Shown here in pieces: positions 1-37,558 of a stretch of 37,558 nt of DNA. The stretch comes from a virus, in the IMG/VR virus record IMGVR_UViG_3300042317_000627, positions 1 through 37,558 of that record. One strand, given 5' to 3'. A program made the position numbers and the translations under genes. How positions within the stretch are numbered: the first letter of the stretch is position 1; each line of letters starts with the position of its first letter. A model generated the notes under the pieces. It was not told where the DNA came from. It saw nothing but the letters and a program-made list of their open reading frames with translations, and made no database searches.

Positions 1-127
1 ATTAGATTAATGTCGGGGCTTTCGCCCCTCCTATACAAGGGTCAGGTGGTCACAGACGCCGCGCGCACCGAAGTTCACGTTCGAGGACGTCGGCGAGTAG
101 AGCCAGACCGAAGCGCGAGAACCGGAG
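1..127. repeat. Terminal direct repeat, left copy
   Basis: The first 127 bases are identical to the last 127 (37432-37558). The repeat starts outside the target gene and ends inside its variable repeat, so it respects no gene boundary. A length of 127 is a common assembler k-mer size, which favours a circular molecule cut at an arbitrary point over a true virion terminal repeat. The inferred unit length is 37,431 bp. Confidence 0.95.
15..28 (-). other. GAAA-loop hairpin downstream of VR (DGR target-site hairpin)
   Basis: On the minus strand GGGGC-GAAA-GCCCC forms a perfect 5-bp GC stem with a GAAA tetraloop. It begins 20 nt past the end of the variable repeat and just after the target stop codon. 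In the Bordetella phage BPP-1 DGR a hairpin/cruciform downstream of VR promotes retrohoming, and this one matches in position and loop type. It lacks a following T-run, so a terminator role is less likely. Confidence 0.7.
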
Positions 128-1374
128 CTCGCAGCCCCATTCCAGATGCCCCCGAGAAGCACGGCGTTCTCCATTTGGTAAGTGCTACCACGCCCTTGCG
201 TGTTAGCAACATAAGCCGCAGCAGCCGCGCCACCCCCAAACTCATCACCCCAAATCCACATACAGCCAGTGGCTTGAATAACACCAAACTTACTGGTAAA
301 TAGATTCCATGCGCTCGTTGCACCTGTACCTGATACGCCAGTAGTTGGCACGTCAGTACCGCCGCTAGAAGTGGCTTCAGTCGTACCATAAGCCAGTGCT
401 GCAAACTCTGAATAAGTCGGGCTGCGTTTACCTACATGCTTCAATGCCTCGTTGAGATTCCACCAGTTACCATCGGCATAAGTTGTAGTGCCATTGCCAC
501 CGTATAGCGTTGAACGTTTAGGCGGTGCTGAACCATCTGCAATGGATACGTTGTACTTGCTTGAGCCGTTGGTTAAATAATCCACACCAAGCAAGTAAAT
601 ATCAGCCCAAAAGCTATCAGCAATTAAAGCCATACCGCGTGGGTCTGAGCAGGCAGGTCTAAACTTTAAATCCCATATTGAGTAGGCGTTAATGGCTGGG
701 GTAGTATCACCCCCAGCCTGTGCCGCAGCCACACCACCGGGCGCATAGTGAAAGCCGCCTATCTGACGGCTATTGCTAATGGTGTAACCACTAGGCGCAG
801 TAAAGCTTGCATCAGCTCTCACTGTTCCGTCAGTACAAACATAGATCGCGTAGTCAGTACCAGCGGTTAAGGTTGGCATGACAATGACGGTTTGCGTTGC
901 AAAAACCTGCAAGGTATCAGCTACCTCAATTTTGGCACCTGCTTTAATCGAGATAGTGCCAGCACCAGTTTTAATGAATGCGACTGTTTTAATGTCTGCT
1001 TTATAAAATAGTCCAGGCACGCTACTTAATAACTCAATCTTGTCATAGAGTGCATTTTTTGTAGGAACTTCAAGTGAGGCGTTCCATCCTGCACCGTAGG
1101 CCTCATCAGGCACAGAAATATCACCGGTAAATGTACCGCCTTCTACGCCAAAAGCTGCTGATGAAAGAGTGCCTTTATTAACCCATGCGCTATTTGCAGC
1201 ATTTCGTATTTTAAGTATTCCAGAGGTTGAATCTGCCCACCATTGGAATGGGTAAGTTGTTGTTGGCTCTGTTGCGCCAGAATTGTTTGAAACTAATGCC
1301 GCCAGGTGAGCGTTTATATCTACGAGAAAACTCGCGCCATCCTGGTCGGCAACTTGCATATCGCTTTGTGCCAT
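31..1374 (-). CDS. DGR-diversified tail-fibre/tip adhesin with C-type-lectin-like C-terminus
   Basis: A 447-residue protein. Residues 1-75 resemble the N-terminal part of phage tail fibres (motifs SNNSGAT, QWWAD, LKIRNAAN). The C-terminal part from about residue 235 looks like the formylglycine-enzyme/C-type-lectin fold used by DGR targets, ending in WIWGDEFGG, GSRAS and GARGVCDH motifs close to BPP-1 Mtd. Residues 403-442 are encoded by the variable repeat, and eight of them (410, 413, 416, 423, 425, 426, 430, 435) differ from the template coding. The ATG follows an AAAGGGG Shine-Dalgarno and abuts the gpJ stop. The inferred role is receptor binding at the tail tip. The stop codon lies only 3 bp from the GAAA hairpin. 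Confidence 0.9.
   Translation of the reverse strand: MAQSDMQVADQDGASFLVDINAHLAALVSNNSGATEPTTTYPFQWWADSTSGILKIRNAANSAWVNKGTLSSAAFGVEGGTFTGDISVPDEAYGAGWNASLEVPTKNALYDKIELLSSVPGLFYKADIKTVAFIKTGAGTISIKAGAKIEVADTLQVFATQTVIVMPTLTAGTDYAIYVCTDGTVRADASFTAPSGYTISNSRQIGGFHYAPGGVAAAQAGGDTTPAINAYSIWDLKFRPACSDPRGMALIADSFWADIYLLGVDYLTNGSSKYNVSIADGSAPPKRSTLYGGNGTTTYADGNWWNLNEALKHVGKRSPTYSEFAALAYGTTEATSSGGTDVPTTGVSGTGATSAWNLFTSKFGVIQATGCMWIWGDEFGGGAAAAAYVANTQGRGSTYQMENAVLLGGIWNGAASSGSRASVWLYSPTSSNVNFGARGVCDHLTLV
49..168 (-). repeat. DGR variable repeat (VR)
   Basis: It aligns without gaps to TR at 36918-37037 (offset 36869). The 11 mismatches are at 72, 86, 87, 99, 101, 102, 107, 108, 128, 137 and 146. In every case the TR minus strand has A. 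I count 24 template adenines in the block, so 11 of 24 are changed and no other base is. The last 23 bases (49-71, GC-rich) are identical and should hold the initiation-of-mutagenic-homology element. Confidence 0.96.
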
Positions 1375-4300
1375 TTAGTACCCCTTTGCGTGATAATCGA
1401 ATGTTCTATTAACTGGGCTGGCTGCCACGTTAAAAAACTGAATTGAAAAGCCTGTGTTTGTTTTGCTGCTGATCGTATAGTAATCACCGGTTTGCATATT
1501 TTGCGCAGTAATGCCTAGCGCGGGTGATGCCATAAATGGCAAGCTGTAGGTAATCGGATAAGCTGAAGTGCCGCTGGCAATATCCTCGCCAAACTGATCG
1601 CGGTCAGGCATGTCAACAGTAACAGCGAGCGATTTAATAAGTACATTATGCGTTTGGCTTTGACTTGATAACTCGGCCTTAAACTGAAAGGCGCGGGCTG
1701 TCCAATCCCCTACATAAAATGGCTGCCATGCAGACCAAACTGGTGAAGCTAATGGGTTATCATTGGTTGTGCGTACAAATAAAGATGCGCCAACATCGCT
1801 AATATTTGCGCCTGATATACCACTCCAAGTGCTAATCAAACTACGTTGACCAATAAAGTCATTGGCATCAAACCCCAAAACTTCAAATAATGCAGTTAAG
1901 CGCGAAGTTTGCACACTGCCTAAATCAATGTTGCCATCAAATAGATAGTTTCCTGCTGGCTCAATGCCGCCCTCAGCGGATAGATAACCCAGCCCACTTA
2001 TTAATCCCCATTCTGAAATATTACTTATAGATGTAAGCTTTATACCACCGCGTATTGCATCATAAACTGTATTAGTTTTTACACCTGCAAACACTGGCGA
2101 TTCTGTTACCGTTTCTACCACATTCATGGTGATTAGGTTAGCAACATTACTGACAATGCCAACTTCATTAATAGAAGCATTACCGCTTGAATCTACCCAC
2201 TTAGCCAAATAAGTGCCAGTTAAAAGTGGCAGCGTAGTGCTGGTGGCATTGCCAGCAATTTGGTTGCCAATATCAGTGGCAGACGACCATGTTGGTGTCA
2301 GCATTTCAGGCGTATAGCGCATTTGTAAATAGCCGCCAACAATCACATCTAAATCTGTGGCTGGGTTCCATTCTAAATGCGCAAATCCTGAAAGTGCCAC
2401 CATTTGCAAATTAATCACATCATTTGGTGCAATAGTTTTGCCATAAATAGTGACGTTTATAGATTGTGGCTGTGAGCGCCTACCCAATGAGTTTTGAGCA
2501 TATAGCGTAAATACATAATCCCCCTCAACAAGCGGCTTAACATCAACGCTGGTATCTTTAGTCGTAATTGTTACAGGGTTTTCATTAGCTGTTGAATAAA
2601 CCAGCACGTAATTACTAATACCTGGCTGGTTATTCCATGAAACTGTTGCTTGCACGCCAACCACGCCAATGCCTACTAAATATAATGATTCAGTTACATT
2701 TAAATTTTCAGGCACAGAGGGCTGTCCAGAATTTACAATACTTGTTGGTAATGCCTCAAGTATTAACCCATTTTCAATAGCTGCATATTTATCTGCACGG
2801 TATTCAAGTGCCACAATTTGAACTTGCGTCTTATCTGTTTCTGCAATTGAAACTACACGCCATGATTCAGGGATTAAATCATTGACTGAAATAATCCACA
2901 TGGCATAAACCAGTGGCATAGTTGAAAATGCTGCTGAAAGATTAATTAGAGTATGAGAACCAATTGCATTAGTGATGCTGCGCGTTTCAATGCTGCCATC
3001 TTCAAGGCGGCATGATATTTCGTAAGTCTTTCCAGTTTCAATCGTGATAGCAGCATCAAGCGTCACTGTATAAACATCCGCAGCTACAATACGGCCACCC
3101 ATACGCTTACCAGCGCGATTTGGATCGTTTATTTGAATGATCTGCCCAGCCTGTATAAATACTGAATCTAGCCCAGCCTTAAAGCTTACTGTTTCAGTTT
3201 CCATCTGCTCGCTAAATAATATACTACGCCCAGCCCTATGCGCCTGCCCACGGGATGTGCAGCCAACTGACACCACCTCAGTTTGCACGACGCCATAGCG
3301 TGTGATGGCTTCATTATCTGAAACATACTCAATTTTAGGCAGGTAGTTGTCTTGCGGGTCATTCCAGGTAACTAGCGCAACGGTATGGCGTACTTTTGCA
3401 CTTGAGCCTGAGTAGTTAAACATGCCATCTACAACATTGGCTTGGCTAAAAATCTGTGCAACGTCTTGCGGCGCATCTTGCGAAACATACAACGCGCCTG
3501 ATGACCAATACACCATCGCACGAAATATTGATGCAATATTGGTGATGACCTGATAGGCCTGCTCGCGGGCTTGAATATATAAGTTACAAGTAAATCGAGG
3601 TTCAACGCCGCCAAAACCATCATCAATCATGACATCACAATATTGTGCGATTGAATACAAGCCCCATTTATCTACCATGCTTTCAGTGATTAAATCACCA
3701 ATTCCATAGCGATCATTGGTTACAATGTCATAAAACACCCATGCAGGGTTGTCAGTCCATGCTATATTAAATGTGCCATCCCAAGTACCAGTATATTCAC
3801 GGGTCAATGGGTTATAGTTACTTGGTATCTTTACTTTAAGGCCTTTAATCTCAAAGCCACGTACAGGTATACGGTTGAACTGCTTGGCATCAATCTGCAT
3901 GCCAACTAGTGCAGAGTTTGGATAAGTCAGTTTTGCGTCAATAATCTCAGTGAAACTATCCCAAAATGTTTTATTTTGCAATGAAAGCACAGCACTATCT
4001 GCTGTGATGCGGCGAACACGAATATCCCACTCGCTTCCTGCTGGCAACTCAATACGGTATGAGCGCTGATATTTTGAGGTGGTTTTACCGCTAATAGTAT
4101 CGTAATAAAGAGGGCTGTATGCCTGTGAAGTACCTATTGAAACGGCACCAGATCCGCTAAGTTTAACTACTCTAAATTCATAAAATCCGTCTGCGAATGA
4201 TAAATTAAATGTGGTAGATGAACTTGGTGGAACGGTGACATAACCACCAAATAGCTGGCCCCATTGTTGATTGTATTGTTTTTGCTGTACCGAGCCTTTA

Positions 4301-4992
4301 CCAGTAAAGCTATGATTGGCATAGTCAATCCATGTGCCACTGCCTACAGATCTATACTGAAGTTTAAAGCTAATAGTTTGATAGCTGGTATTGACTAAAC
4401 CGGTCCAATTAACCCCTATTGTAAATTGTTTGGCTGTAATTGTATTTTTAACGTAGCCATTAGCATCAGCAGCAAGAGATGACCATACTCTACGCATCTC
4501 TTGCGAAACAAAGCCTCCGCCATCTGTTTGAATATCAATGGCAAGGTCAACACTCGTGCCATTAATATCCCCATTAGTGGTATTTTGCTGTGTTAGTTGA
4601 GGTACAGATAAAGTGACACGAACCGCTGTATTATTTGAGTTAGTGATTGAACGTGTAGCGGGGGATGCCTGCTTAATCTCAACACCTACTGCAGATTCGG
4701 CTTCAGCCCCACCAAAACCAGCAATATGATTTTGTGATTGCGTGCCAGTACGCGATGAAATGGTTACGCCTTGAAAGTTATAAGTACCATCAGCATTTTG
4801 CAGGGGCGTATCGTCTAAATATACAGATTTTGCGCCATCAACAAGCCCTTCAATTTCACCCTCACTAATGAGGTCAAGTACATTAGCATATTGTATTGAG
4901 CGTAAATTATCAGGCGACTCAACGGCAATGCGAGCGCTACCACCGCCTCCACTTTTACCACCGCCGCCGTAGCCTTTAATATTTTTAGTCAT
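1375..4992 (-). CDS. J: Tail tip / host specificity protein, lambda gpJ-like
   Basis: A 1205-residue protein opening with a glycine-rich segment (GGGGKSGGGGS) and a region typical of phage tip-attachment proteins (LRSIQYANVLDLISEGEIEG). The middle part contains the conserved tip core around residues 390-640 (RGFEIKGLKVKIPSNYNP, WVFYDIVTNDRYGIG), and fibronectin-III-like strands follow after about residue 750. In lambda gpJ forms the central tail tip and binds the receptor. Here it overlaps the gpI-like gene by 4 bp upstream and abuts the DGR target downstream, so receptor contact is probably shared with or handed to the diversified protein. Confidence 0.95.
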   Translation of the reverse strand: MTKNIKGYGGGGKSGGGGSARIAVESPDNLRSIQYANVLDLISEGEIEGLVDGAKSVYLDDTPLQNADGTYNFQGVTISSRTGTQSQNHIAGFGGAEAESAVGVEIKQASPATRSITNSNNTAVRVTLSVPQLTQQNTTNGDINGTSVDLAIDIQTDGGGFVSQEMRRVWSSLAADANGYVKNTITAKQFTIGVNWTGLVNTSYQTISFKLQYRSVGSGTWIDYANHSFTGKGSVQQKQYNQQWGQLFGGYVTVPPSSSTTFNLSFADGFYEFRVVKLSGSGAVSIGTSQAYSPLYYDTISGKTTSKYQRSYRIELPAGSEWDIRVRRITADSAVLSLQNKTFWDSFTEIIDAKLTYPNSALVGMQIDAKQFNRIPVRGFEIKGLKVKIPSNYNPLTREYTGTWDGTFNIAWTDNPAWVFYDIVTNDRYGIGDLITESMVDKWGLYSIAQYCDVMIDDGFGGVEPRFTCNLYIQAREQAYQVITNIASIFRAMVYWSSGALYVSQDAPQDVAQIFSQANVVDGMFNYSGSSAKVRHTVALVTWNDPQDNYLPKIEYVSDNEAITRYGVVQTEVVSVGCTSRGQAHRAGRSILFSEQMETETVSFKAGLDSVFIQAGQIIQINDPNRAGKRMGGRIVAADVYTVTLDAAITIETGKTYEISCRLEDGSIETRSITNAIGSHTLINLSAAFSTMPLVYAMWIISVNDLIPESWRVVSIAETDKTQVQIVALEYRADKYAAIENGLILEALPTSIVNSGQPSVPENLNVTESLYLVGIGVVGVQATVSWNNQPGISNYVLVYSTANENPVTITTKDTSVDVKPLVEGDYVFTLYAQNSLGRRSQPQSINVTIYGKTIAPNDVINLQMVALSGFAHLEWNPATDLDVIVGGYLQMRYTPEMLTPTWSSATDIGNQIAGNATSTTLPLLTGTYLAKWVDSSGNASINEVGIVSNVANLITMNVVETVTESPVFAGVKTNTVYDAIRGGIKLTSISNISEWGLISGLGYLSAEGGIEPAGNYLFDGNIDLGSVQTSRLTALFEVLGFDANDFIGQRSLISTWSGISGANISDVGASLFVRTTNDNPLASPVWSAWQPFYVGDWTARAFQFKAELSSQSQTHNVLIKSLAVTVDMPDRDQFGEDIASGTSAYPITYSLPFMASPALGITAQNMQTGDYYTISSKTNTGFSIQFFNVAASPVNRTFDYHAKGY

Positions 4993-5579
4993 AATTGCGC
5001 CACACTCAAGCCGGTTGAAATAACTTGTGAGCCTACCCGCAATTGTCCGTAACAGATTGGCACTGGGTTGCCTTGTCCGGTAACATTAACCGCGCCCGCA
5101 AATGAGTAGCTTGGTTTATTTTCTGGCCGCTCGCCTGCATTGGGTTGAGTTTTTGGTGGTGAAAATAGCATTTGAGAAACGCCACCAAGCAACAATGAAA
5201 AGCCAATGCTTGATGCAATAGCACTTGCGCTGAAAGAAAATGAACTTGCTGCGCTAAAATACATTGCACCAGGCAAATAAAATGAAACGCCAATTAAAGC
5301 TGCGCCAAGCAAGACTTTTCCTAAGCCGCTCTTACCTGACACAATTGGAATAATTTTAATTGTTTTGCTTGTGCCAATATGCAGCGCATCTTGGTGTGAT
5401 CTATTCTCACGCCCTGCCAGCACCTTATAATGCGCTTGGCCATCTTGAATGATGGAATCTTTAAAGTCCTTGTAATTAGCACAAAAGGCGCGGATGACTT
5501 CGGCAGGCGTTTTTGCGCTCACTTGATGAATGCGGCCATATTTATCCGCTAAAAATCCGTATAAAATCACTGTTAGCAT
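4989..5579 (-). CDS. I: Tail tip assembly protein, lambda gpI-like
   Basis: 196 residues in the lambda gpI position between K and J. An N-terminal ubiquitin-like region (ILYGFLADKYGRIHQVSAKT) is followed by a hydrophobic Ala/Ser/Gly-rich segment at about residues 85-135, typical of gpI. The C-terminus ends in a conserved NVTGQGNPVPICYGQLRVGS segment. It overlaps K and J by a few bases, consistent with translational coupling. It is thought to act during tip assembly and may not remain in the virion. Confidence 0.9.
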   Translation of the reverse strand: MLTVILYGFLADKYGRIHQVSAKTPAEVIRAFCANYKDFKDSIIQDGQAHYKVLAGRENRSHQDALHIGTSKTIKIIPIVSGKSGLGKVLLGAALIGVSFYLPGAMYFSAASSFSFSASAIASSIGFSLLLGGVSQMLFSPPKTQPNAGERPENKPSYSFAGAVNVTGQGNPVPICYGQLRVGSQVISTGLSVAQL

Positions 5580-6277
5580 AATGAGCTGTGCCTTAATACT
5601 AATGAGGTAATCTTGCGCCAGTAACCACCATATACATCACGGCTTGAAGCCTTGCCCATCACATGATGCAAAATCACATTATCACCAATATAAACGGCAC
5701 AGTGATTTGGCACTTGGCTTGCTACCTGCATTAAAATAATGTCATGCTTTTGTAGGTTATCTACTGGCAAAAATCCTGCTGCTTGATAATTTTTTAAATA
5801 GAGGTTGTCACCCTTTAGCCACCACTCAATATCGCGCTCATAATCAATCATCTCAATACCTAGCTCGCGCTGGTAGTAATCGCGCCATATTGCATAGCAA
5901 TCGGTAATGCCATGCACAAAGTTACGGCCAATATAAGGCGCTTGATAGCCGCTTGGCTCTGTGTAGCTGTAGGTGTTTAATGGGTAATTCATGATGAAAT
6001 AAGGCAACTGGTGGCGCTCTATTTCAATTAAATCCGCCTGACTTGGCGCGGGGTTGATATTGATATGCGAATGCACCACACAAATCACTTTGTATTGGTC
6101 GTTTATTTCAGCAAACTCTACAGAGTCAATGGCAAACGCATTATCTTGGCTTGCCACATTAGCGCACGGCTTAAAAATATGCTTGCGCCTATAGCTCACT
6201 ATTAGTCCGCAAACTTCACGCACTGGCGATGCGTTTACATAAGCCTTTATTTCATCCATTAAATAATCTGCAATCAT
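5573..6277 (-). CDS. K: Tail tip assembly peptidase, lambda gpK-like (JAMM + NlpC/P60)
   Basis: 234 residues with two peptidase domains. The N-terminal half has a JAB/MPN+ metallopeptidase signature, with VVHSHININPAPSQAD at about residues 66-81 giving the H-x-H...S..D metal set. The C-terminal half has an NlpC/P60 layout, with the cysteine in GITDCYAIWRDYY and the histidine in NHCAVYIGDN. Lambda gpK is required for tip assembly, and its cysteine peptidase domain is thought to cut peptidoglycan. All visible key residues are retained. Confidence 0.93.
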   Translation of the reverse strand: MIADYLMDEIKAYVNASPVREVCGLIVSYRRKHIFKPCANVASQDNAFAIDSVEFAEINDQYKVICVVHSHININPAPSQADLIEIERHQLPYFIMNYPLNTYSYTEPSGYQAPYIGRNFVHGITDCYAIWRDYYQRELGIEMIDYERDIEWWLKGDNLYLKNYQAAGFLPVDNLQKHDIILMQVASQVPNHCAVYIGDNVILHHVMGKASSRDVYGGYWRKITSLVLRHSSLC

Positions 6278-6282
6278 TTCGG

Positions 6283-6975
6283 CTACCTAATTAAATTAAT
6301 GGCAGGGAATGCGCCATAAGGTAAATTGCCCGTGCCAAAACGCAAGCGACATGAATTAAGTCTTTTGCCGCAATCGTCTAGCAAAAGGTTTGCAGTGTAT
6401 ACATCTGTTTTATCAGCTACGGCATCTCCGGCATAGCCGCACTCGGCTGATCGATAAACCCATGTGCAAACATTTTGAATACACTGACGGCGCGGCAGCA
6501 TCGTACCTTCTAGGTCAAGTGCACTGGCAAGTTCCCATTCAACATAGATTTTATTTTCATTAGCCTTGCGATCAATAAAATAAATCTCATCATCAAAGGC
6601 CGCATTAGGGTCTGCGCTTGGGTTAATGCCACCAGCAAAATTAACGGCATCGAGATATTTTAAAAAGGTGCGGCGGCGAATAAATTTCACTTTAACTAAG
6701 TCGCCATTTTCACGCGATAGCGCACCTATCAGGCCGTCAATATTTGCCACACGTAATGATGGCCTGGGCTGCTGTCCGTTACCGTTACGCGCAAATCCAT
6801 CGGCTTCAATCGGTAGGCGCGTGTAAGTGATGCCATTAAACACCACATCATTTCCTAGCTCATTTAATCCGTTATGGAAAAAATACTGCTCTGCCAAGCC
6901 TATGCTATTTAAATCAAGCTCAAATAGCTCAACTAAATAACCAGCCTCTGCTTTTTGAATGTCAGCCGTAATCAT
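6283..6975 (-). CDS. L: Minor tail protein, lambda gpL-like
   Basis: 230 residues. The C-terminal half carries a cluster of cysteines (RRQCIQNVC, SAECGYAG, CGKRLNSC), matching the family in which lambda gpL binds an iron-sulfur cluster. The N-terminal half has the family stretch around YFFHNGLNELGNDVVFNG. It overlaps gpM by 4 bp. The role is tail-tip assembly between M and the K/I/J complex. Confidence 0.92.
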   Translation of the reverse strand: MITADIQKAEAGYLVELFELDLNSIGLAEQYFFHNGLNELGNDVVFNGITYTRLPIEADGFARNGNGQQPRPSLRVANIDGLIGALSRENGDLVKVKFIRRRTFLKYLDAVNFAGGINPSADPNAAFDDEIYFIDRKANENKIYVEWELASALDLEGTMLPRRQCIQNVCTWVYRSAECGYAGDAVADKTDVYTANLLLDDCGKRLNSCRLRFGTGNLPYGAFPAINLIR

Positions 6976-7301
6976 TCAAACACCTGTTCAAACTTGGCTG
7001 ACAACGAACCCACATGAGGTGACATGATATTGCGTGACCATTCACGGCAAACTACCTTAATCTCAGAGCCAGTGCCTGGTGTCCAGGTGAAAGAAGTCAC
7101 CCCATTTTTAGTAGATAAAAAAGTATCAATAGCGTCAATATCTGTTTTTGATAGCTGAAAACTCAACTGCCAAGCCTGTAATATTTGGTTAATGCCATCA
7201 GCCGCACGCTGTTGGTAGCCATCACCAAACACCGCTGTTTTAACGCGCGGCGCTTTAGTCACATTGGCGTTGTAGGCTGGTTGCCAAGTAAATTCACTCA
7301 T
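6972..7301 (-). CDS. M: Minor tail protein, lambda gpM-like
   Basis: 109 residues, the usual size for gpM. The family features visible are the opening TWQPAYNANVTKAPRV, the FGDGYQQRAADGIN motif and the TSFTWTPG turn. It overlaps the tape measure gene upstream and gpL downstream by 4 bp each. gpM is a ring protein at the tail tip that joins the tape measure end to the L/K/I/J cone. Confidence 0.92.
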   Translation of the reverse strand: MSEFTWQPAYNANVTKAPRVKTAVFGDGYQQRAADGINQILQAWQLSFQLSKTDIDAIDTFLSTKNGVTSFTWTPGTGSEIKVVCREWSRNIMSPHVGSLSAKFEQVFE

Positions 7302-9463
7302 GCCAACACCCCGCCTTGTCGTTTTTCTTTAAGTAGCACAGCACGCACTGCACCCTCAATTTGTCTGCCTAACTCAGTGGCACGGTTGCTATCACCCGCA
7401 ACATTACCGCCAGTGGCATCAACATTGACGCTAACGTTAAAAGTGTTTTTGTTTGATGCGCTACCCTCGGCTGAAACGCCTAGCTTGCCATCCTTACCGC
7501 GTTTAAGTGGGAATATGCCCTCTGGCCCTGCCTCGCCCATTACATTGCCACCACTGGCAAACATGGTGGGCTGGCTGACTACTGAGCCGCTATATTGTGA
7601 AATTCCAGCACCTTGATACACGTTACCGTTAGCATTAAATGATAAGCCTTTAAACCAATCACCAACGCCACTGCCAATCCCGGAGAACATATCAGCCAAT
7701 GGCTCAGTTACTGTTTTACGTGCCATAATGCGGATAAGATCTTCGCCAATGCCTTTTAATACCTCGCTAAACTCTTTACCTTTTACAATGGAATCCTCAA
7801 AGGCCGAGCTAAAAGTTAAGCCCAGCTCACGGCCTAACTCTTTATTCTTATCACCCATTTTTTCTATTGCAGCAAGCGCAGCGGCATTCCGCTCTGCTGC
7901 GGCTTCACGTATAGCGGTGATTTGATCTTCTTCGCCTTCTATCGAATCAATCCGCGCTAATATGCGAGCGTACTCAATTTCAAGCTGAGCTTTAGCGCGC
8001 TCTTTGTCGTTTTCAATGAGTGAGGCGTTAATGTCCTCTGTTTCACGCAAAATGGCGTTATAGCTTTCTGCGTTTGCGTCATAGATGGCTTGCGCGTTGT
8101 CATCGTATGTTTGCGTGCTTTCCATCATGTCATTAATGCGCTGGTTGCTTTCTGCCAGTGATTCAGCGGCTTTGGCTGCATCCTCTGTGGCTTTAGTTTG
8201 TGCCACAATGCCCACAAGGTAAGTTTTAACTGCAGGGTCTAGTTTGGCGTAGCTATCAAGCTGCGCTTGCAGTTTTTCTGATAAGGTTTGTGCGGGCTGT
8301 GCGGCATCGTCAAAAGTTTTGAGCAGCTTGGCCATATCCTCTGCATATTTTTCAGCTTCAGATTTTCCGCTTTCTTTTTTGGCCGTTGATGTAATTGCGC
8401 CAATAGTATCCCCAGCGCTCTTTTTATCTGTAGTAGGTTTTTTATCGAGTTGCTCACCAAGTTTTTTATATGCCTCAAGTTGATTTTTAGTAATTTTAAG
8501 TTTAGCTTCAAGTTCGCTAACCGTACCGCCTGCCACTAACTCATTAAGCTTGCCGCCACCTGATTGATTGAGCTTTCTAATGCTTTGCTCTAAATCGATC
8601 ACATCATTATTGAGCTGTTTAACTTTTGATTTTGAACTTACATCAATATCAGACGAAAACAACATATCAAAAGGCAACTTGCCAAGCCCAGCAAAGCCTT
8701 GCAATAGTGCAAATAACCTGTTGCCCTCGGCAATAGATTTAATCATGCCCTCTGTGGTATCTGCCAATGATTTAACCAATGGCCCACCTAATTGGATTGA
8801 TGCACCTTTGGCGGCAGTTTCAATTCTAGTAATATTGTCGTTAAATTTTTCAGCGCCTTTGGCAGCATCTTCGGTAACAATTACCCCAAGGCGCTCGGCT
8901 TCATCAGCCATTTGTTTTAAGCCCGCAGCACCGCCATTAAGTAATGGAATAAGCTCTTTGCCTGATTTACCAAGTAATTCTTGAGCAATGGCAGTTTTGC
9001 GAGCGCCATCATCCATTTTTGATAGCTTTTCAGCTACCGCACTAAATAGATCGCTGGTGTCTTTAAATTGTGTGGGGTCTAGTTTTATTTTGGCAAAAGC
9101 ATCAGCTGCAGACTTTGAGCCATCTCTAAAGTCCTCTGAAGTTTTTGCCAGTTTACCCATGCCAGTTTGCAGTTGCTCAAAACTCACATCAGATAAATCA
9201 GCGGCATATTTAAGCCCACTTAATGCTTCAGTGGTTGTTCCAACCTTTTGTGCGGCCTTGCCCATTTCATCTGCAAAGTCAGCCGCTTGTTTAACTGAGT
9301 TACCCACAAAGCCAACGGCAGCGGCAACAGAAAGGCCGCCGATCATTGCGCCTACTTTGCTAAAACTTTGCTCAATACCTAGCAGGCGTGAGCTAACGGA
9401 TGAAAACGCTTGCGCCGTTTTATCTACGGCACTAATCTCAATTTTAGCTTCGTTGGCGGCCAT
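7298..9463 (-). CDS. H: Tail tape measure protein (lambda gpH-like)
   Basis: The reading frame is open from 9517, but the ATG at 9463 (residue 19 of that frame) fits better because the protein then opens with AANEAKIEISAVDKTAQAFS, the normal start of this family. This gives 721 residues. A hydrophobic segment lies near the N-terminus (IGGLSVAAAVGFVGNSV), long charged helical or coiled-coil stretches fill the middle, and the C-terminal part has Ser/Gly-rich segments (MFASGGNVMGEAGPEGIFPL) common to tape measures. It sets tail length and helps DNA ejection. A short tape measure of this size implies a fairly short tail. It overlaps the T-frame by 20 bp. Confidence 0.92.
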   Translation of the reverse strand: MAANEAKIEISAVDKTAQAFSSVSSRLLGIEQSFSKVGAMIGGLSVAAAVGFVGNSVKQAADFADEMGKAAQKVGTTTEALSGLKYAADLSDVSFEQLQTGMGKLAKTSEDFRDGSKSAADAFAKIKLDPTQFKDTSDLFSAVAEKLSKMDDGARKTAIAQELLGKSGKELIPLLNGGAAGLKQMADEAERLGVIVTEDAAKGAEKFNDNITRIETAAKGASIQLGGPLVKSLADTTEGMIKSIAEGNRLFALLQGFAGLGKLPFDMLFSSDIDVSSKSKVKQLNNDVIDLEQSIRKLNQSGGGKLNELVAGGTVSELEAKLKITKNQLEAYKKLGEQLDKKPTTDKKSAGDTIGAITSTAKKESGKSEAEKYAEDMAKLLKTFDDAAQPAQTLSEKLQAQLDSYAKLDPAVKTYLVGIVAQTKATEDAAKAAESLAESNQRINDMMESTQTYDDNAQAIYDANAESYNAILRETEDINASLIENDKERAKAQLEIEYARILARIDSIEGEEDQITAIREAAAERNAAALAAIEKMGDKNKELGRELGLTFSSAFEDSIVKGKEFSEVLKGIGEDLIRIMARKTVTEPLADMFSGIGSGVGDWFKGLSFNANGNVYQGAGISQYSGSVVSQPTMFASGGNVMGEAGPEGIFPLKRGKDGKLGVSAEGSASNKNTFNVSVNVDATGGNVAGDSNRATELGRQIEGAVRAVLLKEKRQGGVLA

Positions 9464-9994
9464 GTTCTTTAATTGTTTCCAGTTGTAAAATGAGGCATTC
9501 AATATCGGTAATGCCAAGTAACTCTGTCACTACTGGTAACGCTACCCAGTCAATTTTTGCATCCATCATATTCCACGCCTTAACTGCTAAAACTACATCA
9601 CTGTCAGGCGGTGAATTTGGCTGAATCGGCAAATCTGCCGATTCAAGCCATGTTGCTATTTTTTTTCAGCACGCTCGGCTTTCTCGTTATGGTCGCTGAT
9701 TGATTGCTTAATGGCATCAGCCAGCGGTTTCCATAACTCCGATTTGTCATCAATATACTCAACCCATAAATCTGTTGAAAAATTGAGCGCAATAGGGTCA
9801 CCGCCTGGGATTAAATCAATCTCTTGCAAATCCCAGCCAACAACACAACGGCGCACCAAAACCAACGGTGAAAACTTAGGGTCTTTATACATTTCAGCTT
9901 GCTCGGCTTCAGTGGGGCGGCGTATGGTAAATTTATGCCCGCCCACTTCTGCCACTGATTCACGCGCTTTTCTTATTTTGTCAATTAAGCTCAT
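9444..9994 (-). CDS. Tail assembly chaperone fusion GT, made by -1 frameshift
   Basis: The T-like frame (stop at 9444) is open from the end of the G-like gene with no good start of its own. The first in-frame start is a TTG at 9632 with no convincing Shine-Dalgarno. Slipping back one base on the A8 run at 9659-9666 joins the frames as ...GAA AAA AAA | ATA GCA ACA TGG, giving a protein of about 183 residues. Lambda G/GT works this way: the fusion holds the tape measure during tail tube assembly. The gene sits exactly between the tube gene and the tape measure, as in lambda. I infer the slip from sequence and gene order only. Confidence 0.8.
9656..9994 (-). CDS. G: Tail assembly chaperone, lambda gpG-like
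   Basis: 112 residues opening MSLIDKIRKARESVAEVGGH, with a TIRRPTEAEQAEM segment like the small tail-assembly chaperones of other siphophages. It ends AERAEKK at a TAG right after the slippery A run. It lies between the tail tube gene (10003) and the tape measure. It is the unshifted product of the G/GT pair. Confidence 0.85.
   Translation of the reverse strand: MSLIDKIRKARESVAEVGGHKFTIRRPTEAEQAEMYKDPKFSPLVLVRRCVVGWDLQEIDLIPGGDPIALNFSTDLWVEYIDDKSELWKPLADAIKQSISDHNEKAERAEKK
9659..9667 (-). promoter_or_regulatory. Slippery sequence for programmed -1 frameshift
   Basis: On the minus strand GAAAAAAAATAG ends the G-like frame. Its eight consecutive A give an A-AAA-AAA heptamer, a canonical -1 slip site, directly before the TAG. 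Frame arithmetic puts the downstream T-like frame in -1, open across the junction. Confidence 0.8.
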
Positions 9995-10002
9995 GCGTTA
10001 AT

Positions 10003-10647
10003 TTATGCGCTGTAGTATGACGGGGTGCTGTTCATGGTGATGGTCGTTGGCGTTGTGACTAAACCTTGCGCTTGACCACCAGGCAATAGGTTTGCACCCA
10101 CATAGCCGTTAAATGTCATCACTTGACCACCTGAACCAAACGTAAATTTGAATGCGCGTTTAGCTTGTGAATCTGAGGCCGTTTTCATCGCTAATAAACC
10201 AGCGTCTGAAACATCCCAAATGTTATCAAATGTAAACGTAGTGGCTGCTGGTAAGCCAGGCATTTGCGTGCGCGCATTGTCGTGAATGGTTGTAGTGTCA
10301 ATAAAGTCAAAGCCGCCGCCACTTGAACTGATAGACGTTGCTGTGCTGATGGTTGAACCAAAAGTAACCTCTTGCGCTGTACCGCTTGTAAACGTATCAA
10401 ACGCAGTTGAATCAATACCCTCTAATTCAAAAGTGTTTGCCGCCACGTTAGCAATACGGCATGAACGGTCATTGACTTGGCGCATACCTTGCACTGAAAG
10501 CACTACATAAGCGCCATTCGCTAAACCGTGTGCAGTTGATGTCACCACAGCGGTGCTTGCCTTTGTGATTGCTGTAATCGTTTTTGAAGCGCCTAGTGCA
10601 GATTGCATCGCAATTTGCACATTACTCCATTTTTTTGCTGCTGCCAT
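10003..10647 (-). CDS. Major tail tube protein (lambda gpV position)
   Basis: 214 residues, located between the tail terminator and the G/GT pair as in lambda. The opening AAKKWSNVQIAMQSAL and the internal TSTAHGLANGAYVVLSVQGM segment are typical of phage tail tube proteins that carry a small beta-rich insert. The C-terminal half (AFKFTFGSGGQVMTFNGYVG) fits the tube-forming beta-sandwich. It is expected to be the most abundant tail protein. The symbol V is not assigned because the sequence is not close enough for me to be sure of orthology. Confidence 0.85.
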   Translation of the reverse strand: MAAAKKWSNVQIAMQSALGASKTITAITKASTAVVTSTAHGLANGAYVVLSVQGMRQVNDRSCRIANVAANTFELEGIDSTAFDTFTSGTAQEVTFGSTISTATSISSSGGGFDFIDTTTIHDNARTQMPGLPAATTFTFDNIWDVSDAGLLAMKTASDSQAKRAFKFTFGSGGQVMTFNGYVGANLLPGGQAQGLVTTPTTITMNSTPSYYSA

Positions 10648-10659
10648 TTTTGTTACTCC

Positions 10660-11115
10660 TTAAATTGAAATATCAGGCGTTGCGGCCTGCGTGTAATAGC
10701 TTGCGATGAAAGTCATCATGGCTTGACCTGTAGGCATTTCAGCTTGTGCATTCATTTCAATTTCAACCTCTTTGAATGTAAGCTCTTTAATTAAGCCATT
10801 TAAAGTGTTGGCGGTAGCGCTGGCATTAATAGCTTGCTCAACCTCTTTGATGATCGTATCTAACGTGTCATCTAAGTTACTCACCGCCTTTGCTACGGCT
10901 GTCACCGTAATGGTTAAGCTGCGCTCAAGTAGTGGGTTACTTATTACGCTTAACGCCTCAATGCCTTCGTTATTGGTGGCAATGAGTAGTGCCGGCAATT
11001 CAGCCGCTTGTAACGGTGTAAGCCGTGATTGATAAACCTTTGCACCCGTAGTGCTTAAGCCCGTTAATAACGTGGCTAGAGCCTCACGAATTTGCTGACG
11101 CACATGGTTAGCCAT
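10660..11115 (-). CDS. Tail terminator-like protein (lambda gpU position)
   Basis: 151 residues beginning MANHVRQQIREALATLLTGL, the pattern of gpU/tail-terminator proteins: an N-terminal helix, then a strand in KVYQSRLTPLQAAELPALLI. It overlaps the upstream head-tail joining gene by one base and is followed by the tube gene, as in lambda. The expected role is to cap the completed tail tube and make the joint to the head. Confidence 0.8.
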   Translation of the reverse strand: MANHVRQQIREALATLLTGLSTTGAKVYQSRLTPLQAAELPALLIATNNEGIEALSVISNPLLERSLTITVTAVAKAVSNLDDTLDTIIKEVEQAINASATANTLNGLIKELTFKEVEIEMNAQAEMPTGQAMMTFIASYYTQAATPDISI

Positions 11116-11393
11116 TACGCCCTCGTCAATTCAATGCGTACAATGCCAGTACCGTCAGGCTCTATAGATTGAATCTTATAGTTGATAGATTCAATTACTA
11201 AAGTTTGCCCAATGGTGGCACTGCTAAAATCTGCCGCATTTGCTGTGATTAAAGGGTTGGTACTGGCCGTGCCATAAGTATCTATATAAGCATGGTCATA
11301 AATCACGTTTACTGTAGTGCTGCCGTTATACAAAGCCGACACAGCAAACTCGTCGCTGTTAAAAAATTCAGCCATGTTTTCGGTAAGCGCCAT
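11115..11393 (-). CDS. Head-tail joining protein (lambda FII-like position)
   Basis: A 92-residue beta-rich protein (FAVSALYNGSTTVNVIYDHAY, then QTLVIESINYKIQSIEPDG). Size, beta content and position between capsid and tail terminator fit the lambda FII/head-tail joining family. Its ATG overlaps the stop of the 51-residue gene upstream (TAATG), so translation is likely coupled. Assignment rests mainly on position and fold impression. Confidence 0.65.
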   Translation of the reverse strand: MALTENMAEFFNSDEFAVSALYNGSTTVNVIYDHAYIDTYGTASTNPLITANAADFSSATIGQTLVIESINYKIQSIEPDGTGIVRIELTRA

Positions 11394-11548
11394 TATTCTG
11401 CGTCTTTGTCTTTACTTTTAGCGGGCGCTTCAACTGCCCAGCCGTGGCGGATCGCTAAATCACCTGCAGACTTACTGACTTCTTCAACCTTGCCAGCGAC
11501 AACGCGCTTGTCATCTAAAAACATCGTACGTTTTGGAATAATTTTCAT
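11393..11548 (-). CDS. Small protein between capsid and head-tail joining genes
   Basis: A 51-residue frame from ATG 11548 to TAA 11393, with basic N- and C-termini (MKIIPKRTMFLDDKR; KSKDKDAE) and a segment GDLAIRHGWAVEA. It fills the gap between the capsid and the joining protein and shares TAATG with the next gene. The placement matches short accessory head proteins found here in other siphophages. I do not recognise a function. Confidence 0.7.
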   Translation of the reverse strand: MKIIPKRTMFLDDKRVVAGKVEEVSKSAGDLAIRHGWAVEAPAKSKDKDAE

Positions 11549-11611
11549 CACTAAACCTTTAAATATTGTGTGAATTAAATGGTGCGGTTAACTTAACCGC
11601 ACCATCACTCA

Positions 11612-13504
11612 TTACACTGTTAATGCGTCTTTCATAGCTGAGAATGATTCAGCATGACGTACTGCGATGTCGACATCTTGCAATGCCACTACACGTACTG
11701 TGCCACTTGTTGAGCCTGTGTATGGGTCTACCATTAAATCTAAAGTACCCCATTGGCCAATTAATAAATCGTTCCAGTTGCCTGCGATTAACGCTGACGC
11801 TACACCGCTTGATGTACCTTTAGTTAAGTTGCTTGGCACTTGGTTTGAGATACCAGCACGAATGCCACCGTAGTTAGTGATACCGCCTGCATCTGGGAAG
11901 TCGCCAGCAATATAGCCTGCAACACCTGCTGCTTTAAGCGTACTCATTAATTTACCGTGTACTTTGCTATTGGTTAAAATACCGAGTGCGCCAAAATCTG
12001 CATTGGCTACTGATAAGTCAGACCACAACTCAACAATATGCGCCCAAGTTGGTGCAAGGCCGTTAGTACCGCCAGCTACGTCACCGATGCCTGCAGTCGC
12101 TAAAATACCAGTAGGTTGATTAGATGCACCTGTACCGTTAATAGCCGCTGAATCAATCGCTAGCGCTAATACTGTCGCTAAGTCGCTACGTACAAAGCCT
12201 TCAACATCGATAGAAGATTGTAAGAGTAGTTTGCGTGAAATATCTGAGAATGCACCGACTGTTTTAGGTGTCATAGTCACTTGATCAAACGCTGCTTGGC
12301 TTTCTGTAGGTGAGCCTGATTCAGCTACCCAGTAAGCCGTTGCGCCGCCAGTTTGACGTGGAATAGCAATTTGACCAGATAAACCGGTTAAGAACTGTGC
12401 GCCCATGCGTGCTACTTGCATACGGTTACGTAGCAAATCAATAAAGCTAGCTGCCAATAAGTTAGTAGCTACTGTGTGGCCACCGGCTGTGGTTGTTGTG
12501 ACGTTAAGGTCACGTTTTTGCACTTCAACAGGTACATAAAAACCTTGTGCGCTGCGGCCTTGTGTAGAGCCGTAAGCATCAGAACATTCGCGCTCAAATT
12601 TAGCGGCTTCTTGTGCTTTACGATCTGTTGGGTTTGCCATAGCGTTAATGGCACGCATAAAGCTAAAGTTTTTAGCTTCTTTTTCTGTTAAGCCAATTTC
12701 AGCAGTAGGTAGTGGTTTTGTTGCTTGACGTGCCAATAATGCTGTTTTGAACTCGTCTACACTTTTGCCGCTGCGTACATATTCAGCCGCAAGGTCTGTT
12801 GCTTTGTATTGCTCGCCAATGCTGATAATTTCACCAATGCGTGCTTGTAAGTTTGCAGCACCGCGTGCTTCATGTGCTGTAACATCAATATTTGTTTGAT
12901 CTGTCATTTTAATATGCCCCTGATTAGGAATAGGTAATTCAATAATTGGATTTAATGCGTTTTGCTCATCGGCGCTACGGCCAACCCCTACTGTAAAATC
13001 TGCTGGTACTGATACCAGTGAAACTTCAAAAGGTGTCCAGTCTGTTACGCGATAAGTCTCTAAGCTTGATTCAGCTTCAATTTCGCCATCATCTTCTGAG
13101 GTATAAGAAGTAGCGGCTTGTTGCAATACTGCTTTATTGATCATATAACCTACGCTGACATTACTGCGTATGCCATCTTTCACATCTTGATATATCTCTT
13201 CTGCACGCGCACTTTTTCCAAAGCGCACCACGGCACGACCTACTCGGTCAGCACCGATCTGTACTGATTCAATAACACCAATATGATCACGACTATCATG
13301 ATCCATAAGTAATGGCCCACCAGATTTAAGACGGGTAAGGTCTACGCTGGAGGGCGTATGATCGAGGATTTCAATCCCCCAGAATCGCTCGTAAGGCACT
13401 TCACTTGAAAAAGCAAGCTCTACGGTGCGGTTTGTTTCGTTGATGGCGGCACGATCTACCGCAAAACTGCGGTGCTCTTTGGTGCCTGGTTTAATCGTTT
13501 TCAT
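11612..13504 (-). CDS. Fused prohead protease and HK97-type major capsid protein
   Basis: About 630 residues. Residues 1-175 match the HK97-family prohead protease: a PLLMDHDSRDHIG segment with the catalytic-type histidine, GIRSNVSVGY with the serine, and VTDWTPFEVSLVSVPAD near the end. The rest is an HK97-fold capsid: a helical delta-like region at about 200-300, then GFYVPVEVQKRD, the FSDISRKLLLQSS segment and a conserved C-terminus. Of the possible starts, ATG 13504 has AAGGAG 5 nt upstream; the GTG two codons earlier does not. An internal ATG at 12907 with AGGGGC upstream could yield the capsid part alone (about 431 residues). Confidence 0.92.
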   Translation of the reverse strand: MKTIKPGTKEHRSFAVDRAAINETNRTVELAFSSEVPYERFWGIEILDHTPSSVDLTRLKSGGPLLMDHDSRDHIGVIESVQIGADRVGRAVVRFGKSARAEEIYQDVKDGIRSNVSVGYMINKAVLQQAATSYTSEDDGEIEAESSLETYRVTDWTPFEVSLVSVPADFTVGVGRSADEQNALNPIIELPIPNQGHIKMTDQTNIDVTAHEARGAANLQARIGEIISIGEQYKATDLAAEYVRSGKSVDEFKTALLARQATKPLPTAEIGLTEKEAKNFSFMRAINAMANPTDRKAQEAAKFERECSDAYGSTQGRSAQGFYVPVEVQKRDLNVTTTTAGGHTVATNLLAASFIDLLRNRMQVARMGAQFLTGLSGQIAIPRQTGGATAYWVAESGSPTESQAAFDQVTMTPKTVGAFSDISRKLLLQSSIDVEGFVRSDLATVLALAIDSAAINGTGASNQPTGILATAGIGDVAGGTNGLAPTWAHIVELWSDLSVANADFGALGILTNSKVHGKLMSTLKAAGVAGYIAGDFPDAGGITNYGGIRAGISNQVPSNLTKGTSSGVASALIAGNWNDLLIGQWGTLDLMVDPYTGSTSGTVRVVALQDVDIAVRHAESFSAMKDALTV

Positions 13505-13538
13505 AAACACTCCTTCATATGTGCTATGAAAACATGAG

Positions 13539-13572
13539 AAGTGTAAATACTTAAGGCGAAGTCTTAACAGTT
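13539..13572 (-). repeat. 34-bp dispersed repeat, copy 1 (possible late promoter/operator)
   Basis: It matches 18383-18416 at 33 of 34 bases. On the minus strand it contains TTAAGA, 16 nt, then TACACT, a weak promoter-like pair, and a TTAAG...CTTAA dyad. It lies 35 bp upstream of the capsid start and overlaps the preceding gene's stop codon. Confidence 0.7.
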
Positions 13573-14563
13573 AAAACTGGCGTAATAATAATAGCTCTGC
13601 CTCATCTTTACGGCGGCGCATTAAACGCTTGCGGATGTAAAGCTCGGCATCACCTACGGTGGTACTTTCAATGAGTGGGTTGTCATTTTCATCAAGCGGC
13701 AATGCCCACAGTATGGGTGGCATCCATGCGGGGCGTGGTTTAGTAAGTATTTTTGGTTTGCGTGGTTGGAATATACCGCCGCCAGCGCTATTACTTATAA
13801 TGTCATGTAGCGTACCCATGACAACGCCACTAATGATTGACGCTGTAGCGGTTAAATCACCGCTAGTTTCAAATGTTTTAAATCGAGTAGCAGCGCCATT
13901 TATAGCGCCCAATTGTCCAGTCAGTGAGCCGCTAGTCGCATGGGTAATAATAGCGCCTGATCGTACTGCAGTACCGTTAATACTACCTAACTGGCCAGTG
14001 AGTGCGCCATCAGCAATAAAGGCGCGATAATGAGTAGCGCTACCAACAATGGCTGATAGTTGACCAACGAGTGCACCACTAGTCGTAAAGGCTCTAAATC
14101 GACTACTTATACCTACAATAGTCCCTAGTTGACCAGTGAGTGCGCCACTGGTCGCAAAAGTGCGGTAACGAGTAGCGCTAGCAATAATGGATGAGGGCTG
14201 GCCAGTGAGTGCGCCACTGGTCGAATGAGTAATAATCCCTGCAGCCCTCGCAGATGATCCTATAACTAAGCTTGATTGACCTATTAGGGCGCCAGTAGTA
14301 TTAAATACCCGATAACGTATGCCACTGCCGCTAATAGTAGATGACTGGCCAACTAAATTACCATTGGTTACATGGGATACTGCCCCACCTATAGATGCCC
14401 AGGTGCTTAAACCTAATACCGCATCAACTGGCTGGCTTGTTGCGCTTGCGCCAGTTGCAAACTGGCTATGTTCTAGCCCATCCTGCAGTACGAATGTATT
14501 GGGGGTGGCTGGTGTAGCAAAGGCATCATTAGCGATAACGCCATCAATGATGACTAATGCCAT
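13571..14563 (-). CDS. Repeat-containing putative virion protein
   Basis: 330 residues. The N-terminal 60 residues are unique. Residues 66-249 hold about eight units of 23-26 residues built on TSGALTGQ-x-x-x-I-x-G-x-A-x-RYR. The C-terminal 75 residues are basic and proline-rich, then charged (RPAWMPPILWALPLDENDNP, RKRLMRRRKDEAELLLLRQF). I recall repeats of the SG-x-L-x-GQ type in uncharacterised proteins of other tailed prophages. Its place between the portal and capsid suggests a head decoration or fibre-like role, which I cannot prove. Confidence 0.8.
   Translation of the reverse strand: MALVIIDGVIANDAFATPATPNTFVLQDGLEHSQFATGASATSQPVDAVLGLSTWASIGGAVSHVTNGNLVGQSSTISGSGIRYRVFNTTGALIGQSSLVIGSSARAAGIITHSTSGALTGQPSSIIASATRYRTFATSGALTGQLGTIVGISSRFRAFTTSGALVGQLSAIVGSATHYRAFIADGALTGQLGSINGTAVRSGAIITHATSGSLTGQLGAINGAATRFKTFETSGDLTATASIISGVVMGTLHDIISNSAGGGIFQPRKPKILTKPRPAWMPPILWALPLDENDNPLIESTTVGDAELYIRKRLMRRRKDEAELLLLRQF
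13817..14368 (-). repeat. In-gene tandem repeats encoding TSGALTGQ units
   Basis: Degenerate tandem units of mostly 69 bp, with two longer ones carrying an extra IITHA/S segment, encode residues 66-249 of the protein above. Sequence such as ccagtgagtgcgccact recurs nearly unchanged along the region, so slippage or recombination could change the copy number. Confidence 0.8.
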
Positions 14564-14564
14564 A

Positions 14565-14765
14565 TTATGCCCCCGTTATTACTGCCTCAATGTTTGTTTT
14601 ACACTGAATAAATAAATCATCAATAAAGGCTGACCGATGTGTCGCACATAAATCACCACCTAATGAAGCCCCAACATCTAAAACTGTATCGTTATAAGTA
14701 ATGCCTACCACTAAAGAAGCGGCATCAATAGCCCCGCATACGGTACATATTTTATCGGTTGCCAT
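14565..14765 (-). CDS. Small cysteine-containing protein, unrecognised
   Basis: 66 residues (MATDKICTVCGAIDAASL start) with a CTVC pair near the N-terminus and two further cysteines (GDLCATH, IQCKTN). The pattern could bind a metal ion. It lies one base upstream of the repeat protein and 8 bp downstream of the 223-residue gene, so it is part of the same structural operon. I do not recognise a family. Confidence 0.65.
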   Translation of the reverse strand: MATDKICTVCGAIDAASLVVGITYNDTVLDVGASLGGDLCATHRSAFIDDLFIQCKTNIEAVITGA

Positions 14766-14773
14766 ATTCAGTC

Positions 14774-15445
14774 CTAGTTAAATTCTTGCCATGCACCACT
14801 AATCATTAGTTTTCTATTGGCAGTCGTCACGGCTAAGGTTGACCATACAACAATACCCTCACCTGGCGCTAAGATAAGTTCGTCACCTTCACCATCAGGA
14901 TTCCATTCATCCGTCTGTGCTGACCAATGACCACCACCACCTGTAAGCAAGTCCATTGTCTGACCAATAAAACCAAATACGTTGGCTACACTAGTTACTG
15001 TTAAGCCTGTTGAGGCAATAGAGATTAACCCTTGTGCGGCAGCATCGGCTGTTTTACGTCTAGCAGGTGTTGTTGTAGCGGCTGATAGCGTACCAGTAAA
15101 GCTAATACGGCTGACATGGATTAATGGCGCAATCAAATCAACTGCTAGCGTGGTTGAGAAGTTTTGTTTAAACGTCATACGGTCAACGGCAATCTTAACC
15201 GTTGAGGCTAATGGGTTAGTTAAGAAAAAGAACCCTGTTGTCGTGCCTGTATGTACGGCTGTGGGGATGGCTGCGGCTGGAATAACAAACTTATATTGCC
15301 CTGTAATATCCCGTTCAGTTGAGGGGATAAAAAAGTATTCTTCTACGGTATTCGCCCCAACAACACTTTCTTTGGTGCGTATCTTTTTCCCTGTATTGCC
15401 ACTGTCGGTTGGTAAAATAATAACTTGTTCGGTTTTAGCTGCCAT
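14774..15445 (-). CDS. Putative virion protein, unrecognised
   Basis: 223 residues, mostly predicted beta-strand (GQYKFVIPAAAIPTAV, GFFFLTNPLASTVKIAV, LMISGAWQEF). No transmembrane segment or enzymatic motif is visible. The composition and C-terminus (LILAPGEGIVVWSTLAVT) look like a phage structural protein with a jelly-roll or collar-type fold. It shares the operon with the capsid and portal. The function is unknown. Confidence 0.7.
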   Translation of the reverse strand: MAAKTEQVIILPTDSGNTGKKIRTKESVVGANTVEEYFFIPSTERDITGQYKFVIPAAAIPTAVHTGTTTGFFFLTNPLASTVKIAVDRMTFKQNFSTTLAVDLIAPLIHVSRISFTGTLSAATTTPARRKTADAAAQGLISIASTGLTVTSVANVFGFIGQTMDLLTGGGGHWSAQTDEWNPDGEGDELILAPGEGIVVWSTLAVTTANRKLMISGAWQEFN

Positions 15446-15453
15446 GATTTATC

Positions 15454-15840
15454 CTATGCGCTTAAGGCTGTATAAGTGAGGGATGAACAGGCTACAGTAT
15501 CGCCTGCGGTGACTGCTAAACCATTAGTCATGTTAATGTCAGAGCCTGATGCAGCTACTGCACAATGAATGACTGCTGTACCACCTGAAGTTTGCAATGA
15601 GGCAAAGGCGACTGTTCCTCCTGCGGCGTTGGTATCACTTGCAATAGCATTAGCCGTTGCTGTGCCTGTAGCGCTTGCGCCGAAAGCCGTTGCACTTAAT
15701 GCTAAGTTAGCTACTACAGTGCTAGGTGCGGCAACGGTAGAGCCAGTAATATGAAATTTTAAGCGGCCAGATGCGCCAATAAGCGCGGTCACTGCGTCAG
15801 TGGCGGCATTGCGTGCCGCAGTTGAATGGGTAACTGCCAC
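15454..15840 (-). CDS. Conserved phage structural protein
   Basis: 128 residues, low complexity in Ala, Thr, Ser and Gly, opening MAVTHSTAARNAATDAV and ending DTVACSSLTYTA. I recall this start and end pattern from uncharacterised proteins in head modules of other siphophages. It sits between portal and capsid genes, the usual position. It may be a minor head or decoration protein. The exact role is unknown. Confidence 0.75.
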   Translation of the reverse strand: MAVTHSTAARNAATDAVTALIGASGRLKFHITGSTVAAPSTVVANLALSATAFGASATGTATANAIASDTNAAGGTVAFASLQTSGGTAVIHCAVAASGSDINMTNGLAVTAGDTVACSSLTYTALSA

Positions 15841-15842
15841 AA

Positions 15843-15992
15843 TTAATCCTTTTTAATTTCAGCCTGCAAGGCTTTTAGTTGATCTTCATTAATAAAACCC
15901 ACCATAGGAATATCGCGGGTTTCTCCGGTTTCTTTACTAGTAATGCTTAAGGTAAAGCTTACCTCACCCACTACGCCTGATAAATCAGCCAT
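15843..15992 (-). CDS. Small head-module protein
   Basis: A 49-residue frame, ATG 15992 to TAA 15843: MADLSGVVGEVSFTLSITSK followed by ETGETRDIPMVGF and a lysine-rich end. It begins 9 bp after the portal stop and ends 2 bp before the next start, so it fills the gap exactly, as real phage genes do. It has a beta-hairpin-like pattern and no known family that I can name. Confidence 0.7.
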   Translation of the reverse strand: MADLSGVVGEVSFTLSITSKETGETRDIPMVGFINEDQLKALQAEIKKD

Positions 15993-16001
15993 GGTTAATC
16001 C

Positions 16002-17804
16002 TTAATGTGTGACTGGCACACGTTTAATTGTTTTAATATCGCCATTGGCATCGCGGGTGATTTCATCTTGTGTCGCTACTGCCGGCATTACATTGACGTT
16101 GTTTTGCACTTCTGGTGTGTTAATTGTTACGCTGCGCTCTGGCACATTAATGCTGGCCTCAAGTGTCACATTAGGCTGTGGCGTGCTAATGGGCGCATCT
16201 ATATGAAAGGCTTTTTCATGAATATGCACGGGCGAATCTACGCGCACGTCAGGCGTGGTAATATTGGTAATAGGTGCTGCCACATTCACCGTAATGGCTT
16301 TTGCCTGATCTACAGGCGTTGGTTGTGAAGCATTATTCACGGGAGTGGCAGCAATCGGTGCGGGAGCCGCATAAGCGGGCAACCCAAGTTTGGTGGCGCT
16401 TTCATTGGCGCGGGCAAGGTCTTGCATGACGTCATCTAAATCAAGCCCCATTTGGCTGGCAATGACATAAGGTGAATTAAGCCCATTTTTAATGGCAAGC
16501 AAGCTCGCTTCAATATCTCGCATGGGGTCTACCCATTGCCAGCGTCTACCTTGCCAGGTGTGCATAGAAAATTTATCAAGTTTAGTAGCAGGTAGTGCGC
16601 TACCGTTAGGCAGGGTAATGGCATTTTTTAATAAGGCAATAGAGAGCCACTCTTCATACATGGGCGATAAAAACGAATCAGCAAACCAGCTTTGAATCGT
16701 CATCCATTGTTCGCGCTCATCAATCACGCCGCTACGAATAGAACTAAAATTAACCCCTTCTAAATCATTGGCCAAGCCGTTATAAGCCACATTAAGCCCA
16801 GCAGATGCACGGCGTAAGAAGTTTTTAACAAAAGGGCCAAGCATGGCGTCAGGGTATTTAGTGTCATAGGGCTTGAAGTCGTAACCCTCTGGCAAGGTGT
16901 CATATTCACCTGGTACACTTAAATTAATGGGGTCGTCTGATGATCCGGCATCTGTGCCCAGTGCTGTGCCGTCAGGCGATACAATAAAGCCTAATGTGTT
17001 TGCGCCTTTACGTGCCGCAATCAGTGCGCTTTGTTCAAACTCACCTAAGTGGTGCAAAGTCAGCATAGAGGCGCTCATCCATGGGATGCCGCGAATTTGC
17101 TCAGGGTTTTCATAGATGAAATCATGATAAATATCTTCTGCAGGTACACGCTCACGTAAACGCTGCGTAGTATGTTCAGACGGGTGGCTGGTAAAAATAT
17201 GATAAGCCACTGGCCGGCGATAGGCATCAATCTCAATGCCCATAATAATGGCATTATTGCTACCTGTAGGCGCTAAATTATAAAGTGAATCTAAGCGATC
17301 CACATCGAGTAACTGTAAGGCAAAGCCAAAACGATTATTAGCCGCCTTGCCGCGCACCTTACGAATTAAATATTCACCATCACGGCTAAAACAACGTGCC
17401 ACAGCACGCTCAAACTCTGCAAAACTTAACCGGCCAGATACTTCACATACCCCTTTTTTTGACCATTCCGCAAAAGCCGCTTCAATGGCATCATTGGCGG
17501 GTTTATCTTGCGTGGTAGCGTTGCTCATAATACGCGCTTGCAAATTAAACCCATTAGGGCCAACCACGTTGGCGACGACTAGATTAATAAACTTTTTAGC
17601 GTAGTCATTATTTTTTGCAAGGTCACGGCTGCGGGCGCGTAATTGGGGTAAATCAGTTTTTAATTCTTGGTTAATGCTATTGGTGGTAGTGAGCCATGAT
17701 CCGGTAAGCCTATCAACAATCGCAGCATTAAAGCGCCTAAATTGAAACTTAGCACCGCTAGCAGGGATGTCTTTAGTAAAAAATTTGCTGAGAAAATTAG
17801 CCAT
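16002..17804 (-). CDS. Portal protein, lambda gpB-like
   Basis: 600 residues. The core to about residue 460 matches lambda-family portals (LPQLRARSRDLAKNNDYAKK, IPWMSASMLTLHHLGEFEQS, GLANDLEGVNFSSIRSG, WQGRRWQWVDPMRDIEA). The C-terminal 110 residues are an unusual Val/Asn/Thr/Pro-rich extension (NITTPDVRVDSPVHI, RSVTINTPEVQNNVNV), as in some related phages without a fused protease. The portal forms the DNA entry vertex and docks the terminase. It overlaps the upstream gene by one base. Confidence 0.95.
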   Translation of the reverse strand: MANFLSKFFTKDIPASGAKFQFRRFNAAIVDRLTGSWLTTTNSINQELKTDLPQLRARSRDLAKNNDYAKKFINLVVANVVGPNGFNLQARIMSNATTQDKPANDAIEAAFAEWSKKGVCEVSGRLSFAEFERAVARCFSRDGEYLIRKVRGKAANNRFGFALQLLDVDRLDSLYNLAPTGSNNAIIMGIEIDAYRRPVAYHIFTSHPSEHTTQRLRERVPAEDIYHDFIYENPEQIRGIPWMSASMLTLHHLGEFEQSALIAARKGANTLGFIVSPDGTALGTDAGSSDDPINLSVPGEYDTLPEGYDFKPYDTKYPDAMLGPFVKNFLRRASAGLNVAYNGLANDLEGVNFSSIRSGVIDEREQWMTIQSWFADSFLSPMYEEWLSIALLKNAITLPNGSALPATKLDKFSMHTWQGRRWQWVDPMRDIEASLLAIKNGLNSPYVIASQMGLDLDDVMQDLARANESATKLGLPAYAAPAPIAATPVNNASQPTPVDQAKAITVNVAAPITNITTPDVRVDSPVHIHEKAFHIDAPISTPQPNVTLEASINVPERSVTINTPEVQNNVNVMPAVATQDEITRDANGDIKTIKRVPVTH

Positions 17805-18364
17805 TAAAACCCTACCGTTGATTTATTACGCACTGAAAGCCCGTTTTTAATTTTATTTGCATTAATTTCACGGTTCACTTCTTGCTGTACTTTTGATCTA
17901 AATGCTAAAAAATCGCCAGGCGTGTTAAATTTCATACGACGGCCAGCAATCTCATATTCTTGTGTATAGGCTTTATTGCCATAGCTAGCAAATGCAATGT
18001 TGAGTAAATCTAAGCATTTTTGTGCAGGGCTACGGGTATCAAATCCTGAAGCCTTGGCGGCTAAGTCAGCAATAATTTCAACTGAGCCTATCGCTACGGT
18101 ATAACGCTCTGCGCCTTTAGTCACATAAGACTGCCAGCTATAAATGCCCGCTACATAAGCGGCAGACGTAGCTGCATTAATATTAATGGCATGATCAGCG
18201 CCAGACGCGCTACCTACTACATCAAATTTATTGCTAGCATTAATAAAACGGTAATTAAGTACCCAGCCATCCGCTGCAGAAAAATCAGCCAGTGATTTTA
18301 GCCATGCAATCGTGTCGCCAGCGGTGAATGCTAACGGTTCAATACTCGGTATAGTTTTAGCCAT
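17804..18364 (-). CDS. Putative head completion/connector protein
   Basis: 186 residues. The N-terminal two thirds are beta-rich (PLAFTAGDTIAWLKSLADF, GIYSWQSYVTKGAERYTVAI). The C-terminal third has the pattern of a short head-tail adaptor (FDTRSPAQKCLDLLNIAF, YEIAGRRMKFNTPGDFLAFR). In lambda the gene before the portal is gpW; here a longer protein occupies that place. The start is 19 bp downstream of the second copy of the 34-bp repeat. Confidence 0.7.
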   Translation of the reverse strand: MAKTIPSIEPLAFTAGDTIAWLKSLADFSAADGWVLNYRFINASNKFDVVGSASGADHAININAATSAAYVAGIYSWQSYVTKGAERYTVAIGSVEIIADLAAKASGFDTRSPAQKCLDLLNIAFASYGNKAYTQEYEIAGRRMKFNTPGDFLAFRSKVQQEVNREINANKIKNGLSVRNKSTVGF

Positions 18365-18382
18365 ACCCTACTATGCAAGCAC

Positions 18383-18416
18383 AAGTGTAAATATTTAAGG
18401 CGAAGTCTTAACAGTT
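18383..18416 (-). repeat. 34-bp dispersed repeat, copy 2
   Basis: It is nearly identical to 13539-13572 (one T/C difference). Here the minus-strand repeat encodes the last residues (KTVKTSP) of the upstream small protein, then crosses its stop and ends 19 bp before the start of the next gene. The same TTAAGA-16-TACACT arrangement is present. Confidence 0.7.
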
Positions 18417-18601
18417 TTTAATGAAGCTAATTCTGATTGAATAATCGCTTCATCTTCTTTAATGGATTGCTTAAACGCATCAATTTGCGTTTCTTGTTGT
18501 TTGTTTTTTCTAAAAATAGCATCATAGTTATCTAAAAAATTTTTACTAGGTACTTTGCTGGCTATGCTATCGCCAGTAATATCATTGATTGCTGCCATCA
18601 T
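18395..18601 (-). CDS. Small charged protein upstream of connector gene
   Basis: 68 residues (first ATG 18601, second 18598), largely helical and charged: FLDNYDAIFRKNKQQETQID then KEDEAIIQSELASL, suggesting a short coiled coil. The start overlaps the upstream gene's stop and has AAAGGGG nearby. The last seven codons lie within the 34-bp repeat, so the C-terminus may have been altered by repeat insertion. The function is unknown. Confidence 0.65.
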   Translation of the reverse strand: MMAAINDITGDSIASKVPSKNFLDNYDAIFRKNKQQETQIDAFKQSIKEDEAIIQSELASLKTVKTSP

Positions 18602-18909
18602 TAATCCCCTTTATAAATCTGATAAGCCCTTACACGGCTAATGCCAAAGCGCCTACCGATAAATGCAAAACTTTCACCTGATCTTGCTAGCCTTATAATT
18701 TCACGTCGGCGACTGCTTATATATTCGTCAGTGAGTAATTTATTGGCAATATAGGGCCGCTCACCGTTCCAATCGCGCTTCACCTCACGCTCTATCTGTT
18801 TAAAATGCGCATCAGTCAATGCCTGCTCAGCAATAAATAATGCTTGAATGCGTTGTAAAATATCGAGCACAATATCGTGCGTTTCAATTGGCTGGCGAGC
18901 ATCATCCAT
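18601..18909 (-). CDS. Helix-turn-helix protein, Mor-like
   Basis: 102 residues. The C-terminal 40 residues carry a helix-turn-helix (REIIRLARSGESFAFIGRRF then GISRVRAYQIYKGD). The overall size and the N-terminal helical part resemble Mor-type phage activators. Lying inside the late operon between terminase and connector genes, it might regulate late transcription or bind DNA in packaging. The role is inferred from the motif only. Confidence 0.65.
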   Translation of the reverse strand: MDDARQPIETHDIVLDILQRIQALFIAEQALTDAHFKQIEREVKRDWNGERPYIANKLLTDEYISSRRREIIRLARSGESFAFIGRRFGISRVRAYQIYKGD

Positions 18910-18919
18910 TTAAAATCCT

Positions 18920-21028
18920 TTATTTTTTAACAATTCTACGGCGGGTGGGTGGGCGATTAACTAACTTTTGGTCCACCGCTTGGCTGGGTTCAAAGCGGCT
19001 TAAATCAACTGCCAATAAACGCATAGCAGCAAGGGCATACAAAAAACAATCCAGCGCCTCATTCCGTGGGCGGGTTTTTACCCATTGATGAAAAGGCCGC
19101 GTGCCTTTTACTTTTAAAATCAATTTTTCAGCGGTGAGCTGGTTAAAATATTCATCATCAAAAGCGGATTCTTGCGGGAAGTGGATATACCCCGCACCTG
19201 GCACGGTTTGTTTTAAGCGTGAGTAAATAAGCGCTTTGCCTTGATCTACACCCAAAGGCTCAACATGCACGCCACGTTTACGCCTTACCCTTAAACGTGC
19301 GCGGCGTTTCTTTTCATCCTCAATAAGTGGTCGGCCTAAACCCTCAACGCCTTTAATGGCCACGGTGAATTTGCGCTTTTCACAAAAGCTATACACAAAG
19401 CTGGTATTGTAGCCACTATCTACCGCCGCCAATTTAATGCCTGCATCTGCCAGCGTATCGTGCAGCTCATCCCACACCTGTGGCTGTGCGGTATCACCAG
19501 GGATAATAATGTGGTCAATCAGCCAAGCCTCTTCATCTTTACCCCAGCCCACGATTGAAGCCTCTAGTCGGTCTTTTTGCACATCAACACCTGCAGTTTT
19601 AAAGGCAATGGGTGGGTTGTGGTAAACCTCAAGGCGCATGATTAAGGCGGCAGGGTCTTGCTCGTCGCCCTCTTCTTTAAATACTTCGCCTAGGTAGGTA
19701 TTGATAAAGGCTTTTAATTCGCTGGTATCGTTTTGGCAGCTTAGCCATTTTTCTGCAATACTTTTCCAGCCCAGCCCCAAACCTATGGGCGCATAAAGGG
19801 CATTAAGGTGATAGCCTCGGTGTAGTTTATTGCTTGGTTTTTCTGCAATCCAGCGCCCTGCAGCCAGCATTTCAGTTTTGTAGCCCTCATCAATCAGCAC
19901 GCCGCAATGCTCGCAAAGGTATTGGCACGCCTCAACCACACTAGGCTCATCATCACGCGGTAAGCTCATGCGAAACTTGAGGCCGTAAGGTTTTTCACGC
20001 CCGCCAAATTTAAGCGTTTGAAACTCACCACAATGGGGGCATGGCACCTGATAGCGGCGTTTATCGCTACGTTGATAAAGCACCTCTATGCGTGAGGCTT
20101 GATCATTGGTGGGCGTGCTGACAAAATAGCTTTTTGCACGGCTAAACGTGCGCTGACGGTTTTCAATCAGCGTCATCGGGTCGCCCTCCCCGCCTACATC
20201 CCACGGGAACGCATCCACTTCATCACAAATAACATAGGGTAGGTGATCAGAGCGCAGGCTGTCCGGTGAATTGGCACCCGCTTTAATAATGCGCGAGCGT
20301 GCGCCATATTCCATTAAATCGCCACGGTTGGTTTTGCTACGGCTGGCAGTGCTGACTAACTCAGCCAGCACTTGCGTTTCATCAATCATTTTTGATAGAC
20401 GTGGATTAAATGAACGGTCTCGCAATTCAAGCGTTGGCACTACGGCCAGCAAGTCTTTATTTTGTAGGTGGTGCATGACATAGCCAAGCCAGTTATACAT
20501 AGCCTCAGTACCACCCACGCCTGAGCTTTTAATAAACGTAACGCTGCGCACGGGGCTATGCTCGCTCAAGCAATCCATAATCTCGCGCAAATAAGGTGTT
20601 AGTGCAGTATTCCAACGACCAGGGGAATTAGTGCCACTTTGCAGCCAGCGGTAACGATCAGCCCACTGTGAAACGGTAAGCAGATCACGCGGCTTTGCCC
20701 CACGCTTAAAGTATTCTGCAAATTCAGGTAAGGCTAGGCTTTCAACATCCACCTCATGCGCCAGCTCACGCATTAAATCCAGCATGGCATCGGTCATGAG
20801 GTAATGCACGCGGGTTTCGTCAAACTCGCCATCGATAGCATTAATTAGGCGTGATTCCATATTGGACACCATGCGTAACATTAAGCTACGGGTTTTAACT
20901 GCGCTGGCCAGCAAGTCTTCTAAAATGACAGAATCTTTTAGGGCTTTTTCATATTCTTTATCGGCAATTTCAGCATTGAGGCGTGATTCCTGCGTTTTTA
21001 AATCAGCCATATTGAGCGTATTAAGCAT
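18920..21028 (-). CDS. Terminase large subunit, lambda GpA family
   Basis: 702 residues. The ATPase part has a degenerate P-loop at about residues 167-174 (KSSGVGGT) and a Walker B-like VICDEVDAF at 267-273. Two CxxC pairs (VPCPHCGEF and YLCEHCGVL) are typical of GpA proteins. The C-terminal nuclease half includes VDVQKDRLEASIVGWGKDEE and ends with the NEALDCFLYALAAMR segment. It packages DNA into the prohead through the portal and cuts it. The ATG at 21028 has AAAGG upstream and overlaps the small subunit by 8 bp. A GpA-type enzyme suggests cos or headful cutting; I saw no cos site. Confidence 0.95.
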   Translation of the reverse strand: MLNTLNMADLKTQESRLNAEIADKEYEKALKDSVILEDLLASAVKTRSLMLRMVSNMESRLINAIDGEFDETRVHYLMTDAMLDLMRELAHEVDVESLALPEFAEYFKRGAKPRDLLTVSQWADRYRWLQSGTNSPGRWNTALTPYLREIMDCLSEHSPVRSVTFIKSSGVGGTEAMYNWLGYVMHHLQNKDLLAVVPTLELRDRSFNPRLSKMIDETQVLAELVSTASRSKTNRGDLMEYGARSRIIKAGANSPDSLRSDHLPYVICDEVDAFPWDVGGEGDPMTLIENRQRTFSRAKSYFVSTPTNDQASRIEVLYQRSDKRRYQVPCPHCGEFQTLKFGGREKPYGLKFRMSLPRDDEPSVVEACQYLCEHCGVLIDEGYKTEMLAAGRWIAEKPSNKLHRGYHLNALYAPIGLGLGWKSIAEKWLSCQNDTSELKAFINTYLGEVFKEEGDEQDPAALIMRLEVYHNPPIAFKTAGVDVQKDRLEASIVGWGKDEEAWLIDHIIIPGDTAQPQVWDELHDTLADAGIKLAAVDSGYNTSFVYSFCEKRKFTVAIKGVEGLGRPLIEDEKKRRARLRVRRKRGVHVEPLGVDQGKALIYSRLKQTVPGAGYIHFPQESAFDDEYFNQLTAEKLILKVKGTRPFHQWVKTRPRNEALDCFLYALAAMRLLAVDLSRFEPSQAVDQKLVNRPPTRRRIVKK

Positions 21029-21572
21029 GTTGGCCTTTCTTTAAACGACGCATGGCGCGGGGGAACTCTGCTTTAATGACGGTACGTAGCGCTTTTAATT
21101 CGCTTTGTAGTAAATAACGGCGGTGTTTTTGGTCTTGCATGACAGCTAAACGTGGGGCAGTTTGATCAATTAATCGCTCAACAGTAGCGCGTAAGGTGTT
21201 GCCTAATGCTAAAGCCTCACGCCTTACCTCACTTAATAAAAATCGCTTGTTTAATACCAGGTCAAAATTGAGTGCTTTATGTTTATTTTTAATGGATTGT
21301 GTTAAACGCTCATAATCAGCGCGGCTACCCTTAATCACTTCTGCTGCTTTACGTTTTTTGCGAGGCTTAACTATTGCTTTACGTGCCGCTTCATGTCGTG
21401 CTGCCACTGCAGGGTTTAATCCACTTGTTGTTGCTGCCAGTTTTTCAAGTGATGCTTCAACATTCACCTTTTTACCCTCAAGCACAATACGCCCGTGGCT
21501 GATAAGTTCGGTGATATAACTCGGTGCACGATTAATGCGTCTAGCAAATTGGCTTTTTGATTCGGTGGTCAT
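21021..21572 (-). CDS. Terminase small subunit-like DNA-binding protein
   Basis: 183 residues, basic. The N-terminus has a helix-turn-helix used by Nu1-like small subunits (SQFARRINRAPSYITELISH then GRIVLEGKKVNVEASLEKL). The C-terminal half is helical (RREALALGNTLRATVERLID), fitting the interaction part. It immediately precedes and overlaps the large subunit. Expected role: recognise the packaging site and load the large subunit. Confidence 0.85.
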   Translation of the reverse strand: MTTESKSQFARRINRAPSYITELISHGRIVLEGKKVNVEASLEKLAATTSGLNPAVAARHEAARKAIVKPRKKRKAAEVIKGSRADYERLTQSIKNKHKALNFDLVLNKRFLLSEVRREALALGNTLRATVERLIDQTAPRLAVMQDQKHRRYLLQSELKALRTVIKAEFPRAMRRLKKGQHA

Positions 21573-21658
21573 ACGCCAAGCCCAAACAACACATGCGCGG
21601 TGTTCAGCAACACGCCAAAAATAATGAAGTAACAGGTGATTTTTTCAAGAGTGGTCAC
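21569..21658 (-). CDS. Possible tiny membrane protein
   Basis: A 29-residue frame starting GTG 21658 and ending TGA 21569, which overlaps the ATG of the terminase small subunit. It consists of a short polar start and one hydrophobic segment (CYFIIFGVLLNTAHVLFGLG). It fills the gap between two genes exactly. The start codon is weak and the length very short, so it may be a coupling leader rather than a functional protein. Confidence 0.4.
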   Translation of the reverse strand: MTTLEKITCYFIIFGVLLNTAHVLFGLGV

Positions 21659-21661
21659 AAT

Positions 21662-21853
21662 CTACCCCGCCACCACTGTTGGCACTTCAAAATAATCACA
21701 GTCATCATTTGGCAGCGCATAGAACGCGCCCCATACCTGAAGCATTGCAATCGGTCTTAAAAAACGCCCGCAGCTTTGCTTATATGAGCAGCCAATGCCC
21801 TCACACTTTGCATCGTTAGCGCGTGGCGCGTAATTAATTGCGTTTATAGCCAT
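21662..21853 (-). CDS. Small cysteine-rich protein, unrecognised
   Basis: 63 residues from ATG 21853, chosen because AGGGG precedes it by 5 nt; an upstream ATG at 21886 lacks a comparable site. Cysteines occur in AKCEGIGCSYKQSCGRFLRP and NDDCDYF, a spacing that could bind zinc or an iron-sulfur cluster. I recall similar small proteins just upstream of terminase in other phages. The function is unknown. Confidence 0.65.
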   Translation of the reverse strand: MAINAINYAPRANDAKCEGIGCSYKQSCGRFLRPIAMLQVWGAFYALPNDDCDYFEVPTVVAG

Positions 21854-22049
21854 AAGTACCCCTTGCTGTGTTATTTGCGCTTGCACGCGCTTTGTGTTGC
21901 TTTTCTATGCGGATAAATTCAGCTTCATCTATCCAGTTGTCGGTTTGTTTAATCAATTCACCGTCTAAAGTGCTTAAACGTATTGCCAGCTGATCTATGC
22001 CAAAGGCTTCAATCATTTCTTTTGTGAATTGGTTGGTGGTTTTATCCAC
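21834..22049 (-). CDS. Small phage protein, unrecognised
   Basis: 71 residues, starting GTG at 22049 directly after the preceding stop (TAATTGTG) and overlapping the next gene's start by 20 bp. Charged and helical (LIKQTDNWIDEAEFIRIEKQ). The tight packing supports a real coupled gene. The function is unknown. Confidence 0.6.
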   Translation of the reverse strand: MDKTTNQFTKEMIEAFGIDQLAIRLSTLDGELIKQTDNWIDEAEFIRIEKQHKARASANNTARGTYGYKRN

Positions 22050-22051
22050 AA

Positions 22052-22225
22052 TTAGCCAATCATTGCCTGACTAACAATCACAACACCATCCACTACAACA
22101 ACACTCACGCCACCAATAGGCTCAAAGCCTTGCTCAATATGCTCGTTAACCTCAATACTTAACTGGCCTATCACTATGCCAATAGCATCGCCATGCTCAG
22201 TAACTACGATGTATTCTTTTTTCAT
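22052..22225 (-). CDS. Small protein with DUF1737-like pattern
   Basis: A 57-residue frame from ATG 22225 to TAA 22052, preceded by AAGGA. The segment VNEHIEQGFEPIGGVSV has the E-x-x-x-x-G-W/F-x-P-x-G-G-V-x pattern of DUF1737-type phage and bacterial proteins. The rest is Val/Ile-rich strand. It is the first gene after the iteron array and starts the run leading to terminase. Confidence 0.7.
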   Translation of the reverse strand: MKKEYIVVTEHGDAIGIVIGQLSIEVNEHIEQGFEPIGGVSVVVVDGVVIVSQAMIG

Positions 22226-22247
22226 TTTTTAATCCTTTTTAAATGTT

Positions 22248-22519
22248 GTGCAGGGTGTGCAGGGTGGTGTGCAGGGTAAAAATTCTATTTTTTCTTTATA
22301 AATCAAGGTGTGTGCAGGGTGTGCAGGGTGTGCAGGGTGTAATGTGTTGCGCGTGAGAGTAAAAATATTATTTATAGTATTAAAAATAATTTGTTGCGCG
22401 TGCGTGCGCGCATTGTCCCTGCACACCCTGCACAAAACCTCTGAAATCCTTTGTTTATAAGGCTTTTCGGTGTTTTTAACACCCTGCACAGCACCCTGCA
22501 CACCCTGCACACCCTGCAC
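22248..22519. repeat. Iteron-like array of 12 nine-bp repeats around an AT-rich core (candidate origin)
   Basis: Forward copies of GTGCAGGGT lie at 22248, 22257, 22269, 22312, 22321 and 22330. Reverse copies (ACCCTGCAC) lie at 22416 (one mismatch), 22425, 22481, 22493, 22502 and 22511. The six-plus-six opposed halves enclose an AT-rich stretch at about 22359-22391, itself flanked by an 11-bp direct repeat tgttgcgcgtg (22345 and 22392). The array sits immediately after the primase-helicase gene. Opposed iterons plus an AT-rich core are typical of replication origins; the role here is inferred. The whole gap 22226-22524 is this array and no convincing gene. Confidence 0.8.
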
Positions 22520-22524
22520 ACTTA

Positions 22525-24870
22525 TCATGATTTATTCCTATCAAGGCTGTCTTTAAAATACTCACAGCTCTCGCTTAACCATTGGCTTTCTGTTTTGTCT
22601 TCAGGTTTTGCGTAGGCGCTTTGTTGCAAAATCTCAACGGGTGGCACAATCACCATAAATTGCGTGCGCTTATTATCTAAACCAACCTCAGACTTTCTCA
22701 GACCAACCCAGCCAGTTTGATTTTTAACCATGCCTAAAAATATGCCAGATGATCTAGGCCACGGCTCGCCGTTTTCTTTACACCACTCACGATAAGCGCT
22801 GTATAAATCCATTGTTCGGCACGGGCAAACAATCCATTTGGTTTCGCCTGATGTCCAGTGCTTAATAAAGCGCCTATCACTTGGCAGCGACATTTCAATG
22901 AGGTTGTTTTTTGATTCTGTTTTGGGTGGTGGCGTGTGACGGGTGAAGCCTGTTAAATCTACATTCATTAGAAAGTGATAAAAGGCTTCAATGCCGCCAT
23001 TGTCGCGCTCGTCTAGCGCATCGTTGTAATGCTCACGCGCTAAACATGGCGGTGTGTAAACGACTAAATGCCTGCGGTCATCACCCTCAAGTGGTAATGG
23101 CATATCCTCATTGGATAAAAATGCCACATTCATTTGGTTTTTTTGCGAATAGGCGGCCACGTTTTTTGGGTTGACGCGTACCGTTTCACCTGTGACTAGC
23201 TCTTTAAGCTCGTTTTTAATATTCCATTTGTCTGCACTGGTTGCTACTTCTTCAGCCAATATGAATAATTTACTATCTGCCCAATCCGCATTGAATTTGT
23301 CTTCAATGCCACGGTTGCCAATAACAGTGGAATAACGCCCATAAATGCTGGCCAATATTCTAAAAATGAGGGATTTACCTGTACCCTGTGGGCCATGCAG
23401 AATGATGGCACTGCCCATTTTTGCGCCTGCATTTTGTAATGGGTAGGCCATCCATTTGATAATCCACCACAACACATCATCTGCATTTTTTTCTTTACTG
23501 CATAAATGCTCTAAGGTGGCTAATATCTTGGTGCATTCACCTTGTTTTGGTGTCATCTCCCAGCCTGTCCACGTATTCAGTTTTACTTTTTTATCTTTCT
23601 CGCTTGGGTCAAAGCCAATTTCATCAAGGTAATAAGCCCCGCGTGATTGCCATTCGTAATGACGCTTAACATCATCACCACGAATGCCAGCCGCTAACAC
23701 TGCCAGCATTTGCTTTTGCTTCACAATCTTGCGTGTCCACTTATCAAACACATAATCCCCCGTGCCGTCATCCAGTGGCACAAACCGCGCAACCGCGTCA
23801 CCTAACTCCATGACTGAAACGGCATCACGGCGCTTATACGCACCCCCTCCCCCCTCACTGGCAATCACCGCCACAGGCGTTGATTGCGAGCCCCAGCCAA
23901 GTTGTTGGATGCGGTCATTAATTTGCACCGTAACGGTGCTAACTGTGCCGGTGGCATAACTTGCTAGATCGTTAAAGTCGGTGAGCTTTTTGCCCTCACG
24001 ATCTGCTTCAAAAATTGGTTTTACCCATGCACCGTTTACTGCAAGCGCTGCATTTTCTGCGGCTTTAACGCCAGGGTTGCTGCCTGTTTCTTTTTCGGTG
24101 AGGTAGTCATCATCTGCACACACTAAAATTTTGGTGCGTGGGTATTTTTTATGCAGGGCAAGTGCTACTGGTAACAGGTTGCCAGCATCAAACGCCACGG
24201 CAACGGGTAAATCTGTGGCTTCATGCAGGGTGGCTGCAGTGGCATAACCCTCGGCAATGAGCAGCACTTCTTTTGGTGAGCCAATTAAATGAAAGTGGCC
24301 TTTTTTATCTAAGCCTTTAGGCCAGTATTCTTTCTCTAATTTGTTGCCACGGTCTTTGCCGCGAATGATCTGCAAGCCCCAGAACTTTGAACCGGTATCT
24401 TGCATAGGGATAGCAACCGTACCATTGCCACTGGGGGCAAATCTTAAGCCATAGGCTTTAACACCTTTACGTTTTAGGTAGCTGCTTTCGCCTTCAACTA
24501 CATATTTTGACCAGGCAAAGCTAGCTTCTTTAGCGGCTTTGTCTGCAGTAAACGCACGCTGTGCTTCTGCTTTCTTTTTGGCTTCTTTATGCTGCGCTGA
24601 TATGGCAGCCAGTTGGTCTTTATTAAGCGTGATGCCTTTGCCTGGTGCAATCTTTTCAGTGAAAGAATCACCGCCAAAGAAATATCCAAAGCTGCCAATC
24701 AATGCGCTTTCGCCATTGTCTAATGTGATTGCGTGGACTATGTACCAGCCTTTTTGGGTATGGCCTTCACGCTTAACGCGCATCATCTTGCCAACATCAA
24801 TCCCACTTATCATAAAATCATGTGAGATTAAGGTGCTAACCACCTCATCGTAATTGCGCCAAGTACTCAT
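22525..24870 (-). CDS. TOPRIM primase fused to SF3-type helicase (P4 alpha-like)
   Basis: 781 residues. The TOPRIM primase part has LLIAEGYATAATLHEA at about 203-217 (acidic E207), LVCADDDY at 249-256 and LTDFNDLA at 296-303. The helicase part has a Walker A LHGPQGTGKS at 491-500 and an acidic Walker B-like LFILAEE further on. Domain order and size fit primase-helicases used by phages and satellites for replication from their own origin. The iteron array lies at its 3' end, a likely partner. It overlaps the upstream 245-residue gene by 4 bp. Confidence 0.92.
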   Translation of the reverse strand: MSTWRNYDEVVSTLISHDFMISGIDVGKMMRVKREGHTQKGWYIVHAITLDNGESALIGSFGYFFGGDSFTEKIAPGKGITLNKDQLAAISAQHKEAKKKAEAQRAFTADKAAKEASFAWSKYVVEGESSYLKRKGVKAYGLRFAPSGNGTVAIPMQDTGSKFWGLQIIRGKDRGNKLEKEYWPKGLDKKGHFHLIGSPKEVLLIAEGYATAATLHEATDLPVAVAFDAGNLLPVALALHKKYPRTKILVCADDDYLTEKETGSNPGVKAAENAALAVNGAWVKPIFEADREGKKLTDFNDLASYATGTVSTVTVQINDRIQQLGWGSQSTPVAVIASEGGGGAYKRRDAVSVMELGDAVARFVPLDDGTGDYVFDKWTRKIVKQKQMLAVLAAGIRGDDVKRHYEWQSRGAYYLDEIGFDPSEKDKKVKLNTWTGWEMTPKQGECTKILATLEHLCSKEKNADDVLWWIIKWMAYPLQNAGAKMGSAIILHGPQGTGKSLIFRILASIYGRYSTVIGNRGIEDKFNADWADSKLFILAEEVATSADKWNIKNELKELVTGETVRVNPKNVAAYSQKNQMNVAFLSNEDMPLPLEGDDRRHLVVYTPPCLAREHYNDALDERDNGGIEAFYHFLMNVDLTGFTRHTPPPKTESKNNLIEMSLPSDRRFIKHWTSGETKWIVCPCRTMDLYSAYREWCKENGEPWPRSSGIFLGMVKNQTGWVGLRKSEVGLDNKRTQFMVIVPPVEILQQSAYAKPEDKTESQWLSESCEYFKDSLDRNKS

Positions 24871-25604
24871 CGCGCTGTACTCATTGCCTTGTTAAACTGC
24901 TTTGTGAATTCACCGTTAAAATCACGCGATATTATTTTGCGTGCAATGGCATCAAAGTTAATGCGCTGTTGGTAGCGCGGGCTTGATATAACAATCAATA
25001 TCGGTTTAACCGCACTGCCTTGTGCAAAGTTAATCCGCTGCCAAACACCGCGTTTTAATTTTCCACCGCGTGACCAAAAATAACCAGCAACGGCACGCTT
25101 TGATTTACTGCGTGCGCTGCCTGTTCTATATGATGCAGCATCAGGGCCAGCGCGTAATTGACTAAGCACTTGCTGAATTTGCCCTTTTGAAATATTGCCG
25201 TAAGCGTCTAGCTTTGCACCCTGACCAGGTGCAACATATTCTGTGCGGCCAATGTAACCCGCATTTTGTAGCCAATACTCAAGGCGTGATCTGACACGCG
25301 CACCACCACTAAACTCATGAATCAGCGATTCAGCCAGTGGCTTTGATTTACCTAACATGTCATCTTTAATTTTTATCATTGCTGATAAGCGGTTTACTCT
25401 TGCGTATTGAATGCGCGTTGACTTCAAAACGTATGGCGTTGGTCTATCAAACTTGGTTTTCATTTCTGAGATCACTACGCGCTGCACACTTTCTGCCATG
25501 ACGTTAAGCGTTTCTTTTGTCGCGTAAGGGATTTGTTTTTTAAAGCGCTGATCTAGGTTTTTAATGACCTGATTAAAATTTGTTTTTATGTTAATTTGCA
25601 TCAT
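24867..25604 (-). CDS. Minor-tail gpZ-like protein in the early operon
   Basis: 245 residues, very basic. The opening QIPYATKETLNVMAESVQRV and following MKTKFDRPTPYVLKSTRI resemble lambda gpZ-type or head-tail completion proteins, which begin with an alanine/asparagine-rich helix followed by basic repeats. It lies just before the primase, away from the other tail genes, and overlaps it by 4 bp. The assignment is tentative; a nucleic-acid-related role is an alternative given the location and charge. Confidence 0.55.
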   Translation of the reverse strand: MMQINIKTNFNQVIKNLDQRFKKQIPYATKETLNVMAESVQRVVISEMKTKFDRPTPYVLKSTRIQYARVNRLSAMIKIKDDMLGKSKPLAESLIHEFSGGARVRSRLEYWLQNAGYIGRTEYVAPGQGAKLDAYGNISKGQIQQVLSQLRAGPDAASYRTGSARSKSKRAVAGYFWSRGGKLKRGVWQRINFAQGSAVKPILIVISSPRYQQRINFDAIARKIISRDFNGEFTKQFNKAMSTAR

Positions 25605-25783
25605 CTACACCCAAAGTTAAGTTAAAAATAAAATCCATCTCAGTAAATCCATCTGCCAAAATTTCAGTAACTTTCCTCAGCAAATCCTAGCGCTATATCG
25701 CCCCTCGCATTACCCGTGACAATTAGTGTCAGGTAGTACCTTTTGCCCGCCATCATCTTGGTTGTGCTTGCTTTCATATTCAT
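25591..25783 (-). pseudogene. Small phage gene with apparent +1 frameshift
   Basis: The frame from ATG 25783 reads MNMKASTTKM, GKRYYLTLIVTGNARGDIAL and then stops as FAEESY at 25664. Skipping one base after the CTA codon near 25687 enters a second open frame, DLLRKVTEILADGFTEMDF, which runs to TAA 25591 next to the following start. The joined product has the layout of a common small phage family (Y-x-L-T-L-I-V-x-G ... L-x-x-V-x-x-I-x-x-G-x-T). It may be a mutation, a sequence error or a programmed shift. The remaining intergenic bases to 25822 show nothing further. Confidence 0.5.
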
Positions 25784-25822
25784 GTGATGCTTCGCCTTAT
25801 AATCCAGTGAGGGGTGCGGGGT

Positions 25823-26017
25823 TTATTTACTTTTAATTCTTTTCTTCCAGTCATCTCGGCATTCAGCATCACAAAAAATCTTGGGTGCTGGTATCTCGGC
25901 AACGCAGTTATGACATATGCCGCTATGTATCAACTCACGGTTACGGCTTCTTATTGTTCTTAGTGCAATGTCACGTTCTTGCTCTTCACGTACGGTTGCT
26001 TGATCGTATATATCCAT
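25823..26017 (-). CDS. Small zinc-finger protein
   Basis: 64 residues. The C-terminal half has the four-cysteine pattern GICHNC then IFCDAECRDDWKKR, as in short zinc-ribbon phage proteins of the DUF2116 type. The N-terminal half is an acidic/basic helix (QATVREEQERDIALRTIRSR). It sits 5 bp after the preceding gene in the early minus-strand operon. It probably binds DNA or protein; the target is unknown. Confidence 0.75.
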   Translation of the reverse strand: MDIYDQATVREEQERDIALRTIRSRNRELIHSGICHNCVAEIPAPKIFCDAECRDDWKKRIKSK

Positions 26018-26022
26018 GCTGA

Positions 26023-26244
26023 TTACTCTTTATCAATTGGGCTAACTTTGGTACTAACATTGCCTTGCTCTTCATGCCATAGTTGACGCTGAGCAACACG
26101 TAACCTTTCAGCAACGATAAGAGAGCGAATATATGACGATCTTGATAACCCATGAGCCGATGCACTTTGCATTACCCAAAGCTTCTCATCGGCAGTTAAT
26201 CCAACCTTCTCAATCTCATCATGGTTATGTAGTTCTGACATCAT
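26023..26244 (-). CDS. Putative ribbon-helix-helix-like small protein
   Basis: 73 residues, starting at ATG 26244 or 26241 behind AAGGAT. The segment KVGLTADEKLWVMQSASAHG followed by LSRSSYIRSLIVAERLR has the strand-helix-helix layout of Arc/MetJ-type proteins. It is the first gene of the early operon after the Cro-like gene and its terminator. It may regulate early genes. The fold call is by eye. Confidence 0.6.
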   Translation of the reverse strand: MMSELHNHDEIEKVGLTADEKLWVMQSASAHGLSRSSYIRSLIVAERLRVAQRQLWHEEQGNVSTKVSPIDKE

Positions 26245-26294
26245 GGTTTGTTATCCTTAGTTGGTTAGTAAATCCACCCATTGCGGTTAAAAAC

Positions 26295-26320
26295 CCCATA
26301 CAGCCGCTAAGCTGTATGGG
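26295..26320 (-). terminator. Intrinsic terminator after Cro-like gene
   Basis: On the minus strand a perfect 10-bp stem (CCCATACAGC / GCTGTATGGG) with a 6-nt loop is followed by GTTTTT. It lies between the Cro-like gene and the rest of the early operon, the position of lambda tR1. This could limit early transcription until antitermination occurs. No antiterminator gene was recognised. Confidence 0.75.
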
Positions 26321-26424
26321 TGTACCACTAAGGATGTATGCAAAACAACTTATAGTCATAGCCTTGATTACATTCTTGTTTGCACTTGGCTTACATGCAA
26401 ACCCCGATCAGGCACGGGTATTGT

Positions 26425-26607
26425 TTATTTGTTATTTGCCACCATATTAAAAACATCGGGGCGACTTAATTGCAAAACCCTACGCCAAGCATCAGGGATT
26501 CCGCGAGTACGCCAACCTGATACAACGGCTGGAATGGTAGGCGCACAAAGCTCTGCAACCTTTTTGTTGCCACCTAATGCGTCAATTAGTTTTGAGTCGT
26601 TATTCAT
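26425..26607 (-). CDS. Cro-like repressor
   Basis: 60 residues with a helix-turn-helix of the Cro/YdaS kind (IDALGGNKKVAELCAPTIPA then VVSGWRTRGIPDAWRRVL). It is divergent from the CI-like gene across an 87-bp control region and is the first gene of the minus-strand unit. A good promoter lies upstream on this strand (TTGCAT, 17 nt, TAATAT). Expected role: repress the lysogeny promoter and favour lytic growth. Confidence 0.85.
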   Translation of the reverse strand: MNNDSKLIDALGGNKKVAELCAPTIPAVVSGWRTRGIPDAWRRVLQLSRPDVFNMVANNK

Positions 26608-26612
26608 AATGT

Positions 26613-26670
26613 AGCTAATATTAGCTTGTGCTAATTAAAAATGCAATAGCAAATGTTAATTTTAATTAGC
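26613..26670. promoter_or_regulatory. Divergent switch region with operators and minus-strand early promoter
   Basis: The minus-strand -35 TTGCAT (26641-26646) and -10 TAATAT (26618-26623) are separated by 17 bp. A perfect 14-bp palindrome AGCTAATATTAGCT (26613-26626) covers the -10. Half-sites of GCTAA/TTAGC recur at 26614, 26621, 26630 and 26666. The region separates the Cro-like and CI-like genes, so these are likely the main operators. Confidence 0.75.
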
Positions 26671-26694
26671 ATTATTTTATGAGAGGATTAATAC

Positions 26695-27033
26695 ATGAAT
26701 ATGCAAGACAACAGAGTAAGAAACTTAAAGCGCTTTATAGAGAGCCACGGCAACGCGGCTGAAGTGGCGCGTAAGTTTGACGGCATAGATGCCTCTTATT
26801 TAAGCCAACTATTAAATAGGCATAGAAACTTTGGCGAACGATCCGCACGCAACATAGAGGAACTGTGTGGGCTTGAGAACGGTTACTTTGATGTGTTTAT
26901 GGTTGAATCACCCGTGACCACTTACCAAGTTACAGACCGTGCAACAGATTTGCTACAACAACTACTGGATGAAACCAAAGCCAATACCAAAGCCATACAA
27001 TCACTAGAAAATACGATTAAATTGAAAGGATAG
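26695..27033 (+). CDS. CI-like repressor lacking a peptidase domain
   Basis: 112 residues. An N-terminal helix-turn-helix (GNAAEVARKFDGIDASYLSQ then LLNRHRNFGERSARNIEEL) is followed by a short region and a C-terminal helix (LLQQLLDETKANTKAIQSLE) that could dimerise. There is no S24 peptidase domain, so RecA-driven self-cleavage is not expected; induction must work another way. Start ATG 26695 is preceded by GAGAGG. Confidence 0.8.
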   Translation: MNMQDNRVRNLKRFIESHGNAAEVARKFDGIDASYLSQLLNRHRNFGERSARNIEELCGLENGYFDVFMVESPVTTYQVTDRATDLLQQLLDETKANTKAIQSLENTIKLKG

Positions 27034-27037
27034 GTAA

Positions 27038-27253
27038 ATGATCCCATTCATTGGCTTAATGATAGGCGCATACATTATTACGCGCATGGTTGAAACCATT
27101 ATTAATAAAGAAACGCATGGCGCTGTGGCAATTTGCGCCTTTATTACTATCATTATTGTGTTGTTTTGCTTGGCTGGCCTTTTATTTAGCAATGTAAAAA
27201 TTCCACTTGATTTACCAGCCGTGCCACGATTGCAAGGCATACCAGGCCAATAA
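27038..27253 (+). CDS. Small membrane protein downstream of repressor
   Basis: 71 residues with two hydrophobic segments (PFIGLMIGAYIITRMV and GAVAICAFITIIIVLFCLAG) and a proline-rich C-terminal tail. It starts 4 bp after the repressor stop, and a strong terminator follows, so it is co-transcribed with the repressor and probably expressed in lysogens. Superinfection exclusion is a reasonable but unproven idea. Confidence 0.7.
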   Translation: MIPFIGLMIGAYIITRMVETIINKETHGAVAICAFITIIIVLFCLAGLLFSNVKIPLDLPAVPRLQGIPGQ

Positions 27254-27271
27254 AACCTAGCATTTATCTAT

Positions 27272-27295
27272 AAACCCGCTTATGCGGGTTTTTTT
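27272..27295 (+). terminator. Strong intrinsic terminator
   Basis: AAACCCGC-TTAT-GCGGGTTT is a perfect 8-bp stem with a 4-nt loop followed by further T residues. It ends the repressor/membrane-protein transcript before the next promoter. Confidence 0.9.
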
Positions 27296-27308
27296 ACGTC
27301 TAAATAAA

Positions 27309-27362
27309 TTAGCAAATAATTAGCATTAGCTATTGACATGCTAAATTAGCTTTTGCTAATAT
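27309..27362 (+). promoter_or_regulatory. Second operator-controlled promoter
   Basis: TTGACA (27333-27338), 18 bp, TAATAT (27357-27362) form a near-consensus plus-strand promoter. Six GCTAA/TTAGC half-sites lie at 27309, 27320, 27326, 27340, 27346 and 27355, covering the -35 flank, spacer and -10. The same half-sites occur at the cro/cI switch. It should drive the operon starting at 27394. Confidence 0.8.
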
Positions 27363-27393
27363 ATCTAAAACACTCACACATAGGGGTTTGAAA

Positions 27394-27579
27394 ATGACAC
27401 AAAGCACATTAGCACTTGAGGCCGCATTTAGGCGCACAAAGCTACCTGAGCAGGGTTATACATTTCAAGCAGCAATTAACTGTGTGGCGTTAAAAATTTG
27501 CATTGAGCGATTAGCAGTCATTGATCAGCGCAAATTAGAAATTAACCAAAAGCCCACCTACTGGTGGGATAAATTCTAA
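27394..27579 (+). CDS. Small protein heading the plus-strand accessory operon
   Basis: 61 residues from ATG 27394 (TAGGGG 7 nt upstream; a TTG two codons earlier is less likely). Mostly helical (LALEAAFRRTKLPEQGYTFQ then ALKICIERLAVIDQRK) and ending in a Trp pair (YWWDKF). It is the first gene after the operator-controlled promoter. No family recognised. Confidence 0.65.
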   Translation: MTQSTLALEAAFRRTKLPEQGYTFQAAINCVALKICIERLAVIDQRKLEINQKPTYWWDKF

Positions 27580-27586
27580 GGTGAAT

Positions 27587-27763
27587 ATGATGAACACTAT
27601 TAAATTTGAATCAATCCCTAATGAAGCAGCGCTACTTGAAATAGCACAATTAGCGGCCGCCAGACACTTACACCTCATTACCAATGGTAAGCGCTCAGTA
27701 TTATGCTCAGTGGTGCCTAGTGGCTGGCAATTAATGCCAGTAATGATTAAGAAAGCGGCTTAA
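27587..27763 (+). CDS. Small protein, unrecognised
   Basis: 58 residues from ATG 27587, with AAGG just upstream; a GTG at 27581 is an alternative. Contains AALLEIAQLAAARHLHLITN and SVLCSVVPSGWQLMPV, giving a helix followed by strands. It belongs to the plus-strand accessory operon. The function is unknown. Confidence 0.6.
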   Translation: MMNTIKFESIPNEAALLEIAQLAAARHLHLITNGKRSVLCSVVPSGWQLMPVMIKKAA

Positions 27764-27765
27764 TT

Positions 27766-27939
27766 ATGTGCGAGATCATTTTATTTTTAGCGCTTTCAGG
27801 TTTGTTTTTCTTTTTTGGCTACTTAGCTAGCTGGATTACCCACGGCAAATTAATTAAACGCATTAAAAATACACTGTATTACATTAAATGCGGCCATCAG
27901 CCAGTAAGGGCATGGCGTTATGCAGGTATTACGCTATGA
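27766..27939 (+). CDS. Small membrane protein
   Basis: 57 residues, ATG 27766 to TGA 27939. One hydrophobic segment near the N-terminus (IILFLALSGLFFFFGYLASW) is followed by a basic tail (KRIKNTLYYIKCGHQPVRAW). The stop overlaps the next start as ATGA, indicating coupling. The orientation rule suggests a basic cytoplasmic C-terminus. Confidence 0.65.
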   Translation: MCEIILFLALSGLFFFFGYLASWITHGKLIKRIKNTLYYIKCGHQPVRAWRYAGITL

Positions 27940-28184
27940 GCGCCCTACTCATTTTTATTAGCACCTTTGTATTGGTATTTGCGCTTGGTTTTCAATCACT
28001 CAATGTAAATAACGGCCATTACAAAGCGGCGTTTTTAACCAGCTTTGCTATTGCTGCAGCCAACATCATTTTATTTAAAACAATTCCCCAGGCTGATTGG
28101 TTAGAGATTTGCGCTTACCTAGTAGCTGGCCCATTAGCCATAACTGCCAGCATGTATGCGCATGAAAGGTTTATGAATAAATGA
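27936..28184 (+). CDS. Small multi-span membrane protein
   Basis: 82 residues from ATG 27936, which overlaps the previous stop. Hydrophobic segments at about residues 3-20 (LIFISTFVLVFALGFQSL), 30-50 (AFLTSFAIAAANIILF) and 57-75 (EICAYLVAGPLAITASM) predict three spans. It overlaps the HNH gene by 4 bp. The function is unknown. Confidence 0.65.
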   Translation: MSALLIFISTFVLVFALGFQSLNVNNGHYKAAFLTSFAIAAANIILFKTIPQADWLEICAYLVAGPLAITASMYAHERFMNK

Positions 28185-28852
28185 CTAAGAGCCTCAATAA
28201 AATAGCCAAGCGGGTAAATTGGACAGCTGAAATGGATGCTGAACTGACCTTAATTTACCCTGACATTAAGTCTGAACTTGTGGCAGAAAAGCTGGGCATT
28301 AGCCTTACCGCAGTTTATGGCAGGGCCTATAAATTTGGCTTAAAAAAATCTGCTCAATTTATGAATAGCCCAGCCGCTTGCCGATTAAGGCGTGGTGATG
28401 AGGTAGGCAAGCAGTTTAGATTTAAGCCTGGCCATGTATCACACAATAAAGGCGTAAAAGGCATTAGTTACCCTGGCATGGTAGATACGCAATTTAAGCC
28501 AGGTTCTCGCCCTGTTAATACTAAGCCAGTAGGCTATATACGCACCACTCACGATGGCTATTTAGAAATGAAAATGGCTGAGGGGATTAGGCAGTGGCGA
28601 TTATTACATCGGGTTATTTGGCAGCGCCTTAATGGCAAGATTGCTAGCGACCTAATAGTGACGTTTATTGATGGCAATAGTAAAAATATAAAAATTACTA
28701 ATTTAACGCTAATCAGTAAAAAAGAAAATGCGCTACGTAATAGCTGCCACAACTACGGTAAAGAGATTGCCCAGTTATATCAACTTAAAGGCGCAATAAC
28801 CCGCCAAATTAATAAAAGGAATGCAAAAAATGAACGACATATCAGCGCTTAG
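28181..28852 (+). CDS. HNH homing-type endonuclease with N-terminal helix-turn-helix
   Basis: 223 residues. Residues 12-55 look like a DNA-binding helix-turn-helix (VNWTAEMDAELTLIYPDIKS, LVAEKLGISLTAVYGRAYKF). Residues 138-180 match the HNH pattern: WRLLHRVIWQRLNGKI with H143, VTFIDGNSKN with D164/N166, then ITNLTLISKKEN with N174. Such enzymes occur in phages both as mobile homing nucleases and in packaging. It overlaps both neighbours slightly. Whether it is a freeloading element or functional for the phage cannot be told. Confidence 0.85.
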   Translation: MTKSLNKIAKRVNWTAEMDAELTLIYPDIKSELVAEKLGISLTAVYGRAYKFGLKKSAQFMNSPAACRLRRGDEVGKQFRFKPGHVSHNKGVKGISYPGMVDTQFKPGSRPVNTKPVGYIRTTHDGYLEMKMAEGIRQWRLLHRVIWQRLNGKIASDLIVTFIDGNSKNIKITNLTLISKKENALRNSCHNYGKEIAQLYQLKGAITRQINKRNAKNERHISA

Positions 28853-29159
28853 GGGTCATTTGTTTAATACGCTACAGGCTTTACAAGATAAAGAAAATCC
28901 TATGGATATAGAGCGTGCAAAAGCTGTCTGCCAAGTAGGCTCAGTCATTATTGATAGCGCCAAGGCTGAGATTGATTTTGCTAAAGTGAATGGCAGCGTC
29001 GATACGCAGTTTTTTAATAAGCCTCATCAAATCGGTTTTTCTGCGACTGTGACTGATCTAGAAAATCATAAGCCGGCACCAACACCATTAAATAAATTTG
29101 ATACGCCTACAGGCAAGGTATCAATTAAAGATAATGTGCTTACGCACAGAATGCGGTAA
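28830..29159 (+). CDS. Small acidic/helical protein, unrecognised
   Basis: 109 residues from ATG 28830, placed 10 nt after AAAGGA; an ATG at 28821 is too close to it. The N-terminal half is helical (ALRGHLFNTLQALQDKE then ERAKAVCQVGSVIIDSAKAE). I recall similar short helical proteins in early regions of other phages, where they precede an HNH or replication gene. The C-terminal third is Pro/Thr/Lys-rich and likely disordered. Overlaps the HNH gene by 23 bp. Confidence 0.65.
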   Translation: MNDISALRGHLFNTLQALQDKENPMDIERAKAVCQVGSVIIDSAKAEIDFAKVNGSVDTQFFNKPHQIGFSATVTDLENHKPAPTPLNKFDTPTGKVSIKDNVLTHRMR

Positions 29160-29164
29160 TCGAA

Positions 29165-29623
29165 ATGAACCGCAGTCAACGCAGACAAGCAGAACGTGAC
29201 ATTAAGCGCGGCATCATGCGCCACGACAAAATAATACCATTACCTGCCCTACTAGATGAGTTTACTGTCTTTGATATGCCACAAAGCATATTAGACCAGC
29301 TAGCCAATGGTGCAGTTGATAGCGTTAATGATGAGCCAGTATTTCGTGATAACAGTGGCGTACTTTGTGCAGTAGTTCCGGCTTTTGAGGGCTGGATATT
29401 CACCTGGCAAAAAATACAAGAAAAGCAATATGAAAGCTTTGATCTAGAGCCGTTACAAATTATCTGCAACCGGCTTAAATACGATATGAAATTAACTAGC
29501 CTGCATATTGAAATGGCACAAGAGGCTTTAGATCGTTGCCGTACTTACTTTAGATCAGGTAATCGTCAAGACATCGCCAGTATCGCCAGAACAGCACAAA
29601 TTCAAATGATGATAGGCCATTGA
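29165..29623 (+). CDS. Hypothetical protein of the plus-strand operon
   Basis: 152 residues starting MNRSQRRQAERDIKRGIM, a basic helical start, then PLPALLDEFTVFDMPQSIL and a helical C-terminal half (MKLTSLHIEMAQEALDRCRT). No transmembrane segment or catalytic motif is visible. The basic N-terminus could bind nucleic acid. The function is unknown. Confidence 0.65.
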   Translation: MNRSQRRQAERDIKRGIMRHDKIIPLPALLDEFTVFDMPQSILDQLANGAVDSVNDEPVFRDNSGVLCAVVPAFEGWIFTWQKIQEKQYESFDLEPLQIICNRLKYDMKLTSLHIEMAQEALDRCRTYFRSGNRQDIASIARTAQIQMMIGH

Positions 29624-29624
29624 T

Positions 29625-29720
29625 ATGTCAACCCTAGATCACATGATTGTTAATTCTTTAAAAATTGCCTGTGTTTTTTTCATTATTTATTTAGTTTTTT
29701 GGGTAATTTTTGGGGAGTAA
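29625..29720 (+). CDS. Tiny single-span membrane protein
   Basis: 31 residues, ATG 29625 to TAA 29720, with one hydrophobic span (KIACVFFIIYLVFWVIFG). The start lies one base after the previous stop codon and another gene begins 2 bp after its end. Tight packing supports it being real. Confidence 0.55.
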   Translation: MSTLDHMIVNSLKIACVFFIIYLVFWVIFGE

Positions 29721-29722
29721 TT

Positions 29723-29860
29723 ATGGCCTGCAATAAAGAGTGTAATCAAGGTAGAGCATGTAACTGTACTAGAGAAAGTGATGCGGTTGTTGTAATAAGC
29801 GTATTGCTGTGCCTATGTGTAATAGCCATTTTTTATGGCCTATATAAATTATTAAGCTAA
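29723..29860 (+). CDS. Small cysteine-rich membrane protein
   Basis: 45 residues, ATG 29723 with GGGGAG 5 nt upstream. An N-terminal cysteine cluster (MACNKECNQGRACNCTRESD) is followed by one hydrophobic span (VVVISVLLCLCVIAIFYGL). The cluster could bind metal on one side of the membrane. The function is unknown; short tail-anchored proteins like this are typical of phage early regions. Confidence 0.6.
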   Translation: MACNKECNQGRACNCTRESDAVVVISVLLCLCVIAIFYGLYKLLS

Positions 29861-29866
29861 GGATCG

Positions 29867-30058
29867 ATGATGAATCAAAGTCAACAAGCCTTATATGACG
29901 TTATTAGTATTAGTTTAGCTTTAATGATGTGTGTGATGTTATTTGGCAAGGCTTGGGATAGTTACTACCCAAGTGCAACAAAAGTAGCGTGTGCAGTAGA
30001 GGTTCAATATCAGCAAGCCAGGGTTACTTATATTGGCACTGGCACCATTTATAATTAA
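29867..30058 (+). CDS. Small membrane or exported protein
   Basis: 63 residues, start ATG 29867 or 29870, preceded by AAGGAT. A hydrophobic span at about residues 11-27 (DVISISLALMMCVMLFGKAW) is followed by a polar part with one cysteine (KVACAVEVQYQQARV). It could be a signal anchor. It ends 10 bp before the start of the secreted protein gene. Confidence 0.6.
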   Translation: MMNQSQQALYDVISISLALMMCVMLFGKAWDSYYPSATKVACAVEVQYQQARVTYIGTGTIYN

Positions 30059-30068
30059 AGGGGTTAAC

Positions 30069-30356
30069 ATGAAATTAATGACAGCAGTTTTTTTAGGTAC
30101 TTATTGCTTATCAGCTAATGCAGATACACCATGTGATGAGTGGGCGAACTTTACTAAGATTATTACTTACCGATTTCGCGATACAGGTAAAACTGAGAAA
30201 GAGGTTAAAAATGAGCTTATACGTACCATGGGTGATAACGCAGAGATTGACCAGGCATTAGGCTGGGTAGGTTATACCTTTGCAAACCCAAAATTAAATC
30301 CTGTGCAGATATGGGAAGGCGTCTATCTCGCTTGCTCAAGTAAACCTACTTTATAA
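30069..30356 (+). CDS. Putative periplasmic protein with signal peptide
   Basis: 95 residues from ATG 30069, chosen because AAAGGGG lies 5 nt upstream and the frame then begins with a signal peptide (MKLMTAVFLGTYCLSANA) with a likely cut after ANA. The mature part has two cysteines (DTPCDEW and YLACSSK) that could form a disulfide. It ends the plus-strand accessory operon. A role in the envelope, such as exclusion of other phages, is possible but not shown. Confidence 0.7.
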   Translation: MKLMTAVFLGTYCLSANADTPCDEWANFTKIITYRFRDTGKTEKEVKNELIRTMGDNAEIDQALGWVGYTFANPKLNPVQIWEGVYLACSSKPTL

Positions 30357-30365
30357 AAAATAAAC

Positions 30366-30386
30366 CTGTTCACGTCACGTGAACAG
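30366..30386. terminator. Hairpin, probable end of accessory operon
   Basis: CTGTTCACG-TCA-CGTGAACAG is a perfect 9-bp stem with a 3-nt loop, 9 bp after the last accessory gene. The plus side is followed by TTTAAAAATT, a weak T-run, and the minus side by a T-rich stretch. It could be a terminator or a protein-binding palindrome. Confidence 0.55.
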
Positions 30387-30456
30387 TTTAAAAATTAATA
30401 TAAATCTACACTATTAGTTTAGTTTTGAAATTAAAAGTGTTACCGATAGGGGTTAT

Positions 30457-30636
30457 ATGAAAAATAGCTATACCATTACAGAACTAATGTCAGAGCTTGG
30501 GATTAATAGCCGCGCTACATTCTGGCGTAGACGTAAAAAAGGGGATATTCCTCCACCTGATCTTAATCATGGCCACCCTATTTGGATGCGTAAGACGTTA
30601 GCGCATTTGCTACCCACATTGACCACCAGTCCATGA
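30457..30636 (+). CDS. AlpA-like excisionase
   Basis: 59 residues, ATG 30457 with AGGGG 6 nt upstream. It has the AlpA/Xis winged-helix pattern: YTITELMSELGINSRATFWR then RRKKGDIPPPDLNHGHPIWM. Such proteins direct excision by tyrosine integrases. It is convergent with the integrase and overlaps its last 59 bp on the opposite strand, so the two genes are likely expressed at different times. Confidence 0.85.
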   Translation: MKNSYTITELMSELGINSRATFWRRRKKGDIPPPDLNHGHPIWMRKTLAHLLPTLTTSP

Positions 30637-31726
30637 GTTTAACTCTTTCATCAAGATACTCAGCACGATTATAGGCAGCGCGTACTAGATCTGTTTCCTT
30701 ATGCGCTAATTGACGTTCGATGACGTCATGGTGAAATGGGGATTGCTCATTGAGTACGGTAGACGCTAAAGCTCTAAACCCATGTATCGTCATTAAACCG
30801 CGATAGCCTAAACGATATAATGCGAAAAGCAGAGTATTCTCACTAATAGGTGAATTGGGTCGCTTAGGTGAATTAAAAACAAAATCCCGATCGCCATTTA
30901 ATGCGTCTAGCTCTTTTAATATTTTCAGTGCAGCATCAGATAGCGGCACAACGTGCGGTAAATTCATTTTCATACGATCAGCAGGAATTACCCAAAACCG
31001 ATCATCTTTAATCTCATCCCAACGCATACCTCGTAGCTCGTTAGTTCTTACAAAAGTTAACGCAACAAGCATCAACCCCTGCTTTGTAATAGGCTCATCA
31101 TAATTATTAATCAAACTAAATAACTTACCTGCATCAGCCAAATCAATGCAATTCATATGCTTGGTTTTAGGTGTATTAAGTACGCGACTTAAGCTATTGG
31201 CTGAGTGAGATTCTATATAGCCAACATCTACCGCATAATCAAATACCTGCCTAATATGCGTACCTACTCGATGCGCTGTTTCAATAATATTTAACTTTTG
31301 AATATCCTGGACAACCTTAACCAGATTAACTCGCTTAATTGTATCAATAGGCATTTTACCAATGCTCGGCGATACGAAAGTATCAAGCCTATAAACCACT
31401 TGCTGCTTATGCTTAGTATTGCGTAGCTTAGGTAGCTTATATAAATACCATTCATTTTTAACAATATCAAATGATGGCTTATTAATGCTGCCTTGCACTA
31501 ATTCTAATTTAAATTTATTAAGCAGCAGCCGTGCATCAGCGATGCCAATTTGGGGATATTTACCAAATGTTTTAGTTTGATGCTTACCATTTAGTTTATA
31601 TAAAAATCGCCAGCTCTTTGTACCGCTGGGGAGCACCTCAATAAATAAACCATGGGCATCACTTAATTTATAAGTTTTGGCTAAGGGCTTTGCGCCATCA
31701 ATCTTTTTGTTAGTTAAATTAGGCAT
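30578..31726 (-). CDS. int: Tyrosine integrase, DUF4102/P4 type
   Basis: 382 residues. The N-terminal DUF4102 arm-binding domain is clear (KLSDAHGLFIEVLPSGTKSW, FGKYPQIGIADARLLLNKFK). The catalytic domain has R232 (TNELRGMRWDEI), H315 and R318 (MTIHGFRALASTVLNE), H342 (QLAHKETDLV) and nucleophile Y352 (AAYNRAEYLDERVKLM). All catalytic residues are in place, so it should be active. Integrases of this type usually target the 3' end of a tRNA or tmRNA gene. The candidate attP lies in the 233-bp gap upstream of its start. Confidence 0.95.
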   Translation of the reverse strand: MPNLTNKKIDGAKPLAKTYKLSDAHGLFIEVLPSGTKSWRFLYKLNGKHQTKTFGKYPQIGIADARLLLNKFKLELVQGSINKPSFDIVKNEWYLYKLPKLRNTKHKQQVVYRLDTFVSPSIGKMPIDTIKRVNLVKVVQDIQKLNIIETAHRVGTHIRQVFDYAVDVGYIESHSANSLSRVLNTPKTKHMNCIDLADAGKLFSLINNYDEPITKQGLMLVALTFVRTNELRGMRWDEIKDDRFWVIPADRMKMNLPHVVPLSDAALKILKELDALNGDRDFVFNSPKRPNSPISENTLLFALYRLGYRGLMTIHGFRALASTVLNEQSPFHHDVIERQLAHKETDLVRAAYNRAEYLDERVKLMDWWSMWVANALTSYASK

Positions 31727-31762
31727 AAAATCCTATGCCTAATTTAATGCCTACTAAATCAA

Positions 31763-31919
31763 TGAAACAAAACGAAACGATATAAAACATAATGAATCAC
31801 CTTGAAACACATTAAGCCTTGTACTATAAGGCCTAATGAAACAAAATGAAACACTTTGAATTAATATGAAACTAGATGAAATATGTAATTGGAGGCGCGA
31901 ACCGCACCGAGAATTACAT
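31763..31919. other. Candidate attP with arm-type repeats
   Basis: The AT-rich gap beside int has TGAAAC at 31763, 31803, 31837, 31847 and 31867 plus near-matches, fitting arm-type integrase sites. At 31883-31919 an 8-bp perfect inverted repeat (ATGTAATT / AATTACAT) flanks a 21-bp GC-rich core (31891-31911) that on the minus strand contains GGTTCGCGCCTCC, reminiscent of a tRNA or tmRNA 3' end. This core is the best attP crossover candidate. It is inferred, and the host site is not in the window. Confidence 0.55.
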
Positions 31920-31959
31920 ATAAAACATTAAGTTAGTAATTTTATGCCTTATTTCATGA

Positions 31960-32514
31960 CTATAAACAACCCACTTGTTCGCATGCTGAATCTATCCAGG
32001 CGCGAGCATTATTATAATCTATAGTTGTTATTTGGCAGGCTTGCTCAAGTTGTCGATAAGCGGTTGCGTCACGCTCTTGCCCACTTTCGGTAGGTCTTTG
32101 GGGATCGCCGGCAGTTTCTGGCAATCCAAGGCGATTACGCTCGGCTTCGAGGCGCAGGCGCTCAGTAAAATTATACTTAGTAGTATTAATGCGATTTTCA
32201 TATAATCCCTTTATTTCTTCAATTGATTTATTACGATCTAGGTTTAATCGCTTCATCTCTTCTTGCGATTTTATTTGTGCTGCAACCACTCTATTTTGAG
32301 CCTTAATAGTAGAGATTTCATTTTCATGCTGTTTTTTAGCGGTGACTTTACTAATTTCATCTTTAAATGCGGCTAATTCTCTTACAGTGCGTTCATAGGC
32401 GTTTTTATAGTAAAAGACAGCAGATAGTATTAAGGCGATTAAAATAATGCGCCAATGGTTAATAAAAAAGTCAGTAAATTTACTTAGTAGCGTTTTTAAG
32501 AGCAATAGCGTCAT
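31960..32514 (-). CDS. Rz-like inner-membrane spanin
   Basis: 184 residues from ATG 32514 (a longer frame begins at 32547). One N-terminal membrane segment (HWRIILIALILSAVFYY) is followed by a long charged coiled coil (KVTAKKQHENEISTIKAQNR, QEEMKRLNLDRNKSIEEIKG) and a C-terminal part with cysteines. This is the i-spanin layout that fuses inner and outer membranes at lysis. No separate Rz1 lipoprotein was seen, though an embedded frame was not searched exhaustively. Confidence 0.8.
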   Translation of the reverse strand: MTLLLLKTLLSKFTDFFINHWRIILIALILSAVFYYKNAYERTVRELAAFKDEISKVTAKKQHENEISTIKAQNRVVAAQIKSQEEMKRLNLDRNKSIEEIKGLYENRINTTKYNFTERLRLEAERNRLGLPETAGDPQRPTESGQERDATAYRQLEQACQITTIDYNNARAWIDSACEQVGCL

Positions 32515-32722
32515 TTTTTTCAATCTCAAATTGTTTAAGTAGCTCAAGGGTGTGAATTGCTTTATCTAAATCAGCAATACCGCCCTTATCTCGAAAGCGG
32601 GTAATATATTTAATAGCGGTATGCTGACATGCGTCTAAGTTATTTAGCATTGAGTAGCGCATAGGCTGAATAGCTAGCTTTGCATAATGATCGCCGCCGA
32701 CTTGTTTATTTTCTGCCGTCAT
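32480..32722 (-). CDS. DUF3310 family protein
   Basis: 80 residues. The signature VGGDHYAKLAIQPMRYSM followed by HTAIKYITRFRDKGGIADLD and AIHTLELL is that of DUF3310, a small phage protein often linked to nucleotide metabolism (sometimes labelled nucleotide kinase). It overlaps the spanin gene by 35 bp and the metallophosphoesterase by 4 bp. The biochemical role is not settled. Confidence 0.88.
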   Translation of the reverse strand: MTAENKQVGGDHYAKLAIQPMRYSMLNNLDACQHTAIKYITRFRDKGGIADLDKAIHTLELLKQFEIEKNDAIALKNATK

Positions 32723-33948
32723 ACTGTAAATACCGCCTTATTTATTTCTGTTATTTTAAATTTACCGCTAATCTTTGCCCGTATTTGCTGAATAGGTAGC
32801 AAGCGCCTACCAATTTCACCATATGATTTAGAGCGCAATATCACGGTAATTGATTTGCGGTTGCGGTAGCCAGAATCATGCGCCCAGCGATCAAGTGCAG
32901 CTAAGTGGTTAAATGATTCAATGAATATGCTGGGGTGCTCTTTCATTACCATGCCATGATGAACATGGCCCACATCAATATAATGATATTCTGTCTCTCC
33001 AAAATCTCTTTTAAAGTCACTTGTCATTACATCTGCCAGGCGTGCTGGTTTACATTTATCGCTGTGATGTGTCATGACTAATGTCTTGCCCATACGATAG
33101 GCAATAAATACGCTATCATTATTAAGTACATGTACACGGCCAGTGTGGCCATAGCATACCCGTAGTAGTTCTGCCATCCATACATCATTAGTACGTGAGT
33201 GATTGCCTTGATTAACAATCACATCAATATGCTGAGCCTTAGTGAGCGCTTTCTCAACAATAAAACGCATAACTCGTGAGTAAACGACAATCATTTTAGG
33301 AAACCGTGTATCTAAATCTAGTGCATGACCACTGGCTTCAGTTGTTCCGGCAAAGTTTTCATAATGGGTGAAATCACCCAAATCGTTTAAAACGATGCGC
33401 TCACAATTAGGCAGTTCATCAATGAGCATACTAATAGCAGTGCATATCTCAAGCTCAGCAATTTTTAAATCAAAATTCTCACCAATCTCATCCGCATGGG
33501 CCAGCATCCCTAAATGCGCATCCCCAATCTGCACCCATGGGATAATGTCAGTTTGATAGTCTAATGGCTCTGGCGGCACATCTATCTTAGGCATATCCTG
33601 AATAAATGCGTCAACCGTTGATTTGATTAGCTCAATATAGGCCTCATTATTAAGCGCACTTTTTACCCATTGGCCAGATGGTTTACCTTCTTTATTATAA
33701 TAAGTAGATACGCCCCTTAATGAAAACGGGGGGGGCACAATGCGCGTCATATCATGACTAGGAGAATACCCTTGTAAGGCAGCCCGCTGTGTAGCAAGTT
33801 TAATGCAGCGCTCTATACTTTGTCGGCTAACGCCCAATTGAGCAGCCGCTTTTTTTACAGTACCTAGCTGGTTAACTGCATCAATATATTCACATTGCGT
33901 AGGGGTTGCCCACTGTTTTAATGCTTCATCAATGCTGGCATTTTTCAT
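32719..33948 (-). CDS. Metallophosphoesterase with N-terminal helix-turn-helix
   Basis: 409 residues. Residues 25-50 form a helix-turn-helix (LGTVKKAAAQLGVSRQSIER). The rest is a calcineurin-like phosphoesterase with every metal-site motif: GDAHLG at 142-147, GDFTHYE at 191-197, GNHS at 248-251, THHS at 293-296 and GHVHH at 327-331. Related phage proteins combine such a domain with a DNA-binding head and may be DNA exonucleases or phosphatases. It lies in the late segment among lysis genes, which is unusual. Confidence 0.88.
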   Translation of the reverse strand: MKNASIDEALKQWATPTQCEYIDAVNQLGTVKKAAAQLGVSRQSIERCIKLATQRAALQGYSPSHDMTRIVPPPFSLRGVSTYYNKEGKPSGQWVKSALNNEAYIELIKSTVDAFIQDMPKIDVPPEPLDYQTDIIPWVQIGDAHLGMLAHADEIGENFDLKIAELEICTAISMLIDELPNCERIVLNDLGDFTHYENFAGTTEASGHALDLDTRFPKMIVVYSRVMRFIVEKALTKAQHIDVIVNQGNHSRTNDVWMAELLRVCYGHTGRVHVLNNDSVFIAYRMGKTLVMTHHSDKCKPARLADVMTSDFKRDFGETEYHYIDVGHVHHGMVMKEHPSIFIESFNHLAALDRWAHDSGYRNRKSITVILRSKSYGEIGRRLLPIQQIRAKISGKFKITEINKAVFTV

Positions 33949-34340
33949 ATAACCTCTAGCGTAATATCTTGCTTATCGGCAATAGCATCATTCATTGTTT
34001 TAAATAATGCAGCGAATGTTTCTTTCGAAGCGGTGATAAAATCATTTTTATATGGCTTGCCTACTAACAGACATCCCTCAGTATTAGCTGAGGTATTGCC
34101 GGAATGAATACGCACACCGGTATAGTTAGGTACATTGAGTAATAATGGCATAAGGCGATTAAATCTAGCGCTCATATTAATAATTACTTTATATTGACCA
34201 CATGGGATCGCTGTCTCGCCATCAATTTTTATGTCGCGTTCTTGATCCTCCATAGTGTCGCAAAAGTAGACGCCATCAATATGTAGCTGACCATGGGTGT
34301 ACCCTTTAGTACCATGCGTGCGTATAACGGTAATCTTCAT
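33945..34340 (-). CDS. DUF5675 family protein, candidate lysis enzyme
   Basis: 131 residues. The segment GVRIHSGNTSANTEGCLLVG holds the H-x-G...G-C pattern of the DUF5675 family, which shares the L,D-transpeptidase-like H...C arrangement. It lies between a two-span membrane protein (possible holin) and the phosphoesterase. No classical lysozyme, amidase or transglycosylase is visible in the window, so it is the best endolysin candidate. That is inference from position. Confidence 0.75.
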   Translation of the reverse strand: MKITVIRTHGTKGYTHGQLHIDGVYFCDTMEDQERDIKIDGETAIPCGQYKVIINMSARFNRLMPLLLNVPNYTGVRIHSGNTSANTEGCLLVGKPYKNDFITASKETFAALFKTMNDAIADKQDITLEVI

Positions 34341-34561
34341 GGTAATTCAGTACCTTTTTTAAAGCCAAGTGCAGCCCCACCACCGGCCAATACCAACCCA
34401 GCGCCAGTACCATAGGCTACTGCATCCCATGATTGCCCTTTATAGAGGGCGTATATTGCGCAGCCGAGAAAGGTTAAAACAGATAATGCCCATAGTACGC
34501 GGCCTATATCCCAGGTTTCACCGTTGTGCGTAGTAAAGCAGTCTTTAATAAACTTATTCAT
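34337..34561 (-). CDS. Putative holin or small membrane protein
   Basis: 74 residues with two hydrophobic segments (VLWALSVLTFLGCAIYALY and AVAYGTGAGLVLAGGGAALG) and a short charged tail. It overlaps the DUF5675 gene by 4 bp and the coiled-coil membrane gene by 4 bp. Size, spans and context fit a class II holin, but no diagnostic motif exists for these. Confidence 0.65.
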   Translation of the reverse strand: MNKFIKDCFTTHNGETWDIGRVLWALSVLTFLGCAIYALYKGQSWDAVAYGTGAGLVLAGGGAALGFKKGTELP

Positions 34562-34791
34562 CGATCAGCCTTACTGTCTAGCTTTTCATAAATGCGGTTC
34601 ATTAAGTTTTCTAGTTTATCTAGCCTAGTTTCAAGTTCCTCTTTCCTCACGTAGTGCGTGGGGAGGGCAATTTCAACTGCCGTTAAGTCTTTCTTTAAAT
34701 CTTGTACGGCCGACCATAGTTGCCTAGCGAACCATCCTAGAACAGAAAGAGTTGCGCCTACTGCTAGATTTACAAAGTATTGAAATTCCAT
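34558..34791 (-). CDS. Membrane-anchored coiled-coil protein
   Basis: 77 residues from ATG 34791, which has AGGA 6 nt upstream; an earlier ATG at 34806 has no Shine-Dalgarno. One hydrophobic segment (FVNLAVGATLSVLGWFARQL) is followed by a C-terminal coiled coil (KEELETRLDKLENLMNRIYE). The layout resembles the XhlA type of lysis accessory protein. It is probably part of the lysis group. Confidence 0.65.
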   Translation of the reverse strand: MEFQYFVNLAVGATLSVLGWFARQLWSAVQDLKKDLTAVEIALPTHYVRKEELETRLDKLENLMNRIYEKLDSKADR

Positions 34792-34858
34792 CCCAATTCC
34801 TATCATATATTAGCCACAGTGCAAAGCGCACTGAACAACATGGGCTGAGTTAATAACA

Positions 34859-35314
34859 TCATTTTGTTTTACGTACCCCAATTACACGCCCTGCAAACAT
34901 TTTTCTAGGTTGCCCATCGTGTGACTTCCAGCCAAAGTTATAATCGTTATAAAAACCGAATATAGCTCTAGTCTTACCTTTAATTTGAAAGCCCTCATTC
35001 TGTGCTACGCTAAACAACTTTAAGTGCCACCCATAAGCAGTATTACGAGATAGCCACCATACTCTGCACAAGTATCTAAGTAGCCATGAGTTGTCGTAGT
35101 CATCCTGTGTCTTGTTGGTGAATAAATCATAATCGCCATACCACCCATGGTCTACCTCATGGTCAAACGTCTGCCATAAATAAAAGAATGGAATTAAATT
35201 ATCTCTACCAGAAGTCCTGACGGTAAACAGGCAGGCAATAGGGTTGGTTAGCCAGCATAGCCATGTGACTAACATTGCAGGGATAAAGTAGACAATGTAA
35301 AGTAGGTATTTCAT
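34859..35314 (-). CDS. Membrane-anchored protein, unrecognised
   Basis: 151 residues. Two hydrophobic segments open the protein (LLYIVYFIPAMLVTWLCWL and NPIACLFTV), followed by a Trp/Tyr-rich soluble part (DHEVDHGWYGDYDLF, RVWWLSRNTAYGWHLKLF). I recall proteins of this layout in lysis regions of other phages without a known role. It overlaps the tail-fibre accessory gene by 4 bp. Confidence 0.65.
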   Translation of the reverse strand: MKYLLYIVYFIPAMLVTWLCWLTNPIACLFTVRTSGRDNLIPFFYLWQTFDHEVDHGWYGDYDLFTNKTQDDYDNSWLLRYLCRVWWLSRNTAYGWHLKLFSVAQNEGFQIKGKTRAIFGFYNDYNFGWKSHDGQPRKMFAGRVIGVRKTK

Positions 35315-35784
35315 AACGACCCTGCCAGAATGAATAACCCGTCAATCTCACTGTCTGTCATGTTTAGCAATGGGATAAGTGATAGCACAAGCGCACTATC
35401 ACGGCGTACTTCTTGTGCGTATTCCCATTCAATGCGCGCAGCGTCACCTTCTGCACCCGGCATACTGGCAATTGTTGTATTGATTGTTGATAACACGCCA
35501 GCCTGAAACAAGGCCAAGCGAGCTGATCGCATAGAGACTGATTGCGGAACTGCTACCGGATCAGCCACATATACTGGAACGTCAGGCGGTGTTAGGTCTG
35601 TAAAATCAGCCACGGTGAAACCGTACTTCTCAATGGTTGTGGTATCTGTTATTAATACCCATTGCTGTGCAGTATCGTCTTTCTCAAGGCGATAGATAGA
35701 GCCTTTTAGTACATTGATAAAAGCATCATGCTCAGGTGTTCCGGCAATAGCATCTAAATCTGATCGTGTATTAATTAAGCGCAT
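35311..35784 (-). CDS. Tail-fibre-associated protein downstream of DGR RT
   Basis: 157 residues. The N-terminal half is of unknown fold (DAFINVLKGSIYRLEKDDTA). The C-terminal half has a pattern common at the ends of phage fibre modules: MRSARLALFQAGVLSTINTT, ARIEWEYAQEVRRDSALV and MTDSEIDGLFILAGSL. Similar domains occur in proteins next to fibre genes, perhaps as chaperones or attachment parts. Its start overlaps the RT stop by 14 bp, so it is translated from the same message as the DGR. Confidence 0.7.
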   Translation of the reverse strand: MRLINTRSDLDAIAGTPEHDAFINVLKGSIYRLEKDDTAQQWVLITDTTTIEKYGFTVADFTDLTPPDVPVYVADPVAVPQSVSMRSARLALFQAGVLSTINTTIASMPGAEGDAARIEWEYAQEVRRDSALVLSLIPLLNMTDSEIDGLFILAGSL

Positions 35785-36751
35785 AGCGGCTCTCCAAATG
35801 GTTAAGTAAATTGTGTGAATCAGCCCAACTTGCGTGGCCTTTCCATGAAGCGATAAATCGGGTTAATCGGTCTTGCTCATTGTGAGCAGAGTAATTTGCA
35901 ATCTTGCGTTTAGCGCGCGTGACGGATGATTTTCTGAGCAGTTTGTGTGTAGGCCATATGCGATAACCTAAAAAGTTAATGCCTTTGTTTACTGGCGATA
36001 CTTGCCACTTACTGATCGTGAGTTTCAGTACGCTTGCGCTAAACTCAGTCAGTGCGGCCTTTGTTTCTTTCAGTAGGCCAGCGTCTTTAGAAACCACGAC
36101 AATATCATCCATGTATCTAGCCCATGCACGGTGGCCTAGGTTAAAGTGCAAGAACCTATCCGCAGCGTTACCGTATAGGTTTGCAAATATCTGACTGGTT
36201 AAGCTACCAATAGGCAGACCAAAGCCAGTAGCAGGCACCATTGAGCGGATTAGATTCATTGTTCTATCGCACACGATTTTATTTTCAATCATGCCGTGCA
36301 GTACGCTCAGGTCGATAGATGGAAAGAACTTGGCATAATCTGTTTTTAAGAAGTGAGTAGCCTCTGTCTTGCGTAGTTGGCTTTGCACAAAGCACACGCC
36401 TGCATGCGTACCTAGTCCAGTACGGCAAGCAAAGGTATTGGGCATTAGTGCATTATCAAATATGTCACCTACCACATTCACTAGCGCATGCTGCACTAAG
36501 CGGTCTTTAAAATCTAAAGCTGAGATAAGCCTAGCTTTAGGCTCATATACAATAAATTGACGATACTCGCCTTGCTGCCATGCACCAGCGAGAATAGCCT
36601 CACGAATGCGTAGCAAGTTCACTTCGTCATACTCTCTAAATTCTAAGTAGCCGAATGACTTTGTTTTGTTTAAGGCGGTTTTTCGGTACGCTTCGCGCAG
36701 GTTCTCAATGCTGGCGATGCGCTCGATTAAGTTGTTATAGCGTTTACCCAT
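35771..36751 (-). CDS. DGR reverse transcriptase
   Basis: 326 residues from ATG 36751; the frame is open to 36823 but the protein then starts MGKRYNNLIERIAS as usual for DGR RTs. Motifs: first catalytic aspartate in FLKTDYAKFFPSID (D138), the DGR-type motif 4 IGSLTSQIFANLYGN at 181-195 in place of the QG of other RTs, YMDD at 213-216 and the thumb-proximal GYRIWPTH at 262-269. All catalytic residues are present. It copies TR RNA into mutagenised cDNA together with Avd. Confidence 0.97.
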   Translation of the reverse strand: MGKRYNNLIERIASIENLREAYRKTALNKTKSFGYLEFREYDEVNLLRIREAILAGAWQQGEYRQFIVYEPKARLISALDFKDRLVQHALVNVVGDIFDNALMPNTFACRTGLGTHAGVCFVQSQLRKTEATHFLKTDYAKFFPSIDLSVLHGMIENKIVCDRTMNLIRSMVPATGFGLPIGSLTSQIFANLYGNAADRFLHFNLGHRAWARYMDDIVVVSKDAGLLKETKAALTEFSASVLKLTISKWQVSPVNKGINFLGYRIWPTHKLLRKSSVTRAKRKIANYSAHNEQDRLTRFIASWKGHASWADSHNLLNHLESRYALN

Positions 36752-37037
36752 GATATGCCAGCCGCGCCTTTCTCCCCATAGGGATACTCGGCGGTGTGCT
36801 GAACCTCTTAGTGTATTCGCCAAAGCAGGACAACATGGCTGACCACATTATTTTACTAGGCCTGCTTGCCACCCCGTAGATATGGCAAAGCGTATTACTA
36901 ACCTCTTTTATTACATCGTCACAGACGCCGCGCGCACCGATGTTCACGTTCGAGTTCGTCGGCGAGTTGTTCCAGTTCGAAGCGCGAGAACCGGAGTTCG
37001 CAGCCTCATTCCAGTTGCCCCCGAGAAGCACGGCGTT
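36752..37037 (-). ncRNA. DGR template RNA region (TR plus spacer to RT)
   Basis: The segment from the avd stop to the RT start contains TR and then a 166-nt spacer (36752-36917). In BPP-1 the RNA spacer between TR and rt folds and primes cDNA synthesis, and this spacer is of similar size. It shows no convincing gene. Precise RNA ends cannot be seen. Confidence 0.75.
36918..37037 (-). repeat. DGR template repeat (TR)
   Basis: A 120-bp block aligned to VR at 49-168. Read on the minus strand it is rich in AAC codons (eight sites encode Asn, Glu or Ile where VR has other residues), which is the layout that lets A mutation reach many residues without creating stops. It begins at the avd stop codon and ends 167 bp before the RT start. 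Confidence 0.96.
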
Positions 37038-37419
37038 ATTGCCCATGTTGCCCTTTCCGCTTCACTCGTTTAATCCAACCACCTACCATGGCACCCACCT
37101 CCGCAAGCAAAGTTAAAGCTACTTGGTACTGGTGAATGGTCATGCCCCGGAGTTTGTTTCCTGAGATAAAGCGAAACCAAAACCGCAGATTAGCTAACCC
37201 TGCATCTGCGGCATAAACTTTTGAGATTTGATTAGACTTACCTGCTTGGTCAAAAAGCTCTACCTGCCCTAGTAATGCACGAATGAACATATCACGCGCA
37301 ACACCGTGTTTACGCGCCATATTTTGCGCGATAGGGTAGCAATAGTTAATGACAGTCTCGTACTTTTGCACGATAGCCATTTGTTCGTAGCTCACTTCTT
37401 GGTCAACAACTAAGTCCAT
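37036..37419 (-). CDS. avd: DGR accessory variability determinant
   Basis: 127 residues, the usual Avd length. Helical throughout (VSYEQMAIVQKYETVINYCY, VARDMFIRALLGQVELFDQA, LRGMTIHQYQVALTLLAEVG) with a basic C-terminus (GWIKRVKRKGQHGQ), as in the four-helix-bundle pentamer that binds RT and nucleic acid. Its TAA lies inside the first bases of TR. Position between target and TR is the classic DGR order. Confidence 0.93.
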   Translation of the reverse strand: MDLVVDQEVSYEQMAIVQKYETVINYCYPIAQNMARKHGVARDMFIRALLGQVELFDQAGKSNQISKVYAADAGLANLRFWFRFISGNKLRGMTIHQYQVALTLLAEVGAMVGGWIKRVKRKGQHGQ

Positions 37420-37431
37420 ATCTCACTTTCT

Positions 37432-37558
37432 ATTAGATTAATGTCGGGGCTTTCGCCCCTCCTATACAAGGGTCAGGTGGTCACAGACGCCGCGCGCACC
37501 GAAGTTCACGTTCGAGGACGTCGGCGAGTAGAGCCAGACCGAAGCGCGAGAACCGGAG
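37432..37558. repeat. Terminal direct repeat, right copy
   Basis: Identical to bases 1-127. Joining the copies gives a continuous target gene and target-to-avd junction, so the DGR is intact in the closed form. Confidence 0.95.

Follow-up and report, generated by a model that had tools for sequence, protein, structure and literature searches.

How does a diversity-generating retroelement (DGR) of the type known from Bordetella phage BPP-1 come to lie directly behind the central tail fibre gene of a lambda-like siphovirus, and does it work there? The window, i.e., the whole stretch of DNA analyzed here, comprises the 37,558 nt of IMG/VR record IMGVR_UViG_3300042317_000627. Since positions 1–127 are identical to 37432–37558, the window was treated as circular, with an assembly length of 37,431 bases. 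The elements of the DGR are as follows:

36918–37037, minus strand: template repeat (TR), identical in the related contigs L006–L009
49–168, minus strand: variable repeat (VR), with 17 differences from that of L009, every one at a TR adenine
37432–37558, no strand: terminal repeat of the circular assembly (exact, 127 nt), with its end inside the VR
37036–37419, minus strand: avd (Pfam bAvd, E = 1.8e-29; 4dwl, 8ub7; PHROG 3206)
35771–36751, minus strand: reverse transcriptase (RT) from its ATG (RVT_1; PHROG 1423), in an open frame that extends to 36823
36757–36891, minus strand: phage DGR spacer RNA (Rfam RF03022), 100.3 bits, full length
15–28, minus strand: hairpin GGGGC-GAAA-GCCCC, 20 nt past the VR, with a copy at 37446–37459 in the terminal repeat
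36–69, minus strand: GC-rich 3' end of the VR and the next bases, similar to the 3' end of the BPP-1 VR

The first-pass annotation, made from the sequence alone, had reported a gapless TR/VR alignment of 120 bp in which each of the 11 mismatches falls at one of the 24 TR adenines, with eight altered residues in the target protein. Realignment gave the same result: 120 nt without gaps and 11 mismatches, 11/11 at adenines of the TR sense strand (n = 24), a restriction with a hypergeometric P of about 2e-9. Identity was lost immediately on both sides of the block. The eight residue changes from TR to VR in the target are N410I, E413G, N416S, N423V, N425L, N426Y, N430S and I435F. There was no second VR in the whole record, and the TR had just one additional match, namely the piece of the VR that is duplicated in the terminal repeat. 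A chance repeat or an ordinary duplication was ruled out by the adenine restriction together with the comparison of VRs between relatives (see below).

The remaining parts that had been claimed, namely Avd, an RT with IGSLTSQ and YMDD motifs, and the order target-avd-TR-RT, were likewise recovered, the order when the window was read as a circle through its terminal repeat. Avd matches the Bbp7/Avd protein of BPP-1 (4dwl and 8ub7). The RT has IGSLTSQ at 205 and YMDD at 237, corresponding to the [IL]GxxxSQ and YxDD motifs of the DGR clade, and was placed by Pfam and PHROG 1423 in the phage DGR RT family, in which its kin with adenine-biased TR/VR pairs include BPP-1. The RF03022 spacer RNA lies between the TR and the RT, the hairpin that follows the VR has a GRNA-type loop (GAAA) on a 5-bp stem, and the region at 36–69 may have a role like that of the BPP-1 IMH. 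The presence of all these parts supports the assignment of the element, at the sequence level, as a complete BPP-1-type DGR, in agreement with the first-pass annotation. A scan of GTDB with the RT for a host retrieved only distant relatives, and the host was not found.

If the element operates like that of BPP-1, the RT-Avd complex would reverse-transcribe the TR RNA, together with the adjoining spacer RNA, and place random bases in the cDNA wherever the template has an adenine; up to about eleven residues of the C-type-lectin adhesin would be altered, and receptor recognition would consequently vary. Both the cDNA biochemistry and the effect on tropism are carried over from BPP-1.

An open reading frame of 100 aa (36744–37046, starting ATGGGCAATAAC) reads through the TR in the frame of the VR and overlaps the end of avd. 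Its start is conserved among close relatives. It was considered as a gene over the TR and rejected, having no Pfam family and lying in the VR frame, and is probably incidental.

Relatives were collected as IMG/VR contigs with an RT 97–100% identical to that of the window. In L007, L008 and L009, the TR is identical to that of the window, while the VR has 14 mismatches to the TR, 14/14 at adenines, which differ from the mismatches in the window. The first-pass annotation had proposed comparing the VRs of related genomes against a fixed TR, and this comparison bore it out: the VRs of the window and L009 differ at 17/24 TR-adenine positions and at 0/96 positions elsewhere; by chance, all 17 differences would be confined to the 24 adenines with a probability of about 2e-15. 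Eleven VR codons were changed, of which 11 were nonsynonymous and 0 synonymous, compared to 28 synonymous and 4 nonsynonymous changes in the RT and 2 synonymous and 0 nonsynonymous changes in avd. The stretch from the VR to avd is identical in the two, as is the TR. Between relatives, the TR is thus constant and the VR is altered solely at TR-adenine positions. Over 63 TR/VR pairs, adenines accounted for 93% of the mismatches, but this share is biased because the pair finder favours adenine mismatches, and it was not counted as evidence.

The ends of the window fall within the VR, and the terminal repeat stops directly in front of a mutated TR-adenine site (position 128); a random cut would fall beside such a site with a chance of about 6e-4. 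The cut resembles a fork in the assembly, as VR variants in the sample would produce. The contig L006/L097 also ends inside the VR, and among 44 related contigs, 7 had ends in the 178-nt VR zone (1.3 expected; P = 3e-4) versus 2 in the TR zone. Because assembly ends can have other causes, the clustering counts as supporting evidence only, and the contig ends at the VR are indirect signs of within-sample diversity.

We considered the possibility that the DGR was formerly active and is now silent, with RT, Avd and repeats persisting behind a shortened hairpin that is inefficient for homing. In BPP-1, a GRNA-loop hairpin is required, stem deletions reduced homing and the optimum is 8–10 bp, and the stems listed for phage DGRs are 7–10 bp (Guo et al. 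2011, PMC3240598). The 5-bp stem of the window falls short of the BPP-1 optimum and may weaken homing. However, the RT and Avd are intact, with mostly synonymous changes, the contig ends cluster in the VR, and the diversified relatives L006–L011 share the 5-bp stem, yet the VRs of the window and L009 differ at 17 adenine sites. A silent element is therefore unlikely, and the sequences indicate that the DGR very probably works. A sister cassette, in L012, has after its VR (348–367) an 8-bp stem, GGCGGGGC-GAAA-GCCCCGCC, compared to 5 bp in the window lineage, and the two offer a natural contrast in which the effect of stem length could be tested.

The target of the DGR and its neighbor are located as follows:

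31–1374, minus strand: target gene, encoding a 447-aa Mtd-like tail adhesin (PF21916 mtd_2nd; match to 1yu0)
1123–1374, minus strand: N-terminal module of the target, residues 1–84 (PHROGs 29834, 24121 and 21249)
1375–4992, minus strand: gpJ, central tail fibre (PHROG 31, E = 1e-288)

Residues 120–446 of the target align with residues 54–380 of Bordetella phage Mtd (1yu0, E = 2e-139), with ≈65% identity to the BPP-1 protein, a stretch that includes the second domain (PF21916) and the C-type-lectin domain. No match to the N-terminus of BPP-1 Mtd was found in the target; residues 1–84 instead match a gpJ-adjacent tail module. By alignment, the target is thus a Mtd homologue through its body, but not over its full length. 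An AlphaFold model of the target had a mean pLDDT of 57.8, in which the N-terminal module was predicted with moderate confidence (about 30–69), the linker (residues 72–118) with low confidence and the second domain well. The C-type-lectin part had low confidence and its fold was not resolved, and homology to the solved Mtd structure was therefore used instead of a fold search. The N-terminal module presumably serves as the docking part of the adhesin. The module is also present in Prochlorococcus and Roseobacter phage proteins and is thus widespread in itself.

The window has the gene set of a lambda-like siphovirus, with a gpA-type terminase, a lambda-family portal, a tail tube and a tape measure, as well as homologues of gpL, gpK, gpI and gpJ, and encodes an integrase. 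The first-pass annotation had described the target as a tail adhesin following gpJ in a lambda-like siphovirus, a tail context unlike that of BPP-1. The Mtd homologue does lie directly after a lambda-type gpJ, and the assignment to a lambda-like siphovirus stands; the context alone, however, is not new, since Mtd homologues are known with siphovirus-type tail genes (S-CBS1, S-CBS3 and P12026).

Several other repeats were observed in the window. GAAAC-rich repeated units beside the integrase gene (31761–31881) are perhaps arm-type integrase sites. Three tandem 69-nt repeats (13972–14223) in a 330-aa ORF encode repeated GxLTGQ-like motifs. Dense TGTGCAGGG repeats, mutually inverted, occupy a short ORF that adjoins the primase gene (22247–22521), and a 34-nt direct repeat (13539–13572 and 18383–18416; 97% identical, 4.8 kb apart) is found in the head gene region.

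Three siphoviruses related to the window (L103–L105; 67% identity in gpJ and 76–80% in gpI, gpK and gpL) encode a 217-aa protein after gpJ that shares residues 1–84 of the target, with 52–54% identity, but has a different C-terminus. A DGR RT was looked for in L103 and L105, and none was found. The same N-terminal module also occurs on a 506-aa protein in L169, in which a search for a DGR RT was likewise negative.

The closest DGR relatives, on the other hand, are mostly other phages, the exception being L006/L097, which belongs to the phage of the window itself (99.99% identity across 14.5 kb). An otherwise unrelated phage has an RT with 99% identity to that of the window. Compared to L009, the window contains a shared cassette with 96.4% DNA identity over 3130 nt (3.13 kb), consisting of the Mtd body, VR, avd, TR, RT and orf157, with edges that are sharp to a few bases:

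35304–37431, minus strand: first part of the shared cassette, 96.4% identical to L009, continuing at 1–1002 on the circle
1–1002, minus strand: second part of the shared cassette, matching L009 DNA
996–1008, minus strand: left joint, at the F-x-KAD motif of the target, where the identity to L009 starts
35304–35320, minus strand: right joint, in the first codons of the DUF7338 gene, where the identity to L009 ends
34859–35314, minus strand: DUF7338 gene (PF24027)
35311–35784, minus strand: orf157, last gene of the cassette, with a protein 96% identical to that of L009

Outside the cassette, there was no DNA similarity between L009 and the window, and the DNA of the window gpJ had no match in the closest DGR relatives. 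L009 encodes a 2494-aa protein (a large virion protein) before its target, reminiscent of BPP-1, and has a distant match to a packaged DNA stabilization protein; these two features suggest that the L009 phage is probably a podovirus. No match to a tape measure or tail tube was found among its scanned proteins.

The sister siphoviruses share gpJ and the N-terminal module with the window, but end in a different C-terminus and yielded no DGR RT in the genomes searched; recombination inside the target gene is therefore the most likely way in which the cassette was gained. In this event, a siphovirus protein encoded next to gpJ would have contributed its N-terminal module, fused in frame to the Mtd body, which would have brought avd, TR and RT behind it and replaced the C-terminus of the resident protein, while a near-identical cassette would serve a podovirus-like phage. 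We estimate a probability of roughly 90% that the element is a BPP-1-type DGR whose cassette was acquired as a unit by recombination.

Fusions of this kind were surveyed across IMG/VR, GTDB and phage loci, which supplied 64 targets. These have 13 to 839 residues ahead of the Mtd body, in a part that is of many types. A gpJ-type N-terminus was found in 11/64 targets, based on single-linkage clustering of the N-termini without composition correction, from which only the gpJ-type cluster, in agreement with tblastn, was used; Mtd bodies fused to such an N-terminus occur in L015, L044, L048, L059, L072 and L089. The gpJ-type N-terminus requires 6–7 changes on the RT tree and 7 on the body tree, as counted on quick trees without bootstrap and by a measure blind to gains versus losses. 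Well-supported branches alone gave at least 5 partner changes on each tree.

Alternatively, the cassette might have descended vertically along with the tail genes and then been lost by the sister siphoviruses, as the co-occurrence of gpJ-type N-termini and Mtd bodies in other siphovirus-like loci could indicate. This scenario is disfavoured, and we consider it very unlikely: the near-identical RT belongs to an otherwise unrelated phage, whereas the closest gpJ proteins reach just 67% identity and come from genomes in which no DGR was found, and the gpJ-type rows are scattered on both the RT and body trees. Just as unlikely is an assembly chimera, in which cassette reads from the podovirus-like phage were joined to a siphovirus that had no cassette, for although the left joint is present in one assembly only (an exact search of IMG/VR, from which records very close to the window may be missing, found no second copy) and the window is cut within the cassette, the cassette is 96.4% rather than 100% identical to that of L009, the right joint is also seen in the separate contig L097, the fusion is in frame, and similar gpJ-type fusions exist in the six loci listed above.

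The presence of nearly the same device in an otherwise unrelated phage suggests that mutators travel between viruses as ready-made plug-in parts. With this shared cassette, the related siphoviruses that lack it, and a joint that separates the N-terminal module from the diversified lectin part, the window provides a clean natural example of mutator movement. A bolder proposal, which we advance tentatively and consider somewhat less than an even bet, is that BPP-1-type DGRs constitute a standard plug-in unit with preferred joints, one at the conserved F-x-KAD motif with which the Mtd body begins and the other, in this group, at the start of the DUF7338 gene. If so, phages with differing tail types in one community would swap self-diversifying receptor-binding heads while keeping their own docking domains. 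The sequence sets assembled here allow testing of which domain joints occur and whether they are clustered.

The order of the element, target-avd-TR-RT, corresponds to the mtd-avd-TR-brt order of the BPP-1 DGR. The differences are that the first ≈120 residues of the target do not correspond to the Mtd N-terminus, that the DGR of the window resides in a lambda-like siphovirus, and that the stem has 5 bp, compared to 8 in BPP-1. As in the window, Mtd-like tail proteins are found in Synechococcus phages S-CBS1 and S-CBS3 and in Marinomonas phage P12026, with tape measure genes close to the Mtd-like gene in S-CBS3 and P12026; the identity of these proteins is only 37–42%, and RT and avd are unannotated in the stretches viewed. 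A Mtd-like C-terminus is also found in the tail fibre gene 17 of two Escherichia phage T7 records (LR745707.1 and LR745708.1), which are presumably laboratory constructs.

The mode of transfer has precedents as well. In the kappa prophage of Vibrio cholerae HE-09, a 2.9-kb BPP-1-type unit consisting of RT, atd, TR, VR and part of mtd was fused to the resident tail fibre gene, three further fused targets were mentioned, and the target ORF was named as a preferred recombination target (Schillinger et al. 2012, PMC3521204). The phage and tail fibre are different from those in the window, for which, unlike HE-09, both sister genomes that lack the cassette and an otherwise unrelated phage that carries it with 96% identity are known. 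A global survey described DGR targets with a C-terminal C-type lectin and varied N-terminal domains, inferred that DGRs are frequently transferred and, given how modular the targets are, proposed intragenic recombination (Roux et al. 2021, PMC8144416). While that survey argued from the range of architectures, the window resolves one event to the joint. With precedents for both the DGR and its mode of transfer, the window is a clear new example of target-gene fusion, in which the new elements are the otherwise unrelated phage with a near-identical cassette, the related genomes without it, and the resolved joints.
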